Under the pieces are notes generated by a model. The model ran no database searches. It was given only the letters and a program-made list of their open reading frames with translations, and was not told where the DNA came from. A stretch of DNA of 64,000 bases, taken from assembly GCF_021631985.1 (NCBI RefSeq), contig NZ_CP070225.1, positions 6,014,001-6,078,000 on the forward strand, read 5' to 3'. The stretch comes from Sandaracinus amylolyticus (GTDB lineage Bacteria; Myxococcota_A; Polyangia; Polyangiales; Sandaracinaceae). The position numbers and the translations under genes were made by a program. This document shows positions 1 through 64,000 of the stretch, in pieces; position 1 is the stretch's first letter, and each line of letters opens with the position of its first letter.

Positions 1-175
1 GCCAACGCAGTTTCATCGCGCCGAGCACTGCCGCGAGGAGGTAGGTCGCAGGATAAACGTCGTTGAGCTTCGCCCTGTCGAGCAGCGAACCGAGCGTGGC
101 CGCTACCGGCGCAGCGCAGCGCGACTTCGACGCCCGAGATTTTCGGCGGCGCGATCCGCGAGCGCAATGGCCGTC
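1..175 (-). pseudogene. IS66-type transposase C-terminal fragment (remnant)
   Basis: Read on the minus strand, the frame gives LLDRAKLNDVYPATYLLA, which resembles the conserved C-terminus of IS66 TnpC proteins (an ETAKLNGVDP..YL..VL pattern). No start codon or DDE core is visible inside the window, and the piece is cut by the window edge, so I treat it as a remnant or partial gene. It lies downstream of the ATPase operon on the same strand and supports the accessory character of this end. The call rests on a short motif recognised from memory. Confidence 0.4.
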
Positions 176-195
176 GCGCATGTTCGCGTGCTGAC

Positions 196-759
196 CTAGC
201 TATTCGCAGGCTCACCCTTTGTGCGCGTCTTTCGCTCAGCGTCAAGGATGCCGCCGAGCAGGAATACGTCCAGGAGTTCGTGCGGCGCAAGAATGGGCGA
301 AGGCAGCATTAGATCATCGTTACCGGGATGCATATGAGCCCGAAGTCCCCGCTCATCGTTGCGATGGCCGTCCTCGTTGTAGTCGAATCGTACCCATCGA
401 GGGCTCGCACCCTCGCTGTAGACTCGCTCGCAATTGTAGGCGAACACCTCCAGACCGTCCGCGTGCGGGATGAGGATCGCCATGAAGAAGAGCCAGCCCC
501 CGTCGGGCATCCGAAGGTCCACGAGCTCGCGCACACGCCCAAAATTGCGGCGTCCGCCGATTAGATCGAACGCGCCCTCCTTCTCGTCGCTCGGTTGCAC
601 GCGCACCGCTCGGCTGATGTCATGGGCGCCGGCGCTGAGTCGTCCCTGGTTGCTCGCGACTATCAGGCGCTTGCGGATTGCTCGACGGAGGTAGTCCTCT
701 GCGTCGTGGATGCCAATTATGGGCGCGCCTGCAGCGACTCGCTCGTGAAGCAGCTTCAT
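196..759 (-). CDS. Hypothetical protein, third gene of the ATPase operon
   Basis: A 187-residue protein of unknown function. I chose the ATG at 759 because it shares ATGA with the stop of the preceding gene and follows a good GGAGGAG ribosome site; a longer frame starting at 804 would overlap the upstream gene by 49 bp. The second half holds a charged beta-rich stretch (RWVRFDYNEDGHRNDERG, then HMHPGNDD) and ends in a helical PHELLDVFLLGG segment. This layout loosely recalls TumE/DUF6516-type toxin proteins, but I cannot confirm it. There is no signal peptide or membrane segment. Coupling to a P-loop ATPase and a small partner suggests they work together. Confidence 0.75.
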   Translation of the reverse strand: MKLLHERVAAGAPIIGIHDAEDYLRRAIRKRLIVASNQGRLSAGAHDISRAVRVQPSDEKEGAFDLIGGRRNFGRVRELVDLRMPDGGWLFFMAILIPHADGLEVFAYNCERVYSEGASPRWVRFDYNEDGHRNDERGLRAHMHPGNDDLMLPSPILAPHELLDVFLLGGILDAERKTRTKGEPANS

Positions 760-1325
760 CCGCTCCTCCGAAGCAGATCGGCACGACCGATCAGCAGCAA
801 CCACTCAGCAACTTCTGGATCCCCGGGCACATCGGATGCCTCCACTCGTTTTACGAGTTCAATATCCGACATCCCGTACTGCTGCCTCAGGGCTGAAAGA
901 CGCAAGTCGCGTGCTTCGCTCGATAGATATTGATCCTCAGCCACTCTGTGCAGTTCGCCGCCGATCCAGCTGACGAAGTGTGGCGCGACATTCGGCAACG
1001 AGTTCAGTTCGTGGCTCGGGATGACGAGGACGGCAGGTTGATGCCGGAACAGTCTTGATCTCTCGCGATCCAACTCGAGTTCGGTACCCCACGGCGAGCT
1101 GACGACGATCACTTGCTGCCCATTCTGCGCCGATACGGTCGCGAGCGTGTCAGGCGTCGCAAGGTCCACCTCCTCGACTCCGCCCACCAAAGACGCAAGC
1201 TCTGCGACGAGCAGCCTTGCTTCCTCAGCGGGCTTGTCGCTGCCCACGATGAACCAGGAGCCTTGCCCCTCGGAAAGCGCGATCATCGCGGCTAGTTCGA
1301 ATCGGCCGAGTTCGCGGATATTCAC
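756..1325 (-). CDS. Hypothetical protein, second gene of the ATPase operon
   Basis: A 189-residue protein starting at GTG 1325 (VNIRELGRFELAAMIAL). The GTG overlaps the ATPase stop as GTGA and sits just after GGAGG, so translation is probably coupled. The pattern is alternating strand and helix: a hydrophobic strand WFIVGSD, then QQVIVVSSPWGTE, then HQPAVLVIPSHELNSL. This looks like a small three-layer alpha/beta domain, without a P-loop of its own, followed by a helical C-terminus. I do not recognise a family. It overlaps the next gene by 4 bp. Membership of an invariant-looking three-gene unit is the main functional clue. Confidence 0.75.
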   Translation of the reverse strand: MNIRELGRFELAAMIALSEGQGSWFIVGSDKPAEEARLLVAELASLVGGVEEVDLATPDTLATVSAQNGQQVIVVSSPWGTELELDRERSRLFRHQPAVLVIPSHELNSLPNVAPHFVSWIGGELHRVAEDQYLSSEARDLRLSALRQQYGMSDIELVKRVEASDVPGDPEVAEWLLLIGRADLLRRSG

Positions 1326-2569
1326 GGGACCTCCGTCATCGCCCCGAGCAGCGGCTCTAGCGTCGGATGCACTACAAAGCGACCGCCACCCCAATCGAGA
1401 ATTCGTCGCGTCTCGAGGAGCGCGACGTCGCGATCGTTTCGAATCACGAAGGTTTTCTTCTCTGCGACTTTGCGCAACGCCGTGACCTGTGCGGAATCGA
1501 GCCCGACCGCGCGTCCACGACCGAACCGGTCCATCGCGCGCTCGATGTCTTCGGGACGAATCGTTGTCGCGCCGGCGACGTAAGCCTCCTCCGCGGAGAG
1601 CTTTCCGATCGCAACCAGGTCGCGAAGCACGCCTCCCGACGCTCTGGCGACCATGGCGCGCCCCTCTGCTGAGAGCATCTCGTCCGAGACACGCTTCGCG
1701 AGCATGTCGGCCAGGAACGTCAGTCCTTCGTTCTCGGGCTCGATCTCGCGCACGAAATGGACGTTGTTGTCGACCAGTTCACCGATTGCCCGTCCAGCGC
1801 CGTATTGGAATTGGATTGGACCGACTACAACCGCACCTAGGTTCGCTCGCTTCAGTGCTCGAAGGTCGTCCCGAACCGCCGCCTCGAAAGCCGCCGGCGT
1901 CTTGACGCGATCAAGCGAGTCGAAGAGAAAGACGCAGTGCCCCTGCGTGCCGACGATTGCGTCGCGCAGTGTGCGGAGATGCGGAATGCTCTCGGACACC
2001 CGCGTGCTGAGCGGCGGCTGCGGCGCCTCGATCACGCCCGGGATGTGCTCGAATTCCGTCCCTTCGTTCCAATCATCCGGCGGCTCCCAGTCGTCCGGAG
2101 GGCCGGTATCCGGGGGGAGTTCCCTGTCGTAGCCGTCCGCGAGCTTCTCGACGGCGTCGCGGGCCTTCGCAACCTCCTTCGGTACGGCCGTTTCCCCGCG
2201 AGCCCGCCGAACTCTCTCCTCGACGCGGACGAGGCGACGACCAGCAAGCGCGACCAGGACGCCGGCACGCATGCGGTCGAGCCGGTGCTCCGCAGCGACA
2301 TCGATGTACTGGGCGACGTCGCCACTGTCTTGTGCGACGGTCGCCAGGTGCTCGTGGACTCTCCAGAGTTCTGTTGTCTTCCCGGAGCCCACCCCGCCAA
2401 GCATGAGGTGGACGGACCAAGGCTCGAGTTCGAGGCGGCGTGCTAGAGCATCGGCCGTCGACGCTTGCGCGGGACGTTCAACGCCCCATCCGTTTCTGAG
2501 AGCGACCCGAGGGTCGCCACTCGGATCGAGGGCACGCATTACGTCTCGAAAGTCTCCGAGGCGGGTCAT
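1322..2569 (-). CDS. P-loop ATPase (AAA/STAND-like), first gene of a three-gene operon
   Basis: A 415-residue cytoplasmic ATPase read from ATG 2569. A Walker A motif GGVGSGKT lies at about residues 58-65 and a Walker B-like strand FLFDSLD at about 214-220. An acidic insert rich in D, P and W lies at about 150-180 between the two motifs. The C-terminal 130 residues look like helical-bundle and winged-helix regions (a short ERAMDRFGRG helix followed by a basic segment). This matches AAA/STAND NTPases used as sensors or switches, including in phage defence, but the subfamily is not recognised. The gene overlaps the next by 4 bp (GTGA), so all three genes form one coupled operon. No strong ribosome site precedes this ATG, so the start is less certain. 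Confidence 0.8.
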   Translation of the reverse strand: MTRLGDFRDVMRALDPSGDPRVALRNGWGVERPAQASTADALARRLELEPWSVHLMLGGVGSGKTTELWRVHEHLATVAQDSGDVAQYIDVAAEHRLDRMRAGVLVALAGRRLVRVEERVRRARGETAVPKEVAKARDAVEKLADGYDRELPPDTGPPDDWEPPDDWNEGTEFEHIPGVIEAPQPPLSTRVSESIPHLRTLRDAIVGTQGHCVFLFDSLDRVKTPAAFEAAVRDDLRALKRANLGAVVVGPIQFQYGAGRAIGELVDNNVHFVREIEPENEGLTFLADMLAKRVSDEMLSAEGRAMVARASGGVLRDLVAIGKLSAEEAYVAGATTIRPEDIERAMDRFGRGRAVGLDSAQVTALRKVAEKKTFVIRNDRDVALLETRRILDWGGGRFVVHPTLEPLLGAMTEVP

Positions 2570-2901
2570 CGCCGGGAGTATGCCACACGTCCGCTCACGG
2601 CCGTGCTTACTGTGCGAGTGAACCGTGCTCGCGCTGCAGGGCTGAACGTTGTCGAGCTGAGAGCGGCGCGTCAGCACCGGAAGAGGCTGCGAGCCGCCAG
2701 TCGCCTCCCCGCCCGTGCTCGTGGGCCAGCCGCGCTCGATAGGCTCGGTGCCAGCACTGCATCGCGAGATCCAGCTGGTGCGTGACCTCGTGGGTGATGA
2801 CGATGCGCTCGTCAAGATCACCTCGACCAGCTCGACGAAGCCTGTGCGATCGCGATGCGCTCGACCGCAGTCGTGCTCGTGAGCGGCTGAGAATGCTGCT
2901 T
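2570..2901. other. Intergenic region upstream of the ATPase operon, no supported gene
   Basis: No convincing coding frame was found here. A minus-strand frame shows HEVTH (an HExxH look-alike) near 2800, but it has no recognisable surroundings or start and is probably chance. The region presumably holds the promoter of the ATPase operon. Confidence 0.4.
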
Positions 2902-3029
2902 AGGGCCCGCGAGAAAACAACTCGATCAGGCGAAAGCGCCGAGGAATGCCCGAGGCATTTCGACGACGAGCAACGCAGGGCCCGAGGATGCATCGGCGCT
3001 TTCGACCGACTTGTTTTCTCGCGGGCCCT
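2902..3029. repeat. Long imperfect inverted repeat (about 36-bp arms)
   Basis: The left arm at 2902-2940 starts AGGGCCCGCGAGAAAACAA. The right arm at 2995-3029 reads as the same sequence on the other strand, with a few mismatches and a short gap before the shared GAAAGCGCC end. The 54-bp centre contains a smaller hairpin (TGCCcgaGGCA) and the palindrome GATGCATC. It lies 5 bp after the stop of the DUF4303 gene and upstream of the ATPase operon. It could be a MITE-like element, a structured RNA or a strong terminator; nothing in it codes. Confidence 0.75.
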
Positions 3030-3033
3030 TACC

Positions 3034-3612
3034 TCAAGTCGACTCTTCCGATTCCGCCGCTTCCGCGAGCCACTCGGTGAGAGCTTCGGGTGGATTGAGA
3101 TCCATCGCGCGCTCGACGTCCCCCCGATCGGGCGGCATGCACTCGACGTTCACAACGATGCTCCGGCGCGCTTCGCCGACGCCGGACAGACCTTCGGCAT
3201 CCAGCTGCTTGATTGCCGCAACCATCGCGTCGAGCCGCATCTTGAAGCCACGCTCCCATGCGGCCGGATCACGAGAGTCCAATCGTCCGAGCCTGGACCA
3301 GAGGGAACGTGCAACGTCAAAATGAGCTTCGCCGTACGCGTAGTACCGCGAATCCGCATAAGACCACCTGATTTCACGCATGAGTTCGTCGCGCGACGTC
3401 GAGCCGGTGCTGAGGCGGCGCGCGGTGGCCTCGAGGGCCTCCTCGGACCACGCGCACAGAACAGGAGCGACTGCGTCTCCGGTCGTGATCAGTGCACAGT
3501 AGTAGAAGCGTTCGCCCAGCCGCTCGCGGAAGAGCTCGGTGACAGCGGCGCGCGTCGCCGCTGAGATCGCATCGGCCAATTCAGCGAATGACGGGAGATG
3601 CACTGCACTCAC
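3034..3612 (-). CDS. DUF4303 family protein
   Basis: A 192-residue soluble protein. Family features are visible: RFYYCALITTGDAVAP early on, an IRWSYADSRYYAYGE segment in the middle, FKMRLDAMVAAIKQLDAEGL, then the conserved IVVNVECMPPDR near the C-terminus. DUF4303 proteins are often found near polymorphic-toxin or immunity genes; the biochemical role is unknown. The gene is single in its orientation group, ending 5 bp before the long inverted repeat. The ATG at 3612 is the only sensible start. The local sequence is less G+C-biased at third positions than the core genes to the right, as expected for acquired DNA. Confidence 0.85.
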   Translation of the reverse strand: MSAVHLPSFAELADAISAATRAAVTELFRERLGERFYYCALITTGDAVAPVLCAWSEEALEATARRLSTGSTSRDELMREIRWSYADSRYYAYGEAHFDVARSLWSRLGRLDSRDPAAWERGFKMRLDAMVAAIKQLDAEGLSGVGEARRSIVVNVECMPPDRGDVERAMDLNPPEALTEWLAEAAESEEST

Positions 3613-3685
3613 TCCGTTTGTTGCTGACTCTGACTCATGACGTCACGGCAGATTGCAGGCACTCGCACGGAGCAGCCTGGGACGC

Positions 3686-4534
3686 TCAGCGGAGCTCGGT
3701 CGCGAGCGCCCGCAGCCAGCGGTCCGCATAGGTCGGCTCGCGGGCGAGGGCCGCCCGTAACGCGCCCCGCCCTTCAGGGCTGCGGCCCAAGGCCACGAGG
3801 GCAACCGCCTCCGCGAGCGCGTGGCGGGTCCCGATGTCGTGTCGTGGACCGTCAGGGCTGCTCTCGAGCCAGCGCTCGGGGGAGAACGAGCGAGTGAGCT
3901 TCGGCTGATCGTTGCCGAGGTAGCACCAGACGCGATGGTCGAGTGACACGTTCACGACGGATCGCGCCGGCAGCTCGCGCGTCCAATCGACGTGTTGCCA
4001 CCAGCGCCACGTCTTGGGGCTCGTATGCGTTCGAATGGTGATACCGATGAATCGAATCCTCGTTCGAATCGAGGCCCAGCGGACGTTGCGGTCATCGGCC
4101 CACGCTCGGATGAGCTGGTAGAGATTGGTGAAGGTGTGGCCGCGGTAGACGAGATCGACGAACACCGTCGGGCGTGGCGCGTGAGGCAGATCGTCAGGGA
4201 CGATGCCCGTCGCGGTGAACAGCGCACGCGCCTCGTCGATCTCCGGCGGCATCAGCGTGGTCGAGTCGCCTCGGAACGAGAACGGCAATCGAGCGAGTCG
4301 ATCGCACCGGGCGTCGTTGCTGAGCGCGCCCGAGAGCAGGTCGAAGATCGAGTCGGCGGAGCGGCCGACGAAGATGATGCGGCCATCGGCGCTGCGTGCG
4401 AGCACGCGGGCAGCGCAGCGCACGAGCTCGTCGCGATACCAGAGGTCGGCAGGGGGAATGGCGGCGAGCAGTGTGCCCAGCTGATCGGGCGTCAGCAGGT
4501 CCCACCGGAACGGGGCTTTGGGCTCTCGGGACAT
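3686..4534 (-). CDS. Hypothetical protein with possible phosphoribosyltransferase-like fold
   Basis: A 282-residue protein. Two segments recall type I phosphoribosyltransferases: a strand and loop IIFVGRSADSIFDLL at about 53-67, and TVFVDLVYRGHTFTNL at about 123-138, which has the shape of a PRPP-binding loop (hydrophobic strand, Asp, then R-G-x-T) with the second acidic residue replaced by Leu. The C-terminal 60 residues are helical (ALAEAVALVALGRSPEG). The fold assignment is inference. The gene starts 3 bp after the stop of the 93-residue gene upstream, so the two are very likely co-transcribed and possibly functionally paired. Confidence 0.75.
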   Translation of the reverse strand: MSREPKAPFRWDLLTPDQLGTLLAAIPPADLWYRDELVRCAARVLARSADGRIIFVGRSADSIFDLLSGALSNDARCDRLARLPFSFRGDSTTLMPPEIDEARALFTATGIVPDDLPHAPRPTVFVDLVYRGHTFTNLYQLIRAWADDRNVRWASIRTRIRFIGITIRTHTSPKTWRWWQHVDWTRELPARSVVNVSLDHRVWCYLGNDQPKLTRSFSPERWLESSPDGPRHDIGTRHALAEAVALVALGRSPEGRGALRAALAREPTYADRWLRALATELR

Positions 4535-4537
4535 CGT

Positions 4538-4819
4538 TCAGGTATCGTCGGTCTCGAGCAGATACTTGCTAACCGGGAGGTCGAGCTCGGGAACCATTAG
4601 CTTGTTGTCGGGTACGACAGTGCGGTAACCCGCTTCCAAGTACTCATCGAGCAAACCGTTGGTGTCTACCAGCGATAGATCGCCGCCGATCGACCTTCTA
4701 ACGAAGGTGGGAACAACTCGCGCGTCGAGATCCTCCGACACCAAACACCCGTGACGCGTGGTTCCGACATGCAGAACCAAGCGCTGCTTCGCCGAGCGAA
4801 GATAGTAGTGAACTGCCAT
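4538..4819 (-). CDS. Small hypothetical protein
   Basis: A 93-residue protein read from ATG 4819 (MAVHYYLRSAKQRLVLHVG), which follows GAGG by 7 bp; a TTG one codon upstream is an alternative. No cysteines form a metal site (a single Cys is present), and no membrane segment or signal is visible. The N-terminus forms two short beta strands and the C-terminus is acidic. It is the promoter-proximal partner of the phosphoribosyltransferase-like gene, separated by only 3 bp. The family is not recognised; small size and pairing would fit an antitoxin, immunity or adaptor role, but that is speculation. Confidence 0.65.
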   Translation of the reverse strand: MAVHYYLRSAKQRLVLHVGTTRHGCLVSEDLDARVVPTFVRRSIGGDLSLVDTNGLLDEYLEAGYRTVVPDNKLMVPELDLPVSKYLLETDDT

Positions 4820-4970
4820 CAAAACCTCAGCGCCGGAGCGATGAGCAACACTCTTCCGGCTCGGTCAACAACTTTGAACGATCGGCTTCGTAGGCGCTGA
4901 CATAACTCCGGCGCTGGCCCATTGCAGGAATCGGAATCTCCGTGCGCCCCAGGGGACATGGCGTCCGCGC

Positions 4971-5804
4971 TCACCCGTACGGACCTGCGTTCGCGAGCCA
5001 GTCGCGTATGACCTGAGCGTCGGCGCGCCACACTACGCCTTCCGCGCCGACGCCCTCTTCGAGCACCGACGCGAGCGCATTCCGGAGCTCTGGATCGTCG
5101 GGCACTGCCGGACGCGCGGCGTCCTCGCGGGCTGCGGACCGGAGCCGCTGCGCGATCAGCATCGGGGGCCAGCGACGCGTCTCGAGATCCGGCGAGCGCA
5201 TGGCCTCGAGCATCGTGCGCGTCTCGACCGGTGCCGTGGCGAGCGCGTGAGCGACGCTCGCGCAACGCAGCCTGCCACGCGCCGGTGCGCCAGCGAGGAA
5301 CGCGATCGCAGTCACGGTTCCGATCGTGCCCAGCGCATGCGCGGCCGCCCTGCGTGCGTAGCCGTCTTCGACCGTGTCGACGACCTCCATGAGATCGCGC
5401 TCGGCGGCGGCCCCGGCGATGAGCGCGGCGCTGCCGGCGGCGTAGCTCTCGCTCAGCAAGGCATCCCCGCGTCGTAGGATCTCCATCACCTTCGCGTACC
5501 CGACGCGGTGGCGGACGTGGCCCAGCAACGCTGCTGCGAGCCAGGATGGCGCCTCTCCGCGATCGTGTGCCTCGACCACGAGGCGAGCCGCGTGCTCATT
5601 GGGCTCGCATTCGTCGAGCGAGGCGACGACGAACTTGAATACCCGTGAATCGGCAAGGGCCTCGCGCACGAGCGCGATCGGATCCCGCAGCTCTCGGATG
5701 CGCCGCACTCGCCCGTGAAACGATTCCTGCGTCGTCACGCGCGGCAGTGTCCCTGGGAGCGCGATGGCGGCAAGCGCTCTACCTGAGAAGCGCAAGGCAG
5801 ACAC
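4971..5804 (-). CDS. HEAT-like repeat protein
   Basis: About 277 residues of antiparallel helices. Repeating helical pairs such as ARRAAAHALGTIGTVTAIAF and CASVAHALATAPVETRTML suggest HEAT/ARM-type repeats that make a protein-binding solenoid. I chose GTG 5804 (after GGAG) because it keeps the repeated promoter and palindrome outside the coding region, as in the second repeat copy at 14.1 kb. ATG 5843, reading through the palindrome, is the alternative and gives 290 residues. This is the first cargo gene downstream of repeat copy 1. No catalytic motif is visible, and the function is unknown. Confidence 0.7.
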   Translation of the reverse strand: MSALRFSGRALAAIALPGTLPRVTTQESFHGRVRRIRELRDPIALVREALADSRVFKFVVASLDECEPNEHAARLVVEAHDRGEAPSWLAAALLGHVRHRVGYAKVMEILRRGDALLSESYAAGSAALIAGAAAERDLMEVVDTVEDGYARRAAAHALGTIGTVTAIAFLAGAPARGRLRCASVAHALATAPVETRTMLEAMRSPDLETRRWPPMLIAQRLRSAAREDAARPAVPDDPELRNALASVLEEGVGAEGVVWRADAQVIRDWLANAGPYG

Positions 5805-5819
5805 GATCTCCGTCAGGGA

Positions 5820-5864
5820 TTCTCCGTCGCGACGGAGAAACATGACCCTCGGTCGGCTATTATC
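5820..5864 (-). promoter_or_regulatory. Promoter -10 and 20-bp palindrome, copy 1
   Basis: On the minus strand a GATAAT box (5864-5859) is followed about 19 bp later by the perfect 20-bp palindrome TTCTCCGTCGCGACGGAGAA (5839-5820), just before the HEAT-like gene. The same arrangement at 14.1 kb has a consensus TATAAT. No clear -35 box is visible in either copy. The palindrome would sit in the initially transcribed region, where a repressor could act. Confidence 0.5.
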
Positions 5865-6123
5865 TGACCACGAGTCGCCTATCGCGCGAACCCAGCGATT
5901 CTCGCGCGAACAACTCGGGTTCTTCTCCGCGGGACGCTTCGCCTTGCTTTTCTGGGTCGTGGTGGGCGCCGCGCAGGCGGCGCGCTCTGGGGTTAACAGG
6001 ATCTGGACGGAGAATCGCGATGCAGAATCGCTGTTAACCCGTCTGGCCTCTGTCTGCCCCGGTCGGGGCCAGAACCGAGCCTCTCGGACACCCTCCGGCG
6101 CTCTCTGCCGAAACCCCAAAGGC

Positions 6124-6153
6124 GAAAGCCCCGCGATTTCTCGCGGGGCTTTC
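6124..6153. terminator. Hairpin terminator (orphan copy)
   Basis: GAAAGCCCCGCGA is followed by a four-base loop and its exact complement, giving a 13-bp stem, with TGTTT next on the plus strand. The same hairpin at 14415-14444 serves the tRNA-Asn gene. Here no tRNA precedes it. Confidence 0.7.
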
Positions 6154-6204
6154 TGTTTACCGGCATGTTCGCCGCCGGCCAGCTTAGCTCTTTCCGTGTC
6201 TGCC

Positions 6205-6257
6205 TTGCGTCAGGCTGACGCAACCACACTTTTCGCTGAGATATCGGTGAGATATCG
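6205..6257. repeat. Small inverted repeat and tandem repeat at the repeat boundary
   Basis: TTGCGTCA-GGC-TGACGCAA (6205-6223) is a perfect inverted repeat. It is followed by two tandem copies of TGAGATATCG (6237-6246 and 6248-6257). They lie just outside repeat copy 1, where a recombination or protein-binding site of an element could sit. They are also downstream of the membrane-protein gene ending at 6306. Confidence 0.5.
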
Positions 6258-6305
6258 CTGTTGACCAGTGGGTCGCGTCGTTAAAGCGAACTTAGCGGAC
6301 TCGCT

Positions 6306-6866
6306 CTATGCGCGGGGCGCCGCAGCTCGGTTCAGGTCGTCGATCGTTCGCCACCAAAGCGCGAGGAACACCGTGTTCATCGCGGCACAGAACCAGGTCA
6401 CCGCGGCTGCCCCGTCAAGCATCAAGCCGATGGAAATGGCAACCCCGCCAACGAGACCAAGGGCCCAGCCAATACGCGCGAATCGCTTGGCCAGGATGAG
6501 CACGGCCGCGAAACCCATCATCGCGCCCGCCGCGAAGCCCCACGAGTCTCCTCGCCAAACGCTTCCACCCACTGCGGCCAGGCCGGTGAGCATCACGATC
6601 ACTGCAGGGATCGAGCGCAGCGGTGCGGTTTCCGCCTCCACGCGAGGCCATCGCTCGCCGTCGACCTCAACAATGCACCGAGGCGCGCTCCCGTGGACGC
6701 GCACCTGGCGTCCGTCCCCGAGGGGGAGCGTCGTATCACCCAGGAAGGGCTCCACACGCCCGATCTCCCGGCGACGGTGCTCGACCGTGAGTCGACGACC
6801 CGAGACCTCAAGACGAACGAAGTCCTGTTCGTCGTCCGAAGTCAGCCCGCGGTAGGTGAAGTACAC
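6306..6866 (-). CDS. Small membrane protein, hypothetical
   Basis: About 186 residues from GTG 6866 (VYFTYRGLTSDDEQDF). The N-terminal half is a soluble beta-rich domain. The C-terminal half has four hydrophobic helices in close succession (starting at IPAVIVMLTGLAAVGG, WGFAAGAMMGFAAVLIL, IGWALGLVGGVAISIGL and AVTWFCAAMNTVFLALW). A longer open frame upstream lacks these features and has out-of-character composition, so the short start is preferred. No family is recognised. It is the last minus-strand gene before the direct repeat copy at 5.8-6.2 kb. Confidence 0.6.
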   Translation of the reverse strand: MYFTYRGLTSDDEQDFVRLEVSGRRLTVEHRRREIGRVEPFLGDTTLPLGDGRQVRVHGSAPRCIVEVDGERWPRVEAETAPLRSIPAVIVMLTGLAAVGGSVWRGDSWGFAAGAMMGFAAVLILAKRFARIGWALGLVGGVAISIGLMLDGAAAVTWFCAAMNTVFLALWWRTIDDLNRAAAPRA

Positions 6867-6945
6867 CAATCCGTCTCTCGATCTCGTGCGGTACGTGACA
6901 AAGGATCGCGCCCGGCCCGTGCTGCGGACCGGGCGCGACTCGCGT

Positions 6946-7817
6946 TTAGCGTGCGCTCGACAGCCCAGGAATCGCGTTTGCCGAGAAGTTCGGGTTGCAG
7001 ACGATCGGGTTGCACGCCTCGACCGGCGTGACGTTCGCGGCGACCTCCGCGAGCGAGCGGAAGACGCTAGCACACGAGCCGACCTGCGACGTCCCGCACC
7101 GCGCGTCGCCAGTCGCCTCCGCACCGGACCGCCCATTCCCGTCCGGATGAGGCGCGTTCGGGGAAATGGGCGCGCCCTGCGCGTTGAGGCACGACATACC
7201 CATGATCCACTGTCCAGCGGGCGGCTCGTACGCCATCCGCGTGTAGCTCGGGCTCTCGTCGATTCGAGGGCAGCTGCTCTCCATCGCATTCCGAAGAAGA
7301 TCGCGAGCCTGCTGACGTCCCGAGGGACGCAATGCCGCATCGCACAGAACCTCGAAGATCTCCTGTCCCGGTGAACCGTCGTCCGGCAGTGGACGAATCT
7401 CGTCGGGGCCGCACTCGGGCGCAGGCCCGCTGCACATCCCACCGCCCGTGTCGCCTGTGTCTTCGGGAGGAGGCGGAGGGGGCGGAGGACTCTCGCCGCA
7501 GACGAGAGGGGGCTGGCAGGCCTCGGGCTCGCCACACAGCGACGGGGGGCGGCACTCCTCGTCCCGCCGGGGGCAGAATCCGGCCCTGTCGACGGGCTGG
7601 GCTGCGGCGGCACCGTCCCTGCCGCGGTCGGCCGAGCCGTCACTTCACACGACTCGCGACACGCCGACTCGCGTAGCTCGATCTCTTCCTCACGATCGCC
7701 GACGACGACATGTGCGCCGCCACCAATCGCTGCGCCCCCGCCGCCGCCACCAATGACAATGAGGGCTCCCCAGCCCCAAGGATTCGAGAGTGCTGCTCCA
7801 CCCGGCTGCCCCGTCAT
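6946..7817 (-). pseudogene. Cys/Pro-rich hypothetical protein with an apparent frameshift
   Basis: An N-terminal part from ATG 7817 begins MTGQPGGAALSNPWGWGALI and has a glycine-rich hydrophobic helix, then a Cys-containing segment. The open sense then shifts by one frame near 7575-7590, in a run of Cs and Gs, into a Cys/Pro-rich linker with seven consecutive prolines. The C-terminal 163 residues (7437-6946, with its own ATG) carry ten or so cysteines. Each half looks coding by composition, and together they resemble an exported, membrane-anchored Cys-rich protein. Alternatively only 6946-7437 is expressed, or the shift is a sequencing error. No family is recognised. Confidence 0.45.
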
Positions 7818-8312
7818 CGCCCCGAGCTCGCATGCTTGCGTGCTCGCATAGGGGCTCCGGTGCGCGGTCGGGACCGAGCGCGCAACGAAGCTCGTCCTGC
7901 GAAGGTGCGGCCGTCGGTCCTCGACCCGCAAAAGCCGTGCACCGCGCACCCAATTAGCCTCCCGACGGCCGGCCGTTGCACTTGCGCGCGGTGGCGGCAC
8001 CTTCGGCTGCTTCCGATGCAGCGCTCGTCCCAGCCCCGCCGCCGCTACGCTCATCGCATCCGCGATGCGGTGGTCGTGGGGCGCGATCTCGCTCTCTCGT
8101 CCAGAAGCTCGCGATCCCCGCGTCGACTCGGCGTAGCTGGCGCCGTCGCGGGGCTGCGCCGGTCGTCGCGCTCCATCCGCGCGACCTCGAGGTGCGCGAG
8201 CTCGAGGCGACTCGATGCGCCGATGTTCGCGGCGCTGTTGCTGCGTCATGCCCGCCCGGACGCAACGGCTGCCGTGCGTGCGGCGCTCGAGCGAGCCACG
8301 AGCGCGAAGCTG
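7818..8312. other. Region without a supported gene
   Basis: Open frames exist on both strands, but none has a ribosome site, a recognisable domain or balanced composition. The stretch probably contains the promoter of the gene to its left and degraded material from the island. Confidence 0.4.
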
Positions 8313-8500
8313 TGATCCTCAGCTCGCCGCGAGCTCTGCCGTCAGCTCGAACGACGCCGCGTCGCAGGCGATTTCGACGACGGGCACGTCCTCCCAAGCG
8401 CTCGTGAACACGAACACGACACGCGCATGGTCAGAGCGGAGGGCCTCCGGATCGACCCCCCGGCCGCGTCGCCGTGGCGGATCTGCAGGAGCCCGCGCTC
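8313..8500. repeat. Direct repeat A (partial duplication)
   Basis: About 190 bp beginning TGATCCTCAGCTCG match 9195-9380 with scattered differences. Both copies contain the C-terminal part of the same minus-strand gene. The repeats bracket the plus-strand zinc-ribbon gene at 8548-9084. Confidence 0.75.
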
Positions 8501-8528
8501 CAGCCCTGCAACGAGCGTGGAGGCGCAC
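8319..8528 (-). pseudogene. Truncated, frameshifted paralogue of the 9201-9551 gene
   Basis: The end of this frame, from SDHARVVFVFTSAWED to the stop, matches the last 45 residues of the 116-residue protein at 9201-9551 almost residue for residue. The preceding part (GLLQIRHGDAA) is in another frame, so a 1-nt indel near a run of Cs near 8455 has broken it, and the first half of the gene is missing. It is a decayed duplicate. Confidence 0.6.
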
Positions 8529-8547
8529 GGCCTGCTAGCGACCCCGG

Positions 8548-9084
8548 ATGGCATTCGACGGAACGTCCTGGCTTCGTGCCGTGCGAGCCCGCATCACCGG
8601 CCAGGTCCACTGCGCAGGATGCGGGACGTGGATGGATCCCGGCGCGTACGGCAAGCACGTGGGCACCGACGAGCGGCTCCGCGACGGACATCACGAGGTG
8701 CGCTGCCGGTTCTGCCACACGTACGTCGACGCGCGCGCCATTGGCGCCCACGAGGCGGTGCACATGCGGCGTCGGCCTGACGGACAGCAGCAGGAGCACA
8801 TCACGCTGCCGCCCGACCGGCGCTACGCCGGGCCGCTCGACGACGTGCCGCAGGTCTACGTGCACGAGGCGTGCGGCGGCGCGACGGGGATGCCCGAGGA
8901 GATCATCCGCAGCTACCTCGGGCAGCCGTTTCTCTACAACGGAAACACCTTCTGCACGGGCTGCGGCACCTACGTGCCGTTCACGGACCTCGTCTGGGAG
9001 GAGACCGGTGAGACCCTCGACGCGTACACCCGAGCGCTCCAGGCCGAGTACATCCGCAAGCACGGCGGCCGGCCGTGTGGGTGA
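8548..9084 (+). CDS. Zinc-ribbon hypothetical protein
   Basis: A 178-residue protein with three Cys-x2-Cys-type knuckles: CAGC at about 22-25, CRFC with nearby His residues (HEAVH) at about 53-56, and CTGC at about 137-140. This suggests two zinc sites built from separated knuckles. There is no signal peptide or membrane segment. It is read from ATG 8548; the ribosome site is weak. It is the only plus-strand gene between the two copies of a duplicated minus-strand gene, as though it were inserted with, or caused, the duplication. The family is unknown. Confidence 0.65.
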   Translation: MAFDGTSWLRAVRARITGQVHCAGCGTWMDPGAYGKHVGTDERLRDGHHEVRCRFCHTYVDARAIGAHEAVHMRRRPDGQQQEHITLPPDRRYAGPLDDVPQVYVHEACGGATGMPEEIIRSYLGQPFLYNGNTFCTGCGTYVPFTDLVWEETGETLDAYTRALQAEYIRKHGGRPCG

Positions 9085-9194
9085 GCGCGCGCTCGTCGAG
9101 GATGAGAGCTACCGCCACTTCTCGAATCGCTCGCTCGCCCTCCTCGCGCAACGCGCAGGGCGAGTGTTCGCGAGCTATGGCACTTGGTGCTCGC

Positions 9195-9380
9195 TGATCC
9201 TCAGCTCGGCGCGGTCTCTGCCGTCAGCTCGAACGCCGCCGCGTCGCAGGTGATCTCGACGACGGGCGCGTCCTCCCAAGCGTTGGTGAACGCGAACACG
9301 ACACGCGCATGGTCAGAGCGGCGGGCGTCGCGATCGACCCCCGCGGCCGCGTCGCCCTCGCGGATTTGGAGGAGCCCCGC
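9195..9380. repeat. Direct repeat B (intact-gene copy)
   Basis: Partner of 8313-8500 in the same orientation. Here the minus-strand frame is open throughout, so this is the likely parent copy. Confidence 0.75.
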
Positions 9381-9551
9381 CACCTCCGCCGGCGATCGGT
9401 CGACGACGCCGATCACCCCACCGAAGCGGAGTACGACGTGCTCCTCGCGCCAAGTCGTCACCACCTCGGCGATGTCGTCGTGGCATCGTACGGACAGCAC
9501 ATTGGCGTCGGCGAGCTCGAGCGCGCGACCCTCGCGCGGCGTGGCGGGCAC
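9201..9551 (-). CDS. Hypothetical protein (parent of a duplicated fragment)
   Basis: A 116-residue protein from GTG 9551 preceded by GAGAG. It is predicted as alternating beta strands (REEHVVLRFGGVIGVVD, then HARVVFAFTNAWEDAPVVEI), with no membrane segment or catalytic signature. A second, broken copy of its C-terminal half lies at 8319-8528, so both position and sequence support it as a real gene. It overlaps no other gene and is followed on the plus strand by a DUF1456 gene. The function is unknown. Confidence 0.6.
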   Translation of the reverse strand: MPATPREGRALELADANVLSVRCHDDIAEVVTTWREEHVVLRFGGVIGVVDRSPAEVAGLLQIREGDAAAGVDRDARRSDHARVVFAFTNAWEDAPVVEITCDAAAFELTAETAPS

Positions 9552-9699
9552 CGATCTCTCGGCGATGGCACTCCACCGCGTTCGGTCCTTCGCCCGAGCG
9601 CGATGCGCAGCTGGCGCAGGCGCGCCAGGGGCTTTCCGGGGCGTGACCTATGAGCCCTCTCTTGCGCGCGGGGCGCTACGCTCCGCGCTCGAGATCACG

Positions 9700-10161
9700 A
9701 TGATCCACAACGACGTCCTACGCAGCGTTCGGCACATGCTGAACGTCAGCGAGCTCACCATCGCCACGATCATCGAGCTCGGCGGGCTCGAGGTCCCGCT
9801 CAGCGAGGTCGCCGGTTACCTCCTCAAGGAGGACGAGGTCGGCTATCGCGCGTGTCCCGACGCCGTCATGGCGCACTTCCTCGATGGGCTGATCATCTAT
9901 CGACGCGGCAGGAACGAGACGATCGCAGCCAAGCCGATCGAGACCCAGGTCACCAACAACACGGTGCTGAAGAAGCTGCGCGTCGCCTTCGAGCTCAAGG
10001 AGAGCGACATGCTCGCGATCATGCAGGACGCGCAGCTCCCGGTCTCGAAGCACGAGCTGAGCGCGCTTTTCCGCAGCCCCGGGCACGGGAACTACCGCCC
10101 GTGTGGTGATCAGTTCCTGCGGAGATTCCTCAGGTCGTTGACGAACCGCGTCCGCGGGTGA
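9700..10161 (+). CDS. yehS: DUF1456 (YehS-like) family protein
   Basis: A 153-residue protein with two tandem DUF1456 repeats: MIHNDVLRSVRHMLNVSE at the start and a second half beginning VTNNTVLKKLRVAFELKES. It includes the conserved CPDAVMAHFLDGLIIYRRG and FRSPGHGNYRPCGDQFLR. This closely follows Escherichia coli YehS in order and spacing. The fold is small and helical; the molecular role is unknown. The start is ATG 9700; a longer upstream frame is dominated by shadow sequence. Genes on both sides are minus-strand, so it is probably a single-gene unit within the island. Confidence 0.9.
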   Translation: MIHNDVLRSVRHMLNVSELTIATIIELGGLEVPLSEVAGYLLKEDEVGYRACPDAVMAHFLDGLIIYRRGRNETIAAKPIETQVTNNTVLKKLRVAFELKESDMLAIMQDAQLPVSKHELSALFRSPGHGNYRPCGDQFLRRFLRSLTNRVRG

Positions 10162-10229
10162 TCTACGCGATCACCATCGGTGACTCCGTCAGCGAGCTCG
10201 CGCTCGCCGTGCTCACGTAGCCGCGCACG

Positions 10230-10466
10230 TTAGGGCTCGCCGGAGCCAGAGCCACCATCGCCTGGCGCCGTCGACAGCGTGATAAGGGGAGCGTATGAGA
10301 TCGCTCGTTCCACGATCTCCTCTACGGACATCTAGATGAGATCGAGTACTGCCGGATGAGGAACGGCGCGCGCCAGCCAATCCTGGAGCGACTGCAGTTC
10401 TTCCTCGGTCCCACGGGCCTCCTGAAGCCGGCGTACGACATCAGCGATCTCAGCCTTGCTGGGCAT
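10230..10466 (-). pseudogene. E9imm-like bacteriocin immunity protein, interrupted by an in-frame amber codon
   Basis: A single frame of 78 sense codons from ATG 10466 reads MPSKAEIADVVRRLQEARG, then TEEELQSLQDWLARAVPHP, AVLDLI, a TAG (10334-10332), and MSVEEIVERAISYAPLITL to TAA at 10230. The order of helix, EEEL, HPxxxDLI and a final helix matches colicin E9/pyocin immunity proteins, where DLIYYP contacts the nuclease toxin. The stop falls where the first Tyr would be. It is therefore a broken gene or two short products. No cognate nuclease toxin is seen nearby. The region is too short to be caught by length-filtered gene finding. Confidence 0.6.
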
Positions 10467-10816
10467 TCAGCACACCGTCACTACGTCAAACCGGGAGAAC
10501 GGCACGTCAGTAGTGACACATGGGATCGCGCGCCGCTGCGATGGCGATGCGCCGCGAAGCACACGTTCAGGCAGGCCGCCGAAGCTCGTGAAGAAGGGCA
10601 AGTGGTGCAGGCACTGCGCGAGCGTTGCGCGACGAGGGCGCGTCGCGGCGTGAAGGAGGGCGTGATGGTGATCGGGAGAACAGCCACGCGACCAGGTTGA
10701 AGGCGCGCCTCCTCGGGCGCGCGTCCCCTCGGGCACGTCGGGCACCCGCTATTTGCTTCCGCGGCCCGCGGCGCTGGCGTTGCCGCGCTGGCGTGCCGCG
10801 ATCACGATCCGGGTGC
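10467..10816. other. Region without a supported gene
   Basis: Several overlapping open frames are present on both strands, but none has family features or a good start. It probably holds the promoter for the interrupted membrane-protein gene (plus) and for the immunity-like gene (minus). Confidence 0.4.
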
Positions 10817-10894
10817 ATGGATAGCGCTGATCGCATGCAGGTCGGGTTCGAGGCGCTCTCGCGCGAGCTACTCGCGTCGCGTCGCATCTTGCTC

Positions 10895-12074
10895 CTAGTG
10901 TCTCGACCGTGACGTAACGAGCCCGGCGTATCGGAAGACGCGCCGGGCGTCGGCGACGCGAAACGTCCAGTTGATGCCGCGACGCTTACGATCTGCGCGG
11001 CGATTCCACGCGCTGACTTCGTGCCGCAGAGTCGCGAGATCGCCGATACGGCGTCGGCCGAGGCACTCGCGGACGACGAGGCTCACCTCCATCTCGGCGG
11101 CGTTGAGCCAGCTCGCGTGCTTCGGCGTGAAGTGCACCGTGAAGCGCCGCCATAGCGCACGGCCCTGCTGAGGCCCGAGCGCATCGATCAGGCACTTCTC
11201 CGAGTGCGTGCTCAGGTTGTCGACGACCAGATGAATCGTGCGAGCGCGTTTGTAGCGGCGCGCGATCCGCTTCAGCGCTTTCGCGAACGATGGGCCGGCG
11301 CGATCGCGCGTGGCGTGCGTCAGCCGTCGCCCGGTCAGAGCTTCGATGATGCAGAAGATGTTCGCTGTTCCGCGCCGCACGTACTCGTAGTCGACGCGCG
11401 CGATCTTGCCCGGCGACATGGCCGTCCCGTCTCGCGCCGCATCGCGCAGCGGCACAGGGCGCTCGTCCAGGCACACGACGGGCTCTCGTTCGTCGTGCTT
11501 GCGTGCGTACAGCTCGAGCACGTCCTCCATCCGATCGATGAGCTCGTCATCGACGGCGGGGACGCACCACATTTTTTTCCCGCCACGGCTTGAGGCCGTG
11601 GCTCGCGAGCGTGACCCGGACCGTCTCGCGACCGATCTCGTCGACGACACCTCGCTTCACGACTTGTTCGGCGATGAGCCGCACGGTCCATCGCGCGTGC
11701 CCTTCGGGCGGTGGGCCGCAGACCATCGCGACGATCGCGGCCTCCTGCGCGCTGTCGAGCTTCCGCTCCGGGTGCGGACGCGGGTCATCAGACAACGCCG
11801 CGTCCAGACCTCGCTCCGCATAGCGCTTGGCGACACGCGAAACCTCTCGCGGGTAACCCCCGACTGCGATCGCCGTGGCTCGGACCGACATGCCCTCGTC
11901 GAGGAGAAGCAGCGTGCGGATCCGACGCCACTGGCGGGCCGTGAGTCGCTCCCGATGGCTACCGCGCCCCCTCGCGCGAAGGAGCTCGCGGTCTGCCTCG
12001 GACAGCTCCAGCCCTGTGAACCTCGCAGTCGGCTTCACAGACCGCTGTAGATCAGACTCCCGATCGCGGCGCAA
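10895..12074 (-). pseudogene. IS630 family transposase in two frames
   Basis: The N-terminal part (12074 or GTG 12038 down to 11547) has the helix-turn-helix region (RQWRRIRTLLLLDEGMSVRA). The C-terminal part, open to 10895, has the DDE core: VVCLDERP, IHLVVDNLSTH and FTPKHASWLNAAEMEVS. The frame changes at a run of seven As (11572-11578), where six would give the expected WREKMWCVP. A 1-nt insertion has inactivated it, or transcriptional slippage on the A-run restores it. Each half overlaps the other in frame, as in two-ORF IS630 elements. The stop codon uses the target-site TA at the element end. Confidence 0.85.
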
Positions 12075-12108
12075 GGCCGACGTGACCGCCGCGTCGCGGT
12101 CGGGACAC
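10898..12108. mobile_element. IS630-type insertion sequence
   Basis: Terminal inverted repeats of 17 bp are visible: GTGTCTCGACCGTGACG at 10898-10914 and, on the other strand, GTGTCCCGACCGCGACG ending at 12108 (two mismatches). They are bordered by TA on both sides (10896-10897 and 12109-12110), the duplicated target of IS630/Tc1-mariner elements. The element is 1211 bp with one transposase reading minus. Its insertion point lies within a membrane-protein gene. Confidence 0.9.
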
Positions 12109-12513
12109 TAGGCGGAGCCGTGGCGCTCCTGACCGCGACCTTCGCGTTCGTCGCCTACCTCTCCGGCGCTTGGGCGTGGCCAGGCGGGATCGAGCCCGCC
12201 ACGACCGCGGGTCGGAACGCGCTCGGCGGCGCCGCGGTCGCGGCCTTCTTCGTTCCTCTGGTCTCGATCGGGTCGCCGTTCGTGATCGTCGCGGCGATCT
12301 TCCGCATCGCGGTGCGCGCTCGCTTCGCGCGCGAGGCAGGCGATCGCTACGGCCTCGACGCCGACCAGACGTCGGCGGTGCTCGCGATGGCGCGCTGAGC
12401 TCGCGCTCAGATCGCGTCGCCTCGGCGCGAACACAGCGCAGCATCCCGTCGGGATCCGCTCAACGAGTCTGCGAGCAACGCCCGATCGTCGCTCGATGCA
12501 TGCGCGCTCGCGG

Positions 12514-12978
12514 CTACGTGTTGCGCGGCGGCCCCCACTCGACGCGCGTGTCGGCGTGAGGGTCGCGCGCATCGACATCGATGAGCCGCAACACGGCACG
12601 CGTGGTGGCGATCTCCAGGACGACTCTCCCAGACTCACGCCCGCAGCGGACGTGCACGAGCTGCGAGCCTGTAAGCCCGAGCTCGTGTCCCAGATCGCGC
12701 TCGGGGAGCCCTCGGCAAATCTCGCGCACGAAGGACAGCCCGTCGTCGTCCAGCGCGTGCCAGAACGCGATGAAGACGCTCAGGTAGCAGTCGCGCCAGC
12801 CGAGCTCGCCGACGCGCAGGATCAGCTTCTCGATCCGTCCGTCTGCCGTCGCACCGAGCGCGACGCAGGCTTCGATGACGTGGCCCTCGATGTCGCGCAC
12901 GACGAACGAGTCCGACTCGTACTCCTCGGGAGTGGTGGCGCGCTGGCTCATCTTCCCGTGCACCGCGTCAGCGGTCAT
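12514..12978 (-). CDS. Hypothetical protein
   Basis: A 154-residue soluble protein (MTADAVHGKMSQRATTPEEY). The ATG at 12978 shares ATGA with the stop of the upstream gene, so the pair is translationally coupled. It is acidic and beta-rich with a helical centre (WRDCYLSVFIAFWHALDDDG), and its C-terminal strands end in RVEWGPP. There is no signal or membrane segment, and no family is recognised. Together with the 337-residue protein it forms the two-gene cargo behind repeat copy 2 at the tRNA, which makes a two-component function (for example effector and partner) conceivable. Confidence 0.75.
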   Translation of the reverse strand: MTADAVHGKMSQRATTPEEYESDSFVVRDIEGHVIEACVALGATADGRIEKLILRVGELGWRDCYLSVFIAFWHALDDDGLSFVREICRGLPERDLGHELGLTGSQLVHVRCGRESGRVVLEIATTRAVLRLIDVDARDPHADTRVEWGPPRNT

Positions 12979-13988
12979 GGCTCATGCGCTCGGCGGCGCC
13001 GGGTGAGCCGCGAGGATTCGTTCGATCGGATATCGCGCGCAGTGGTGCGCCGGAAGCGAGCCGCCAACGCTCGGACGACGGGTACGGCGATCCCATTCGG
13101 CTGGAGCCCGAGCGCGTACGCGAGCGCTCCGACGAGCCGATCGTGCCGCGGGCTCCAGTGGTCCGCCTTCGCGCGCGGCCATGTCCGGTCCGCGATTCGC
13201 ACGACGGCTGCGTCGAACTTGTCGCCGCGATGGGTCGCGCCGATCCACACGAGCCCGCGTAGGACATCGGCACCGGCAGGTTCGAATCGAAGCACCGGAC
13301 GAACACCGAGCTCCGACAGCCATGCGCTCACGCGATGCTGCACTGTTTCGCGCCCGAGTTTGTCGATCAGCGCGTCGGCTTTCTTCTGCCACGTCGGCTT
13401 GGGCTCGGCGTGTGTGCCGACCATCCCGTGCGCGACGAGCCGTTCCCACGCTTTCCGCTCCTGGCGCGGCATTGCTCGAAGGTCACGCTTCACCACGCCG
13501 CTCGCGCACGCATCGAGATCAACCGGAACGTGGGCCTCGAACCAGAGCGCCCGATCGATCGCAATTCGTGCGTTCTTGTCGGACTGGTGCGAGGTCATCG
13601 CCGGCTGCATCGCACGGAGCCCGTCGTAGAGGGCCGGTTCGATCCCGGCGCGCGTGATCTTCCTGCGCGCGAGATCCCAGCCGGCGCGCCACTCATGCCC
13701 ACAGATGCCAGAGCCACCGCCGAGCATCGCCAGGTAGGTTGCGAGCGCTTCGGTGGGTGTCTCGTCAGGGACGAGCGATTGAATCATCGCGCGCTCGACG
13801 TGGGAGAGCCCCAGGTAGTCGCCGGTTCTGCCCTGCTGCATCGCGACGGCCTCGGTCGCGATCGCAAGCCGCTCGGCGGGCGAGAGCGCGAGCAACTCGA
13901 CGGGCTCAGGAGCCGTACTCGATGGCTTTCCTCGTATCGACTCGAGGTAACGATCAAGGAGGTCGTGCCAGAGGGGTGTGCGGTACAT
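12975..13988 (-). CDS. Hypothetical helical protein, possibly DUF4132-related
   Basis: A 337-residue protein from ATG 13988. It is mostly helical. A segment near residues 205-265 (KKADALIDKLGRETVQHRVS, then DVLRGLVWIGAT) resembles part of DUF4132/MolR-type proteins, which carry HEAT-like repeats; this match is from memory and weak. It is the first gene downstream of repeat copy 2 and its promoter-like sequence, and it overlaps the next gene by 4 bp. The leader between promoter and ATG is about 150 bp and contains the 20-bp palindrome. The function is unknown. Confidence 0.75.
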   Translation of the reverse strand: MYRTPLWHDLLDRYLESIRGKPSSTAPEPVELLALSPAERLAIATEAVAMQQGRTGDYLGLSHVERAMIQSLVPDETPTEALATYLAMLGGGSGICGHEWRAGWDLARRKITRAGIEPALYDGLRAMQPAMTSHQSDKNARIAIDRALWFEAHVPVDLDACASGVVKRDLRAMPRQERKAWERLVAHGMVGTHAEPKPTWQKKADALIDKLGRETVQHRVSAWLSELGVRPVLRFEPAGADVLRGLVWIGATHRGDKFDAAVVRIADRTWPRAKADHWSPRHDRLVGALAYALGLQPNGIAVPVVRALAARFRRTTARDIRSNESSRLTRRRRAHEP

Positions 13989-14113
13989 GTTGAATAGGAT
14001 ACTCGCGAGCCGGGGTCGTCGGGCTGCCGCCAGCAAGAGCGCGCTGGAGCGCGAACGCTGGCCGAGGCACGGCGCCCACGTCGGCTTCTCTGACATCCTC
14101 AACTCGTCGCGCA

Positions 14114-14157
14114 TTCTCCGTCGCGACGGAGAACATGACCCGCGGTCGGCTATTATA
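14114..14157 (-). promoter_or_regulatory. Promoter -10 and 20-bp palindrome, copy 2
   Basis: On the minus strand TATAAT (14157-14152) is followed 19 bp later by the perfect palindrome TTCTCCGTCGCGACGGAGAA (14133-14114). The -10 matches the consensus; no convincing -35 is visible. The position in the 5' leader of the 12975-13988 gene suggests an operator or an RNA hairpin. It is identical in the copy at 5820-5839. Confidence 0.55.
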
Positions 14158-14414
14158 TGACCGTGAGTCGACTATCGCGAGTACCAGCGATTCTCGCGCG
14201 AACAACTCAGGTTCTTCTCCGCGGACGCTTCACTTTGAGTTTTCTGGGGCGTGGTCGCCGCCGCGCGCTCGGCGATCTCTGGGGTTAACACCCTCTGGAC
14301 GGAGAATCGCGACGCAGAATCGCTGTTAACCGTCTGGCCTCTGTCTGCCCGTTCGGGGCCAGAACCGAGCCTCTCGGACACCCTCCGGCGCTCTCTGCCG
14401 AACCCCACAAAGGC

Positions 14415-14444
14415 GAAAGCCCCGCGATTTCTCGCGGGGCTTTC
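14415..14444. terminator. tRNA-Asn terminator hairpin
   Basis: A perfect 13-bp stem with a four-base loop lies about 35 bp downstream of the tRNA 3' end. The T-rich tail is on the plus-strand side, so it may work in both directions. Confidence 0.75.
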
Positions 14445-14478
14445 TGTTTACCGGCATGTTCGCCGCCGGCCAGCTTAG

Positions 14479-14551
14479 CTCCGGGACCTGGACTCGAACC
14501 AGGGACCAATCGGTTAACAGCCGATCGCTCTACCGACTGAGCTATCCCGGA
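14479..14551 (-). tRNA. tRNA-Asn (GTT)
   Basis: A 73-nt cloverleaf: the acceptor TCCGGGA pairs with TCCCGGA, followed by discriminator G. The D-arm is GCTC-AGTCGGTA-GAGC, and the anticodon stem ATCGG/CCGAT has loop CTGTTAA, giving anticodon GTT. The T-arm is CCTGG-TTCGAGT-CCAGG. CCA is not encoded. The 3' end abuts a direct repeat, so this is the probable insertion site of the accessory region to the left. Confidence 0.97.
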
Positions 14552-14604
14552 ATGGGTCGCGCACTCTACCCGGAAGCTCGCCCAGGTCAAGGACTATTTC
14601 AGGG

Positions 14605-15111
14605 TCAGCTCGACCCCCTCCCGAGGTCCCACTCGATGTCGGCCTCGAGGTAGAGGCTCGCGACGACCCCGATCATCGCCAGCGTCGCGAGCATCGCCGC
14701 GCGGCACGCGCCTCTCCGCGACACCTGCCCCGACTCGAGCGCGTGCTGCAGCACGAGCAGCGTGCCCGGGAAGAAGAGCAGCGCCGCGGTCGCGAGACCG
14801 GGCGAGTACTCGTCGAACAGGATCGTCGTCGCGAGGTGGAAGATGCCGTTCGCGAACAACGTGAGCTGGAGCGTCACCGCGAGGAACGCCCACATCTTCG
14901 CCGGCGACCGCGACGCGCGCGACGACACGACGAGCACCGCCGTGATCAGCGGGATGTGCGAGTAGACGAACCACGGCATCGAGGTCGCGCCGAAGTGGCG
15001 GGTGGCCCACTCGGGAAATCGTGGGAGCTCCTCCATCACGTGGAGGAGGAACGAGATCGCCGGGATCCAATACGTGCGGTCCGGAGCTGCCTGCGCGCGC
15101 GTCGCGTCCAT
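14605..15111 (-). CDS. HXXEE domain membrane protein
   Basis: A 168-residue integral membrane protein. The family motif is near the N-terminus: FLLHVMEELPRFPEWA at about 21-36, where His-x-x-Glu-Glu is HVMEE. Further conserved positions include FVYSHIPLITAVLVV and a helix with NGIFHLATTILFDEYSPG. About five hydrophobic helices are visible. HXXEE proteins are putative membrane enzymes with His/Glu metal ligands; the reaction is not established. It starts at ATG 15111 and lies just upstream of the tRNA-Asn gene, outside the repeat-bordered region, and so probably belongs to the core genome. Confidence 0.85.
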   Translation of the reverse strand: MDATRAQAAPDRTYWIPAISFLLHVMEELPRFPEWATRHFGATSMPWFVYSHIPLITAVLVVSSRASRSPAKMWAFLAVTLQLTLFANGIFHLATTILFDEYSPGLATAALLFFPGTLLVLQHALESGQVSRRGACRAAMLATLAMIGVVASLYLEADIEWDLGRGSS

Positions 15112-15171
15112 GCCGATGCCGCGAGCCGTTAGCGCAGCGGATCGTGCTCAGCAACGCGTAGCATTCGAGCC

Positions 15172-15477
15172 ATGAAACGGACTCATCGCTGCCCGAAGTG
15201 CGGATACGGCCGCATCCTCCACATCGCGACCGTCGCCGACCGCGCCGGGGACCTGACGAGCGGTGCGAGCACGCCGATGAAGCTCGCGCACATGACCGAG
15301 CAATTGCTCGGCGTGTTCGTGCGGAGCCATTCGGCGGGCGAGCTCGAAGCAGGAGTGTGCCGCCGCTGCGGATACACCGAGCTCTACGTGAAAGATCCCG
15401 GGAGCATTCCGATCGACGGAGTGCACGTGCGCGAGCTCGTCGCGCCGGGCGGCGAAGAGCCGCCGCCCGGACACTGA
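15172..15477 (+). CDS. Small zinc-ribbon protein
   Basis: A 101-residue protein with an N-terminal CPKC knuckle (residues 7-10) and a second knuckle CRRC at about 63-66, probably one zinc ribbon with a long insert. The rest is short strands ending in a Pro/Gly-rich tail. No enzymatic motif is visible. It could bind nucleic acid or act as a structural adaptor. It ends 3 bp before the end of nadV on the opposite strand, so the two are convergent. The start is ATG 15172. Confidence 0.75.
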   Translation: MKRTHRCPKCGYGRILHIATVADRAGDLTSGASTPMKLAHMTEQLLGVFVRSHSAGELEAGVCRRCGYTELYVKDPGSIPIDGVHVRELVAPGGEEPPPGH

Positions 15478-15480
15478 CGC

Positions 15481-16854
15481 TCATCCTTCGAGCGCGCGAC
15501 GACGGATGTCCGAGAGCGTCTGTCGGCGCAGGATCTCGCCGTCGCGGAACACCGGCTCGAGCAGGTCGTCGGCCGCCCCGCGCGGCACGGTGCGGAGCAC
15601 GCCCGACTCACGCACGAGCGCGAGCCGGCCCGACTTCGATCGTTTTCCGGGATCGGTCACCGGGTCCTTCATGACCGGGCGCCACTGACCGTCGATCTCG
15701 ACCGCAGAGGCCTTGATCGCGAGCTTCTGGGTGTCGCGGTGCACCTTCTGCAGGAGCGCCCCACCCGACCCGAATGCGACGTTGTCCGCGGACCACCCGC
15801 GCTCCGCCATCGCGCTCAGGATCTCGACGATCATCGCGGGATCGATCCCATCGCCCTGGATGACGCGCACGTGGGGATCGAGCACTCGATATCCCTTCGC
15901 GTTCACCGTGGTGCCGAATGCGGTGCCGAGGATCTCGAGCACACGACAGACCACCTCGGGCGGATGACCGCTGTCGGGACGCACCACCAGCGTGCCGTCT
16001 CGCGCGAGGACGCGATCGCGCAGCTCCTGACCCCAGAGCTGCTCGCACGCGCGGAACACGTCGTAGCTGTCGGAGACGACCGCGACGAGGCCGCGCGGAT
16101 AGGCCTCCAGCATGTTGCGGTATGCGCTCGACTCGCGCTCACGGCCCCAGCTCGTGATCGTGCTGTGCTCGGCGGCGGGGATCGAGAATCCCGCCATCGG
16201 CTCACCATAGTGTCTCCGCGCGAGCACGAGCGCTGGAATCGTGTCCGTCCCCTTGAAGCTCACGAGGTGCGCGGTGCCGCCGATCGCCGAGGACTCGAGC
16301 GACGTGCTCCCGCGCAGGCCGAAGTCGTGCAGCTTGAAGTCCACGAGCGACGGAGTGCCGGTCTTCTCGAGATACGCGCTGATCGTGCGGCGCATCTCCC
16401 GGCTCTGCGTCGCGACGGTGCACGGATACCAGACCTGCAGGAGCAGCGACTCGAGATAGTTGGTGAGCCACGGGACGCGAGGATCGGTGTTCTCGATCGT
16501 CGTCAGCACGTTCGAGACGGGCACCACCGTGCCCTCGGGGACCGCGCGGATCTCGACCGGAAGGCGCCCGCCGTGGACGTCGAGGATGTGTCTCCAGCCC
16601 TCCTCGTGGAACAGCGTCGCATCACCGAAGTGCGCGGCGCAGATCTCACGTGCCTCGGCGATCCGCTCCTCGGTCACCACCACACCGGCGAAGTGGCGAT
16701 CGAGCAGGTACTGCAGACCGAAGAACACGATCGACGGATACACGCCACCGCGGCTCTCGAGGAACGAGCTCACGCGCGTCGTGCCCGGCGGATACTGCCG
16801 CCAGTGCGTCACCTTGTAGCTGTCGGTGCCCAGCAGGAGATTCGAGCCCTCCAT
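15481..16854 (-). CDS. nadV: Nicotinamide phosphoribosyltransferase
   Basis: A 457-residue cytoplasmic enzyme converting nicotinamide and PRPP to NMN. It begins GSNLLLGTDSYKVTHWRQYP, typical of NAMPT/NadV, with the family segments VDFKLHDFGLRGSTS, PAAEHSTITSWGRE, LVVRPDSGHPPE, VIQGDGID and AFGSGGALLQKV in the expected order. The length is normal for bacterial NadV. I chose ATG 16854 because a near-perfect GGAGGTGA precedes it at 5-6 bp; this ribosome site overlaps the nadM stop, so the two genes are coupled. Downstream of nadM it completes nicotinamide to NAD in two steps. Confidence 0.95.
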   Translation of the reverse strand: MEGSNLLLGTDSYKVTHWRQYPPGTTRVSSFLESRGGVYPSIVFFGLQYLLDRHFAGVVVTEERIAEAREICAAHFGDATLFHEEGWRHILDVHGGRLPVEIRAVPEGTVVPVSNVLTTIENTDPRVPWLTNYLESLLLQVWYPCTVATQSREMRRTISAYLEKTGTPSLVDFKLHDFGLRGSTSLESSAIGGTAHLVSFKGTDTIPALVLARRHYGEPMAGFSIPAAEHSTITSWGRERESSAYRNMLEAYPRGLVAVVSDSYDVFRACEQLWGQELRDRVLARDGTLVVRPDSGHPPEVVCRVLEILGTAFGTTVNAKGYRVLDPHVRVIQGDGIDPAMIVEILSAMAERGWSADNVAFGSGGALLQKVHRDTQKLAIKASAVEIDGQWRPVMKDPVTDPGKRSKSGRLALVRESGVLRTVPRGAADDLLEPVFRDGEILRRQTLSDIRRRALEG

Positions 16855-16859
16855 CGTGA

Positions 16860-17783
16860 TCACCTCCGTGCTCGCAAGTGCGTCGCGAGCATCTCACCCA
16901 GTCCTCGGTGCTCGGGGACGAGCCTCGCGGAGATCGCGCCGCTCGTCACGTCGTGCTCCGAGACCCACACGTTCTCGTCGACGTCGTCGGCGCCCGTCGC
17001 ACGCCCGAACAGATACGGTGCCACGAAGAGCGCGGTCGTGATCCGATCGGGCCCGGTGCGATAGCGCCAGTCGTCGATTCGCGCCGATCCGAGATAGATC
17101 GGCGCGCCGATCTCCAGTCCGCCCGACTCACCGATCGCCTCGCGCCGCGCCGCGGCCTCGAGCGACTCGTCTCCGGGCAGCACGAACCCGCCGAGGAACC
17201 GGAGCAGGCCGGCGTCCTCGCGCTTCGCGGCGAAGAGCACCCGACGCTTGTCGCCATCGGTGATCGCGACGTCGACGGTCTGATAGACGACCGGAGGACG
17301 TGTCGTCGCGGAGTAGATGACGCCGCGCCGGAAGTCGCCGGTGGTCGCGGGGTGCGTGACCGCTTCGAGGCGCAGCGCGGTCGCGGACAGGTCCTCGATG
17401 GGATCGACCTCCTCGCACCGATGCACGCCCGAGTAGAAGCGCATGAAGCTGTCGCGTGATCCGTAGAGCACGGCCTCGCCCACCGCCGCGTGGTGCGCGA
17501 CGATCGTGTCGAGCGCGCGAGACCACATCGCGTCGTCGCGGCAATCGGGCAGCTCGGCGACGAGCGCGAGCGGATGACGAGCGCGCACCATCTCGCGTCG
17601 AGTCGCGAAGTCGAGCGGGTTCTTCGCGGTGGGGACGTAGGTGCGCGGCGTTCCGAGCACGACGAGCAGCCGCGGATGGCGCGACTGCACGACCTCGAGG
17701 AGATGACGATGGCCGTCGTGGAGCTCCGGTGTCTGGAACCTCGCGACCACCACACCGAGCGTCTCGCGTTCCATGACGGACAT
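16860..17783 (-). CDS. nadM: Bifunctional NMN adenylyltransferase / Nudix protein
   Basis: The N-terminal nucleotidyltransferase domain has VVVARFQTPELHDGHRHLL (HxGH-type motif as HDGH). The C-terminal half is a Nudix domain with a box from GGFVLPGDESLEAAARREA on, in which the first of the two catalytic glutamates is replaced by Gly (REAIGES), so hydrolase activity is uncertain. About 307 residues. NadM makes NAD from NMN and ATP. The start is uncertain: ATG 17783 is used here; 17774 gives the minimal core, and 17846, 3 bp after pqqE, gives a 21-residue extension. It is cotranscribed with nadV. Confidence 0.9.
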   Translation of the reverse strand: MSVMERETLGVVVARFQTPELHDGHRHLLEVVQSRHPRLLVVLGTPRTYVPTAKNPLDFATRREMVRARHPLALVAELPDCRDDAMWSRALDTIVAHHAAVGEAVLYGSRDSFMRFYSGVHRCEEVDPIEDLSATALRLEAVTHPATTGDFRRGVIYSATTRPPVVYQTVDVAITDGDKRRVLFAAKREDAGLLRFLGGFVLPGDESLEAAARREAIGESGGLEIGAPIYLGSARIDDWRYRTGPDRITTALFVAPYLFGRATGADDVDENVWVSEHDVTSGAISARLVPEHRGLGEMLATHLRARR

Positions 17784-17802
17784 CTTAGATGCATCTTGCA
17801 TC
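17781..17802. promoter_or_regulatory. Possible operator at the nadM start
   Basis: The palindrome AGATGCATCT (17787-17796) and a repeat of TGCATC (17790-17795, 17797-17802) overlap the region just before the nadM start. It could be a binding site for an NAD-responsive repressor, but it does not match a site I know. Confidence 0.3.
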
Positions 17803-17849
17803 GAAGTCCAGAGGGAACGCTTCGGAAGCGCCGTCGCGCGCTCCATTCA

Positions 17850-18923
17850 TCAGCGGCGCGTGCGCAGCTGCACCAGGGCGGGCGCGCCGTCGAGCGCGCT
17901 CGTCACGACGTGGTGCATCGGAGAGCGCGCGCACGCGGGATCGGTCGCGCCGGCGTCTCCGGTGAGGTGGTACGCCTGGCAGCGACATCCGCCGTGATCG
18001 ATCGCGCGACGCTCGCAGCCGCGACACGGCTCGGGCATCCACGCCTCCCCGCGGAACGCATCGAGCGCGGGTGAGCTGCGCCAGATCTCGCGGAGTGATC
18101 GATCCGCTCCTGCGCGCTCGAACCTCAACGTGGGGATCGTGTGCGCGGCCTGACACGGGAGCACGAGCCCGTCCGGGCTCACGACGACGAAGCGGCGCGC
18201 CCAGCCGTCCATGCACGCGCGCGGTGCGCCGGCATGATGGTCGGGCAGCACGAACACGATCTCCATACGCTCGGCGAGACGCGCTCGCGCTGCGGCGACG
18301 CTCGCTCTCGCGCGTGCGATCTGGGCGTGTGAAGGCAGCAGCGCGCGTCGATTGACGAGCGCCCAGCCGAGGTACTGCGTGCTCGCGAGCTCGAGGCGAT
18401 CGGCGCCGAGCTCTTCGGCGAGCGCGATCGACGCGTCCACTCCGTCGATGTTGTCGCGACGGAGGACCACGTTGATCGTGAGCGGGATGTCGAGATGTCG
18501 CGCCCACGCCGCGACCTCGCGTTTGTGCGCGGCGACGCGCGCCCCGGCGATGCGATCGGCGCGCGTGTCGTCGGCGTCGCGCAGCGAGAGCTGCATCGCG
18601 TCGAGACCGGCGTCGCGCAGCGCGCACAGTCGCTCGCGCGAGAGTGGAACACCGGACGTGACCAGGTGCGTGTAGAGCTCGAGTCGATGGGCTGCTGCGA
18701 TCAGGGTCGGGAGGTCGCGCCGCAGGAGCGGCTCGCCGCCGGTGAGGTGGACCTGGACGACGCCGAGCTCCGCGGCCTCGGCGAAGACGCGCGACCACGA
18801 CGCGGTGTCGAGCCCGTCGCGGCGCTGCGCCCAGTCGAGCGGGTTGGAGCAATGCCCGCATCGCAGCGGGCATCGATACGTGAGCTCCGCGATCAGCGTG
18901 AACGGTCGATGTGGATCGGTCAT
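17850..18923 (-). CDS. pqqE: PQQ biosynthesis radical SAM protein PqqE
   Basis: A 357-residue radical-SAM enzyme that cross-links Glu and Tyr of the PqqA peptide with PqqD as chaperone. The cluster motif CPLRCGHC (Cx3Cx2C) lies at about 18-25, followed by VHLTGGEPLLR. The C-terminal SPASM-type cysteines are in CRGCERRAIDHGGCRCQAY and TDPACARSP, as in other PqqE proteins. ATG 18923 overlaps the pqqD stop as ATGA. The length is typical. Confidence 0.97.
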   Translation of the reverse strand: MTDPHRPFTLIAELTYRCPLRCGHCSNPLDWAQRRDGLDTASWSRVFAEAAELGVVQVHLTGGEPLLRRDLPTLIAAAHRLELYTHLVTSGVPLSRERLCALRDAGLDAMQLSLRDADDTRADRIAGARVAAHKREVAAWARHLDIPLTINVVLRRDNIDGVDASIALAEELGADRLELASTQYLGWALVNRRALLPSHAQIARARASVAAARARLAERMEIVFVLPDHHAGAPRACMDGWARRFVVVSPDGLVLPCQAAHTIPTLRFERAGADRSLREIWRSSPALDAFRGEAWMPEPCRGCERRAIDHGGCRCQAYHLTGDAGATDPACARSPMHHVVTSALDGAPALVQLRTRR

Positions 18924-19180
18924 CGACGGTCCCAGGTCATCAGGCCGCGCTGGGTGAGCGCGTCGAGGAAGACGTGGACGTCACGAGCCACACGATCGCG
19001 ATCGTGCCCGCGCGCGAGCACGTCGATGATCGCCGCGAGCGTGCGCTCACCGTCGCAGAGCCCGACGATCCGCGCGGCGGTCGGGCTCAACAGGAGCCCT
19101 CGCTCGGGCGCGACCAGCAGGGGCTCGCCGGTGATCGGATCGCGACGCAGTCGAGCCTTGCGCGCGAGCCTCGGGCGCAC
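18920..19180 (-). CDS. pqqD: PqqA-binding chaperone PqqD
   Basis: An 86-residue peptide chaperone that presents PqqA to PqqE. It is read from GTG 19180, one base after the pqqC stop; longer upstream frames run inside pqqC. The family pattern is clear: RLARKARLRRDPITGEPLLV, then PERGLLLSPTAARIVGLCDG and a C-terminal HVFLDALTQRGLM. Its stop overlaps the pqqE start. Confidence 0.95.
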   Translation of the reverse strand: MRPRLARKARLRRDPITGEPLLVAPERGLLLSPTAARIVGLCDGERTLAAIIDVLARGHDRDRVARDVHVFLDALTQRGLMTWDRR

Positions 19181-19181
19181 G

Positions 19182-19868
19182 TCAGCTCTCCGCGCAGGTC
19201 GCCGAGATGCTCTCGACGACGTGCCAGAGGATCTCGGTCTTGCGCACCAGTGCCGCGACACAGCGCTCTTGGAGCTCCACGGTCGTCGCGTGGGAGGCGA
19301 CGAATTCGATCGCTTCGTCGGCGTCGCGGCGCGCCGCGGGCACACGGGTGCGGAAATACGCGATCGCGTCGGCGCCGACCCACGGATAATGCTGCTCCCA
19401 CGCCGCGATTCGTGCGCTCATCAGGTCGGGCGCGAAGCACTCGGTGAGCGACGACGCGACCGCCTCGACGAGGCTCCAGCGTGCGACCGACGAGACGTAG
19501 TCGTCGCACGCGAATCGCACGCCCGGCACGACGTGTCGATGCGCGATCACGTCGTCGCGATCGAGCCCCACGCCCTCCGCGAGCCGCAGCCAGAGCTCGA
19601 GGCCGCCGCGCTCGACGTCGTCACCATCCTGCTCGTGGATCCGCCGCAGCCACGCACGACGGAATACGACGCTCTCCGACTTGGCGACGATCAATGCGTC
19701 CTTCAGCGGGATGCGCGTCTGATAATAATATCGATTCGCCACCCAATGGCGCAGCTGCGCCGGGCTCAGCGCGCCGGCGTGCATCGCGACGTGGAACGGA
19801 TGGCGGTGGTGATATCGACTCCGGCCCTCCTCGCGCAGGCGGGCGATGAACGCTTCACGGGAGGTCAC
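19182..19868 (-). CDS. pqqC: PQQ synthase PqqC
   Basis: A 228-residue cofactor-less oxidase catalysing the final ring closure and oxidation to PQQ. It starts at GTG 19868, sharing GTGA with the pqqB stop. Family features include YHHRHPFHVAMHAGAL near the N-terminus, WVANRYYYQTRIPLKDA, and IRRIHEQDGD-type spacing (RRIHEQDGDD). His, Tyr and Arg residues of the active site are present as far as can be judged by eye. The length agrees with the family. Confidence 0.96.
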   Translation of the reverse strand: MTSREAFIARLREEGRSRYHHRHPFHVAMHAGALSPAQLRHWVANRYYYQTRIPLKDALIVAKSESVVFRRAWLRRIHEQDGDDVERGGLELWLRLAEGVGLDRDDVIAHRHVVPGVRFACDDYVSSVARWSLVEAVASSLTECFAPDLMSARIAAWEQHYPWVGADAIAYFRTRVPAARRDADEAIEFVASHATTVELQERCVAALVRKTEILWHVVESISATCAES

Positions 19869-20746
19869 AACGCGATCTCCATTCCGTCCCACGCGACCTC
19901 CCAGCCCGCGGCGGAGACCTCGGCGCGCTCGGGCGAGGTCTCGACGAGGATCGGATTCGTGTTGTTGACGTGGATGAAGATGCGCCGCGCCGACTCCACA
20001 CCTCGTGCGGAGCGCAGGAGTCCGTCCTCGCCGCCGATCGGGAGATGGCCCATGTCGCGCGCTCGGCGGGTCGAGCACCCGAGTCGGATCAGCTCGTCGT
20101 CGGACCAGAAGGTGCCGTCGACGAGCACACACGCCGCGCGGGAGAGCGCGAGCGAGAGCCCGTCGCTCCACGCACGCACCGACGATGCGTATCCGAGGAG
20201 GCGCCCGCCTTCGCCGAGGAGGAGACCGACGTTGTCGTCGTCCGACGGTCGCGTGAGCCCCTCGCGATACCGCGGTGGCTTGCCGGGCACCGAGAACGCC
20301 TCGATGGAGAGCCCGGCGATCTCGCGGGTCGCGCCGGGCACGAGCGAGACCCACTCGATCCGATCGAGCGCGCGGCAGAGCACGTTGTCCTCCACGAACG
20401 CGCGGCGCACCGTCTCGGTCGCGAGCACCGACAGGCGCGTTCCCTCGCGCATCGTGAGGAGCCCGAGGCAGTGATCGAGATCGGCGTTGGTGAGCACCAC
20501 CGCTGCGATCGGCGTGCGTCGCGGGGGCCGTGGATGGAGCGGCGGGAACGACTCGATCTGGGCTCGCACGTCGGGTGACGCGTTCACGAGGATCCAGTGC
20601 TCGCCGTTCGCGCTCACCGCGATCGACTCCTGGGTGCGCGGGGTCGCGCGGATCGTCCCGGCGCGCACGCCCTCGCACTGGGGGCAGCCGCAGTTCCATT
20701 GCGGGAAGCCGCCTCCCGCCGCGGCGCCGAGGACTCGGACGAGCAC
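19865..20746 (-). CDS. pqqB: PQQ biosynthesis hydroxylase PqqB
   Basis: A 293-residue metallo-beta-lactamase-fold protein that hydroxylates the cross-linked PqqA dipeptide. It begins LVRVLGAAAGGGFPQWNCGC, with the N-terminal Cys zinc site NCGCPQC, then VVLTNADLDHCLGLL and a C-terminal IFIHVNNTNPIL. The start is GTG 20746, 7 bp after the pqqA stop. It overlaps pqqC by 4 bp. Confidence 0.97.
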   Translation of the reverse strand: MLVRVLGAAAGGGFPQWNCGCPQCEGVRAGTIRATPRTQESIAVSANGEHWILVNASPDVRAQIESFPPLHPRPPRRTPIAAVVLTNADLDHCLGLLTMREGTRLSVLATETVRRAFVEDNVLCRALDRIEWVSLVPGATREIAGLSIEAFSVPGKPPRYREGLTRPSDDDNVGLLLGEGGRLLGYASSVRAWSDGLSLALSRAACVLVDGTFWSDDELIRLGCSTRRARDMGHLPIGGEDGLLRSARGVESARRIFIHVNNTNPILVETSPERAEVSAAGWEVAWDGMEIAL

Positions 20747-20753
20747 GCGCGGC

Positions 20754-20885
20754 CTAGTCAGTGGGCTCGTCGCTCTGGTATGCGCCGATCTCGGCGTCCA
20801 TCCGGATCTCGACGAAGGTCGGAGGATCCCAGTCGTCGTCGCGCTCGTCCGTCTCCGGTGCTCGCTCGTGATCGATGGGCTCCAT
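20754..20885 (-). CDS. pqqA: PQQ precursor peptide PqqA
   Basis: A 43-residue peptide from ATG 20885, immediately upstream of pqqB. Its C-terminal half reads FVEIRMDAEIGAYQSDEP, containing the E-x3-Y pair (EIGAY) whose Glu and Tyr become PQQ. The N-terminal half is acidic. It is too short for usual length filters, but position and motif make it secure. The 176-bp gap to the divergent motor operon should hold both promoters; the ribosome site here is weak. Confidence 0.9.
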   Translation of the reverse strand: MEPIDHERAPETDERDDDWDPPTFVEIRMDAEIGAYQSDEPTD

Positions 20886-21061
20886 CACGGCTGAGATAGA
20901 GGCCTACCCCGGAGCCACAAGAGGCGTCCGATCGGGCGCCGGGACGATCGCCCCGCTGCAGGGTCGGGGCCCCGTGCCGCGTCCGGGATCGCGCGTCGCA
21001 CCCTGGAAATGCGGGCCTCGGCGTGACGCGGAGGGGCCGTCCACGTTGCGCGGCGGTGGCG

Positions 21062-21874
21062 ATGTCCGCTAAGCAGCGGCGCTTGGGCCCGCTGTTCCAT
21101 CGCCCCGTGTCCCCCCGCCGGCCGCTCGCGAGCGCGACTGCCGCCCTCCGGCGATCGTTGCCCGTGCGATCGCGACACGGGGCGGAGCTCCTGCCCGCGC
21201 TCCTCGACTTCGAAGGCGCGGTGCAGCTCGCGCAGGCGCTCGAGACACCGCCAGCCACCACGAGCGCGGGGTGGACGCCCGCGGAGGCGATCACGATCGC
21301 GCGGCGCCGGCTCGAGAGCGCGGAGCGCGAGGTGCGGCGGCCGCTCTCGGATCCTCGGACCGGCGCGTCGTTCGGCGCGCCGGAGCGCATCGCGCATTTC
21401 CTCGAGCGCGCGGGGGTGCCCGCGACGCGACAGCGCAAGGCGATCGCGAGCGCGGCGCACGAGCTCTTCGCGCCGCTCGAGGCGCAGATGTCGCGGAGGA
21501 TCACCGCGGTGCGGCAGCTCGTCGCGGAGGTGCGTCGCGAGATCGCGCCGACGATCGCCGCGAGCGCGCCGAGCGCGGCGCGTCTCGAGCAGCTCGATGC
21601 GGCGCTCGCACAGGCGACGTCGGTGCGATCCGATGCGCTCTTCTCGCGCGCGATCGTCGCGATGCGCGATGCGTTCGCGGCGGACCTCGAGGTCGCGGTG
21701 CTCGCGCTGCCGAAGCCGTGCGACGAGGTGCCGCTCGCGGCGTGGGCGAGCGCGCGCGGGCCGGTCGGCGAGCACGTCGCGCGCTGCGAGGCGTTCGTGG
21801 TCGCGTCGTTCCTGCACGAGCGCGCGCGCCTCGACATGTTGGTGCGCAACACGCTGGGTGAGCGGCTCGCATGA
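21062..21874 (+). CDS. DUF3348 family protein, first gene of a motor-like operon
   Basis: A predicted soluble helical protein of 270 residues. It has features of DUF3348: ELLPALLDFEGAVQLAQAL near the N-terminus, an alanine/arginine-rich coiled region, and FLHERARLDMLVRNTLGERL at the C-terminus. It starts at ATG 21062 (GTG 21107 possible). It overlaps the next gene as ATGA. The family is known mainly from operons that also carry DUF802, OmpA and DUF2894 genes, as here. It could be a cytoplasmic component contacting the DUF802 tail; that is inference. Confidence 0.85.
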   Translation: MSAKQRRLGPLFHRPVSPRRPLASATAALRRSLPVRSRHGAELLPALLDFEGAVQLAQALETPPATTSAGWTPAEAITIARRRLESAEREVRRPLSDPRTGASFGAPERIAHFLERAGVPATRQRKAIASAAHELFAPLEAQMSRRITAVRQLVAEVRREIAPTIAASAPSAARLEQLDAALAQATSVRSDALFSRAIVAMRDAFAADLEVAVLALPKPCDEVPLAAWASARGPVGEHVARCEAFVVASFLHERARLDMLVRNTLGERLA

Positions 21875-24303
21875 GCGCGAGACCGAAGAGCCACCGGGGC
21901 ACGCGCCTCGGGATCGTCGGCGCGGGCGTGATCGGCGTGCTGGTCGCGGCGCGCACCGCGGCGTTCTATCTCGACGTCGATCGCGTCGCGTTCGCGCTCT
22001 CGCTGTTGATCGCGGCAGGGCTGGCGTTCGGCATCGTCGAGCTGCTCGGGCGCGTCGCGCGGGTGGAGCGCATCGAGGGCGAGCTCGCGCGGCTGCCGAG
22101 CCCCGCGACGATCGAGGCGATCGACGCGACGAGCGCGCCGCTGCGCACCGTCTTGCGCGCACGGCTGAGCGGCGTGCGCGCGACGATCCCGAGCGCGGGG
22201 TTCGCGTCGTATCTCGTCGGGCTCCTGGTGATGGTCGGTCTGCTCGGGACCTTCCTCGGGCTCGTCGACGCGCTGCGCGGTGCCCGCGAGGCGCTCGGTG
22301 CGAGCGGCGACATCGACGCGCTGCGCGATGCGCTCGCGACGCCGATGCTCGGCCTGAGCCGCGCGTTCGGCACGTCGGCCGCGGGCCTCTGCGCATCGGC
22401 GATGCTCGGCCTCGCGTCGGTGCTCGCGCGCCGCGACGAGGCCGCGCTCGCGACGGCGGTGCACGGCTACGCCGACGACGCGCTCGGGCCGCTGACGATC
22501 GCGGAGCGACAGATCGCGGTGCTCGAGGCGCTGGTGCGACAGAACGCGGAGTCGGCGGCGGCGGCCGCGCGCGCGAGCGCGGCGATCGAGAAGACGGCGG
22601 CCGCGCTGCGCACGGACGTGTCGAGCGGTGTCGCGGACGTGGCGCGCGCGATCGAGCAGGCGCTCACGCCGGCGCTGGATCGCGCGGTGGCGCGCGCGTC
22701 GGACGTGACGCGGGAGCGCCTCGACGACTGGACGCGGATCGTCGAGCGCGAGGCCGAGACGCGGCGAGCACGCGACGCCGCGCTCGCCGACGCGTGGTCG
22801 GAGGTCGCGGGGCAGAGCGCGGATCGAGTGGCGCGCGAAGGCGCGCGCGTGCTCGGAGAGCTGCAGGGCGCGCTGAGTGAGAGCCTCACCTCGCTCGACG
22901 CGCGGCTCGGCGCGAGCATCGACGCGCTCGCGAAGCAGCTCGGCGCGCGCACCCAGAAGACGAGCGACGATCTCGAGGCGCGCCTCGCGGCGACCACCAC
23001 GACGGTCGGCGCGATGATCGAAGCGCTCGCGGGTGAGCTCGAGACCACGCGGGCGCGCCTCGACCGCACGCTGGAAGCGACGGGCGCGGCGCTCGAGGCA
23101 CAGGCCGAGCGAAGCCTCGCGCGCGAGCGAGCCCGTGAGGAGACGATCGACGCCCGCATGTCGGCGCTGGCGAGCGCGGAGGCCCACGCGCTCACGCGGC
23201 TGGAGCGGCACGTCGAGGCGGTGGACGCGGCGCTCGCGACGCACCTCGAGCGCATGAGCGCGATGCAGCGCGATGCGGCGCGCGAGGCTGCGGATCGTGC
23301 GGTGGCACTCGACGTGGTCCTGCGCGATCACGCAGCGGCGCTCACCGAGACGACGGGGGCGATGCTCGCGGAGGCGGCGCGCCGTGCCGAGACGGCGAGC
23401 GCGGCGGCCGAGCGCGTGGTGAGCGCGACGCGCGACGAGATCGCGCTGCGCGAGGCATCGGAGCGCGCCCAGGCCGCGCGTGCCGAAGCGGTGCTCGCCG
23501 GGCTCGCGCAGACCGCGGACCAGGTCTCGGCGCGCACGGCCGACGTGCTCACCGCGCACGCAGAGCGCCAGGGTGAGCTCGAGACGCGCTGGATCGCCGC
23601 GCGCGAGGCCGCCGAGCGAGCGCAGACCGCGCGCACCGAGGCCGTGCTCTCGGGGCTCGCGCAGGCGGCCGAGCAGGTCTCGACGCGCGCGGGCGACGTG
23701 CTCACCGCGCACGCGGAGCGCCAGGGCGAGCTCGAGACGCGCTGGATCGCCGCGCACGAGGCCGCCGAGCGAGCGCAGGCAGAGCGCACCGAGGCCGTGC
23801 TCTCGGGGCTCGCGCAGGCGGCCGAGCAGGTCTCGACGCGCGCGGGCCGCGTGCTCGACGATCAGGCGGAGCGGCAGAGCGCGATCGAGGCGCGCTGGCT
23901 CGCGGCACAGGAAACGTCGGCGGCGCGCCTGGTCGCGCTGCTCGAGCAGCACGCGGAAGGTCTCGCGCAGGGGCTCGCGGCGACTCGCTCGCTCGTCGAG
24001 GACACGGCGGGCCTGCTCCGCGCGAGCGGCGTCGAGATGGGCGCGGTCGCGGAGGTGTTCACCGGCGCGGTGGATCGTTATCGCGAGGCGAGCGCTGCGT
24101 GTCTCGGCGCGCTCGCCGGGCTCGACGGCGCGGTCGATCAAGCGGGCAAGAAGGCCGCGATCGAGCTGCTCACCGACTATCTCGATCAGACGCGCGAGGT
24201 GTTCGAGCACTCGCTCGAGGTGCAGCGCGAGCTCTTCGCGGAGCTGCGCGCGCTGCGAGGCCGCGGGCAGGGCGCGGCGGAGACCACGCGTGTTCGCGCC
24301 TGA
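21871..24303 (+). CDS. DUF802 protein: MotA/ExbB-like channel domain with long coiled-coil tail
   Basis: An 810-residue inner-membrane protein. Four hydrophobic helices are visible at about 12-33, 38-60, 111-133 and 160-186. The third contains GLLGTFLGLV (123-132) and the fourth AFGTSAAGLCASAMLG (165-180), the same positions and pattern as the conserved TM3/TM4 of MotA, TolQ and ExbB, including the pore Thr. From about 200 to 780 the chain is a continuous alanine/glutamate/arginine-rich coiled coil, with three near-identical 51-residue repeats at about 531-683 (the DUF802 region). The shape recalls ZorA. It overlaps both neighbours. Confidence 0.9.
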   Translation: MSARPKSHRGTRLGIVGAGVIGVLVAARTAAFYLDVDRVAFALSLLIAAGLAFGIVELLGRVARVERIEGELARLPSPATIEAIDATSAPLRTVLRARLSGVRATIPSAGFASYLVGLLVMVGLLGTFLGLVDALRGAREALGASGDIDALRDALATPMLGLSRAFGTSAAGLCASAMLGLASVLARRDEAALATAVHGYADDALGPLTIAERQIAVLEALVRQNAESAAAAARASAAIEKTAAALRTDVSSGVADVARAIEQALTPALDRAVARASDVTRERLDDWTRIVEREAETRRARDAALADAWSEVAGQSADRVAREGARVLGELQGALSESLTSLDARLGASIDALAKQLGARTQKTSDDLEARLAATTTTVGAMIEALAGELETTRARLDRTLEATGAALEAQAERSLARERAREETIDARMSALASAEAHALTRLERHVEAVDAALATHLERMSAMQRDAAREAADRAVALDVVLRDHAAALTETTGAMLAEAARRAETASAAAERVVSATRDEIALREASERAQAARAEAVLAGLAQTADQVSARTADVLTAHAERQGELETRWIAAREAAERAQTARTEAVLSGLAQAAEQVSTRAGDVLTAHAERQGELETRWIAAHEAAERAQAERTEAVLSGLAQAAEQVSTRAGRVLDDQAERQSAIEARWLAAQETSAARLVALLEQHAEGLAQGLAATRSLVEDTAGLLRASGVEMGAVAEVFTGAVDRYREASAACLGALAGLDGAVDQAGKKAAIELLTDYLDQTREVFEHSLEVQRELFAELRALRGRGQGAAETTRVRA

Positions 24304-24958
24304 CGAAGAAGAGGACGGCGAGCGCGCGCCGGTGTGGCCGGCGTTCGGCGACATGATGGCGTGCCTCTTCGGCATGTTCGCCCTCTTCTTCACGTGGGCG
24401 GTCGTGCTCGAGGTCGGCACCGCCGAGGAGCTGCGCGACGAGCGCGCGCGTGCTGCGGAGGAGCGCGCGCGGGCCGAGGCCGACCGTGCGCGCGCCGAGG
24501 CCGAGCGCGAGCGGCTCGCCGCGCTGGAGCGCGCGCTCGCGGGCCCGCTCGCGGCGGGGCGCATCAGCCTCACCGATGGGCGCATCGGGATCCGCGGAAG
24601 CGTGCTCTTCGATCTGAACTCGTCGGCGCTCAAGCCCGAGGGTCTCTCGGTGCTCACCGACGTCGCACCGCCGCTCGCCACGTACCTCGGCGCGCACGAC
24701 GCGATGATCATGGTGAGCGGGTTCACCGACGATCTTCCGCGGCGCGCCGCCGACGGCGACAACTGGCAGCTCTCCGCGGAGCGCGCGCTCACCGTCGTGC
24801 GCGCGCTGATCGCGGCGGGTGTGCCGAGCGATCGTGTGTTCGGCGCGGGCTTCGGCGAGACGCATCCGGTCGCGCCCAACGACACCGACGAGAACCGCGC
24901 GCGCAACCGGCGCGTCGAGATCGCGCCGGTGCCGCGCTTGGTCGGAGGGGCGCCGTGA
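24290..24958 (+). CDS. MotB-like OmpA family protein
   Basis: A 222-residue protein from GTG 24290, 14 bp inside the preceding gene. The single N-terminal helix starts with AFGDMMACLFGMFALFFTWA (residues 18-37), with Asp21 where MotB/ZorB have the proton-carrying Asp. It is followed by a coiled linker and an OmpA-type peptidoglycan-binding domain (VLFDLNSSALKPEG, GFTDD with Asp147, LSAERA with Arg165, ending NRARNRRVEI). It would be the stator partner of the DUF802 protein. It overlaps the next gene as GTGA. Confidence 0.92.
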   Translation: MFAPDEEEDGERAPVWPAFGDMMACLFGMFALFFTWAVVLEVGTAEELRDERARAAEERARAEADRARAEAERERLAALERALAGPLAAGRISLTDGRIGIRGSVLFDLNSSALKPEGLSVLTDVAPPLATYLGAHDAMIMVSGFTDDLPRRAADGDNWQLSAERALTVVRALIAAGVPSDRVFGAGFGETHPVAPNDTDENRARNRRVEIAPVPRLVGGAP

Positions 24959-25497
24959 GCGACGAGCTCGCGGCGCGACTCCGCCTCGTCGAGGCCGAGG
25001 GCACCGGTGACGTCGAGGGGCTCGCGCTCGTGCGCACGCTGATCGAGCGCGCCGAGTCGCTGCCCGCGAACGGTCGCGCGCGCCTCCTCGCACGCGCCGA
25101 GGCGCTCCTCGATGGCTACCGCGAGCGCACGCCGGTGATCGTCCCCGAGCCTCCCAGCCCGCCCGACGACAGCGCGTGGCGCGAGGCGCTCGCTGCACGC
25201 GCGCACGCGCGTCCGCCGCGGGTGCGCACCGACGAGCGCTCGGTCGAGATCGTCTCCGAGATCCGCGCCACTGCGGCGTCGACGCGCGCGGCCGAGCAGG
25301 TCCCCGAAGCTGCGGGCCCCTACAACGGCGCGGCGGTCGCGGCCCGGGCGCTGGACGAGCTCGTCGCGATCGCGCCCGGGTACGTGGGCAGCTACATCGC
25401 GTGGCTCGAAGATCTGGCGTGCCTCGCCGATCTCCCGGCCGAGCGCCGCACCGCGCGCCCCAAGGCCGCCGCCCGGCGCTCCCGCCGCGAGCCCTGA
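24955..25497 (+). CDS. DUF2894 family protein
   Basis: A 180-residue soluble protein from GTG 24955. The C-terminal domain matches DUF2894: GPYNGAAVAARALDELVAIA followed by PGYVGSYIAWLEDLACL and a basic tail. The N-terminal part is helical with a proline-rich linker at about 60-75. DUF2894 is the usual last gene of the DUF3348-DUF802-OmpA operon. The role is unknown; it could be a cytoplasmic regulator or effector of the motor. Confidence 0.88.
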   Translation: MSDELAARLRLVEAEGTGDVEGLALVRTLIERAESLPANGRARLLARAEALLDGYRERTPVIVPEPPSPPDDSAWREALAARAHARPPRVRTDERSVEIVSEIRATAASTRAAEQVPEAAGPYNGAAVAARALDELVAIAPGYVGSYIAWLEDLACLADLPAERRTARPKAAARRSRREP

Positions 25498-25596
25498 AGA
25501 GAGAAAATTGTCCGGCGCGGGCCGGCTCGAACGTCGAGGGATCGACGGCGCGCGACGCGGGACGATCCCGCGCGAGACGCCGAGGCGAGGAGCCCC

Positions 25597-26202
25597 ATGC
25601 GACGCATCGTGACGTTCGAGCGAGTGAGCACCGACGGATACTTCGCGCGCCCCGACGGCAGCCTGGACTGGGCGGTGCCGGATCCCGAGCTCGATCGCGA
25701 CGCGGTCTCCGCGATCCCGCGCTTCGACACGATCCTGCTCGGCCGCCGCACCTTCGAGATGTTCGAGATGGCGTGGCGACCGGCCGAGGGGGCGGCGCCG
25801 AGCGACGAAGATCCCCACGAGCCGGGGCGCCGCTCCGACGAGATGCGCGCGATGGGGCGCATGATCGACGAGGCCACGAAGTGGGTGTTCTCGCGGACGC
25901 TCGCGAAGCCGACGTGGCGCAACTCCAAGCTGGTGCGAGCGTTCGATCCGCGCGAGATCGAGGCGCTCAAGCGCAGCCCCGGCAAGGACGTGATCGTGTT
26001 CGGCAGCGGCTCGATCGTGTCGGCGCTGACCGAGCACGGGCTGATCGACGAGTACCAGATCATCGTGTGCCCGGTGCTGCTCGGGCGCGGGCGGCCGTGG
26101 CTCGACGGCGCGTCGCGCTCGTCGCACCTCGCGCTGCAGGAGACGAAGGCGTACCGATCGGGCAACGTCATGCTGCGCTACACCCGCCGAGGAGAGATGT
26201 GA
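25597..26202 (+). CDS. Dihydrofolate-reductase-like (RibD C-terminal) protein
   Basis: A 201-residue protein of the YwjB/YyaP type. It begins MRRIVTFERVSTDGYFARPD, with TILLGRRTFEMFEMAW, DVIVFGSGSIVSALTEHGLI and LLGRGRPWLDG, the NADPH-binding fold of RibD C-terminal reductases. The substrate is unknown. It overlaps the following YCII gene by one base (TGATG), so it belongs to the sigma-factor operon. Such reductases are common companions of ECF42 sigma factors. Confidence 0.9.
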   Translation: MRRIVTFERVSTDGYFARPDGSLDWAVPDPELDRDAVSAIPRFDTILLGRRTFEMFEMAWRPAEGAAPSDEDPHEPGRRSDEMRAMGRMIDEATKWVFSRTLAKPTWRNSKLVRAFDPREIEALKRSPGKDVIVFGSGSIVSALTEHGLIDEYQIIVCPVLLGRGRPWLDGASRSSHLALQETKAYRSGNVMLRYTRRGEM

Positions 26203-26558
26203 TGAGCGAGTTCGTCTTCTTCTTCCGCGCGAGCGATGCGGCGCAGCGCGAGGCGATGGGCACGCCCGAGCGCGCGCAGCAGAGCATGCAGAAGTGGCTC
26301 GCGTGGACGCGCGAGCTCGAAGCGGGCGGGCACCTGAAGAGCGGTGGTCTGCCGCTCGAGCGAGACGGGCGCGTGGTGCGCGGCAAGGACGTGGTCGTGA
26401 CCGACGGGCCCTACGTCGAGGTGAAGGATCTCGTCGCGGGCTTCATCGTGATCGAGGCGCGCGACATCGCGCAGGCGGTCGAGCTCTCGAAGGGATGCCC
26501 GATGCTGGCGGGCGGAGGCTCGGTCGAGATCCGCCCGGTGATCGCGCACATGACGTGA
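26202..26558 (+). CDS. YCII-related (DGPF) domain protein
   Basis: A 118-residue protein beginning MSEFVFFFRASDAAQREAMG, with KWLAWTRELEAGGHLKSGG and VVTDGPYVEVKDLVAGFIVI (the DGPF signature as DGPY), ending MLAGGGSVEIRPV. These small ferredoxin-like-fold proteins are encoded beside ECF42 sigma factors and may act with them. The start is ATG 26202, with GGAGAG upstream. It lies 4 bp from the sigma gene. Confidence 0.93.
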   Translation: MSEFVFFFRASDAAQREAMGTPERAQQSMQKWLAWTRELEAGGHLKSGGLPLERDGRVVRGKDVVVTDGPYVEVKDLVAGFIVIEARDIAQAVELSKGCPMLAGGGSVEIRPVIAHMT

Positions 26559-26562
26559 GCGC

Positions 26563-27789
26563 GTGGAGCTCGAGGCGCACCTCTTCCGGCGCGAGTCGGC
26601 GCGGTTGGTCGCCGCGCTGACGCGCGTCTTCGGCGTGCACAACCTCGCGCTCGCCGAGGACGTCGTGCAGGACGCGTTCTGCCGCGCGCTCGAGGTGTGG
26701 CGCACGCGCGGTGTGCCCGACAATCCGTCGGCGTGGCTCACCGCGACCGCGAAGCACCGCGCGCTCGACGTGATGCGCCGCGAGCGCACCGCGCGCACGT
26801 TCGCGCCCGAGCTCGCGCGCCTCCTCGACGACGAGCTCGTCGAGGAGGCGTTCGCCCCGCACACGATCCGCGACGAGCAGCTGCGCATGATGTTCTCGTG
26901 CGCCCACGCGCGGCTGCCCGAGGAGGCGCGGATCGCGCTGATCCTGAACCTGCTCTGCGGGTTCGGCGCGAGCGAGATCGCGAGCGCGCTGCTCACCGGG
27001 CGCGCCGCGATCGAGAAGCGCATCGCGCGCGGCAAGAAGGTGCTCGCGAGCGCGCGCACGCTCTTCGATCTCGACGACGCCGAGCTGGGAGCGCGTCAGC
27101 CGACCGTGCAGCGCGCGCTCTACGTGCTGTTCAACGAGGGCTACCACGGCGCGTCGGAGAGCCCGGTGCGCGTCGAGCTGTGCGCCGAGGCGATCCAGCT
27201 CGCCGCGCTCCTCGGCGAGCATCCGCGCACCGCGACGCCGGCGACCCACGCGCTCGGCGCGCTGATGTGTCTCCACGCCGCGCGACTGCCGGCGCGGATG
27301 GACGAGACCGGCGTGCCGATCGCGCTGGCCGATCAGGATCGCGCCCGCTGGGATGCGCGCCTCGTCGCCGAGGGCCTCGCGCTGCTCGAGCGCTCGGCGA
27401 GCGGGCACGACGTCACGACGTACCACCTCGAGTCCGCGATCGCCGCGCTGCACGCGAGCGCGCGCACGCTCGACGAGACCGACTGGAGCACGATCGTGAC
27501 GCTCTACGATCGTGCGATGGCGATCGCGCCCTCCCCGGTGATCGCGCTCAACCGTGCGATCGCGATCGCGCAGCGCGACGGGCCCGAGCATGGCATCGAC
27601 GCGATCGACGCGATCGTGGATCGCGAGCGGCTCGCGCGATATCCGTTCCTGCCCGCGGCGCTCGGCGAGCTCGAGCTGCGCCGAGGCAATCGCATTGCCG
27701 CACGCGCTCATCTGCGGAACGCGCTGGTGCTCGCGCGCAGCGATGCGGAGCGTCGGTTCCTCGAGAAGCGGCTCCGCGCGTGCGAGTGA
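26563..27789 (+). CDS. ECF42-type RNA polymerase sigma factor
   Basis: A 408-residue sigma factor. Region 2 is at about 15-80 (LAEDVVQDAFCRALEVW and WLTATAKHRALDVMRRE), and region 4 is around 110-160 (LRMMFSCAHARLPEEARIAL, then ALLTGRAAIEKRIARGKK). The C-terminal 200 residues carry the DUF6596/TPR-like extension of group ECF42 (LYVLFNEGYHGASES, ALNRAIAIAQRDGPEHG). ECF42 has no linked anti-sigma; its C-terminal extension is thought to control it. The start is GTG 26563. Confidence 0.93.
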   Translation: MELEAHLFRRESARLVAALTRVFGVHNLALAEDVVQDAFCRALEVWRTRGVPDNPSAWLTATAKHRALDVMRRERTARTFAPELARLLDDELVEEAFAPHTIRDEQLRMMFSCAHARLPEEARIALILNLLCGFGASEIASALLTGRAAIEKRIARGKKVLASARTLFDLDDAELGARQPTVQRALYVLFNEGYHGASESPVRVELCAEAIQLAALLGEHPRTATPATHALGALMCLHAARLPARMDETGVPIALADQDRARWDARLVAEGLALLERSASGHDVTTYHLESAIAALHASARTLDETDWSTIVTLYDRAMAIAPSPVIALNRAIAIAQRDGPEHGIDAIDAIVDRERLARYPFLPAALGELELRRGNRIAARAHLRNALVLARSDAERRFLEKRLRACE

Positions 27790-28986
27790 TCAGGCGACCG
27801 CGGCGTCCCACTCGATGCGGTGCCGGAAGAGCCACGCGAGCGAGCGCTCGTTCGCCTCTTCGCTCTGCATCCGCAGCACCCACGGCATGACCAGATCGCG
27901 CGCCCAGCGCCCGACCGGGCCGAGGGTCTTCGCGCTGCCGGTCCTCGCGCCGTGCGCGACGACGCGCTCCACCCGCGCGCGACGCAGCGACTCGTAGGCC
28001 GCGAGCGCACCGGGCACGTCGTCGACGTCGCGCAGACATCGCGCGAGCTCGACCGCGTCCTCGGCCGCCATCGACGCGCCCTGCCCCGACGACGGCGACG
28101 CAGCGTGCGCTGCATCGCCGATCACGACGATCGGCCCGCGCGACCAGGTCGGCACGCGCGGCACGTCGTACTGGCTCCTCGCGATCAGCGAGCCCTCGGT
28201 CGCCGCGATCACCTCGGCGAGCGGAGTGCGATCCGCCGACGCGAGCTCGATCAGATGCGCTCTCCAGTCGTGGCTCGCGAGCGCTTCGCGCGTGGGCTCC
28301 TCGGCGCGCGCGGGGTTCGCGAACCACCAGATCTCGCGCGAGGGGCTCACCGTGATCCCGAAGAAGCAGCGGTGCCCGAAGATCATCCGGTACGTGCCCG
28401 GCGCGAGCTCGACCGACGCCGAACGCGTGAAGCCGCCGACGTCGAGGAGCCCGTTGTAGCGAGGACGCGGCGCGCCGGGATCGATCACCTCGCGCACCCG
28501 CGAGCGAAGCCCGTCGGCGCCGATCAGCACGTCGCCCTCGACACCGTCCCCGTCGTCGAACGACGCGACCACGCGGCCACCGCGCGTGATGGTCGCGCCG
28601 GTGAAGCGCTTGCCGTGCACGATCTCGATCCCGCGGCGCCGCGCCTCCTCCGAGACGATGCGGTAGAGGTCCGCACGCTTCAGCGTGTGGGTCACGGTGC
28701 CGTCGGGGAGCGTGCCGCCGATCGGCACCGTGCCGAGCACGCGACCGGTGCCGCTGCAGAGCTCGATCGCGCGCGACGCGAACCCCGCCGCCTTCACTTG
28801 CTCGTGCACCCCGATGGTGCGCATCGCGTCGAGCCCGTTCACCGCGACCGTGAGCCACGCACCAGCCGCGAGCGACGCGCTCGGCTCGTAGGTCTCGTAG
28901 ATCGTCGCCGCGATCCCGGCGCGCGCGAGGGCGAGCGCGGCGCACGGCCCCGCGATGCCCGCGCCGATCACGATCGCGCGCTTCAT
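27790..28986 (-). CDS. FAD-dependent monooxygenase
   Basis: A 398-residue flavoprotein of the PHBH fold. It has an N-terminal Rossmann motif IVIGAGIAGPCAALALARAG, a DG motif VLIGADGLRSRVRE at about 155-168, and the GD motif VVIGDAAHAASPSSGQGAS at about 285-303. The substrate is unknown; such enzymes often hydroxylate drugs or aromatics. ATG 28986 shares ATGA with the upstream gene. Together they form the minus-strand operon facing the MarR regulator, so they are probably its targets. Confidence 0.93.
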   Translation of the reverse strand: MKRAIVIGAGIAGPCAALALARAGIAATIYETYEPSASLAAGAWLTVAVNGLDAMRTIGVHEQVKAAGFASRAIELCSGTGRVLGTVPIGGTLPDGTVTHTLKRADLYRIVSEEARRRGIEIVHGKRFTGATITRGGRVVASFDDGDGVEGDVLIGADGLRSRVREVIDPGAPRPRYNGLLDVGGFTRSASVELAPGTYRMIFGHRCFFGITVSPSREIWWFANPARAEEPTREALASHDWRAHLIELASADRTPLAEVIAATEGSLIARSQYDVPRVPTWSRGPIVVIGDAAHAASPSSGQGASMAAEDAVELARCLRDVDDVPGALAAYESLRRARVERVVAHGARTGSAKTLGPVGRWARDLVMPWVLRMQSEEANERSLAWLFRHRIEWDAAVA

Positions 28987-29660
28987 GCGATCTCCACGTC
29001 GGACGCGCCGCCGCTCACGTCGATCTCGTAGCCGTCGGCGCCGCGCACCAGGCCCGCGGACTCGAGGCGCGCCGCGCCGCCGATCGCCTCGAAGCGACGG
29101 TCGTCGAGCCGCAGCGACGACACGCCGCCGTGCACCGAGACCGCGACCCCGACCTCGACGGGGCGTCGCACCCGCAGCCGGCTCGCGCCGCCCGAGATGC
29201 GGATCGGCACGATGCCCGCGGGGCGCGGCAGATCGAGCTCGACGTCGCTGCACCCGCCGCCGACCTCGATGGCAGTGAGGGTGGCGCGCGTGAGCTCGCC
29301 GGTGAGCGACGAGACGCCGCCCCGCACCGAGAGCGACCACGCGACCGCCGGGTGCAGCACGATCGCGAGCTCGTCACGCTCACCGATGAAGAGCGCGTGC
29401 AGCCAGTCGGTCGCCGACATCGGCCACGACACGCGCACCTCGCTGCCGTGCACGCGCAGCCGCGGCACCGGACCGACGCCGGGATCGAGCGCGATCAGCG
29501 CACCGGCGCTCGGGTCGACGCGGACGTGGGTGCGGCAGAGGCCGGACGCGATCACCAGGCGCATGCGCGTCTGGCCGTCGTAGGGGATCGAGAGCGCGCC
29601 GGTGGGCTCGCTCGGGGGGCGCGCGGAGGTGCGGTAGGGGTCGCTGCCGGGCTCGTTCAT
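28983..29660 (-). CDS. Beta-rich GIN-like domain protein
   Basis: A 225-residue protein without a signal peptide. The C-terminal 130 residues are repeating short strands with the recurring pattern GGxSxLxxxL (SVRGGVSSLTGELT, EVGGGCSDVELDLP, RISGGASRLRVRRP, SVHGGVSSLRLDDR, DVSGGASDVEIA), reminiscent of adhesin-like or GIN-type beta solenoids. The same pattern makes up the C-terminal half of the divergent MarR protein. The molecular role is unknown. It is coupled to the monooxygenase gene. Confidence 0.8.
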   Translation of the reverse strand: MNEPGSDPYRTSARPPSEPTGALSIPYDGQTRMRLVIASGLCRTHVRVDPSAGALIALDPGVGPVPRLRVHGSEVRVSWPMSATDWLHALFIGERDELAIVLHPAVAWSLSVRGGVSSLTGELTRATLTAIEVGGGCSDVELDLPRPAGIVPIRISGGASRLRVRRPVEVGVAVSVHGGVSSLRLDDRRFEAIGGAARLESAGLVRGADGYEIDVSGGASDVEIA

Positions 29661-29734
29661 CGTCGATCTCCTCGGGTTGGCGGGGGGAGAGCGTCGCGGT
29701 AGCGTTGGCGCTCACCCAACCAGACTCTCTGACC

Positions 29735-29763
29735 GTCGATATCTTAGTGGCTAAGATATCGAC
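29735..29763. promoter_or_regulatory. Perfect inverted repeat, probable MarR operator
   Basis: GTCGATATCTTAG-TGG-CTAAGATATCGAC has 13-bp perfect arms. It lies 25 bp before the GTG start of the MarR gene and 75 bp from the divergent operon start, so one dimer site could control both directions. Confidence 0.8.
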
Positions 29764-29787
29764 TCGTCAAGAAGGCGAGCGTCCGTC

Positions 29788-30885
29788 GTGTCCCGTCCCC
29801 GCAAGTCCGACCGTGTCCGGCCGCTCGAGCGCGCGCTCCATCGCGTGGGCGAGGCCGAGCGCCGCCTCCGCCAGGCCGCTGCGGATCGTCTCGGCCTCGG
29901 CATCACGGATCTCGAGGCGCTGCTCCTGCTCGACGAGTCGGGCCCGATCGCCGCGGGGCGCATCGCCGAGGCGCTGGTGATCACCACCGGCGCGGTCACC
30001 GGGCTCGTCGATCGCCTCGAGCGCGCGGGCTGGGTGCAGCGCACCCGCGGCGAGGCCGATCGCCGGCAGGTGTTGGTCGAGCTCGCGCCGGCGCGACGCG
30101 ACGTGATCGACGCGCACCGAGCGTCGCGCGAGCGGCTGCTCGTGGAAGCGCTCTCGGGCGTCGACGACGCGACGCTCTCCGCCAGCATCGCGCTGCTCGA
30201 GACCGCGGCGGAGCGCCTGCTCGCGGGCATCGCGGCGTTCGGGCAGCCGCCGGTCGACGAGAGCGCCGAGCGCGCGAGCGAGGACGGCACGCGCGCGCCG
30301 ATCGGGAGCGCCGAGCGCGGCCGGCTGCGCTTCGTGTCCGGCGCGCCGAAGCTGACGCTGCGCGGGGCGCGCATCCGCGACCTCTACCGCGCAACCTTCG
30401 ACGGCAAGCGCCCGCAGGTGCGCGTCGAGCCCGACGGCACCGTGACCTTCCAGTACAAGGGCTTCTCCTGGCTCGGCCGTCACGATCTCGGCGCCGAGCT
30501 CGTGCTCACCAGCGCGGTGCCGTGGACGATCGAGATCAAGGGCGGCGTCGCCCAGCTCGATGCGGATCTGCGCGACGTGGACGTGCGCGCGATCGACATC
30601 ACCGGCGGCGCGAGCGAGTGCGAGCTCCACCTGCCGAGGCCGCGCGGCACCGCGACGCTGCGCGTGACCGGCGGCGCGAACCACGTCGTGGTGCGACGCC
30701 CGCGCGGCGCGGCGGCGCAGGCGGTGGTCCGCGGTGGCGCGAACAGCCTCGCGTTCGACGATCAGCGCATGGGCTCGTTCGGCGCGACCGCGCGCTTCGC
30801 GACACGCGGCTGGGAGAGCGCGGCGGATCGCTGGTCGATCGAGCTCACCGGCGGCGCGAGTGATCTGTCGGTGACCGAGGAGTGA
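29788..30885 (+). CDS. MarR regulator fused to a GIN-like beta domain
   Basis: A 365-residue protein from GTG 29788. Residues 1 to about 150 are a MarR winged helix: DLEALLLLDESGPIAAGRIA, LVITTGAVTGLVDRLERAG, then WVQRTRGEADRRQVLVEL (the wing). After a linker, residues about 175-365 are short beta strands with the GG-A/V-x-x-L pattern (DITGGASECELHLP, RVTGGANHVVVRRP, LTGGASDLSVTE), paralogous to the divergently encoded protein. MarR proteins normally stop at about 150 residues, so the fusion is unusual. The second domain may sense a ligand or bind its relative. It converges with the LysR gene and overlaps its end. Confidence 0.9.
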   Translation: MSRPRKSDRVRPLERALHRVGEAERRLRQAAADRLGLGITDLEALLLLDESGPIAAGRIAEALVITTGAVTGLVDRLERAGWVQRTRGEADRRQVLVELAPARRDVIDAHRASRERLLVEALSGVDDATLSASIALLETAAERLLAGIAAFGQPPVDESAERASEDGTRAPIGSAERGRLRFVSGAPKLTLRGARIRDLYRATFDGKRPQVRVEPDGTVTFQYKGFSWLGRHDLGAELVLTSAVPWTIEIKGGVAQLDADLRDVDVRAIDITGGASECELHLPRPRGTATLRVTGGANHVVVRRPRGAAAQAVVRGGANSLAFDDQRMGSFGATARFATRGWESAADRWSIELTGGASDLSVTEE

Positions 30886-31858
30886 GGGTCGAAACATCGG
30901 CTCGCCGGCGGAGGGCCCTCCCGTCCGCGTGCGCCGCACGCCCTCCGCCAGCGAGCACTCCAGCTGGACTGATCTCGCGGAACACGCGCGCGAGGTGATC
31001 GAGGAACACGCGCACCTTGGGCAGGAGGTGCCGGTTGGGCGGATAGAGCGCGTGGATCGGCCACGACGCGTTCCCGTGCTCGTCGAGCACCGTGACGAGC
31101 TCGCCGCGCTCGAGCCAGCCGCGCGCGAGGAAGTCGAAGAGCGTCACGATGCCGCGCCCCGACGCCGCGAGCTGCGCGAGCACGTCGGCATCGTTCACGT
31201 GACAGGGCCCGGCGATCTCCTGGGTGTACGTGCCGTGCTCCCCCGAGAACGTGAAGGGCCGCGGGCGGCCCGCGTCGAGCCATCCGAGGCAGCGATGCGA
31301 CGCGAGATCCGCGGGCGTGCGCGGCGTGCCGTGCTTGCGCAGATAGCCCGGCGACGCGCAGCGCAGCAGCCGCGTCTCGCCGAGCTTGCGCGCGATGAGG
31401 CTCGAGCTCGCGAGCGGTCCGATGCGCACCAGCACGTCGACGCCCTCGACCACCGGATCGACGAGCTGATCGCGCAGCGTGAGGTGGACCTGCACGTCGG
31501 GATGACGATCGAGGAAGCGCGGCAGCGAGGGACCGACGATCGTGCGACCGAGGTTCGTCGCGGTCTCGACGCGCAGCAGACCCGAGGGGCGCTTCTTCGC
31601 GTGGGCGATCGCGTCGCGCGCCTCGTCGAGCTCCGCGAGCGCACGCACGCAGCGATCGTGGAACGCCTGACCGTCGTGGGTGAGGCGCAGCGAGCGCGTG
31701 GTGCGCGCGAGCAGCGCGACGCCGAGCTCGCGCTCGAGCAACGCGACGCGACGGCTCACCGCCGACGGAGTGACCCCGAGCTTCCGCGCCGCCGCCGCGA
31801 AGCTGCCGGTCTCGACGCTCAGCACGAGACAGCGGATGCCGTCGATGCCCTCCAGCAC
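30845..31858 (-). CDS. LysR family transcriptional regulator
   Basis: A 337-residue regulator. The winged HTH is N-terminal (VETGSFAAAARKLGVTPSAV, SRRVALLERELGVALLARTT), and the LysR substrate domain follows (GLLRVETATNLGRTIVGPSL). The C-terminal tail beyond the usual end is Arg-rich and overlaps the MarR gene end by 41 bp. GTG 31858 matches the usual distance to the HTH; GTG 31882 is an alternative. It is divergent from the quinone oxidoreductase gene, the likely target. Confidence 0.92.
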   Translation of the reverse strand: MLEGIDGIRCLVLSVETGSFAAAARKLGVTPSAVSRRVALLERELGVALLARTTRSLRLTHDGQAFHDRCVRALAELDEARDAIAHAKKRPSGLLRVETATNLGRTIVGPSLPRFLDRHPDVQVHLTLRDQLVDPVVEGVDVLVRIGPLASSSLIARKLGETRLLRCASPGYLRKHGTPRTPADLASHRCLGWLDAGRPRPFTFSGEHGTYTQEIAGPCHVNDADVLAQLAASGRGIVTLFDFLARGWLERGELVTVLDEHGNASWPIHALYPPNRHLLPKVRVFLDHLARVFREISPAGVLAGGGRAAHADGRALRRRADVSTLTPRSPTDHSRRR

Positions 31859-31956
31859 GCGCGATTCGTTCCCTTTCTGCACGAGTGACGTGCGCTGGCG
31901 GGTTCTACCGCATCCCTGCGCACGAATGCATGTCTCGCGCATCGGAGGTGCTCGAG

Positions 31957-32979
31957 ATGCAGGCAGTCGTGATCGGGAAGCCGGGCGCAGGTGTGGACGC
32001 GTGGACGCTGGTCGAGCGCGCGCGTCCGGAGCCCGGGCCGGGACAGGTGCTGGTGCGGATGCACGCGGCATCGGTGAACTACCGCGACCTGATGATCGCG
32101 AAGGGGCTCTACGGCGGTCCGGTGAAGGAGCAGCTCGTGGTGCTCTCGGACGGCGCGGGCGAGATCGCCGCGCTCGGCGACGGCGTGACCGGGCTGCGGG
32201 TCGGCGAGCGCGTGACCAGCGCGTACTACCCGACGTGGCACGCCGGGCCCTACCGCGCGGAGCACGAGTCGGCGTCGCTCGGCATCGGTCGCAACGACGG
32301 AGTGCTCGCGCAATACGTGGTGCTGCCCGCGCGCGCCGTCGCCGCGATGCCGGCGTCGCTCTCGTTCGAGCAGGCCGCGACGCTGCCCTGCGCCGCGCTG
32401 ACCGCGTGGCAGGCGGTGTTCGAGGGCGCATCGCGGCTCGTGGCCGGCGAGAGCGTGCTCGTGCAGGGGACGGGCGGCGTCTCGCTCTTCGCGGCGCAGC
32501 TCGCGCTCGCGAGCGGTGCGCGGGTGATCGCGACGTCGTCGAGCGAGGCGAAGCTCGCGCGGCTGCAGACGATGGGGGTGCGCGATCTCGTGCACACCGG
32601 CACCCATCCGGAGTGGCACGAGCAGGTCCTGCGCATGACCGGGGGCGAGGGTGTCGATCACGTGCTCGACGTGGGCGGCGCGGCGACGCTCGCGCGCTCG
32701 CTGCAGGCGGTGCGCGTCGGAGGACGCGTGGCGGTGCTCGGCCTGCTCGGGGGGATGGGGCAGACCATCGATCCGCTGCCGATCCTGTTCCGCAGCGTGA
32801 CCGTCGAGGGCATGCACGTCGGCTCGGTGTCGATGCTCGAGCGCCTCTCGCGCGCGATCGATCGCCTCGCGATCCAGCCGGTGGTCGACGAGGTCTTCGA
32901 GGTGCGCGACGCGCCGCGCGCCCTCGCGAAGCTCGCGGCGAGCACGCACTTCGGGAAGATCGTGATCCGCGTGCCCTGA
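31957..32979 (+). CDS. Zinc-type alcohol dehydrogenase-like / quinone oxidoreductase
   Basis: A 340-residue medium-chain reductase. It begins MQAVVIGKPGAGVDAWTLVE, with the GroES-like part (VRMHAASVNYRDLMIAKGLY) and a nucleotide-binding part (VLVQGTGGVSLFAAQLALAS, DHVLDVGGAATLARSL). No structural zinc cysteines are visible, so it is of the zinc-independent type. ATG 31957 follows GGAGGTGCTCGAG. It is probably under the divergent LysR regulator. Confidence 0.92.
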   Translation: MQAVVIGKPGAGVDAWTLVERARPEPGPGQVLVRMHAASVNYRDLMIAKGLYGGPVKEQLVVLSDGAGEIAALGDGVTGLRVGERVTSAYYPTWHAGPYRAEHESASLGIGRNDGVLAQYVVLPARAVAAMPASLSFEQAATLPCAALTAWQAVFEGASRLVAGESVLVQGTGGVSLFAAQLALASGARVIATSSSEAKLARLQTMGVRDLVHTGTHPEWHEQVLRMTGGEGVDHVLDVGGAATLARSLQAVRVGGRVAVLGLLGGMGQTIDPLPILFRSVTVEGMHVGSVSMLERLSRAIDRLAIQPVVDEVFEVRDAPRALAKLAASTHFGKIVIRVP

Positions 32980-32984
32980 CGCGA

Positions 32985-35900
32985 TCAGGCGTGCGCGATC
33001 TCGGCCTCGGCGCGCGGGGCGTAGGGCAGCGTGAAGTGGAAGCTCGTCAGCTCGCCCGGCGTGCTCTCGAACCAGATGCGTCCGTCGTGCGCCTCGATCA
33101 GGCCCTTGCTGAGGTAGAGGCCGAGGCCGATGCCGCGCTCTCGCCCGGCGCGCGCCGCGCGCGTGCGCTCGAAGCGCCCGAAGATCTTCGGCATCTCCTC
33201 GGGCGGGATGCCGGGGCCGCGGTTCGTCACGATCACCTCGAGCTCGCGGTCGCGCGGCAGGAGCCGCACGGCGATGCGCGCGCCGGGCTCGCCGTACTTG
33301 AGCGCGTTCGTGAGCAGGTTCGTCAGCACCTGCTCGATGCGCACCGGATCGGCGAGCACGGCGCGCTCCGCGCCCGGCGCGAGGTCGACGTCGCAGCGCG
33401 GCCCCGCGCCCGGCACGCGATCGACGACGTCGCGCACCAGCGTCGCGAGCGAGACCTCGCGGCGGTCGACCGAGATCCTGCGCGCCTCGATGCGCGACGC
33501 GTCGAGCAGATCGCCGATCATGCGATCGAGCGTGCCCGCGGCGCGGCGGATCGAGGCGATCGCCCACTTCCGCTTGTCCTCGGGGAGCGGAGCGCGTTTC
33601 TCGTCGAGCATGCCGGCTGCGAGCGTGATCACGTTCACCGGCTGACGCAGGTCGTGCGCGACGACCGAAGTCCACTCCTCGCGCAGCCGCTCGAGCTCCT
33701 TCAGCGTCGAGACGTCCTGCACGATCATCACCGCGCCGGTGAGCGCGCCCGCATCGGAAACCACCGGCGAGACGCCGACGAGCACCGCGGCGGTGCTGTC
33801 GTCGCGGCGGCGCACCTGGTACTCGCGTCCCGCGAAGCCCTCGCCGCGCTCGATCGCGGCGACGTAGGGCATCTCCTGGGGCGCGATCGCGCGCCCGCTC
33901 GGGAGCTGCAGGTCGAGCGGCACCGGGTTCCCGAAGGGATCCTCCGCGCTCTCGCTCGCGGGCGCGTACGCGCGCAGGGTGCGGTTGTCGGCGACGATCC
34001 GCCCCTTCGCGTCGAGCAGGAGCACGCCCTCGGGCATCTGATCGACGACCGTGTGCATCCACGCGCGCGAGACCGCGACCTTCTGGTACAGGCGCGCGAT
34101 CTCGAGCGCCGCACCGGCGCGCGACGCGAGCAGATCGACGAGGCGCTCGTCGTCCTCGGTGAACGCCTCGGCGTCGTGCTCGCGAGCGAGGAAGAGGTCG
34201 CCGACGATGCTGCCGCGGTGACGAACCGGGACGCGGAGCACCGCCCTCCCCTCGGCGCTCACGTGCTCGGGGATCGTCCCGACCTCGATCCAGTGCTCGA
34301 GCGGTGCCCGATGCTCGGTCCCCACGCCCATCGCGACGTACATCGCGCGGACGAGGAGCTGCGCCTGCGCGGCGATCACCGCCATCACGCTCTCGACGCT
34401 CGCGTCCGGGAGGCGCGCGACCGCGTCGTTGATCGCGGCGCCCGCGTCGGAGAGCGCGCGAACGCGAGCGGCGCTCTCGACCGCGCGCTGCTCCGCGGCC
34501 TGCAGCGCGAGCTCGATGCGCTTGCGATCCGTGACGTCCTGGGTCGTCCCGATCCCGCCGAGGATCCGGCCTCGCTCGTCGCGCACGAGATCGGCGCGCT
34601 CGCGCACCCACTTCACCTCGCCGTCGACCAGCAGGCGGTGCTCGATGTCGTAGGGCGCGCCGTCGAGCGTGGCGCGCCACATCCGATCGACGTACGCGCG
34701 ATCATCGGGGTGCACCACCGAGAGGAAGACCCCGTAGTCGAGCACCGTGCCCGCGGGCACGCCGAAGATGCGATGTGTCTCGTCGGACCACACGATGTCG
34801 CCGCGCGCGGCGTCGATGCGCCAGCTCCCGATCTTCGCGAGCGCCTGCGCACGATGGAGATCCGCCTCGCGCTGCCGGAGCTCCTCCTCGATGCGATGGC
34901 GCTCGCTCACGTCGCGCACCACCGCCTGCCATCGACCGTCGGGCGGGATCCGCGCGTTCACCTCGACCGTCACGAAGGTCCCGTCCTTGCGGCGCAGGAG
35001 CCACTCGCCCACGTCGTCGATGCGACCGCCGAGGAGACGCTCGCGCGACTCGGCGAGGCGCAGCACGTCCTCGGGACGCAAGAGGTCGACGATCCGCTTG
35101 CCGAGCAGCTCCTCGCGCGTGTAGCCGAGCATGCGGCACGCCGCCGGGTTCACCTCGACGTAGTGGCCCTCGAGATCGGCGACGAAGATGCCGTCGGGCG
35201 CCTGCTCGACGAGCGACGCGAGCCGCGACTCGGCGTCCAGCGCGCGCTTGGCCGCGGTGAGGTTGCGGACACGCGCGCGCAGCTCCTCGACGACGAAGGG
35301 CTTCACCAGGAAGTCCTGCGCGCCGTCGCGGAGCAGGCGGACGCGGAGGTCGTCGTCGGCCTTCGCGGTGACGACCAGGATCGCGGTGCGCTCGAGCGCC
35401 GGCACCGCGCGCACCGCGCGCACGAGCTCGTCGCCGCTCGCCTCCGGCATCATCACGTCGACGACGATCACGTCGGGCAGCAGCGCGATCGCCGCCTCGA
35501 GGCCCTGCTGGCCGTCGTACGCGGTCGCGACGCGATGACCGGGCGGGAGGCTCTCGCACATGAACCGGTTCATGTCGGGGTGGTCCTCCACGACCAGCAC
35601 GAGCGGCCCGCTCCCGGTGCTCGGCACGATCGGAGTGCCGGGCTCGGACGCGCGGATCTCGTCGGCGAGCTGGCGCGCGGTGTCGGCGTCGACGGTGGAC
35701 GCCACGTGCTCGGCGCGGAGCGTCGTTCCGGGCGGCGCGAAGCGCGGCAGCTCGACGCGCGCGAGCACGCCGCCCTCCGTCGCGTCGTGGAGCGTGATCG
35801 ATCCGCGGTGCAGCACGACGAAGTCGCGCACGATCGCGAGCCCGAGGCCGGTGCCGCCGACGCGCCGGCCCTGCGGCTCGATCCGATGGAAGCGCTCGAA

Positions 35901-36839
35901 CGCCTCGTCGCGGTGCTCGGCAGGGATGCCCGGGCCGCTGTCGGCGACCTCGAGCACCACGAGGTGCCTCGCGGGATCCTCGACGAGCGAGATGCGCACG
36001 CGTCCGTCGCGCGGCGTGAATTTCAGCGCGTTCGAGAGGAGGTTCGTGAGCACCGCGCGCATCTGCTCGGGATCGGCCTCGACGCGGAGCGAGGGCGGGA
36101 GCTGCGTGGTGAGCTCGATGTGCCGGTCCTTCGCGAGCGTGGAGAAGGGATCGACGAGCAGGCGCGCGAGCACCGCGAGATCGAGGTCGGCGTACGAGGG
36201 CTCCATCCGACGCGCGTCGAGCTTCGCGACGTCGAGGAGATCGTCGACGTGGCGGAGCACGATGCGCGCGCTCCGCGCGGCGCCGTCGAGCTCGCGGCGC
36301 GTGGGCGCGTCGAGCGCGCCGTCTCGCGAGAGACGCTCGAGCGGGCCGAGCACGAGCGCGAGCGGCGTGCGCAGCTCGTGGCTCACCGTCGCGACGAAGC
36401 GACTCTTCAGCGCGTCGAGCTCCTGCGCCTTGCGGTAGAGGCGCGAGACCTCGTCCTGCGCGCGGCGCGCTTCGTCGAGCGCGGCGCTGCGCGCCCGGGT
36501 CGCGCGGCGCAGGCGCTCGTGGAACGCGTTGAACACGACCGCCGTCGAGAAGAAGACGAGCGCGGGGAAGTAGTGGCGCGGGTCCTTCCCCAGCGCCCCG
36601 TACGGCGGGACGAAGAACCACCAGATCGCGATCGTGGTCGCCGCGTTGATGGGGATGGCCACGTTGGGCCCCGCGATCCGCGCGCTGAGGAAGAGCGCGG
36701 GGACGAACAAGAACCACGCGAAGGGCTCGAAGAGCCTCCACATCGCGAGCTGGATGACGAGCACGATCGCGGGCGGCAGGACGGCGAGCACCGCCCGGAC
36801 GAGCCCCTTCTCGTGCCTCGCGATCGCGGTCGCGCGCAT
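32985..36839 (-). CDS. Multi-domain hybrid sensor histidine kinase with two kinase modules
   Basis: A 1284-residue membrane sensor. Residues about 14-105 hold three or so hydrophobic helices. Then come HisKA with His154 (TVSHELRTPLALVLG) and HATPase (NALKFTPRD, GTGLGLAIV), and a receiver at about 412-530 with Asp461 (VIVVDVMMPEASGDE) and Lys513. These are followed by PAS (about 536-650), PAS_3 (about 665-790, KIGSWRIDAARGDIVWSDE), a GAF-like region (about 800-950) and another PAS. Last are a second HisKA with His1062 (SVVAHDLRQPVNVITL) and HATPase (NALKYGEPG, GIGLGLYLSKG). Two complete kinase cores in one chain are unusual. ATG 36839 begins before the first helix. Confidence 0.93.
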   Translation of the reverse strand: MRATAIARHEKGLVRAVLAVLPPAIVLVIQLAMWRLFEPFAWFLFVPALFLSARIAGPNVAIPINAATTIAIWWFFVPPYGALGKDPRHYFPALVFFSTAVVFNAFHERLRRATRARSAALDEARRAQDEVSRLYRKAQELDALKSRFVATVSHELRTPLALVLGPLERLSRDGALDAPTRRELDGAARSARIVLRHVDDLLDVAKLDARRMEPSYADLDLAVLARLLVDPFSTLAKDRHIELTTQLPPSLRVEADPEQMRAVLTNLLSNALKFTPRDGRVRISLVEDPARHLVVLEVADSGPGIPAEHRDEAFERFHRIEPQGRRVGGTGLGLAIVRDFVVLHRGSITLHDATEGGVLARVELPRFAPPGTTLRAEHVASTVDADTARQLADEIRASEPGTPIVPSTGSGPLVLVVEDHPDMNRFMCESLPPGHRVATAYDGQQGLEAAIALLPDVIVVDVMMPEASGDELVRAVRAVPALERTAILVVTAKADDDLRVRLLRDGAQDFLVKPFVVEELRARVRNLTAAKRALDAESRLASLVEQAPDGIFVADLEGHYVEVNPAACRMLGYTREELLGKRIVDLLRPEDVLRLAESRERLLGGRIDDVGEWLLRRKDGTFVTVEVNARIPPDGRWQAVVRDVSERHRIEEELRQREADLHRAQALAKIGSWRIDAARGDIVWSDETHRIFGVPAGTVLDYGVFLSVVHPDDRAYVDRMWRATLDGAPYDIEHRLLVDGEVKWVRERADLVRDERGRILGGIGTTQDVTDRKRIELALQAAEQRAVESAARVRALSDAGAAINDAVARLPDASVESVMAVIAAQAQLLVRAMYVAMGVGTEHRAPLEHWIEVGTIPEHVSAEGRAVLRVPVRHRGSIVGDLFLAREHDAEAFTEDDERLVDLLASRAGAALEIARLYQKVAVSRAWMHTVVDQMPEGVLLLDAKGRIVADNRTLRAYAPASESAEDPFGNPVPLDLQLPSGRAIAPQEMPYVAAIERGEGFAGREYQVRRRDDSTAAVLVGVSPVVSDAGALTGAVMIVQDVSTLKELERLREEWTSVVAHDLRQPVNVITLAAGMLDEKRAPLPEDKRKWAIASIRRAAGTLDRMIGDLLDASRIEARRISVDRREVSLATLVRDVVDRVPGAGPRCDVDLAPGAERAVLADPVRIEQVLTNLLTNALKYGEPGARIAVRLLPRDRELEVIVTNRGPGIPPEEMPKIFGRFERTRAARAGRERGIGLGLYLSKGLIEAHDGRIWFESTPGELTSFHFTLPYAPRAEAEIAHA

Positions 36840-37067
36840 GGCCCCGAGAGATCTAGTCCCCCGTGCCGGTGTGCTGGAGCACCCCACCCCGCGCTCTCCG
36901 CACGAACGACACGGCGTGGCACTGCGCGCCACGTGCCCGACCGAATGGCGACGTCGGAGCACGGGCGCACGCAGGTCGCGACGTGAGAAGAAGCCGGTCC
37001 GCGTGCTCGCGCGCGCAGGGCACGTCCGCTGCACACCCCTGCGCTGCGACGTGAACCGAGGAGAGCG

Positions 37068-37919
37068 ATGATGGCAGACGGTGCTCGGCAGCGACCGCTC
37101 GTGCTGCGCTGGACGATCGGGAACGTGAGCGCGCACGGGTACGACGTGCTGCGACGGTCGTTGCACGGTGCGCTGCGCGTGTTCGGGCCCGACGCACGCT
37201 ACGTCGTGTGCGTGAACACGGTCCCGCTCTCGGTCGCGCGCGCTCGCGCCGGTGCGGTGCCGGCGCTCGTCGAGTGGCTCGACGTGAGCGGGATGCTCGA
37301 TGCGCGGCTCCGTCCTCACCTCGACGCCGCGCTCACCGAAGGCACGTCGTGGAAGTTCGCGCCGGTGCGCCTCGCGCCCGACGCATACGAGCTCGCGCTC
37401 GACAACGACTGCGTGCTCTGGCGCATGCCCGACGCGATCCGCACGTGGCTCGACGATCCGCGCGGCGAGTCGTGTGTGCTCGCGGAGGACGTGACCCCGG
37501 CCTTCGGCCAGTTCGCGCGCGAGTGCGGGACGGCGCCGCGCAACAGCGGAATCCGCGGGCTGCCTCCCGGGCTCGATCTCACGGCCGAGATGATCCGCGT
37601 GCTCGCCGCGCGAGGGATGATGCTCACCAGCGAGCTCGACGAGCAGGGCCTGCAGGTCGCGGCGATCACGAGCGCGCGCGAGACCCACGTGGTCTCGGTC
37701 GACGAGGTCTCGATCTGCTCGCCGTTCCCGCCGCATCGTCCGGCGCTGGGCGACTGCGGCGCGCACTTCGTGGGGCTCAACGCGCATCGTCTGTCGTGGA
37801 CGCTGCCCGACGGACGCAACGCGTGCGAGGAGACACGCGCCCACTTCGCGCGCCTGCGTCCTTCGCTCGATCGCCTGGTCGGGATCGACGACTCGCGAGA
37901 ACGCGTGGTCGCGCTGTGA
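37068..37919 (+). CDS. Hypothetical protein, possibly GT-A-fold glycosyltransferase-like
   Basis: A 283-residue soluble protein. An N-terminal strand LVLRWTIGNVSAHGYDVL and a central acidic motif ELALDNDCVLWRMPD (about 109-123) fit the DxD-type metal site of GT-A glycosyltransferases that track acceptors with little sequence signature; a later segment ends SWTLPDGRNACEET. No signal or membrane segment is visible. ATG 37068 or 37071 follow GGAGAG. It is the first of a plus-strand run. The family is not confirmed. Confidence 0.7.
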   Translation: MMADGARQRPLVLRWTIGNVSAHGYDVLRRSLHGALRVFGPDARYVVCVNTVPLSVARARAGAVPALVEWLDVSGMLDARLRPHLDAALTEGTSWKFAPVRLAPDAYELALDNDCVLWRMPDAIRTWLDDPRGESCVLAEDVTPAFGQFARECGTAPRNSGIRGLPPGLDLTAEMIRVLAARGMMLTSELDEQGLQVAAITSARETHVVSVDEVSICSPFPPHRPALGDCGAHFVGLNAHRLSWTLPDGRNACEETRAHFARLRPSLDRLVGIDDSRERVVAL

Positions 37920-37943
37920 GGACGACGCGCTAACTTCGCGCGC

Positions 37944-38708
37944 GTGCCCACCGCGAACGAAGAGCTCCGCCTGCTCACCTGGAACGTCGACGGCCTGAAC
38001 GAGTCGCAGCTCGGGGAGCGCATGGAGCGCCTCTGCCTCGAGATCCTGATCGGCGGGGATCTCGCGCGCGCCGCCTCGGGCGCGCCGACCGCGCCGATGC
38101 CCCACGTGCTCGCGCTGCAGGAGGTCGTGCGCGTCGCGCACCGCGGGTACTTCGCGCCGCACCTCGCGGCGGCGGGCTTCACCATCTGGCCCGAGGCGCC
38201 GATCGATCGCGAGCACTACGAGGTGATCGCGGCGCGCGCGCCGTGGACCATCGAGCGCTGCGAGCGCCGGCCCTTCGCGGACAGCGCGCTCGCGCGCGCG
38301 GGCACGATCGCGACGCTCCGGCACGCGCCCTCCGATCGCCGCGTCGTGGTGATCACCGCGCACATGGAGAGCCTGCGCAGCGGCAGCGAGTCGCGCCTCG
38401 CACAGGCGCGGGAGATCGCGACGTGGATGCGCGACGCACCGGAGGGCGCGATCTTCGCGGGCGACACGAACCTGCGCGAGAGCGAGTGGGACGTGGTCGC
38501 GAGCGAGCTCGGCGTGCGCGACGTGTTCCTCGAGCTCGGCGCCCCGAAGAGCGCGCGGGTGACGTGGCGCCCCGAGAACGATCGACGCGCCGGATTCCGT
38601 TTCGATCGCGTGTGGACCGCGGGCGCGATCGACGCGCGATCGATGCGCCTCCGCAGCGTCCCGCGTGCCAGCGATCACGCGGGGGTCGAGGTGTCGCTCG
38701 GCGTGTGA
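37944..38708 (+). CDS. Endonuclease/exonuclease/phosphatase family protein, TDP2-like
   Basis: A 254-residue metal-dependent phosphodiesterase. The motifs are in order: LTWNVDGLNE near the N-terminus, VLALQEVV, VITAHMES, FAGDTNLRESEW, FRFDRVW and SDHAGVEV. The TWNxDGL, GDTNxRxxE and SDH set resembles tyrosyl-DNA phosphodiesterase 2 (TDP2), which removes topoisomerase peptides from DNA 5' ends. There is no signal peptide, so it should be cytoplasmic. The start is GTG 37944. Confidence 0.85.
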   Translation: MPTANEELRLLTWNVDGLNESQLGERMERLCLEILIGGDLARAASGAPTAPMPHVLALQEVVRVAHRGYFAPHLAAAGFTIWPEAPIDREHYEVIAARAPWTIERCERRPFADSALARAGTIATLRHAPSDRRVVVITAHMESLRSGSESRLAQAREIATWMRDAPEGAIFAGDTNLRESEWDVVASELGVRDVFLELGAPKSARVTWRPENDRRAGFRFDRVWTAGAIDARSMRLRSVPRASDHAGVEVSLGV

Positions 38709-38759
38709 CGCGTGGGCCATGCTTGCCGCGCCCCGGTCGCGGCTGCAGGGTCGCGCACG

Positions 38760-39527
38760 ATGGACATCGCGCGCGTCTTCTTCGTCACCCACCGCCAAGG
38801 CCTCGTGCTCCGCGGGGAGAGCCCGCTCCTCGACGAGCGCGATCTGATCGCGCTGGGCCTCGACGCGACGCGCGGGCACCGCATCGGCGAGCTCGGCGGT
38901 GCGACCACGTGGGTGTGCTCGCTCGCGCACGACGCGTTCGAGGCGCCCTACTCGGCGATCGGCCTGCGCGCGCTGCACGCGATGGTCGACGCGGCGGTGT
39001 TCGGCAGCGCGATGCGCGCGGTGCAGCTCGCGGGCTTCGTCGACACGCATCGGTTCTGCGGTCGCTGTGCGACGCCGACCGTGCCCGTCGAGGGCGAGCG
39101 CTGCCTGCGCTGTCCGGCGTGCGAGCTCACGTCGTATCCGCGCATCTCGCCGGTGGTGATCGGCCTCGTGCGGCGTGGTGATCGCGCGCTGCTCGCGCGC
39201 AGCCCGCGCTTTCCGGCGCCGTTCTTCAGCACGCTCGCGGGCTTCGTCGAGATCGGCGAGACCCTCGAGGAAGCGCTGGCGCGCGAGGTGCGCGAGGAGG
39301 TCGGGATCGAGATCGGCGCGATCCGCTACTTCGGTAGCCAGCCCTGGCCCTACCCGCACCAGCTGATGATCGGCTTCATGGCGGAATGGACGTCGGGCGA
39401 GGTGCGCGTCGACGGCGTCGAGATCGCCGAGGCCCATTGGTTCCGCGCCGGCGAGCTCCCGCTGGTGCCGCCGCCGATGAGCATCGCGCGACAGCTGATC
39501 GACGCATGGGCGCGCGAGGCGCGATAA
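38760..39527 (+). CDS. nudC: NAD(+) diphosphatase / NADH pyrophosphatase
   Basis: A 255-residue Nudix hydrolase that cleaves NAD(H) and removes NAD caps from RNA. A zinc ribbon of CGRC and CLRCPAC precedes the Nudix box (GFVEIGETLEEALAREVREE then VGIEI), and the NudC signature SQPWPYPHQLMIGF follows. ATG 38760 gives the usual length; an upstream frame would add 16 unrelated residues. It is functionally related to the NAD salvage pair 20 kb away, but in a different operon. Confidence 0.95.
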   Translation: MDIARVFFVTHRQGLVLRGESPLLDERDLIALGLDATRGHRIGELGGATTWVCSLAHDAFEAPYSAIGLRALHAMVDAAVFGSAMRAVQLAGFVDTHRFCGRCATPTVPVEGERCLRCPACELTSYPRISPVVIGLVRRGDRALLARSPRFPAPFFSTLAGFVEIGETLEEALAREVREEVGIEIGAIRYFGSQPWPYPHQLMIGFMAEWTSGEVRVDGVEIAEAHWFRAGELPLVPPPMSIARQLIDAWAREAR

Positions 39528-39536
39528 CCTTCGCGC

Positions 39537-39809
39537 ATGTGCCGCAACATCAAGGTGCTCTTCAACTTCGAGCCGCCCGCGACGGAAGAAGAGATCCGCG
39601 CTGCGTCGCTGCAGTTCGTGCGGAAGCTGAGCGGGTTCAACGCGCCGTCGAAGGCGAACGAGGCCGCGTTCCAGAAGGCGGTCGACGACGTCGCCGAGGT
39701 CGCGCGCGAGCTCCTCGTGTCGCTCACCACGAACGCCGCGCCGCGTGATCGCGACGTCGAGGCCGACAAGGCGCGCGAGCGGAACCGGATCCGCTTCGGG
39801 CGCGAATGA
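39537..39809 (+). CDS. DUF2277 family protein
   Basis: A 90-residue protein, nearly the whole family pattern: MCRNIKVLFNFEPPATEEEI at the start, FVRKLSGFNAPSKANEAAFQ and a C-terminal EADKARERNRIRFG. DUF2277 proteins are small helical proteins of unknown role that frequently contain the N-terminal MCRNI. It starts 10 bp after nudC, so the two are probably cotranscribed. Confidence 0.95.
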   Translation: MCRNIKVLFNFEPPATEEEIRAASLQFVRKLSGFNAPSKANEAAFQKAVDDVAEVARELLVSLTTNAAPRDRDVEADKARERNRIRFGRE

Positions 39810-39824
39810 CGTACAAGAGATCGC

Positions 39825-40742
39825 ATGAAGCGTCTCGGCCTCGCGATCGTGGTGCTCGGTGTCTCGGCGTGTGGCGGCGGCGGTGACGACGCCGCGACAT
39901 CGATCGACGCGGCAGTCCCCGATGCGACGGTGATCGACGGCGCGACGCGCGATCCCGACGCAGCGAGCGCGACCGACGGCGCGACGCAGCGTGACGACGC
40001 GGCGAGCGACGGTGGCAGCGCCGGCGAGCCGCGCCTTCCGCCCGCGAACGCCGGGTTCGACTACCAGCTCGGCGGCGCGTACTCGCCGCCCGATGGCGTG
40101 CAGATCGTCTCGCGCGATCGCACCGAGTCGCCGGCCGCGGGGATCTACAACCTCTGCTACGTGAACGGGTTCCAGGCCCAGCCCGACGCGTCGGAGTGGT
40201 GGCTCGCCGAGCACCCCGATCTCGTGCTCCGCGATGCGGGCGGCGATCCCGTGATCGATCGCGACTGGGACGAGATGCTGCTCGACACGCGCACGCCCGA
40301 GAAGCGCGCGGCGCTCGCCGAGATCGTCGGCGGGTGGATCGAGCAGTGCGCCGACGACGGCTTCGACGCGATCGAGATCGACAACCTCGACTCCTACGCG
40401 CGCTCGGAAGGGCTGCTCACGCAGGACCAGGCCGTCGCGTTCATGCGCCTGCTCTCCGACGTCGCGCACGCGCGCGGCCTCGCGATCGCGCAGAAGAACT
40501 CGACCGAGCTCCTCGCGCGGCGCGCCGAGATGGGCACCGACTTCGCGGTCGCCGAGGAGTGCAACCGCTACGACGAGTGCGGCGACTACGTCGACGCGTA
40601 CGGCGACGGAGTGCTGGTGATCGAGTATCGACGGGCCGACTTCGACACCGGCTGCGCCGACTTCCCGGACCTCTCGATCGTGCTGCGCGACCTCGATCTC
40701 GTGCCGCTCGGCACCGCCGGCTACGTGCGCGACGACTGTTGA
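39825..40742 (+). CDS. GH114 (endo-alpha-1,4-polygalactosaminidase-type) lipoprotein
   Basis: A 305-residue lipoprotein. The signal is KRLGLAIVVLGVSACGGGG with lipobox VSAC, then an Asp/Ala/Ser/Thr-rich linker to about residue 70. The catalytic domain has FDYQLGGAYSPPDGVQIVSR, IYNLCYVNGFQ, and VIDRDWDEMLLDTRTPEKRA and FDAIEIDNLDSYARSE with the acidic residues typical of GH114/TM1410-type barrels. Predicted to act on extracellular polysaccharide at the cell surface. It overlaps the GNAT gene by one base. Confidence 0.88.
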   Translation: MKRLGLAIVVLGVSACGGGGDDAATSIDAAVPDATVIDGATRDPDAASATDGATQRDDAASDGGSAGEPRLPPANAGFDYQLGGAYSPPDGVQIVSRDRTESPAAGIYNLCYVNGFQAQPDASEWWLAEHPDLVLRDAGGDPVIDRDWDEMLLDTRTPEKRAALAEIVGGWIEQCADDGFDAIEIDNLDSYARSEGLLTQDQAVAFMRLLSDVAHARGLAIAQKNSTELLARRAEMGTDFAVAEECNRYDECGDYVDAYGDGVLVIEYRRADFDTGCADFPDLSIVLRDLDLVPLGTAGYVRDDC

Positions 40743-41227
40743 TGCACCCCATCCGCGAGATCGATCCGAGCTCGGACGACGAGATCGAGATCGTCGCGCG
40801 GCGGATGCGCGAGACGCTGGTCGAGGTGCTCGGGGCCGAGCGCGGCACCGCGATGTACACGATGGAGTGGCTGCGCGATCGGGTGCGGTTCCACCTCGAT
40901 CCCGCGCGCAGCACCGCGGTCGTCTACCTCGCGGAGGACGCGAGCGGGCACGTCACCGGGCACACGATCGTGCGCCTCGACGTCGACGAGACGGAGCGCC
41001 CGATCGGGCTCTTCTCGACGACGTTCGTCGAGCCCGCGTCGCGCCGCTCGTCGATCGCGAGTGCGCTCCTCGATCACGGCGAGGCGTGGATCCGCGGTCA
41101 TCGCATGCCCCGCGCGATCACCTACACCGACGAGCACAACGTCAAGCTCATCCGCCTCTACGAGAAGCACGGCTACACGCTGGCCCCGATGGGCTCGGCG
41201 ATGGTGCGCCTCGCGAAGGACTTCTAG
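40742..41227 (+). CDS. GNAT family N-acetyltransferase
   Basis: A 161-residue acetyltransferase. The fold is supported by a strand VVYLAEDASGHVTGHTIV and a later core SSIASALLDHGEAWIRGHRM, then TDEHNVKLIRLYEKHGYTLA, which matches motif B of GNATs. The pyrophosphate loop is weak (no clear QxxGxG). ATG 40742 overlaps the GH114 stop (TGATG). It is convergent and overlaps the dioxygenase stop by 4 bp. Confidence 0.85.
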   Translation: MHPIREIDPSSDDEIEIVARRMRETLVEVLGAERGTAMYTMEWLRDRVRFHLDPARSTAVVYLAEDASGHVTGHTIVRLDVDETERPIGLFSTTFVEPASRRSSIASALLDHGEAWIRGHRMPRAITYTDEHNVKLIRLYEKHGYTLAPMGSAMVRLAKDF

Positions 41228-42114
41228 TCGACGATGCCGACCACGAGCGACGCGGCGTATCCGCCCGCGACGCTGCCGGCGACGCTCGCGAGCTGCGACG
41301 ACCATCCATCGCGGAACACGTTGTCGCTCGTGAGGCTCACACCGCGCAGCGCCGACGCGCTCGCGCCGTAGCCCTCGGCGCTCGCGTAGACCGCGCTGCA
41401 CACGTCCTCCGGCATCGCGAGCTGCGAGACGCGGATCGCGTTCCGCCCGTTCGTCGCCGCGGTGAGGCTCGGATGGATCTCGAAGTGGATGTGCGGCCAG
41501 CGCCCGACGTAGCAGCCGGGCACGATCGTCGTGAACGTCAGGCGCCCCGAGTCGTCGCTCTCCTGCACACCGCGCAGGTAGCTCTCGCTCGCGATCGCCG
41601 CCGAGTACATCGAGTAGTCGCCGTTCCGATCGCAGTGCCAGAGGTAGACGGCGTAGCCCGCGAGCGGCACGCACCCGCGCGCCGCGTCGACGAGCGTGAG
41701 CGTGACCGTGAGCGGCACGCCCGTCGCGACTCCGGTCGCGACGCCGAGGCTCGTGCGGATGTCGCTGCGCACGATCCCGGAGAGCGCGAGCGCGTTCGGG
41801 CCGTTCGTTCCGTCGCCGGGGTACGGGCCCGCGGTCTCCTCGGGGATCGCGGAGCACTCGTCGATCGCGGTGGTGCCCGAGTCGCTCGCTCCAGCGTCGG
41901 CGCTCGTGCTCCCGCCGTCGCTCGATCCCGCGTCGTCGCCGCTCGGCGCGCCCGCGTCGAGCACTCCTCCTGCAGCGCGCGCCGCGCATCCGACGAGCGG
42001 CACGAGCCCGGCGCTCGCGAGCAGGCCCACCGCGCGCCGGCGCGTGATCCCGCGCGACATCAGGTGCGCGACGTCGGCGCGCAGCCCTCGGCTCCCATCG
42101 TCGTGATCGTGCAT
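41224..42114 (-). CDS. Exported intradiol ring-cleavage dioxygenase-like protein
   Basis: A 296-residue protein. The N-terminus has a twin-arginine type stretch GITRRRAVGLLASAGLVPLV followed by a lipobox-like VGCAARA and a low-complexity Asp/Ser/Gly linker. The catalytic domain has ETAGPYPGDG, YAVYLWHCDRNGDYSMYS and GCYVGRWPHIHFEIHPSL, containing the Tyr and His iron ligands of catechol/protocatechuate dioxygenases. The location outside the cytoplasm is notable. The start is ATG 42114. Confidence 0.9.
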   Translation of the reverse strand: MHDHDDGSRGLRADVAHLMSRGITRRRAVGLLASAGLVPLVGCAARAAGGVLDAGAPSGDDAGSSDGGSTSADAGASDSGTTAIDECSAIPEETAGPYPGDGTNGPNALALSGIVRSDIRTSLGVATGVATGVPLTVTLTLVDAARGCVPLAGYAVYLWHCDRNGDYSMYSAAIASESYLRGVQESDDSGRLTFTTIVPGCYVGRWPHIHFEIHPSLTAATNGRNAIRVSQLAMPEDVCSAVYASAEGYGASASALRGVSLTSDNVFRDGWSSQLASVAGSVAGGYAASLVVGIVD

Positions 42115-42193
42115 GCGTGGTCTCCTTCAGCGACCACCGTGCGATCCCCGTTCCGCGTGGGTGTTGCTCGATTGTTGCGAGATGTGTCGGAGC

Positions 42194-43552
42194 TCAGCCG
42201 GGCATCGAGACGCGCACGAGCGTCCCGCGACCGAGCGTGCTCTCGACCTCGATCGTCCCGCCGTGCGCCTCGACGATGCGCTCGGCGAGCGTGAGCCCGA
42301 GCCCGACCCCGCCCGCATCGCGCGCTCGACTGCGCTCCGCGCGGAAGAACGGCGCGAACACGTTCGGGAGATCCTCGGCAGCGATCCCGATCCCGCGATC
42401 CTCGACCTCGAGCACGACGCGCTCGCGCTCCTCCCGCAACCGAAGCGCGATCGGTGCCGTGCGATCGGGCGTGTACTTGTCGGCGTTCTCGAGGAGGTTG
42501 TCGATCACCCGGCGGAACAACACGGGATCGACGACCAGCCGCCGCGCGCCGGCCTCGAGCGCGACCTCGAGCGGACGATCGGGATGCCGCGCGCGGAACC
42601 GCTCGACGCTGCGCCTCGCGAGCTCTTCCGCCGGGATCTCTTCGAGCGCGCTGAGCGGCAGCCCCGCATGCGCGCGATCGCGGGTGTCGAGCCGCAGCGC
42701 GACCAGGATGTCGTCGACGATCGACTCGAGCTCGCCGAGGTCGGTCGCGATCTCCGCGACCGCGGCGCGCATGCCCTCGGCGTCACCCTCGGCCGCGAGA
42801 TCCATCGCGACGCGGATGCGTGCGAGCGGCGTCCGCAGCTCGTGCGACACGTTCGCGAGCAGCTCGCGCTCCGCGCGCATCGACGTCTCGACGCGCTCCG
42901 CCATCTCGTCGAACGTGCGCGCGACCGTGCCGATCTCGTCGCGCCGATCGAGCCCGGTGCGCGCTGCGAGATCGCCCTCGCCCACCGCGCGCGCCGCGCG
43001 CGCGAGCGACTCGAGCGGACGCACGATCCAGCGCGCGGCGAGGAACGCGCCGGCGCCGACGACGAGCACGCCCGCGAGGATCGTGAGCACGGCCGCGGTG
43101 TACGGCCAGGGCGGCGGCGTGCCGCGCGCCACCAAGACGTGCGCCTCGTCGATCGACGCGAGGATGTGCCGGCGCGGCGGCTCGTGCGGTGCGTCGACGA
43201 GGGGCAGACCGATCGGCGGCGGCGGCCTCGTGGGAGGCGGCGGCGGGCGCTCCTCGCTGCTCGGCGCGCGCAGCGGCGGGGTCACGGTGCTCGCGATCAC
43301 GGCACCTCGCCGATCGTGCACCGTCATCTCGAGCTCGAGGTCCCGCGCGACGCGCGCGAGCGTGCCCTCGAGATCGTGATCGAGCCCGGCGCGCACGCGC
43401 TCCGCCGCGAGCTCCACCCGCTCGTGCATGTCGTGCGCGTGCGGCGGAGGACGCGTGATCCACGCGATCGCGACCGCCGCGACCACGAGCAGCACGAGCT
43501 GCCCGAGCCCGAGCAGCAGGAGCCGAATCGCGAGCCGACCGCGCCGCTTCAT
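42194..43552 (-). CDS. Sensor histidine kinase (OmpR-family partner)
   Basis: A 452-residue kinase with two membrane helices (about 8-31 and 147-168). Between them is a small periplasmic domain containing a proline-rich stretch. HAMP is at about 168-220, then HisKA with LLANVSHELRTPLARI, then HATPase motifs NLLENADKY, DRGIGIAAED and GGVGLGLTLAERIVEAHGG. ATG 43552 shares ATGA with the regulator stop, so the pair is coupled. The signal is unknown. Confidence 0.94.
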   Translation of the reverse strand: MKRRGRLAIRLLLLGLGQLVLLVVAAVAIAWITRPPPHAHDMHERVELAAERVRAGLDHDLEGTLARVARDLELEMTVHDRRGAVIASTVTPPLRAPSSEERPPPPPTRPPPPIGLPLVDAPHEPPRRHILASIDEAHVLVARGTPPPWPYTAAVLTILAGVLVVGAGAFLAARWIVRPLESLARAARAVGEGDLAARTGLDRRDEIGTVARTFDEMAERVETSMRAERELLANVSHELRTPLARIRVAMDLAAEGDAEGMRAAVAEIATDLGELESIVDDILVALRLDTRDRAHAGLPLSALEEIPAEELARRSVERFRARHPDRPLEVALEAGARRLVVDPVLFRRVIDNLLENADKYTPDRTAPIALRLREERERVVLEVEDRGIGIAAEDLPNVFAPFFRAERSRARDAGGVGLGLTLAERIVEAHGGTIEVESTLGRGTLVRVSMPG

Positions 43553-44259
43553 CGCGGATCCGGGGAGAGCATGTAGCCGACGCCGCGGATCGTCTTGAGG
43601 AAGCGCGGCTGTCGCGGATCGTCTCCGAGCTTCTGTCGCAGCCGCGAGACGTGGACGTCGATCGAACGATCGAAGGCGTCGTCGATCGAGCCGGTGACGA
43701 GCTCCATCAGCTGATCGCGCGTCAGCACCCGGCCCGCGCGCTCGGCGAGGGCGCGCAGCAGCGCGTGCTCGTAGGTCGTCAGCACGAGCGGTACACCGTC
43801 GAGCGACGCGCTCATCGTGGTCGCGTCGATCACCAGCGGGCCGACCTGCAGGCGCTCGGCGCGCGGTCCCGCTCGTCCGCGCGCGCGACGCGCTTGAGCG
43901 CGCAGGCGGGCGAGCAGCTCCCGCGACGAGAACGGCTTCACGACGTAGTCGTCGGCGCCGCCTTCGAGGCCCATCACACGGTCCGCTTCCTCGCCGCGCG
44001 CCGTGACCATCACGATCGGCACGTCGCTGCGCTCGCGGATGCGGCGGCACACCTCGAGCCCGCTCGCACCGGGCAACATCACATCGAGCAGCACGACGTC
44101 CGGGCGCACCCGCAGCACCTCGGGAACCGCGAGATCGCCTCTCGCGACGACGTGGACCTCGACCCCGTGGGTGCGCAGGTACTGGCTCGTGAGGCGCGCG
44201 AGGCGCTCGTCGTCCTCGACGTAGACGACCGTCAGGAGATCGTGCGGCTCGCCGACCAT
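43549..44259 (-). CDS. OmpR-family response regulator
   Basis: A 236-residue regulator. The receiver has VVYVEDDERLARLTS, phosphoacceptor VVLLDVMLPGASG and VVKPFSSREL. The C-terminal winged helix has LTTYEHALLRALAERAGRVL, DRSIDVHVSRLRQKLGDD and TIRGVGYMLSP. ATG 44259 gives the normal length. The gene is followed by the kinase; upstream it faces the MopE-like gene, which it may regulate. Confidence 0.94.
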   Translation of the reverse strand: MVGEPHDLLTVVYVEDDERLARLTSQYLRTHGVEVHVVARGDLAVPEVLRVRPDVVLLDVMLPGASGLEVCRRIRERSDVPIVMVTARGEEADRVMGLEGGADDYVVKPFSSRELLARLRAQARRARGRAGPRAERLQVGPLVIDATTMSASLDGVPLVLTTYEHALLRALAERAGRVLTRDQLMELVTGSIDDAFDRSIDVHVSRLRQKLGDDPRQPRFLKTIRGVGYMLSPDPR

Positions 44260-44341
44260 TCCACGATCACATGGCGCGCGCGAGGCGCCGGGAGAAGGGG
44301 CCGACACATCTCGACACGAACGCCTGGTACGCTCGCGGCGA

Positions 44342-46345
44342 ATGTCGACCGGTCGAGCGCGCATCGTCGCGGTTCTGTGGGTCCTCGGTGCGCTCGTCAT
44401 CTCGGCCTGCGGCGACGACGACCCCGCCGACGAGCTCGACGCGGCGACGCGCGACGCGAGCACGGCGTCGTGCACGGACGACGAGGACTGCGACGACGGC
44501 CGCTACTGCAACGGCGTCGAGCGCTGCGATCCCGGCTCGAGCGCGGCCGACGACGAAGGCTGCACGCCGGCGACCGCGCCCTGCCCCGCCGACGAGTGCG
44601 ACGAGTCCGCCGATCGCTGCGACGGAGACTGCGCGAACCCCGATCGCGACGGCGACGGTGAGGACGCCGTCGCGTGCGGCGGGTCCGACTGCGACGACGA
44701 CGACGACGATCGGTTCGAGGGCAACGCCGAGGTCTGCGACGACGTCGGGCACGACGAGGACTGCGACGCGCGCACCTTCGGCACGCGCGACGTCGACGGA
44801 GACGGGGTCGACTCCGCGGCGTGCTGCAACGTCGACGGCTCGGGCGCGCAGGTGTGCGGCACCGACTGCGACGACGGCGCGATCGACGTGCGCCCCGGCG
44901 CGAACGAGGTCTGCAACGACATCGACGACGACTGCGACATGCTCGTCGACGAGCGGGTGCGCCTCACGCTCTGGCCCGATGCCGACGGTGATGGTCGCGG
45001 CGACGACGACCCGGCGGCGGTCCCGATGATGGCGTGCGCCGAGCGCGACGGATGGGTGCTCCTGCGCGGCGACTGCGACGACGACGAGCCGACGCGCCAC
45101 GCCGGCGCGAGCGAGGTGTGCAACGCGATCGACGACGACTGCGACACGCTCGTCGACGACGTGAACCCGGGCGTCGTCGTGTGTCGGTCGGGCCAGTCGG
45201 TCGCGTGCGTGAACGCGTGCGGCGCCCCGGGCACCTCGACCTGCCGCGCCGACTGCCTCGGCTACGACACGTGCGTCGCGAGCGAGGCGTGCAACGGCTG
45301 CGACGACGACGCGAACGGCGCGATCGACGACGGCTTCGAGTGCGCGCGCGGCGTGAGCGAGCCCTGCACCAACGCGTGCGGCGTCGCGGGCACGCGCGTG
45401 TGCGCGAACGACTGCACGTGGGCCGGCGCGTGCACCGCGAGCGAGGCCTGCAACTACTGCGACGACGACGGCAACGAGGGCTTCCTCGACGAGCGCCCGC
45501 TCGCGACCGCCGACGCGTCGGGCACGCTCGTGTGCAGCGGCGTAGGCGACACGTACGGCGTCGCGCGCTGCGACGGCATCGGCAGCAGCCCGCTGCAGAT
45601 CTACGCGTCGCTGCTCGACGGCAGCGCGGTCGACACCGCGGGCGCGTTCTGGTTCGACCGCAGCTGGTACGTCGGATGGGGTCGCGTGCGCATCGAGCTC
45701 ACCGTCGAGGCGCGCACCACGGGCTCGGGATGGCCGCTCGGAGGCTGGTCGCTCGTGCTCGCGCGCGGCGGTGGTGGCGACGTCGGAGATCCCGCGAGCC
45801 GCGGCGTGCCCGCGGGCGTCCAGGGCATCTCGTTCGACTGGTACTGGAGCGGCTTCAGCGTCTTCTCGCCCTATCCGTCGGAGAACGACGTGCTGCGGTA
45901 TCGCCGGCTCGGATCGGGTGGCGGCATCCGCGGCGGCGCGAACGATTCCGACGGCGAGGACGTGGTCGGCTTCGAAGCCGATCTCGACGCGGATGGATCG
46001 ACGTGGGTCGCGCAGCGTCTGATCGTCGACTACCAGCCCGACGATCCGCGCACCACGACGAACGAGGAGCGCGTCACCGTCACCGCGAACGGCGGCACGC
46101 GCACCTACTACGCCGACGGAGAGTCGTCGACGGGGGATCCCGCGAACGACATGCCGGTCGGATCGCCGCTGCGCATCGGGCTCACTGCGGGCACCTACTC
46201 GCGCACGATCTCGGGCGCGCCGTTCGGCGCACCGGTCGAGGCGCGCGTCCACCTCGCGACGTTCGTCCCGCCGAGCGGCCCCGGCTCGGGCACCTGGACC
46301 TACTACGTCCCGGTCACGCGCGACGAGATCTGCCCGGGGCTCTGA
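44342..46345 (+). CDS. MopE-like putative metal-binding-motif lipoprotein
   Basis: A 667-residue exported protein. The signal peptide ends VISACGDDD (lipobox). Residues about 40-330 are Cys/Asp-rich repeats, each with a core like GTDCDDGAIDVRPGANEVCN-DIDDDCD, the putative metal-binding motif of MopE and many myxobacterial surface proteins. About residues 350-660 form a beta-rich domain (GISFDWYWSGFSVFSPYPSE and VARTYYADGESST-like strands), perhaps lectin-like. It is probably calcium-dependent and surface-exposed. The C-terminal domain is not recognised. Its end overlaps the convergent LysR gene by 32 bp. Confidence 0.85.
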   Translation: MSTGRARIVAVLWVLGALVISACGDDDPADELDAATRDASTASCTDDEDCDDGRYCNGVERCDPGSSAADDEGCTPATAPCPADECDESADRCDGDCANPDRDGDGEDAVACGGSDCDDDDDDRFEGNAEVCDDVGHDEDCDARTFGTRDVDGDGVDSAACCNVDGSGAQVCGTDCDDGAIDVRPGANEVCNDIDDDCDMLVDERVRLTLWPDADGDGRGDDDPAAVPMMACAERDGWVLLRGDCDDDEPTRHAGASEVCNAIDDDCDTLVDDVNPGVVVCRSGQSVACVNACGAPGTSTCRADCLGYDTCVASEACNGCDDDANGAIDDGFECARGVSEPCTNACGVAGTRVCANDCTWAGACTASEACNYCDDDGNEGFLDERPLATADASGTLVCSGVGDTYGVARCDGIGSSPLQIYASLLDGSAVDTAGAFWFDRSWYVGWGRVRIELTVEARTTGSGWPLGGWSLVLARGGGGDVGDPASRGVPAGVQGISFDWYWSGFSVFSPYPSENDVLRYRRLGSGGGIRGGANDSDGEDVVGFEADLDADGSTWVAQRLIVDYQPDDPRTTTNEERVTVTANGGTRTYYADGESSTGDPANDMPVGSPLRIGLTAGTYSRTISGAPFGAPVEARVHLATFVPPSGPGSGTWTYYVPVTRDEICPGL

Positions 46346-47252
46346 TCGCGGCGCGCGCGATGCGCACGATCTCCTGCGCGACGTGCATCGTCGCGAGGTC
46401 TCCGTCGCGACGCGGGTGCCACCCGAGCCCGACCTCGAACCCCGCGACCGCGAGCGGCGGCTCCCGCGCGACGACACCGGGGCACGCGACCGCGGGCAGC
46501 ACGCGCTCCGGCACGAGCGCGACGAGATCGCTGCCGGCGACGATCGCGGGCACCGCGAGGAAGCTCGGCACCACGAGCCCGACCCGCCGCGAGAGCCCGC
46601 GTGCGGCCAGCGCCGCATCCAGCGCGCCGCTGGCCTGGCCGCGCCCCGACACCACGACGTGCGGGAGCGCGAGCCAGCGCTCGAGCGTGAACCGACGCCG
46701 CGCCGGATGATCGGCGCGCATCGCGACGACGTAGCGCTCGTCGAAGAGCCGATGCCAGCGCAGCTCCGATGCACCCGGCGCGTGCACCGAGACCGCGAGA
46801 TCGAGCGCGCCGTCGTTCACCGCGGCGAGCGCGTCCTCGGCGCCCGACCACGGTGAGACCACGAGATCGATCCCCGGCGCCTGCGCGCGCAACGACGCGA
46901 GCAGCGGCGGCACGAAGATCGGGAGCCCGTAGTCCACCACCGACCACCGCACCGTCTGCACGATGGTCGCGAGCTCGGGGCGTGCCCGCGCGACGAGCCG
47001 CGACGCGCTCTCCAGCGCATCGCGCAGCGCCGGGCGCAGCGACTCCGCGCGCGGCGTGGGCCGCAGCCCCTCGCGCGTCCGCTCGAGGAGCGGATCGCCG
47101 AACATCGCGCGCAATCGCTCGAGGGCGTTGCTGGCCGCGGGCTGCGAGAGCCCGAGCCGCTTGCCCGCGCGCGTGACGTGCCGCTCCTCGAGCAGCGCGT
47201 CGAGCACGACGAGCAGGTTCAGGTCCACCGAACGGAGATTCACGGAATCCAT
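46314..47252 (-). CDS. LysR family transcriptional regulator
   Basis: A 312-residue regulator of the NodD/LeuO-like branch: SVDLNLLVVLDALLEERHVT, RAGKRLGLSQPAASNALERL, then a substrate-binding domain with ATIVQTVRWSVVDYGLP and PWSGAEDALAAVNDGALDLA. The start is ATG 47252. The reductase gene at 47324 is divergent and 71 bp away, the usual geometry for a LysR-controlled enzyme. Confidence 0.93.
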   Translation of the reverse strand: MDSVNLRSVDLNLLVVLDALLEERHVTRAGKRLGLSQPAASNALERLRAMFGDPLLERTREGLRPTPRAESLRPALRDALESASRLVARARPELATIVQTVRWSVVDYGLPIFVPPLLASLRAQAPGIDLVVSPWSGAEDALAAVNDGALDLAVSVHAPGASELRWHRLFDERYVVAMRADHPARRRFTLERWLALPHVVVSGRGQASGALDAALAARGLSRRVGLVVPSFLAVPAIVAGSDLVALVPERVLPAVACPGVVAREPPLAVAGFEVGLGWHPRRDGDLATMHVAQEIVRIARAAIRAPGRSRRA

Positions 47253-47323
47253 GATCGGGCATCGAGACTATCCATTTCACGGATGACCGCCAGCGACGCA
47301 GGGTGAGCGCCGTGGAGGTCGAC

Positions 47324-48382
47324 ATGAAGACGAACGAGATCGTGATGGAGCGCGAGGGGCTCGAGGTTCGGGAGCGCGAGATCGCGCCGCTCGCACGCGG
47401 CCAGGTCCTGCTGCAGGTCGAGGCGACCGGCGTGTCGTTCGCCGAGGTGCAGATGCGGCGCGGGCGCTATCCGGGACAGCCGCCGTTCCCGTTCGTGCCG
47501 GGCTACGACGTGGTCGGCCGCGTGATCGAGGTCGGCGAGGGCGTCGATCGGCGCTGGGTCGGCGCGCGCGCCGCGGCGATGACGCACGTCGGGGGATGGG
47601 CGGCGCACGTCGTGCTCGACGCCGAGGATCTCGTCCCGGTGCCGGAGGGCCTCGACGCGGCCGAGGTGGTCGCGCTGGTCGTGAACGGCGCGACCGCGTG
47701 GAAGATGCTCCACCGTGTCGCCCGGGTGCGCGCGGGCCAGACCATCGTGGTGCACGGCGCGGGCGGCGGCGTGGGCACGCTCCTCGTGCAGCTCGCGCGG
47801 CTCGCCGGCGCGCGGGTGATCGGCACCTGCCGTGGCGCGCAGCGCGCGACGGTCGAGGCGCTCGGCGCGATCGCGATCGACTACCAGGGAGGGCGCGTGC
47901 TCGAGCAGGTGCGCGCGATCGCGCCCGAGGGTGTCGATGCGGTGTTCGATCACGTCGGCGGTACGAGCCTGCGCACGTCGTGGGCGATGCTCGCGCGGCG
48001 CGGCACGCTGGTCTCGTACGGCAGCGCGTCGACGCGCGATGATCGGGGCTCGGCGTGGACGCCGATCATCCGCAACATGCTGCGCGCGCTCGCGTGGAGC
48101 TTCCTGCCCTCGCTGCGGCGCGCGCGGGTGTTCGACGTGTGGGGCCGCAGCAGCCTCGGCGCGAACGCCATGCTGCGCCCGGCGCGCTTCCGTCGCGAGC
48201 TCCGCGAGGATCTCGGGCAGGTCTTCGCGCTGCTCGGCGCGGGCACGCTGCGCGCGCAGGTCGCGGCGCGCTACTCGCTGGACGACGCGGGCCTCGCGCT
48301 GGGCCGTCACGAGCGCGGTGATCTCATCGGCAAGATCGTCCTCGTGCCCGAGCTCGCGAGCACGGCGCGCGCGGCGGCGTGA
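47324..48382 (+). CDS. Medium-chain reductase (quinone oxidoreductase-like)
   Basis: A 352-residue zinc-independent dehydrogenase. The GroES-like half has LLQVEATGVSFAEVQMRRGR and FVPGYDVVGRVIEVGEG; the Rossmann half has IVVHGAGGGVGTLLVQLARL and GVDAVFDHVGGTSLR. ATG 47324 follows GGAGG by 5 bp; GTG 47303 is a poorer alternative. The substrate is unknown. It is probably regulated by the divergent LysR protein. Confidence 0.92.
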   Translation: MKTNEIVMEREGLEVREREIAPLARGQVLLQVEATGVSFAEVQMRRGRYPGQPPFPFVPGYDVVGRVIEVGEGVDRRWVGARAAAMTHVGGWAAHVVLDAEDLVPVPEGLDAAEVVALVVNGATAWKMLHRVARVRAGQTIVVHGAGGGVGTLLVQLARLAGARVIGTCRGAQRATVEALGAIAIDYQGGRVLEQVRAIAPEGVDAVFDHVGGTSLRTSWAMLARRGTLVSYGSASTRDDRGSAWTPIIRNMLRALAWSFLPSLRRARVFDVWGRSSLGANAMLRPARFRRELREDLGQVFALLGAGTLRAQVAARYSLDDAGLALGRHERGDLIGKIVLVPELASTARAAA

Positions 48383-48475
48383 CGAGCGCGGAGCACGGAG
48401 CGCTCCGCGCTCCGCGTGCTGCACGATGTCCATGCGATCGTGCGCGGTACGCCTGTTGCGAGACGGCCGCGCACG

Positions 48476-49333
48476 ATGCGAGCCCGCTTCCTTCGCGCTC
48501 TCCCGTTGGCCCTCGCGCTCACCTTCGCGCCCGATGTCGCTCACGCACAGCAGTTCGTGCTGATCGACGTGATGTTCACGTTCACGAAGGAAGACGCGGA
48601 CACGTCCGAGCCGAGCCGCTCGCACTACTACGTCACCGACCTCAACCCCGATCGGCCGCGCGACTGGACCTCGCCGATCGACTACCGGAACGGCACCGTC
48701 CACATCCGCACCGAGGTCATCTACAAGCCGGCGGGCGGCGAGATCACGCAGTGGGTGCTCTGTTACATCCCGAACCGCGGGATCGGGCAGGGCTACGGCT
48801 GCACCGGCACCGGCACGTACACCGAGGAAGGCGTCTACGACGTCGACGTCGGCATGCGCGACTGGTGGGAGAACGGCTCGATCGACTGGACCCAGGGCAT
48901 CCGCGAGATGCACCTCGTCATGAAGGACTCGGACAGCGGCGGCGGCTTCGCGCACCTGCGCCCCGACCCCGAGGAGTTCTTCCCGACGACGATGCGCATC
49001 ACGATGGTGCAGGTCGCCGCGGGCGCGACCTACGACCCGAGCGTGATCCCGCCGACGTCCGGCGTGATGCCCGACGCCGGCGTGCCGCCGGTCGAAGAGG
49101 ACGCGGGCGCCGTCGTCGAAGAGGACGCAGGCACGCCGCCGGTCGAGCCCCCCGTCGATGCAGGGCAGCGCTTCGACGCGGGCACGCCCACCGTGCCTCC
49201 GCCGGAGCCGACCCCGCCCGAGAGCGGCACGATCCACGGCGGCTGCGCGGTGGCGGTCGATCATCGCCGCGCCTCGCCGCTCGCGCTCGTCGCGCTCGCG
49301 GCGCTCGCGCTCGTCCTCCGGCGACGGCGCTGA
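48476..49333 (+). CDS. Secreted protein with MYXO-CTERM-type C-terminus
   Basis: A 285-residue protein. The signal peptide MRARFLRALPLALALTFAPD ends at AHA. It has a beta-rich domain with YYVTDLNPDRPRDWTSPIDY, a Pro/Glu/Asp-rich low-complexity linker (about 195-245), and a C-terminal tail: a Cys-containing segment (HGGCAVAVDHRR), a hydrophobic helix (LALVALAALALVL) and Arg-Arg-Arg-Arg. That tail resembles the MYXO-CTERM sorting signal used for surface anchoring in myxobacteria. The main domain is not recognised. Confidence 0.85.
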   Translation: MRARFLRALPLALALTFAPDVAHAQQFVLIDVMFTFTKEDADTSEPSRSHYYVTDLNPDRPRDWTSPIDYRNGTVHIRTEVIYKPAGGEITQWVLCYIPNRGIGQGYGCTGTGTYTEEGVYDVDVGMRDWWENGSIDWTQGIREMHLVMKDSDSGGGFAHLRPDPEEFFPTTMRITMVQVAAGATYDPSVIPPTSGVMPDAGVPPVEEDAGAVVEEDAGTPPVEPPVDAGQRFDAGTPTVPPPEPTPPESGTIHGGCAVAVDHRRASPLALVALAALALVLRRRR

Positions 49334-50044
49334 TCAGCCCGGGGTCGCAGCGCGGCGCAGCGCGTCGAGATCGACGATCTCGATCGTGCCGTACGCGAGC
49401 CGCACCACGCCGCGCGCCTCGAGATCCTTGAGCAGCTGGTTCACGGTCTGGCGCGACGTCGCGAGCATCGTCGCGAGCTGATCCTGCCGCAGCTCGACCA
49501 CGCGGCTGCTGCGATCGTGCCAGTCGCCGTAGCGCTCGGCGGAGAGCACGAGCCGTCGCGCGAGGCGGATCGCGAGCGGGTGCGCCGCGTCCTCCATCAC
49601 CGTGAAGAACACCCGCAGCTTCGCGCTCACGAGCACGCCGAGCGGGCGCCAGTAGCGCGGCTCGCGCTCGAGGATCGCGTCGACCGCGGGCTGCGGCACG
49701 TGCACCAGCACCGACGCGTCGTCGGCGATGGCGTCGTGGGTGCGCGCCTGTCCGTCGAGCACCGAGAGCTCGCCGAACCAGAGCGGCGGCTCGACCATCG
49801 CGAGCAGCACTTCCTTGCCGTCGTCCTTGCCGCCCGCGACGTGCCCGGTGATGCGCACGCTGCCCTCGACGCACGCGAAGAGCCCGCTCGGCGGATCGCC
49901 GCGCGCGAAGAGCCACTCGCCCTTGGCGAGCTTGCGGATCACTGCCGCGTCGATGAGCGCGCGACGGAAGCCCTCGGGCAGGCTCGCGAACCATCGCCCT
50001 GCTCGGAGGAGCGCCTCGTACTTCGCTGCGCCGCGTGCGTCCAT
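49334..50044 (-). CDS. Crp/Fnr family transcriptional regulator
   Basis: A 236-residue regulator. It has an N-terminal cyclic-nucleotide-binding fold (GLFACVEGSVRITGHVAGG, then WFGELSVLDGQARTHDAIA) and a C-terminal HTH (LRQDQLATMLATSRQTVNQL, LLKDLEARGVVRL). No Fe-S cysteines are visible, so it is closer to CRP. The start is ATG 50044; an upstream frame would add an unrelated 29 residues overlapping the divergent gene. It is divergent from the Mpo1-like gene. Confidence 0.92.
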   Translation of the reverse strand: MDARGAAKYEALLRAGRWFASLPEGFRRALIDAAVIRKLAKGEWLFARGDPPSGLFACVEGSVRITGHVAGGKDDGKEVLLAMVEPPLWFGELSVLDGQARTHDAIADDASVLVHVPQPAVDAILEREPRYWRPLGVLVSAKLRVFFTVMEDAAHPLAIRLARRLVLSAERYGDWHDRSSRVVELRQDQLATMLATSRQTVNQLLKDLEARGVVRLAYGTIEIVDLDALRRAATPG

Positions 50045-50129
50045 CCCGCCATTGTCCGCGTTTCGTCGCCCCCGCGACAATCTCCCTCGCGACCGGGGCG
50101 CATCTTCCGGGGCGAAAGGGACGGAAACC

Positions 50130-50657
50130 ATGAGGACGTTGGGTGACCACCTCTCGACCTACGCGAGCTACCACCGCGACCGCCGCAACATCGTGACGCA
50201 CTTCGCCGGGATCCCGGTGATCGTGCTCAGCGTCGCCGCGCTGCTCGCGCGCGCTGCGATCGACGTCGGTGTGGTGTCGATCTCGGCGGCGACCGTGGTC
50301 GCGATCGCGACCTGCGGGTTCTACCTCTCGCTCGATCGCCGCTTCGGCCTCGTGATGAGCGCGCTGATGGCGCTCGCGGTGTGGGGCGGCACGGTGATCG
50401 CGGCGCAGTCGTTCGGCGTGTGGCTCGGCGTGTCGGTCGCGCTCTTCGTGGGCGGCTGGGCGGTGCAGTTCGTCGGGCACGGGTTCGAGGGCAAGAAGCC
50501 GGCGTTCGTCGACGATCTGATCGGGCTCGCGGTCGGTCCGCTCTTCCTGGTCGCCGAGATCGCGTTCGCGCTCGGGATGCGCGACGAGGTGCGGCGCGAG
50601 GTCGAGCGCCGCGCGGGCCCGACGCGCGCCCGGACCGTCGCGATCGCGCGCGGATGA
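50130..50657 (+). CDS. Mpo1/DUF962 family membrane protein
   Basis: A 175-residue membrane protein of the YGL010w/Mpo1 type. The conserved N-terminal histidine pattern is present (YASYHRDRRNIVTHFAGIPV), as is the C-terminal QFVGHGFEGKKPA, with about four hydrophobic helices between. In yeast Mpo1 is an Fe-dependent dioxygenase acting on 2-hydroxy fatty acids; bacterial function is inferred. The start is ATG 50130. It is convergent with the GNAT gene, with adjacent stops. Confidence 0.9.
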   Translation: MRTLGDHLSTYASYHRDRRNIVTHFAGIPVIVLSVAALLARAAIDVGVVSISAATVVAIATCGFYLSLDRRFGLVMSALMALAVWGGTVIAAQSFGVWLGVSVALFVGGWAVQFVGHGFEGKKPAFVDDLIGLAVGPLFLVAEIAFALGMRDEVRREVERRAGPTRARTVAIARG

Positions 50658-51155
50658 TCAGATCGCGCGTCGCATCGCGAACGAGCGAGTCCCCACGCGA
50701 TTGACGATCTCGCGCTCCACCACGAACCCCGCGCGCTCGTAGAGCCGGATCGCGGGGTTCGTGCTGCGCACCGAGAGGACGATCTCGCGATGGTGCGCGC
50801 GCGCCGCGGCGAAGAGCGCGTCGAGCATCCGGGTGCCGAGGCCGAGCCCGCGCGCGTCGGGACGCGTCGCGATCGCGAGCTCCGCGATGCCGGCCTCGAC
50901 GACCGCGCCGGGCACCCCGGGCTTGCCGGCGCGCAGCCACGCCGCGCCGAGCGCAGTGCCGGAGTCACTGCACGCGATCACGCCGACGTCGCCGTCGCGT
51001 GTGCCCCACGCGCGCACGTAGCCCTCGAGGTTCGGGTCGATCTTCGCCGACGCGATCGCCTCGTCGAGCGGTGTGTCCATCGACGCTGCGTGGGTGAGCA
51101 TCTCCCAGAGGAACGCCTCGTCCTCGCGCGTCGCGAGCCGCACCGTGATCGTCAT
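50658..51155 (-). CDS. GNAT family N-acetyltransferase
   Basis: A 165-residue acetyltransferase with the full core: AELAIATRPDARGLGLGTRM contains the acetyl-CoA loop (R-G-x-G-x-G-T), and SVRSTNPAIRLYERAGFVVE is motif B. The N-terminus is VRLATREDEAFLWEML. The substrate is unknown. The start is ATG 51155, 14 bp after the APC gene ends, so the two may be cotranscribed. Confidence 0.93.
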   Translation of the reverse strand: MTITVRLATREDEAFLWEMLTHAASMDTPLDEAIASAKIDPNLEGYVRAWGTRDGDVGVIACSDSGTALGAAWLRAGKPGVPGAVVEAGIAELAIATRPDARGLGLGTRMLDALFAAARAHHREIVLSVRSTNPAIRLYERAGFVVEREIVNRVGTRSFAMRRAI

Positions 51156-51169
51156 CGCGCGATCGTGTA

Positions 51170-52501
51170 CTACGCCGCGCGCGCGACGCGACCTCCGATC
51201 TCGCTGCGTCCCGAGAGCGCCACGTAGAGCCACAGGCCGATCACGATCGTCGCGAGCCCCACGAGCGCGGCGACCGGGCGCTGCCAGAGCGTGTGCACCG
51301 TCATCCAGAGGCTCAGCGCGATCGCGACCCCGGTGGTCCACGGATGGCCCCACGCGCGATAGGGGCGCGGCATCTCGGGCGCGCGCGCGCGCAGCACGAA
51401 CACCCCCGCGAGCGTGAGCGCGGAGCTGAGCGCGAGCGTGAACCCGATGTACGTGAGCAGCGCGTCGAACGTGGCGGTCGCGGCGAGCGCGAGCGCGATG
51501 CAGGTCTGCAGCACGCTCGCGCGCAGCGGGCCGCGAGCCCCGTCGCGCGACGTGGTGAGCCACGCGAGCCGCGGATGATCGCTCCCCATCCGCTCGTACA
51601 CACGCGGACCGGTGAGCGCGATCGCACCGACGGTCGTCGCGAGCCCGACCGCGACCACCGCACCGACGACGACGCCGACCTCGGGCCCGAGCAGATGACG
51701 CGCCGCGACCTGCGCGACGTCGACCTCGCCCGCGAGCACGCGCGCCGGCGCGCTGGCGAGGAACGCCGCGTTGAGCGCGACGTAGAGGCAAGTGACCACG
51801 GCGGTGCCACCGAGCAGCGCGCGCGGCAGCGCACGTCCCGGGTCGCGCACCTCGCCCGCGACGTACGCCGCGGCGTTCCACCCGGTGTAGCTGAAGCTGA
51901 CCCACACGAGCCCGACCGCGAGCTGGCCGCTCGTCGTGAGCGCACCGAGCGAGGTGGTGCCGGGCTCGAGCACGCGTGACGGCTCACCGAGCGCGAGCCC
52001 GACGATCGCGAGCAGCGCGACGAGGCCGAGCTCGAGCGCGGTGATCGCGTCCTGCAGGCGTGCTCCGCCGCGCGCGCCGCTCGCGTGCACGCCCGAGAAC
52101 ACGAGGATCAGCGCGATCGCCCAGACCTTCCCGGACACGCCGGGCAGGAGCGGCTCGAGGTACGCGCCGAATGCGATCGCGGCCGCGGCCATCGGCGCGG
52201 AGAAGCCGACGATCAGCGAGATCCATCCGCTCACGAAGCCGACCGCAGGATGATAGATGCGCGAGAGCAGCGCGTACTCGCCGCCGTTCTCCGGCATCGC
52301 GGCCGTGAGCTCGCCGTACGCGAGCGCGCCGCACATCGCGAGCGCACCACCGAGCGCCCACACGATCATCACCGGCAGCGCGCCTCCGAGATCCGCGAGC
52401 AGGAGGCCGGTCGTGGTGAACGCGCCGGTGCCGATGGTGCTCGCGATGACGAGCATCGTCGCGGTGCGCGTCGTGATCCGTCGACCGCGCGCGTGCGTCA
52501 T
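51170..52501 (-). CDS. APC family amino acid permease
   Basis: A 443-residue transporter with about twelve hydrophobic helices. The first helix contains ASTIGTGAFTTTGLLLADLG, the substrate-binding loop of APC permeases; the consensus RDPGRALPRALLGGTAVVT between helices and WVSFSYTGWNAAAYVAGEV are present. It is probably an amino acid or amine uptake carrier. ATG 52501 or GTG 52504 are possible starts. The downstream GNAT is possibly in the same transcript. Confidence 0.93.
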   Translation of the reverse strand: MTHARGRRITTRTATMLVIASTIGTGAFTTTGLLLADLGGALPVMIVWALGGALAMCGALAYGELTAAMPENGGEYALLSRIYHPAVGFVSGWISLIVGFSAPMAAAAIAFGAYLEPLLPGVSGKVWAIALILVFSGVHASGARGGARLQDAITALELGLVALLAIVGLALGEPSRVLEPGTTSLGALTTSGQLAVGLVWVSFSYTGWNAAAYVAGEVRDPGRALPRALLGGTAVVTCLYVALNAAFLASAPARVLAGEVDVAQVAARHLLGPEVGVVVGAVVAVGLATTVGAIALTGPRVYERMGSDHPRLAWLTTSRDGARGPLRASVLQTCIALALAATATFDALLTYIGFTLALSSALTLAGVFVLRARAPEMPRPYRAWGHPWTTGVAIALSLWMTVHTLWQRPVAALVGLATIVIGLWLYVALSGRSEIGGRVARAA

Positions 52502-52580
52502 CACCGCGAGCTAGGAGCGGACCCGCGCGCGCCAACTCTGGTCTCGCTCTTGCCGCCGATCGCTCCAGGAGGAGGAGACG

Positions 52581-53345
52581 ATGAGAGCGATGCTGAGCTT
52601 CGTGCTCGCGACCTGCGTCGTCGCGGGATGCTCGCGCGAGCCGGCGGAGCCGCGCGCGGCGAAGGCCGATGCACCCACGACCTCGACCGGCGCGGACACC
52701 GCGGGGGGCGCCTACGCCGACGAGCGCGAGGAGCTCGCGCGTGCCCTCGCGCGCGACGGGATCCACGACGATCGCGTGCTCGCCGCGATCCGCAGCGTGC
52801 CGCGCCACGAGCTCGTGCCCGACGATCTGCGCGCGATGGCGTACTGGGATCAGCCGCTGCCGATCGGGCACGAGCAGACGATCAGCCAGCCCTACATCGT
52901 CGCGCTGATGACGCAGCTCGCCGACGTCGATCCCGGCGACAAGATCCTCGAGGTCGGGACCGGCTCGGGCTACCAGGCCGCGGTGCTGAGCGCGATGGGC
53001 GCCGACGTCTACACGATCGAGATCGTCGAGGCGCTCGGTGGGCAAGCCGCCGAGGATCTCGAGCGCCTCGGCTACGACGTGCACGCGCGCATCGGCGACG
53101 GCTATCGCGGCTGGCCCGAGGAGGCGCCGTTCGACGCGATCGTGATCACCGCGGCGCCGCCCGAGGTGCCGCAGCCGCTGCTCGATCAGCTGCGCGTCGG
53201 AGGACGCCTCGTGGTCCCGGTCGGCGAGCGCGATGCACAAGAGCTCGTCGTCATCACGCGCACCGAGGACGGCTACGAGCGATCGCGCGGATTCCCCGTG
53301 CTCTTCGTGCCCATGACGGGCGAGGCACAGCGACGCTCGCGCTGA
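52581..53345 (+). CDS. pcm: Protein-L-isoaspartate O-methyltransferase with lipoprotein signal
   Basis: A 254-residue protein with PIMT features: [40 protein letters not shown], the SAM motif [15 protein letters not shown], and [20 protein letters not shown]. The N-terminus [20 protein letters not shown] is a signal with lipobox VAGC and is followed by a low-complexity linker, so export and lipidation are predicted. That is unusual for a SAM-dependent enzyme. ATG 52581 follows AGGAGGAG. Confidence 0.92.
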
Positions 53346-54182
53346 TCACTCGAAACAGGTGCGGCACTGGTAGAGGTCGTCGCACGTCGCTTCGTCGATG
53401 CAGGACTCGCACGAAGGCGGCAGGTAGAGCTCGCTGAAGCTCGAGGCCGATGCCCACAGGCACTCGCGCAGCTCCACGTCTCCGCACTCCGCCATCGCCT
53501 CGCACACCGACGTCGTGCGCGGCCCCGCGACCCACGCCGCACCGGGGCCCATCATCAGCGCGACCCAGATCGCCGTGAACGCCGCGACGATCTCCGGCGC
53601 GAAGCGCCGCTTCGATCGCACGACGTCGCGCCCGGCGAGTCGCTCGCAGTGCCAGATCGCCCCGAGCACGTCGCCGAGCACCGCGAGCGGCAGCAGGAAG
53701 ATCGCGAACGGCATGCCCGCGCCGGCGAGCACCAGCGCGAGCACCTCGACGAGCGCGACGATGCCCGCGCTGCGCCACTGCGCGACGTAGAGGTGCCCGC
53801 CGCCCGGGATCACCATCGACGCGAACGCAGCGACGCGCCGGCGCTTGCCTGCCACGGTCGACGGCGCGCGCGCCGCGTCGCGATAGCTCACGACGGCGCG
53901 CTCTTCGCGCGGCTCGTCCTCGTCGCGCAGATCGGGCCCGTCGATCGGCGCCGCCTCGAGCGCGTCCAAGAGCGCCTGCGCGCGCTCGCGATCTCGCCGT
54001 GGCACCTGCACGACGATCTCCACGTAGCTGCCCATCACACCGACCATCGCGCGGTGCTCGAGGCCCGGCGTCGACACCGGGATGCCTTCGCTCTCGAGGA
54101 GCTCGCGGATCATCTCCGCGCGCAGCGGCTCGTGCGTGCGCAGGAGCTCGACCCGCTCCTCGTCTCCGTGATCGTCGCTCAT
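53346..54182 (-). CDS. DUF2007-domain membrane protein
   Basis: A 278-residue protein. The N-terminal DUF2007 (signal-transducing-type) domain is at about 8-70: VELLRTHEPLRAEMIRELLE, GVMGSYVEIVVQVPRRDRER. Three or four hydrophobic helices follow (about 115-215), then a Cys-rich C-terminus with six or more cysteines (PSCESCIDEATCDDLYQCRT). The DUF2007 domain is thought to sense or dimerise, but its role is unknown. The start is ATG 54182. Its end adjoins the end of the convergent PIMT gene. Confidence 0.8.
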   Translation of the reverse strand: MSDDHGDEERVELLRTHEPLRAEMIRELLESEGIPVSTPGLEHRAMVGVMGSYVEIVVQVPRRDRERAQALLDALEAAPIDGPDLRDEDEPREERAVVSYRDAARAPSTVAGKRRRVAAFASMVIPGGGHLYVAQWRSAGIVALVEVLALVLAGAGMPFAIFLLPLAVLGDVLGAIWHCERLAGRDVVRSKRRFAPEIVAAFTAIWVALMMGPGAAWVAGPRTTSVCEAMAECGDVELRECLWASASSFSELYLPPSCESCIDEATCDDLYQCRTCFE

Positions 54183-54253
54183 CCGCGCAGCGTACGAGGC
54201 CCCCACGCCCGACGTCGAGCTCTTGGCCCGTGAGTTGCTGAGCAACGCTGCGC

Positions 54254-56389
54254 ATGGAGACCTCCGAGGTCCTTCGTTCGCTCGAGCACCACGCGCTTCT
54301 CGTGCTTCTCGTCCAGCTCGGCATCCTCCTCGCCGCGGCCCGCTTGCTCGGCGAGCTCGCGCGCAAGCTCGGTCAACCCGCGGTGATCGGCGAGCTCGCT
54401 GCGGGCGTGCTGCTCGGGCCTTCGGGCATCGGCGCGCTCGCGCCCGCCGCGCACCGCGCGGTCTTCCCGCACGACCAGGCGCAGGCCGATCTGCTCGCCG
54501 TCGTGTCGTGGATCGGCGTGCTCTTCCTGATCCTCGTGACCGGCATGGAGACCGACCTCGGCCTCGTGCGGCGCCAAGGAAAGACGGCGCTCGCGGTCTC
54601 CGCGACCGGCGTGATCGTGCCGTTCGCCACCGGCTTCGCGGTCGCGTGGCTGGTGCCGGTCGACATGATCGGCGGCGCCGATCAGCGGCTCGTGTTCGCG
54701 CTCTTCCTCGCGGTCGCGATGAGCATCTCCGCGGTGCCGGTGATCGCGAAGGTGCTCATCGAGACGCGCCTGGTACGTCGCGACGTCGGACAGCTGATGC
54801 TCGCCGCCGGGATGGCCGACGACACGCTCGGCTGGATCCTGCTCTCGGTCGTCGCCGGCCTCGCGTCGCGCGGCGAGCTCGATCTCGTGCACGCAGGCGG
54901 GGCAGCGCTCACCGCGATCGTGACGATCGGCCTCGGCCTCACGCTGGGACGTCGTGTGTTCGACGTCTACCTCCGCGGCATCGACCGCGCGTTCGGCGGC
55001 GCGCCGGCGCAGCTCTCCGCGATCCTCGTCGCGGCGTTCCTCGCGGCCGCCGGCACGCACGCGGCGGGCATCGAAGCGGTGCTCGGCACGTTCATCGTCG
55101 GCATCCTCGCGGGTCAGAGCCGCCGGCTGCGCGAGGACGTGACCGCGTCGATCGAGATGATCACGACCGGGTTCGTCGCGCCGATCTTCTTCGCGTCGGC
55201 GGGCCTGCGGGTCGACCTCGCGCTGCTGATGCGGCCCGACGTGCTCGGCGTGGGCGTCGCGATCCTCGCGGTCGCGTGCGTGGGCAAGCTCGTCGGTGCG
55301 TACCTCGGCGCGTGGATCGGTGGGCGCTCGCACTGGGAGCGCCTCGCGATGGGCGCGGGCATGAACGCGCGCGGCGCGATGGAGATCGTCGTCGCGACGA
55401 TCGGCCTCGGCCTCGGCGTGCTCGGCCGCGAGACCTACTCGATCATCGTGATGATCGCGATCGTCACCTCGATGATGGCGCCGCCGCTGCTGCGCTTCTG
55501 CCTGCGCCGCGTGGAGATGACGCCCGACGAGCGCGCGCGCCTCGAGCGCGAGCAGATGGCGACCGAGAGCTTCCTCCTCCGGCTCCGCCGCGCGGTGCTG
55601 GTGCCCGGCGACGGCACCGCCTCGCTGCTGGCGGCGCGCCTGCTCGGCCTCGTCGGCGTGCGCACGCCGCTCGAGGTCTCGATCGTCGATCGCACCGGCG
55701 GCCAGAGCGCGGCGGTGCGCTACGCGGAGTCGCTCGCGAAGCACCCGAAGGGCGAGCTGCGCACCGCGCAGGACGAGAAGACCGCGCGGCGCGTCGAGGA
55801 GGACGCCGACTTGCTCGCGATGGGCGCGCCGCCGCCGCGCAAGGGCATCAGCCGCTTCCTCTTCGGGCCGCGCATCGATCGCAAGGTGCTCGAGGCGAAG
55901 AAGCCGGTCCTCGTGGTCGATGCCGCGCGCGGCAGCGCGGTGGTCGATCGCCTCGCGGCGGGCGAGCCGATCCGGCGGATCGTGGTGCCGGTGATCGGCA
56001 CCGAGTACAGCCGGCGCGCGGTGGAGCTCGCGAGCGGCATCGCGGCGGGCTCGGGCGCCGCGCTCGAGCTCGTGCACGTCGTCGCGTCGCCCGATGCACA
56101 CCGCTTCCTCGTGCGCACGCACGGCGAGACGATCCGCCAGGCCGCGCAGCGCTCGCTCGAGCACTTCGCGGACATCGCGCACAAGCTCGGCGCCGAGGAC
56201 GTGACCACGCAGATCATCGAGTCGGACTCGACCGAACGCGCGATCGTCGCGGAGGCCGAGCGCACCGACGTCGATCTCGTGCTCCTCGGTGTCGCGCTGC
56301 GCCCCGGGAACGAGCGCGCGTTCTTCGGGCCCAAGCTCGAGGAGCTCGTGCGCCGCGCGACGCGCCCCGTCGTCGTGCTCGCGTCGTGA
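54254..56389 (+). CDS. CPA2 cation:proton antiporter with C-terminal USP domain
   Basis: A 711-residue protein. Residues about 10-410 have twelve or so hydrophobic helices, with the family signatures GELAAGVLLGPSG, GMADDTLGWILLSV (the DD proton/cation site) and MNARGAMEIVVATIGLG. After a long linker (about 410-560), a universal-stress-type fold (RRIVVPVIGTEYSRRAVELA, DVDLVLLGVALRPGNERAFF) forms the C-terminus. It exchanges Na+ or K+ for H+; the USP domain may regulate it. The start is ATG 54254. Confidence 0.93.
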   Translation: METSEVLRSLEHHALLVLLVQLGILLAAARLLGELARKLGQPAVIGELAAGVLLGPSGIGALAPAAHRAVFPHDQAQADLLAVVSWIGVLFLILVTGMETDLGLVRRQGKTALAVSATGVIVPFATGFAVAWLVPVDMIGGADQRLVFALFLAVAMSISAVPVIAKVLIETRLVRRDVGQLMLAAGMADDTLGWILLSVVAGLASRGELDLVHAGGAALTAIVTIGLGLTLGRRVFDVYLRGIDRAFGGAPAQLSAILVAAFLAAAGTHAAGIEAVLGTFIVGILAGQSRRLREDVTASIEMITTGFVAPIFFASAGLRVDLALLMRPDVLGVGVAILAVACVGKLVGAYLGAWIGGRSHWERLAMGAGMNARGAMEIVVATIGLGLGVLGRETYSIIVMIAIVTSMMAPPLLRFCLRRVEMTPDERARLEREQMATESFLLRLRRAVLVPGDGTASLLAARLLGLVGVRTPLEVSIVDRTGGQSAAVRYAESLAKHPKGELRTAQDEKTARRVEEDADLLAMGAPPPRKGISRFLFGPRIDRKVLEAKKPVLVVDAARGSAVVDRLAAGEPIRRIVVPVIGTEYSRRAVELASGIAAGSGAALELVHVVASPDAHRFLVRTHGETIRQAAQRSLEHFADIAHKLGAEDVTTQIIESDSTERAIVAEAERTDVDLVLLGVALRPGNERAFFGPKLEELVRRATRPVVVLAS

Positions 56390-56460
56390 TCCGATCGTGA
56401 GCCACGGCGCTCGGGACGCGATCTCGTCGTGGTAGATCTCGATCCTCGACGGAGGATCGC

Positions 56461-58416
56461 GTGGGGTCGAACGACGTCGTCGAAGCGAGGCTGGAGCGCC
56501 ACCGCGAGCACCACCTCGCGGTCGCGCAGGAGATCACGCACATCGGCAGCTGGGAGTGGGATCTCGCGACGAACGTCGTCTCGTGGTCCGACGAGCTGTA
56601 TCGCATCTACGGGCTCGCCCCGCGCTCGCGCCCGATCACGCTCGAGGTGTTCCTCTCGTTCCTCGAGCCCTCGGATCGCGCGCGCATCCAGGACGAGGTG
56701 CAGCGCGCGATCGCCCGCGGAGGCCGCTTCACCTACCACGAGCGCATCGTCCGTCCCGATGGCAGCCGCCGCGATCTCGACACGATCGGCGAGGTGATCC
56801 CCGGCGCCGATGGCCGCCCGATCGCGCTGATCGGCAGCTGTCGCGACATCACCGACCAGCTCCGGCGCGACGATGCGGCGCGGCTCTACGCGGACATCGT
56901 CCACAACATCCAGATCGGGATCGCGGTGTGGCGCGTCGACGACCCCGACGACGTCGCGTCGGCGCGCCTGGTCGCGTTCAACCCTCACGCCGAGATGATC
57001 GCGGGCGGACCGATGGCGGCGCGGATCGGGCAGCCGCTCTCCGTCGCGTACCCCCGCGTGGTGCACAGCGAGCTCAGCGCGACGATCGCCGAGGTGGCGC
57101 GCGAGCGCCGCGTGCGCGAGGTGGGCATCGACTACGAGAGCCCCGACGGGACCTCGCACGAGCTCATGGTGCGCGTGTTCCCGCTCCCTTCGCAGAGCAT
57201 CGGCCTCGCCTTCGAAGACGTGACGCGACAGTCGCGCGCGCGGGCGATGCGCTCGTCGGAGCAGCGCGTCCTCGAGATGATCGCGTCCGGCGCGCCGCTC
57301 GCCGACGTGCTCACGACGCTGCTGGTCGCGATCGAGGGCCACGCGCCCGGCACCTTCGGCTCGGTGCTGCTCCTCGACGCGCAGGGTACGCACCTGCGCC
57401 ACGGCGCCGCGCCGAACCTCCCGGCGGCGCTGGTGCGCGCGATCGACGGCTCCCTGATCGGGCCCGCCCACGGCTCGTGCGGCACCTCCGCGTACCGCAA
57501 CGAGCCGGTGCTCGTGGAGGACGTCGAGACCAGCCCGCTCTGGGACGACTGGCGTCACCTGCTGCGCCCCTACGGACTGCGCGCGTGCTGGTCGATGCCG
57601 ATCGCCGCGAGCGACGGGCGCGTCGCCGGCACGTTCGCGCTCTATTACCGCGAGCCGCGCCTCCCCACGCCCGACGAGATCGATCTCATCGCGCGCGCCA
57701 CGCACCTCGCGGGCATCGCGATCCAGCGTGAGCAGCGCGAGGACCGGATGCGCGCGCTCTCGGCCCACGTCGAGGCGGTGCAGGAGCAGGAGCGCACCGC
57801 GGTCGCGCGAGAGATCCACGACGAGCTCGGACAAGCGCTCACCGCGCTGAAGATCGACGTCGCGTGGGTCGCGCGTCGCACCCCGAGCGACGACGCGAGC
57901 GAGCCGGTGCGAGCACGGCTCGCGTCGATGTCGACGATGATCGACGGGATCATCGACACCGTCCGCCGCATCTCGTCGGATCTGCGCCCCGGGGTGCTCG
58001 ACGAGCTCGGCCTCGTCGCCGCCCTGGAGTGGAAGACGCAGCACTTCGAGGAGCACATCGGGATCCCGTGCTCGTTCCGCACGAACCTCGGCGACGTGCG
58101 CCTCCCGCGGGAATTCGGCACCGCGCTCTATCGCATGCTGCAGGAGGCGCTCACCAACGTCGTGCGCCACGCGGGCGCGAGCCACGTCGAGGTCTCGCTC
58201 GAGCACGCCGGCGATCGACTGCGCCTCGAGGTGCACGACGACGGCAAGGGCATCACCACCGAGGCTGCGACGAACCCGCGCTCGCTCGGCCTGCTCGGCG
58301 TGCACGAGCGCGCGCGCCGCCTCGGGGGCGAGGTGAAGGTCACGCGCGCGGAGCGCGGCGGGACCACGTTCGTCGTCGACGTGCCGTGGCCTGCGATGCG
58401 TGGAGGCGCGACGTGA
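56461..58416 (+). CDS. PAS/GAF sensor histidine kinase (HisKA_3, NarL partner)
   Basis: A 651-residue cytosolic sensor. PAS_3 is at about 20-140 (ITHIGSWEWDLATNVVSWSD), a second PAS at about 145-260, and GAF at about 275-425 (GPAHGSCGTSAYRNEPVLVE). HisKA_3 follows with EQERTAVAREIHDELGQALT (phospho-His in REIHDELG), then HATPase (LTNVVRHAGASHVEVSL, GLLGVHERARRLGGEV). The GTG start at 56461 is used. It overlaps the response regulator by 4 bp (GTGA), so they form a cognate pair. Confidence 0.93.
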   Translation: MGSNDVVEARLERHREHHLAVAQEITHIGSWEWDLATNVVSWSDELYRIYGLAPRSRPITLEVFLSFLEPSDRARIQDEVQRAIARGGRFTYHERIVRPDGSRRDLDTIGEVIPGADGRPIALIGSCRDITDQLRRDDAARLYADIVHNIQIGIAVWRVDDPDDVASARLVAFNPHAEMIAGGPMAARIGQPLSVAYPRVVHSELSATIAEVARERRVREVGIDYESPDGTSHELMVRVFPLPSQSIGLAFEDVTRQSRARAMRSSEQRVLEMIASGAPLADVLTTLLVAIEGHAPGTFGSVLLLDAQGTHLRHGAAPNLPAALVRAIDGSLIGPAHGSCGTSAYRNEPVLVEDVETSPLWDDWRHLLRPYGLRACWSMPIAASDGRVAGTFALYYREPRLPTPDEIDLIARATHLAGIAIQREQREDRMRALSAHVEAVQEQERTAVAREIHDELGQALTALKIDVAWVARRTPSDDASEPVRARLASMSTMIDGIIDTVRRISSDLRPGVLDELGLVAALEWKTQHFEEHIGIPCSFRTNLGDVRLPREFGTALYRMLQEALTNVVRHAGASHVEVSLEHAGDRLRLEVHDDGKGITTEAATNPRSLGLLGVHERARRLGGEVKVTRAERGGTTFVVDVPWPAMRGGAT

Positions 58417-59045
58417 TCAAAGTGCTCATCGCGGACGATCATCCGGTGCTGCGTCGCGGCCTGCGCGAGGCGCTCTCGGAGACCGACGACATCCTCGTCG
58501 CGGGCGAGGCGGCGAGCGTGCACGAGGTGCGCGAGCGGGTGCGCGCCGAGCGCTGGGACGTGATCCTGCTCGACATCAGCCTGCAGGGCGGCAACGGCAT
58601 CGAGCTGCTCCCCGAGATCCGGAAGGAGCGCCCCGACGCGCGCGTGCTGATCCTGACCGTCTACTCCGAGCAGCAGTACGCGATCCGCGCGCTGCGCGCG
58701 GGCGCCGCCGGATTCCTGACGAAAGAAGCCGCGCCCGAGAAGCTCATCGAGGCGATCCGCAAGGTCGCGGGCGGCGGGCGCTGGGTCAGCCCCGAGCTCG
58801 CGGAGACGCTCGCGTCGCTGCTCGCGGGCGAGACCTCGGGCGAGCCGCACGAGCGCTTGTCGAATCGCGAGCTCGAGATCCTCAAGATGATCGCGTCGGG
58901 CCGCACCGTCTCCGAGATCGCGAAGGACCTCGCGCTCAGCGTGAAGACGGTGAGCACGCATCGCACGCGCATCCTCCACAAGATGGGCATGCGCACCAAC
59001 GCCGAGCTCACGCACTACGCGGTCCGGCACGGGATCGTCTCGTAG
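58413..59045 (+). CDS. NarL/FixJ-family response regulator
   Basis: A 210-residue regulator: receiver IKVLIADDHPVLRRGL with phosphoacceptor VILLDISLQGGNG and Lys in FLTKEAAPEKL, then the LuxR-type HTH LSNRELEILKMIASGRTVSE, IAKDLALSVKTVSTH. It is translated in overlap with the kinase. Confidence 0.94.
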   Translation: MIKVLIADDHPVLRRGLREALSETDDILVAGEAASVHEVRERVRAERWDVILLDISLQGGNGIELLPEIRKERPDARVLILTVYSEQQYAIRALRAGAAGFLTKEAAPEKLIEAIRKVAGGGRWVSPELAETLASLLAGETSGEPHERLSNRELEILKMIASGRTVSEIAKDLALSVKTVSTHRTRILHKMGMRTNAELTHYAVRHGIVS

Positions 59046-59139
59046 GACGAACACCGACAGCGCCCGTCCGAGCGTCCGACGTGCGATCGCGTGTTCCGCC
59101 GATTCGGCGGCCCCGGTGAGGCGTGCATCGTCTCGAACC

Positions 59140-59514
59140 ATGAGCGTGCTGATCGTCGACGCGTGCGAGCGCACCCGCGCCCGTCTGCGCGACCTGCTCT
59201 CGCTGAAGGGCGGCGACGGCTCGCACGTGCACGAGGCGGGTGATCTCGATCAGGCCGCGGCCGTCCTCGGACGCGCCCCGGTCGCCGCGATCATCGTCGA
59301 CGTCGACACGCCGGCGCAGGACGGGCTCGCGCTGCTCTCCTCGCTCCGCGCCCTCGGCGCCCGACGCCTGCTCGTGGTCCTGACGAACGACGCGAGCGAG
59401 CCGCGCCGGCGTGCGTGCCTCGCGCGCGGCGCCGACCACTTCTTCGACAAGTCGCACGAGTTCGAGCGCGCGCTGGAGCTCGCGATCCAGCACGCGACGA
59501 GGGAGCCCGCGTAG
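59140..59514 (+). CDS. Stand-alone receiver domain protein
   Basis: A 124-residue protein consisting of one receiver domain: MSVLIVDACERTRARLRDLL, phosphoacceptor in AAIIVDVDTPAQDGLALL, and a Lys in FFDKSHEFERALEL. No output domain is present. It may be a phosphate relay between the kinases on either side. ATG 59140 follows GAACC; the upstream GTG 59116 is an alternative. Confidence 0.88.
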   Translation: MSVLIVDACERTRARLRDLLSLKGGDGSHVHEAGDLDQAAAVLGRAPVAAIIVDVDTPAQDGLALLSSLRALGARRLLVVLTNDASEPRRRACLARGADHFFDKSHEFERALELAIQHATREPA

Positions 59515-59628
59515 GACGAACGCCCCGCGCTCGGTGCGTCCGTCCGACCTCGCGCGTCGCGAGATCCGACCCGACGACGCGCCCGAGGCCGATGCCGCGA
59601 TCCCCGGGCACCACGCCATATCCCCGGC

Positions 59629-61023
59629 ATGCACCACGAGCACGACGACGCGCGCGCCCGGCTCTTCTCTCGATTCGTCGTCGAGCACCTCGCGGACGCA
59701 GTGCTGGTCCTGGACGGCGAGGGTGCGGTGGTCTCGACGAACCACGCGACCCCGCCCGAGCTCGCGGCGTTCTTCGATCGCGCGAGCGCGTCGCCCGATG
59801 TGCACGCGCTGGTCGCGAGGCTGCGCCAGGACGGTCGCGCGTACGCCGAGCTCGCACGCCCGCTCGCCGACGGGCGCACCTCGCACCTGCGCGTCGAGGG
59901 CGCGCTCGTCGAGCAGCACGCGGTGATCGTCGCGCGCGACGTGTCGGTCGAGCGCGAGGCCACCGACGAGCTGCGCGTGCTGCGCCGCGTCGAGGCGCTC
60001 GGCGCGATCGCGACGAGCGTCGTGCACGACGTGAACAACCTGCTGACGCCGGTGCTGCTCCTCAGCGGACACCTCGCGCGCCACCTCGACGGCACCGCGT
60101 GGGCCCCGCTCGCCCAGCACATCGAGAGCGCGGCGCATCGCGCGTCGGTGATCGCGCGCGACGTGCTCGCGTTCGCGCGCCCCGGCCGCGCGCGCTGGGC
60201 ACCGGTCGACGTGAGCCGCGTGATCGCCGAGCTGCGCCCGTTCGTCGAGCGCCTCGCGGGCGACGACATCGACGTCGCGCTCGAGCTCGCGCCCGGCCTC
60301 GAGCCCGTGCGCCTCGATCGCACCGCGCTCGAGAACGCCGTGCTCAACCTCGTCGCGAACGCGCGCGACGCGATGCCGAACGGCGGTCGTCTGACGATCC
60401 ACAGCATCGCCGAGCCGACCTCGGGATGCGTCTCGCTGCAGGTGCGCGACACCGGCATCGGCATGAGCGAGCACGTGAGGGCCCGCGCGTTCGATCGGTT
60501 CTTCACCACCAAGAGCCACGGCAACGGGCTCGGCCTCGCGTCGGTGCGGCGCTTCGCCGACGAGGCCGGCGCGAGCGTCGAGGTCGAGAGCGCGCCCGGA
60601 CGCGGCACCACCGTCACGCTCCGCCTTCCCTGCGCCGCGCGCGATGCCGACGCACCGCGGGCAGAGGTGCACCGCGGCGGAGAGACCGTGCTGATCGCCG
60701 ATCCCGACGGACAGGTCCGGCGCGCGCTCGCCTACGTGCTCGAGGCCGCGGGCTACCGCGTAGTGGAAGCAGATGGCGCCGAGAGCGCGCACACCGCGCT
60801 CGCCGACTCCACCATCGGGCTCGCGCTCGTCGACGCGCGCCTCGCGGCGCCGCACGCAGCGCTCACGCGCACCCTCTCCGAGCGCCCCACGCGCGTGCTC
60901 GTGATGCTCGGCGATCACGGCAGCGCGGAGCACGTCGCGCCCGGCACGCCCACGCTCCACAAGGCGTTCTCCGAGCCCGATCTGCTGCGCGTCGTCCGCG
61001 GCGCGCTCGACGCCGCGCGCTGA
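59629..61023 (+). CDS. Hybrid histidine kinase with degenerate C-terminal receiver
   Basis: A 464-residue cytosolic kinase: a PAS-like N-terminal domain (VEHLADAVLVLDGEGAVVST), HisKA with SVVHDVNNLLTPVLLLSGHL, HATPase (VLNLVANARDAMPNGG, FFTTKSHGNGLGLASV), and a C-terminal receiver (ETVLIADPDGQVRRALAYV; Asp in LALVDARLAAP) that lacks the usual Lys loop clarity. The start is ATG 59629. Its stop abuts that of the convergent PAS kinase. Confidence 0.92.
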   Translation: MHHEHDDARARLFSRFVVEHLADAVLVLDGEGAVVSTNHATPPELAAFFDRASASPDVHALVARLRQDGRAYAELARPLADGRTSHLRVEGALVEQHAVIVARDVSVEREATDELRVLRRVEALGAIATSVVHDVNNLLTPVLLLSGHLARHLDGTAWAPLAQHIESAAHRASVIARDVLAFARPGRARWAPVDVSRVIAELRPFVERLAGDDIDVALELAPGLEPVRLDRTALENAVLNLVANARDAMPNGGRLTIHSIAEPTSGCVSLQVRDTGIGMSEHVRARAFDRFFTTKSHGNGLGLASVRRFADEAGASVEVESAPGRGTTVTLRLPCAARDADAPRAEVHRGGETVLIADPDGQVRRALAYVLEAAGYRVVEADGAESAHTALADSTIGLALVDARLAAPHAALTRTLSERPTRVLVMLGDHGSAEHVAPGTPTLHKAFSEPDLLRVVRGALDAAR

Positions 61024-63300
61024 TCACTCGCGGCGAGAACGCCCGTCGGCCTGCACCCGTCGCAGCAGCCGCTCGACCTCGGCGACGTCGAACGGCTTCT
61101 CGAGGCGCGGCACCGTCACGTGCTCGAAGAACGCGCGCGCCTGATCGGTGTACGCACCGCCGGTCATGAACACGAAGCGCTCGCTGAGATCGGGGCGTGC
61201 GCGCCGGACCTCGTCGTAGATCCCCATGCCGCTCACGTCCGGCATCATCAGATCGCACACCACGAGATCGAATTCCTCGCCCGCGAGCAGGATGCCGAGC
61301 CCCTCGCGCCCGCTCGTCGCGAGCTGCACGTCGTGGTGGGTGCCGAGCGACGCGCGCAGCGCGCGACCGAAGCGCGTCTCGTCGTCGATCACGAGGATGC
61401 GCGAGGCCCTCACCGGCGCGTCGGAGGGCGGCGGCGCGGCCTGCGGGCGCGGCGGGCGCTCGCTCGCGCGGCGCGACGCGGGGAGCAGCACGCGGAACGT
61501 GGAGCCCATCCCGACCTCGCTCTCGACGTCGATGCTCCCGCCGTGCGCACGCACGATCCCGTGCACGATCGAGAGCCCGAGGCCGGTGCCCACGCCGACC
61601 GGCTTCGTCGTCCAGAACGGCTCGAAGATCCGCCCGAGCAGCTCGCACGGGATCCCGACGCCGGTGTCGCTGATGCGGATCTCGACCCACTCGCCGCGAT
61701 CCGCGGTCGCCACCGAGATCGTGTGCGCGCGCGGCGTGCCCTCGGGGATCGCGTGCGCCGCGTTGAGCAGCAGGTTCAGCACGACCTGACCGAGCCGCGC
61801 CTCGTCGCCGAGCACCGGCGGCAGCGGCCGCAGCTCGCGCACCACGTCCGCGCGGTTGCGCAGCTCGTTGCCCGCCATGTTGAGCGCCGACTCGATCACC
61901 GCGTTCACGTCGAGCGGCACGCGCCGATCCTCCTCGGCGCGCGAGAAGATCCGGAGGTCGCGCACGATCACGCGCACGCGCTCGCAGCCTTCCTTCGAGT
62001 GCCCGAGCGCCTCGCGGAAGAAGCCGAGATCCTGCTCGCTCTCGGCGCTCAGCTTCGAGAGCTGCTTCCCCATGAGATCGAGGTTCGCCATCACGTACGC
62101 GAGCGGGTTGTTGATCTCGTGCGCGACGCCGGCCGCGAGCGTGCCCACCGTCGCCATGCGATCCGCCTGCGCGAGCCGCGCCTCGAGCGCCTTGCGCTGC
62201 GTCACGTCGCGCGCGAACGCGAGGATCGCGGTGCCTCCCTCGTACTCGATCGGGATCGTCGCGACCTCGGTGGTGATCGTCTCACCGTCCTTCTTGCGCA
62301 GTCGGAGCTCGCGCATCGGGAGCTGCTGCCGGTCGTTCAGCATCATCGGCACGCGGCGGCGATAGCCGTCGAGCTCGTCGGGGTGCAGCACGTCCTCGAC
62401 GCGGAGCGCGAGCACCTCCTCGCGATCGCCGTACCCGAGCAGCCGCACGAGCGCCGCGTTCACCAGCATGAATCGCTCGCCGCGATGCACGGCGATCGCG
62501 TCGGGCGCGCTCTCGATGAGCATGCGGAACGACTCCGCCGAGCGCTGCAGCGCCTCCTGCGCGCGCACCCGCTCGGTCACGTCCTCCGCGATGCACACGC
62601 CTCCGACGACGCGCCCTCCGTCGCCGAAGATCGGCGCGAAGTCGACCTTCACCGACGTGACCTTGCCCGCGGTCGCCGAGCGATACTCGCCCTCGTAGTG
62701 CGCGCGATGCCCGGAGAGCGCCTGGCGCATCGAGCGCTTCATCGTCTCGTCGGGCAGCGTCTCCATGCGCAGCCCGATCAGGATGCGTCGCGGCGAGCCG
62801 ATGATGCGCACGAACGCGTCGTTGCACGCGGTGATCACGCCCTCGGCGTCGAAGTGGAAGATGCCGACCGGCGCGCCCTCGAAGACCAGCTCGTAGGTCT
62901 CGTCGTGCGCGCACACGACGGCCGCGAGATCCGTCGCAGGCAGCGGGCGCAACATCACGACCGCGGTGCCCTCGCCCACGCGGCTCGCCGAGAGATCGAC
63001 GCGCAGCTGCGTGCCGGATCGATGCACCGCGGACGCGGCGATGCCCTCGCCGTGCGGCAGCGAGAGCAACTGATCGAGCAGCGCGACGCCCGCCGGCGGA
63101 CGCGCGTCGGCGACCACGAGATCGGTGAGCGCCACGCCCTCGAGCTCCCCCGGGGAGCGCCCGAGGAGCGAGAGCGCGAGCGAGCTCGCCCACGCGACAC
63201 GACCGTCGAGGCGACACACGAGCACGCGCTCCGGCAGCGCATCGAGCAGACGGCGCTGCGCTTCGGCGAGCGGGTCGGCGCCGACCTTCGGCGCGGTCAT
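61024..63300 (-). CDS. Multi-PAS hybrid sensor histidine kinase
   Basis: A 758-residue cytosolic sensor. Three PAS domains lie at about 15-120, 135-250 and 260-380 (LVFEGAPVGIFHFDAEGVIT is typical of the second). HisKA with GVAHEINNPLAYVMANLDLM and HATPase (NLLLNAAHAIPEGT, GTGLGLSIVHGIVRAHGGS) follow, and a C-terminal receiver (RILVIDDETRFGRALRA; FDLVVCDLMMPDVSGMG; Lys in LEKPFD). ATG 63300 follows GGAGG; an upstream open frame is not used. It is convergent with the neighbouring kinase. Confidence 0.93.
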   Translation of the reverse strand: MTAPKVGADPLAEAQRRLLDALPERVLVCRLDGRVAWASSLALSLLGRSPGELEGVALTDLVVADARPPAGVALLDQLLSLPHGEGIAASAVHRSGTQLRVDLSASRVGEGTAVVMLRPLPATDLAAVVCAHDETYELVFEGAPVGIFHFDAEGVITACNDAFVRIIGSPRRILIGLRMETLPDETMKRSMRQALSGHRAHYEGEYRSATAGKVTSVKVDFAPIFGDGGRVVGGVCIAEDVTERVRAQEALQRSAESFRMLIESAPDAIAVHRGERFMLVNAALVRLLGYGDREEVLALRVEDVLHPDELDGYRRRVPMMLNDRQQLPMRELRLRKKDGETITTEVATIPIEYEGGTAILAFARDVTQRKALEARLAQADRMATVGTLAAGVAHEINNPLAYVMANLDLMGKQLSKLSAESEQDLGFFREALGHSKEGCERVRVIVRDLRIFSRAEEDRRVPLDVNAVIESALNMAGNELRNRADVVRELRPLPPVLGDEARLGQVVLNLLLNAAHAIPEGTPRAHTISVATADRGEWVEIRISDTGVGIPCELLGRIFEPFWTTKPVGVGTGLGLSIVHGIVRAHGGSIDVESEVGMGSTFRVLLPASRRASERPPRPQAAPPPSDAPVRASRILVIDDETRFGRALRASLGTHHDVQLATSGREGLGILLAGEEFDLVVCDLMMPDVSGMGIYDEVRRARPDLSERFVFMTGGAYTDQARAFFEHVTVPRLEKPFDVAEVERLLRRVQADGRSRRE

Positions 63301-63573
63301 CGAGAGCCTCCGGGCGTCCTCACAGGCTACCGCAATTCTTCCTACGTGGGCACATTGGAATGCCTCGCATGCACGTCGCGCGAGCGCGGCGTTCCGCCAC
63401 GGATCGCGCTGCTGCGACACGCTCCACCGCCGAGACGAGGGCGCGATGCGACGCTCGACGAGGGCGACACCGCAACCCGAGGCCGTGGAGATCCACCATC
63501 GCGACGGCGCCTCGCAACGACCGCGCTCGCGGGCGTGAGGAGCACGGCATGCGCTTCGCACTCGCGCCGCGGC

Positions 63574-63939
63574 ATGGCTCGCCTCCTGGTTGCCGAGGAC
63601 TACGACGACTTCCGAGAGCTCCTCGCGGACTACCTGCGCGCACGCGGGCACGACGTGATCGAGGCGCGCAACGGCGCGGAGGCGATCGAGGCCGCACGGC
63701 TCGAGCATCCCGATGCGATCGTCATGGATCTGATGATGCCGGTGCGCGACGGCGCGTCGGCGACACGGGAGCTGAAAGCGAGCTCCGCGACGCGCGGCAT
63801 CCCGGTGGTCGCGGTCACCGCCGCGGCGCCGAGGGGCGTGCCCGCGCAGGAGATCTGCCCGGGCTGCGACGCGCTCGTCTCGAAGCCGGTCGACTTCGGG
63901 ACGCTGCTCGGCACCCTCGCGACCCTGCTCCGGTCGTGA
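63574..63939 (+). CDS. Stand-alone receiver domain protein
   Basis: A 121-residue receiver: ARLLVAEDYDDFRELLADYL, phosphoacceptor in AIVMDLMMPVRDGASAT, and Lys in ALVSKPVDFGTL. No output domain is present. Two cysteines lie just before the Lys (EICPGCDAL), which is unusual for this fold. It starts at ATG 63574 and is divergent from the multi-PAS kinase. Confidence 0.9.
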   Translation: MARLLVAEDYDDFRELLADYLRARGHDVIEARNGAEAIEAARLEHPDAIVMDLMMPVRDGASATRELKASSATRGIPVVAVTAAAPRGVPAQEICPGCDALVSKPVDFGTLLGTLATLLRS

Positions 63940-63946
63940 GCGTGGG

Positions 63947-64000
63947 TCAGGGCGCCGGCGTCGTCGGTCGCACGTCGAACGGCGTGGGCACCGGGAGCGT
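63947..64000 (-). CDS. C-terminal end of a gene running off the window
   Basis: On the minus strand the last 17 codons before a TGA (63949-63947) read LPVPTPFDVRPTTPAP. The proline-rich end would fit a protein whose body lies beyond the window. Too short to identify. Confidence 0.3.
   Translation of the reverse strand, partial: TLPVPTPFDVRPTTPAP

Follow-up and report, generated by a model that had tools for sequence, protein, structure and literature searches.

The MarR-Toastrack fusion encoded in the window, the whole 64,000-nucleotide stretch of Sandaracinus amylolyticus DNA analysed here, is not a one-off: the MarR and Toastrack domains are known individually, and what is new is that fusions of the two recur. 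No description of such a fusion was found in the open-access literature searched. With a probability of roughly 0.55, the locus is read as a compact xenobiotic or antibiotic response unit, in which the fusion would act as autorepressor of a detoxification operon and its Toastrack as the signal receiver.

Fusion regulator and divergent operon

The fusion gene (29788-30885, plus strand) starts with GTG and encodes 365 amino acids. Its predicted structure (pLDDT 91.6) consists of two confident domains joined by a low-confidence linker (residues 153-164, 30244-30279; pLDDT below 50 at 153-157 and 159-164). Residues 1-151 (29788-30240) form the MarR dimerisation and winged-helix part, assigned from the model and from Pfam matches above the curated cut-offs, with PF01047 at residues 40-95 scoring 52.6 bits against 24.6, and PF12802 scoring 42.9 bits against 27. 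The remainder, from residue ~169 to 365 (30292-30882), is a beta-helix of about 197 residues, with its boundary taken from the model; the initial annotation had put these extra residues at about 190. Foldseek of the whole model returned 4QRK as top match (E 7.7e-10, TM 0.72 by target), followed by MarR structures at ranks 2-50.

The gene encoded divergently (28983-29660, minus strand, ATG start) specifies a 225-residue protein without Pfam or NCBIfam match, whose model (pLDDT 82.7) also matched 4QRK (Foldseek E 1.5e-8; VIA Z 21.5 over 197 residues). BLASTP aligned it with the C-terminus of the fusion at 36% identity over 162 residues (E=3e-29), confirming the paralogy claimed earlier, and the structural similarity that was to be looked for was found. 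Both beta domains are thus predicted to adopt the Toastrack fold, of which 4QRK is given as an example in the accessible text of PMC11237479. No Pfam family was reported for either domain up to an E-value of 10, and neither matched the curated DUF4097, Toast_rack_N or LiaF-like_C models; Toastrack membership rests on the predicted fold and on relatives such as that at locus L035, themselves weak Pfam matches below cut-off.

In the divergent operon the stand-alone Toastrack gene comes first, and its stop overlaps the start of the second gene in an ATGA (28983-28986, minus strand), a junction also present in G001, a genome of the same genus. The second gene (27790-28986, minus strand) encodes an FAD-dependent aromatic monooxygenase (PF01494, 7.9e-29) with PRK06847 as best NCBIfam, scoring below its cut-off, and 6-hydroxynicotinate 3-monooxygenases as closest PDB relatives. 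A TetX-like identity was rejected, with NCBIfam tet_destruct at 44.9 bits against a cut-off of 550; by similarity, the enzyme appears to be a general aromatic FAD monooxygenase rather than a tetracycline destructase.

A conserved candidate operator

In the MarR family, a regulator usually has a palindromic operator close to its start codon, and drug or detoxification genes as neighbours. Such a palindrome lies between the two divergent genes at 29735-29763, as the initial annotation had noted: a perfect 13-3-13 inverted repeat, GTCGATATCTTAG-TGG-CTAAGATATCGAC, with its putative operator core at 29740-29758. The intergenic region measures 127 bp, and the operator stands 29 bp from the fusion and 79 bp from the partner. 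Perfect repeats with arms of at least 13 and a spacer of at most 10 gave five entries at four places in the window, against a mean of 0.45 in 20 Markov-1 simulations of 64 kb; long perfect repeats are therefore over-represented window-wide, and repeat length by itself is no argument. The other three places have G+C-rich arms, and the 29735-29763 repeat is A+T-rich inside a 71% G+C window. The 19-bp core has no second copy within two mismatches in the 10.96-Mb genome, so that the regulon is probably local, and like sites were found upstream of homologous genes elsewhere. In G001 the core is kept as 11-3-11, one base breaking the outer arm. A chance origin of the repeat was rejected by the family sites, the uniqueness in the genome and the window-wide simulation.

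Scanning for promoters and terminators turned up a single promoter-like site and not one terminator. The site, a sigma-70-like promoter of the Toastrack-monooxygenase operon (29741-29770, minus strand; TTGACG, 18 nt, TAAGAT), is predicted from its match to the consensus in a genome rich in G+C, with 9 of 12 consensus positions and a shuffle mean of 0.0. Its -10 element falls within the candidate operator.

The window-like site, TATCTTAG-N3-CTAAGATA, was searched for upstream of 30 of the first 34 fusions, using dinucleotide shuffles of each fusion's own upstream 150 bp. It reached p<0.05 in 23/30 and p<0.01 in 19/30, in tests that are not independent since the 30 rows are related, and the best site stood at exactly -46 in 12. 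The four fusions left out were the window and G001, as the source of the motif, L174, whose start was mis-called, and L196, which has too little upstream DNA; with its start re-set, L174 has a site of 15/16 at -45. The remaining 7 of the 30 upstream regions had no significant site within 150 bp, which counts against the proposed response unit; one of them, L183, has a site farther out. In a later batch of 17 fusions, scored without the shuffle test, sites reached 9/16 to 14/16. The divergent pairs at L024, L173, L179 and L182 repeat the geometry of the window, with an intergenic region of 125-127 bp and the operator 27-29 bp from the fusion and 78-81 bp from the partner. Taken together, these comparisons support the repeat as a conserved operator of the regulator family, to which binding of the protein is predicted. 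The operator also stands, at 14/16 or better, beside 7/77 unfused relatives, so that it belongs to the HTH subfamily and is uninformative about the Toastrack.

Survey of fusions and their neighbours

A survey of MarR fusions, suggested with the initial annotation, gave at least 51 MarR-Toastrack fusions in at least three phyla, including Chloroflexota, a Myxococcaceae order and Actinomycetota, so that a unique local fusion was rejected. The 51 are a non-random sample of high-scoring loci chosen for retrieval, and the counts are lower bounds because the many-genome searches scored 8 to 36 first-look candidates per genome. They comprise 12/16, 17/20 and 17/20 retrieved regions together with L024, L042-L044 and the window. 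L187 was dropped as a repeat of the L044 fusion, contig ends cut L196 and L242, and the loci L185, L186, L188, L193, L195, L206, L240, L241 and L247 were retrieved and are unfused. No relative came up when genome contigs were scanned with the first four Toastrack sequences, and tblastn of each beta domain against plasmids found nothing. An apparent Toastrack match in G034 was rejected as a molybdopterin oxidoreductase locus.

Neighbours were tallied as the closest divergent gene, up to 1.5 kb away, that belongs to a recognised class. The tally covered 46 of the 51 fusions, those with 1000 bp or more of upstream DNA, and 75 unfused relatives run through an identical script. Eight seed proteins defined the classes, to which genes were assigned by phmmer similarity. 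The monooxygenase seed is named by Pfam and NCBIfam; the other seven carry the name of their best NCBIfam family, which in several cases scored below the curated cut-off. An ABC-exporter ATPase was the divergent gene at 24/46 fusions and 0/75 unfused relatives, a contrast that is biased because the seeds were taken from the window and from genes beside fusions, and because the unfused set is mostly Streptomyces. Beside the fusions there were 17 DrrA-type and 7 LolD/MacB-type ABC genes, 5 stand-alone Toastracks, 3 serine hydrolases, 3 MFS, 2 Rgt/MGT-like glycosyltransferases and 9 of other class or none; the unfused relatives had 5 FMO, 5 EmrB-type MFS and 65 other or none. At six loci (L203, L204, L207, L238, L244 and L245) the classified divergent gene lies ~485-720 bp off, with space for another gene. 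Five fusions with short upstream DNA fell outside the tally; of these, L178 has an ABC gene and L182 a stand-alone Toastrack. By these assignments, the fusions mostly appear to adjoin drug-export or detoxification genes, while the 9/46 fusions without a classified divergent gene, and the six loci at which it is distant, count against reading the locus as a detoxification unit.

Role of the appended Toastrack

Between the window and G001, dN/dS is 0.035 in the Toastrack of the fusion and 0.042 in its MarR part, and the appended domain is under as much constraint as the MarR part. The stand-alone partner, with a dN/dS of 0.36, evolves fast, under far weaker constraint than the regulator's own Toastrack.

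The shared domain had been taken to suggest self-recognition or ligand mimicry. In self-recognition, the stand-alone Toastrack would pair with that of the regulator as an anti-repressor or co-repressor in a built-in feedback loop. The homology and common 4QRK fold of the two domains, the place of the partner as first gene of its operon, and a near-identical divergent spacing in G001 and three more genomes (a fourth has a different spacing) all point in this direction. A divergent stand-alone Toastrack was found at 6/51 fusions, with near-identical geometry in five, but 43/49 fusions with enough upstream DNA have none (the 49 are the 51 minus L044 and L196, both with less than 250 bp upstream), from which it follows that target recognition is not the reason why the regulator carries an extra domain. 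Furthermore, the fast evolution of the partner is not what a tightly conserved contact surface between the two would lead one to expect. The tree does not group the stand-alone copies together: all six as one clade had an AU p=0.038, and a clade of the window, G001, L173, L179 and L182 copies was not rejected (p=0.115). At this locus the regulator may recognise the Toastrack of its target, though we consider such self-recognition unlikely, and it cannot be the general mechanism of the family.

The appended domain could also be an oligomerisation or stability module only, with sensing by the usual MarR pocket. Unfused relatives share the operator, so the HTH works without a Toastrack, but fusions from three or more phyla retain the domain, and between the window and G001 it is as constrained as the MarR part, which leaves this explanation a doubtful one. 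A further proposal, that the partner is a sponge or substrate presenter which binds the regulator's compound and buffers it or passes it to a monooxygenase or exporter, would fit the stand-alone Toastracks directly upstream of the monooxygenase in the window, of a LolD/MacB-type ABC gene at L179 (43 bp) and of an EmrB-type MFS ORF at L193. We consider it rather improbable: no ligand-binding evidence for the Toastrack was found, and the copy at L173 has a convergent SDR gene next to it and is not directly followed by an enzyme or exporter gene. It is likewise improbable that the beta-helix serves as a protein-docking surface, as proposed for the Toastrack in PSP and Lia systems, and that envelope stress draws the regulator into a complex beneath the membrane, which would release the DNA. 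In favour of docking, the accessible text of PMC11237479 puts the Toastrack forward as a platform for docking and notes HTH domains fused to it or associated with it, and LiaF-like relatives came up in these searches (at L035 on weak Pfam matches, at L206 on inspection by eye). Against it, the usual neighbours are exporters and modifying enzymes, and no PspA, PspC or LiaI/LiaF-TM match occurs among the 8 proteins scanned at or beside the locus; on the latter ground, membership of these genes in a PSP or Lia stress system was also rejected.

In the preferred reading, that of a response unit, the MarR-Toastrack protein would bind the single palindromic operator in the intergenic region and repress both its own gene and the divergent Toastrack-monooxygenase operon. 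A signal, in the form of a small molecule or of a protein docking there, would reach the C-terminal Toastrack; alternatively, the MarR pocket would take the signal and the Toastrack amplify it. The repressor would then be freed from DNA and the monooxygenase would modify the compound. The stand-alone Toastrack would be a copy of the sensory module, co-translated with the enzyme and probably feeding back on the system, in that it would compete with the regulator for the ligand or pair with the Toastrack of that protein, although its dN/dS argues against a conserved essential role. A more speculative and doubtful extension is that the Toastrack is a cytoplasmic drug or metabolite binder, that MarR-Toastrack proteins are multi-phylum one-component sensors of toxic compounds, and that the stand-alone copy is a titrating decoy which sets the threshold or ends the response.

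The fusions offer a way to learn what the poorly understood Toastrack senses. With a soluble repressor carrying the domain, a candidate operator and a likely detoxification output, the ligand question is reduced to a reporter assay. The architecture, found in at least three phyla, can be annotated beside drug exporters, and the locus is a natural case of a module common to a regulator and its likely target.

Relation to known systems

The fusion shares its MarR domain with the repressors YusO (1s3j), MftR (8ylg) and MarR (3voe), whose matched PDB sequences span 138-195 residues, whereas the fusion family adds a Toastrack of ~195 residues. The fold of both beta domains is that of the Toastrack proteins (DUF4097/DUF2154/DUF2807; LiaF, LiaG; 4QRK). 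In the accessible text of PMC11237479, the Toastrack (DUF4097/LiaF-C) is described as widespread and linked to envelope stress, and it follows TM, SHOCT-like, HAAS or PspC segments, whereas in the fusion its place is behind a MarR domain, and a second copy stands alone. HAAS-PadR-Toastrack systems and Listeria LltR (PMC11237479, PMC6624303) couple a PadR-type repressor to a Toastrack at one locus but, in the text available of both sources, as separate proteins and with an additional HAAS/DUF1700 protein, in contrast to the single chain and other HTH family seen here. In the lunaemycin cluster, one DUF4097 gene directly follows a DrrA-type antibiotic exporter gene, and the gene table, in the accessible part of PMC9866976, holds no MarR fusion. 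On the Streptomyces plasmid NZ_CP107897, a MarR relative is followed 139 bp on by a same-strand DUF4097 gene; the pair is unfused, and its 258-residue DUF4097 protein matches PF13349.

Domain architecture and constraint

The regulator gene at 29788-30885 (+) encodes a 365-aa protein in which a MarR domain (PF01047) and a linker are followed by about 197 more residues. The divergent gene at 28983-29660 (-) encodes a 225-aa partner that aligns with the C-terminal part of this fusion at 36% identity over 162 aa (E = 3e-29), and the inverted repeat GTCGATATCTTAG-TGG-CTAAGATATCGAC (29735-29763) lies in the 127-bp intergenic region. Pfam and NCBIfam searches returned no match for either beta domain. 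AlphaFold models, with the window proteins and the proteins of related loci as the only input, had mean pLDDT values of 91.6 (fusion) and 82.7 (partner). In the fusion model, the MarR helices run up to residue 151 and a low-confidence linker (153-164) leads into a beta-rich domain; since the pTM is 0.59, the relative placing of the two domains is uncertain. The top Foldseek match was 4QRK for both proteins (E of 7.7e-10 for the fusion and 1.5e-8 for the partner), and VIA-align superposed the partner on it with a Z of 21.5 (197 residues, rmsd 2.7). In PMC11237479, 4QRK is given as one case of Toastrack, the domain that brings together DUF2154, DUF4097 and DUF2807. The initial annotation had proposed a MarR regulator with an extra beta domain, the same domain in its divergent neighbor, and an inverted repeat between the two genes; every point testable at the sequence level was confirmed, and the shared best match bears out the structural similarity of the two domains.

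The window genome (10.96 Mb, two contigs) was compared with G001 (10.3 Mb), a genome of the same genus and its closest relative among those compared. The dN/dS was 0.042 for the MarR part and 0.035 for the Toastrack of the fusion, 0.357 for the partner and 0.173 for the FAD monooxygenase (27790-28986, -) behind it, and the proteins of the two genomes are 97% identical in the case of the fusion and 84% identical in that of the partner. The extra Toastrack domain of the regulator is important to the cell; constraint on the partner is much weaker, or the partner is changing along with something else.

Distribution and origin of the pair

A first alignment matched at least 3 of the 282 genomes from the window's phylum: its own, G001, and G239, where the match is a LiaF-like protein. 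A second scan, with MarR relatives as queries, gave full-length fusions in one Thermomicrobiales, one Chloroflexia and one Myxococcaceae genome (loci L042-L044) among the matches listed. Toastrack matches to a profile of these three fusions occurred in at least 170 of the 400 genomes from L042's phylum and at least 14 of the 145 from L044's order (one weak), and a wider profile matched at least 20 of 296 genomes in the phylum to which a Streptomyces genome belongs (E 1e-15) and again at least 3 of the 282 from the window's phylum; these counts derive from part of the candidates per genome, and some matches are not fusions. Among fetched loci, HMMs identified MarR-Toastrack fusions in 12 of 16, 17 of 20 and 17 of 20 cases in three sets; with the G001 locus (L024), L042-L044 and the window, the total is 51. 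The domain was present only in the window genome and G001 among the 10 genomes searched of the window's own family group, and its distribution is therefore patchy. None of 77 unfused MarR-relative loci, among the matches listed, carried a Toastrack of the fusion type.

A stand-alone Toastrack gene diverges from the fusion in 6 of the 51 loci: the window, L024, and L173, L179, L182 and L183, the last four in genomes that belong to the same order as the Myxococcaceae genome of L044. In L024, L173, L179 and L182, 125-127 bp separate the two genes (127 in the window), with the operator 27-29 bp away from the fusion and 78-81 bp away from the partner (29 and 79 in the window). The pair is thus a recurring unit and no accident. 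The geometry of L183 is unlike the others (194 bp intergenic, operator 133 bp from the fusion and 42 bp from the partner). A tree of 44 Toastrack domains was poorly resolved, with good support for 18 of its 41 inner branches. A single clade of the stand-alone copies from the window, G001, L173, L179 and L182 was not rejected (AU p = 0.115), while one of all six was weakly rejected (AU p = 0.038), as was a sister relationship between the two domains found in the genus itself (p = 0.043). Recent duplication within the genus is excluded as their origin, because identity is 36% between the two domains and 84-99% between the species.

Candidate operator

The core motif of the window's candidate operator, TATCTTAG-N3-CTAAGATA (29740-29758), was scored in the 150 bp upstream of each of 30 other fusions against 500 dinucleotide shuffles per region; it exceeded chance in 23 of them at p < 0.05 and in 19 at p < 0.01. 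The best site was exactly at -46 in 12 of the 30. The motif at 14/16 or better also adjoins 7 of 77 unfused relatives (among the matches listed), so an operator-like site is a trait of the HTH subfamily and not bound to the fusion. Allowing two mismatches, the core occurs once only in its own genome, and the operator contains the -10 element predicted for the divergent operon. Motif recurrence, genome uniqueness and -10 overlap fit a local autorepressor that would bind this site.

A related dyad, TATCTCGATTATCAAGATA, is found at -47 in the Bacillus MarR relatives L107, L114, L116 and L081. Elsewhere in the window, a perfect 13-4-13 inverted repeat with first arm GAAAGCCCCGCGA occurs in two identical copies (6124-6153 and 14415-14444), perhaps a repeated terminator-like element.

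Neighboring genes and likely output

The end of the partner gene and the beginning of the monooxygenase gene share an ATGA, in which stop and start codons overlap, identical in G001, and the nearest solved relatives of the enzyme are 6-hydroxynicotinate 3-monooxygenases. Divergent neighbors were classed for the 46 fusions that have 1000 bp or more of upstream sequence. Within 1.5 kb, the closest divergent gene of a recognised class was a DrrA-type ABC ATPase in 17, a LolD/MacB-type ABC ATPase in 7 (L179 has one more, behind its Toastrack gene), a stand-alone Toastrack in 5, a beta-lactamase-like serine hydrolase in 3, an EmrB-like MFS in 2, another MFS in 1, an Rgt/MGT-like glycosyltransferase in 2, and none or other in 9. 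The same script assigned 75 unfused relatives, among the matches listed, to FMO (5), EmrB-type MFS (5) and none or other (65), with a divergent ABC gene in 0 of 75, in a tally that favors fusions by taking its seeds from fusion neighbors and the window. The common theme of the neighbors is that they export or modify toxic compounds. A FAD monooxygenase like the window's is divergent from 5 of the 75 unfused relatives (L045-L121 set, among the matches listed), and for this reason the link to the monooxygenase may predate the fusion.

Convergent with the monooxygenase gene, genes for RibD_C-domain, YCII-domain and sigma-70 region 2/4 plus DUF6596 proteins stand in a row (25597-27789, +). The fusion at L249 (2917-4137) is followed on its own strand, after 183 bp, by an ORF whose N-terminus looks by eye like that of a FAD monooxygenase; compared with the window's monooxygenase at 1e-10, this ORF gave no match.

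The evidence best supports a MarR autorepressor that takes its input through a Toastrack module and controls a detoxification operon. Self-recognition had also been suggested from the shared domain. The sharing holds, but it does not by itself show self-recognition, nor does the idea stand as a general principle, since most fusions found have no stand-alone Toastrack neighbor. Within the pair, either competition for a ligand or Toastrack-Toastrack pairing may be at work.

PMC11237479 proposes that Toastrack serves as a docking surface close to membranes and mentions, in general terms, HTH domains fused to or associated with it; the word MarR is absent from its main text. A separate DUF4097 gene is expressed more strongly when the PadR repressor LltR is lost (PMC6624303), and a table of the lunaemycin cluster places a DUF4097 gene directly after a DrrA-type gene (PMC9866976). 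No description of a MarR-Toastrack protein was found in the part of the literature that was searched.

Unfused and atypical loci

At L193 (4827-7549), from the Chloroflexota search, a stand-alone Toastrack gene is directly followed by an EmrB-type efflux ORF, with no operator-like site upstream (best 8/16); its genome, G509, has a fusion elsewhere too. At L195 (4211-5500) a separate MarR-like gene starts 19 bp after the Toastrack gene on the same strand, an unfused arrangement in reversed order. On a Streptomyces plasmid (L040, 3040-4399), a DUF4097 gene comes next after a MarR relative on the same strand. The second Toastrack locus of genome G855 (L185, 4725-5435) is split over two reading frames; the copy may be decaying, or a sequencing error may have introduced the frameshift.
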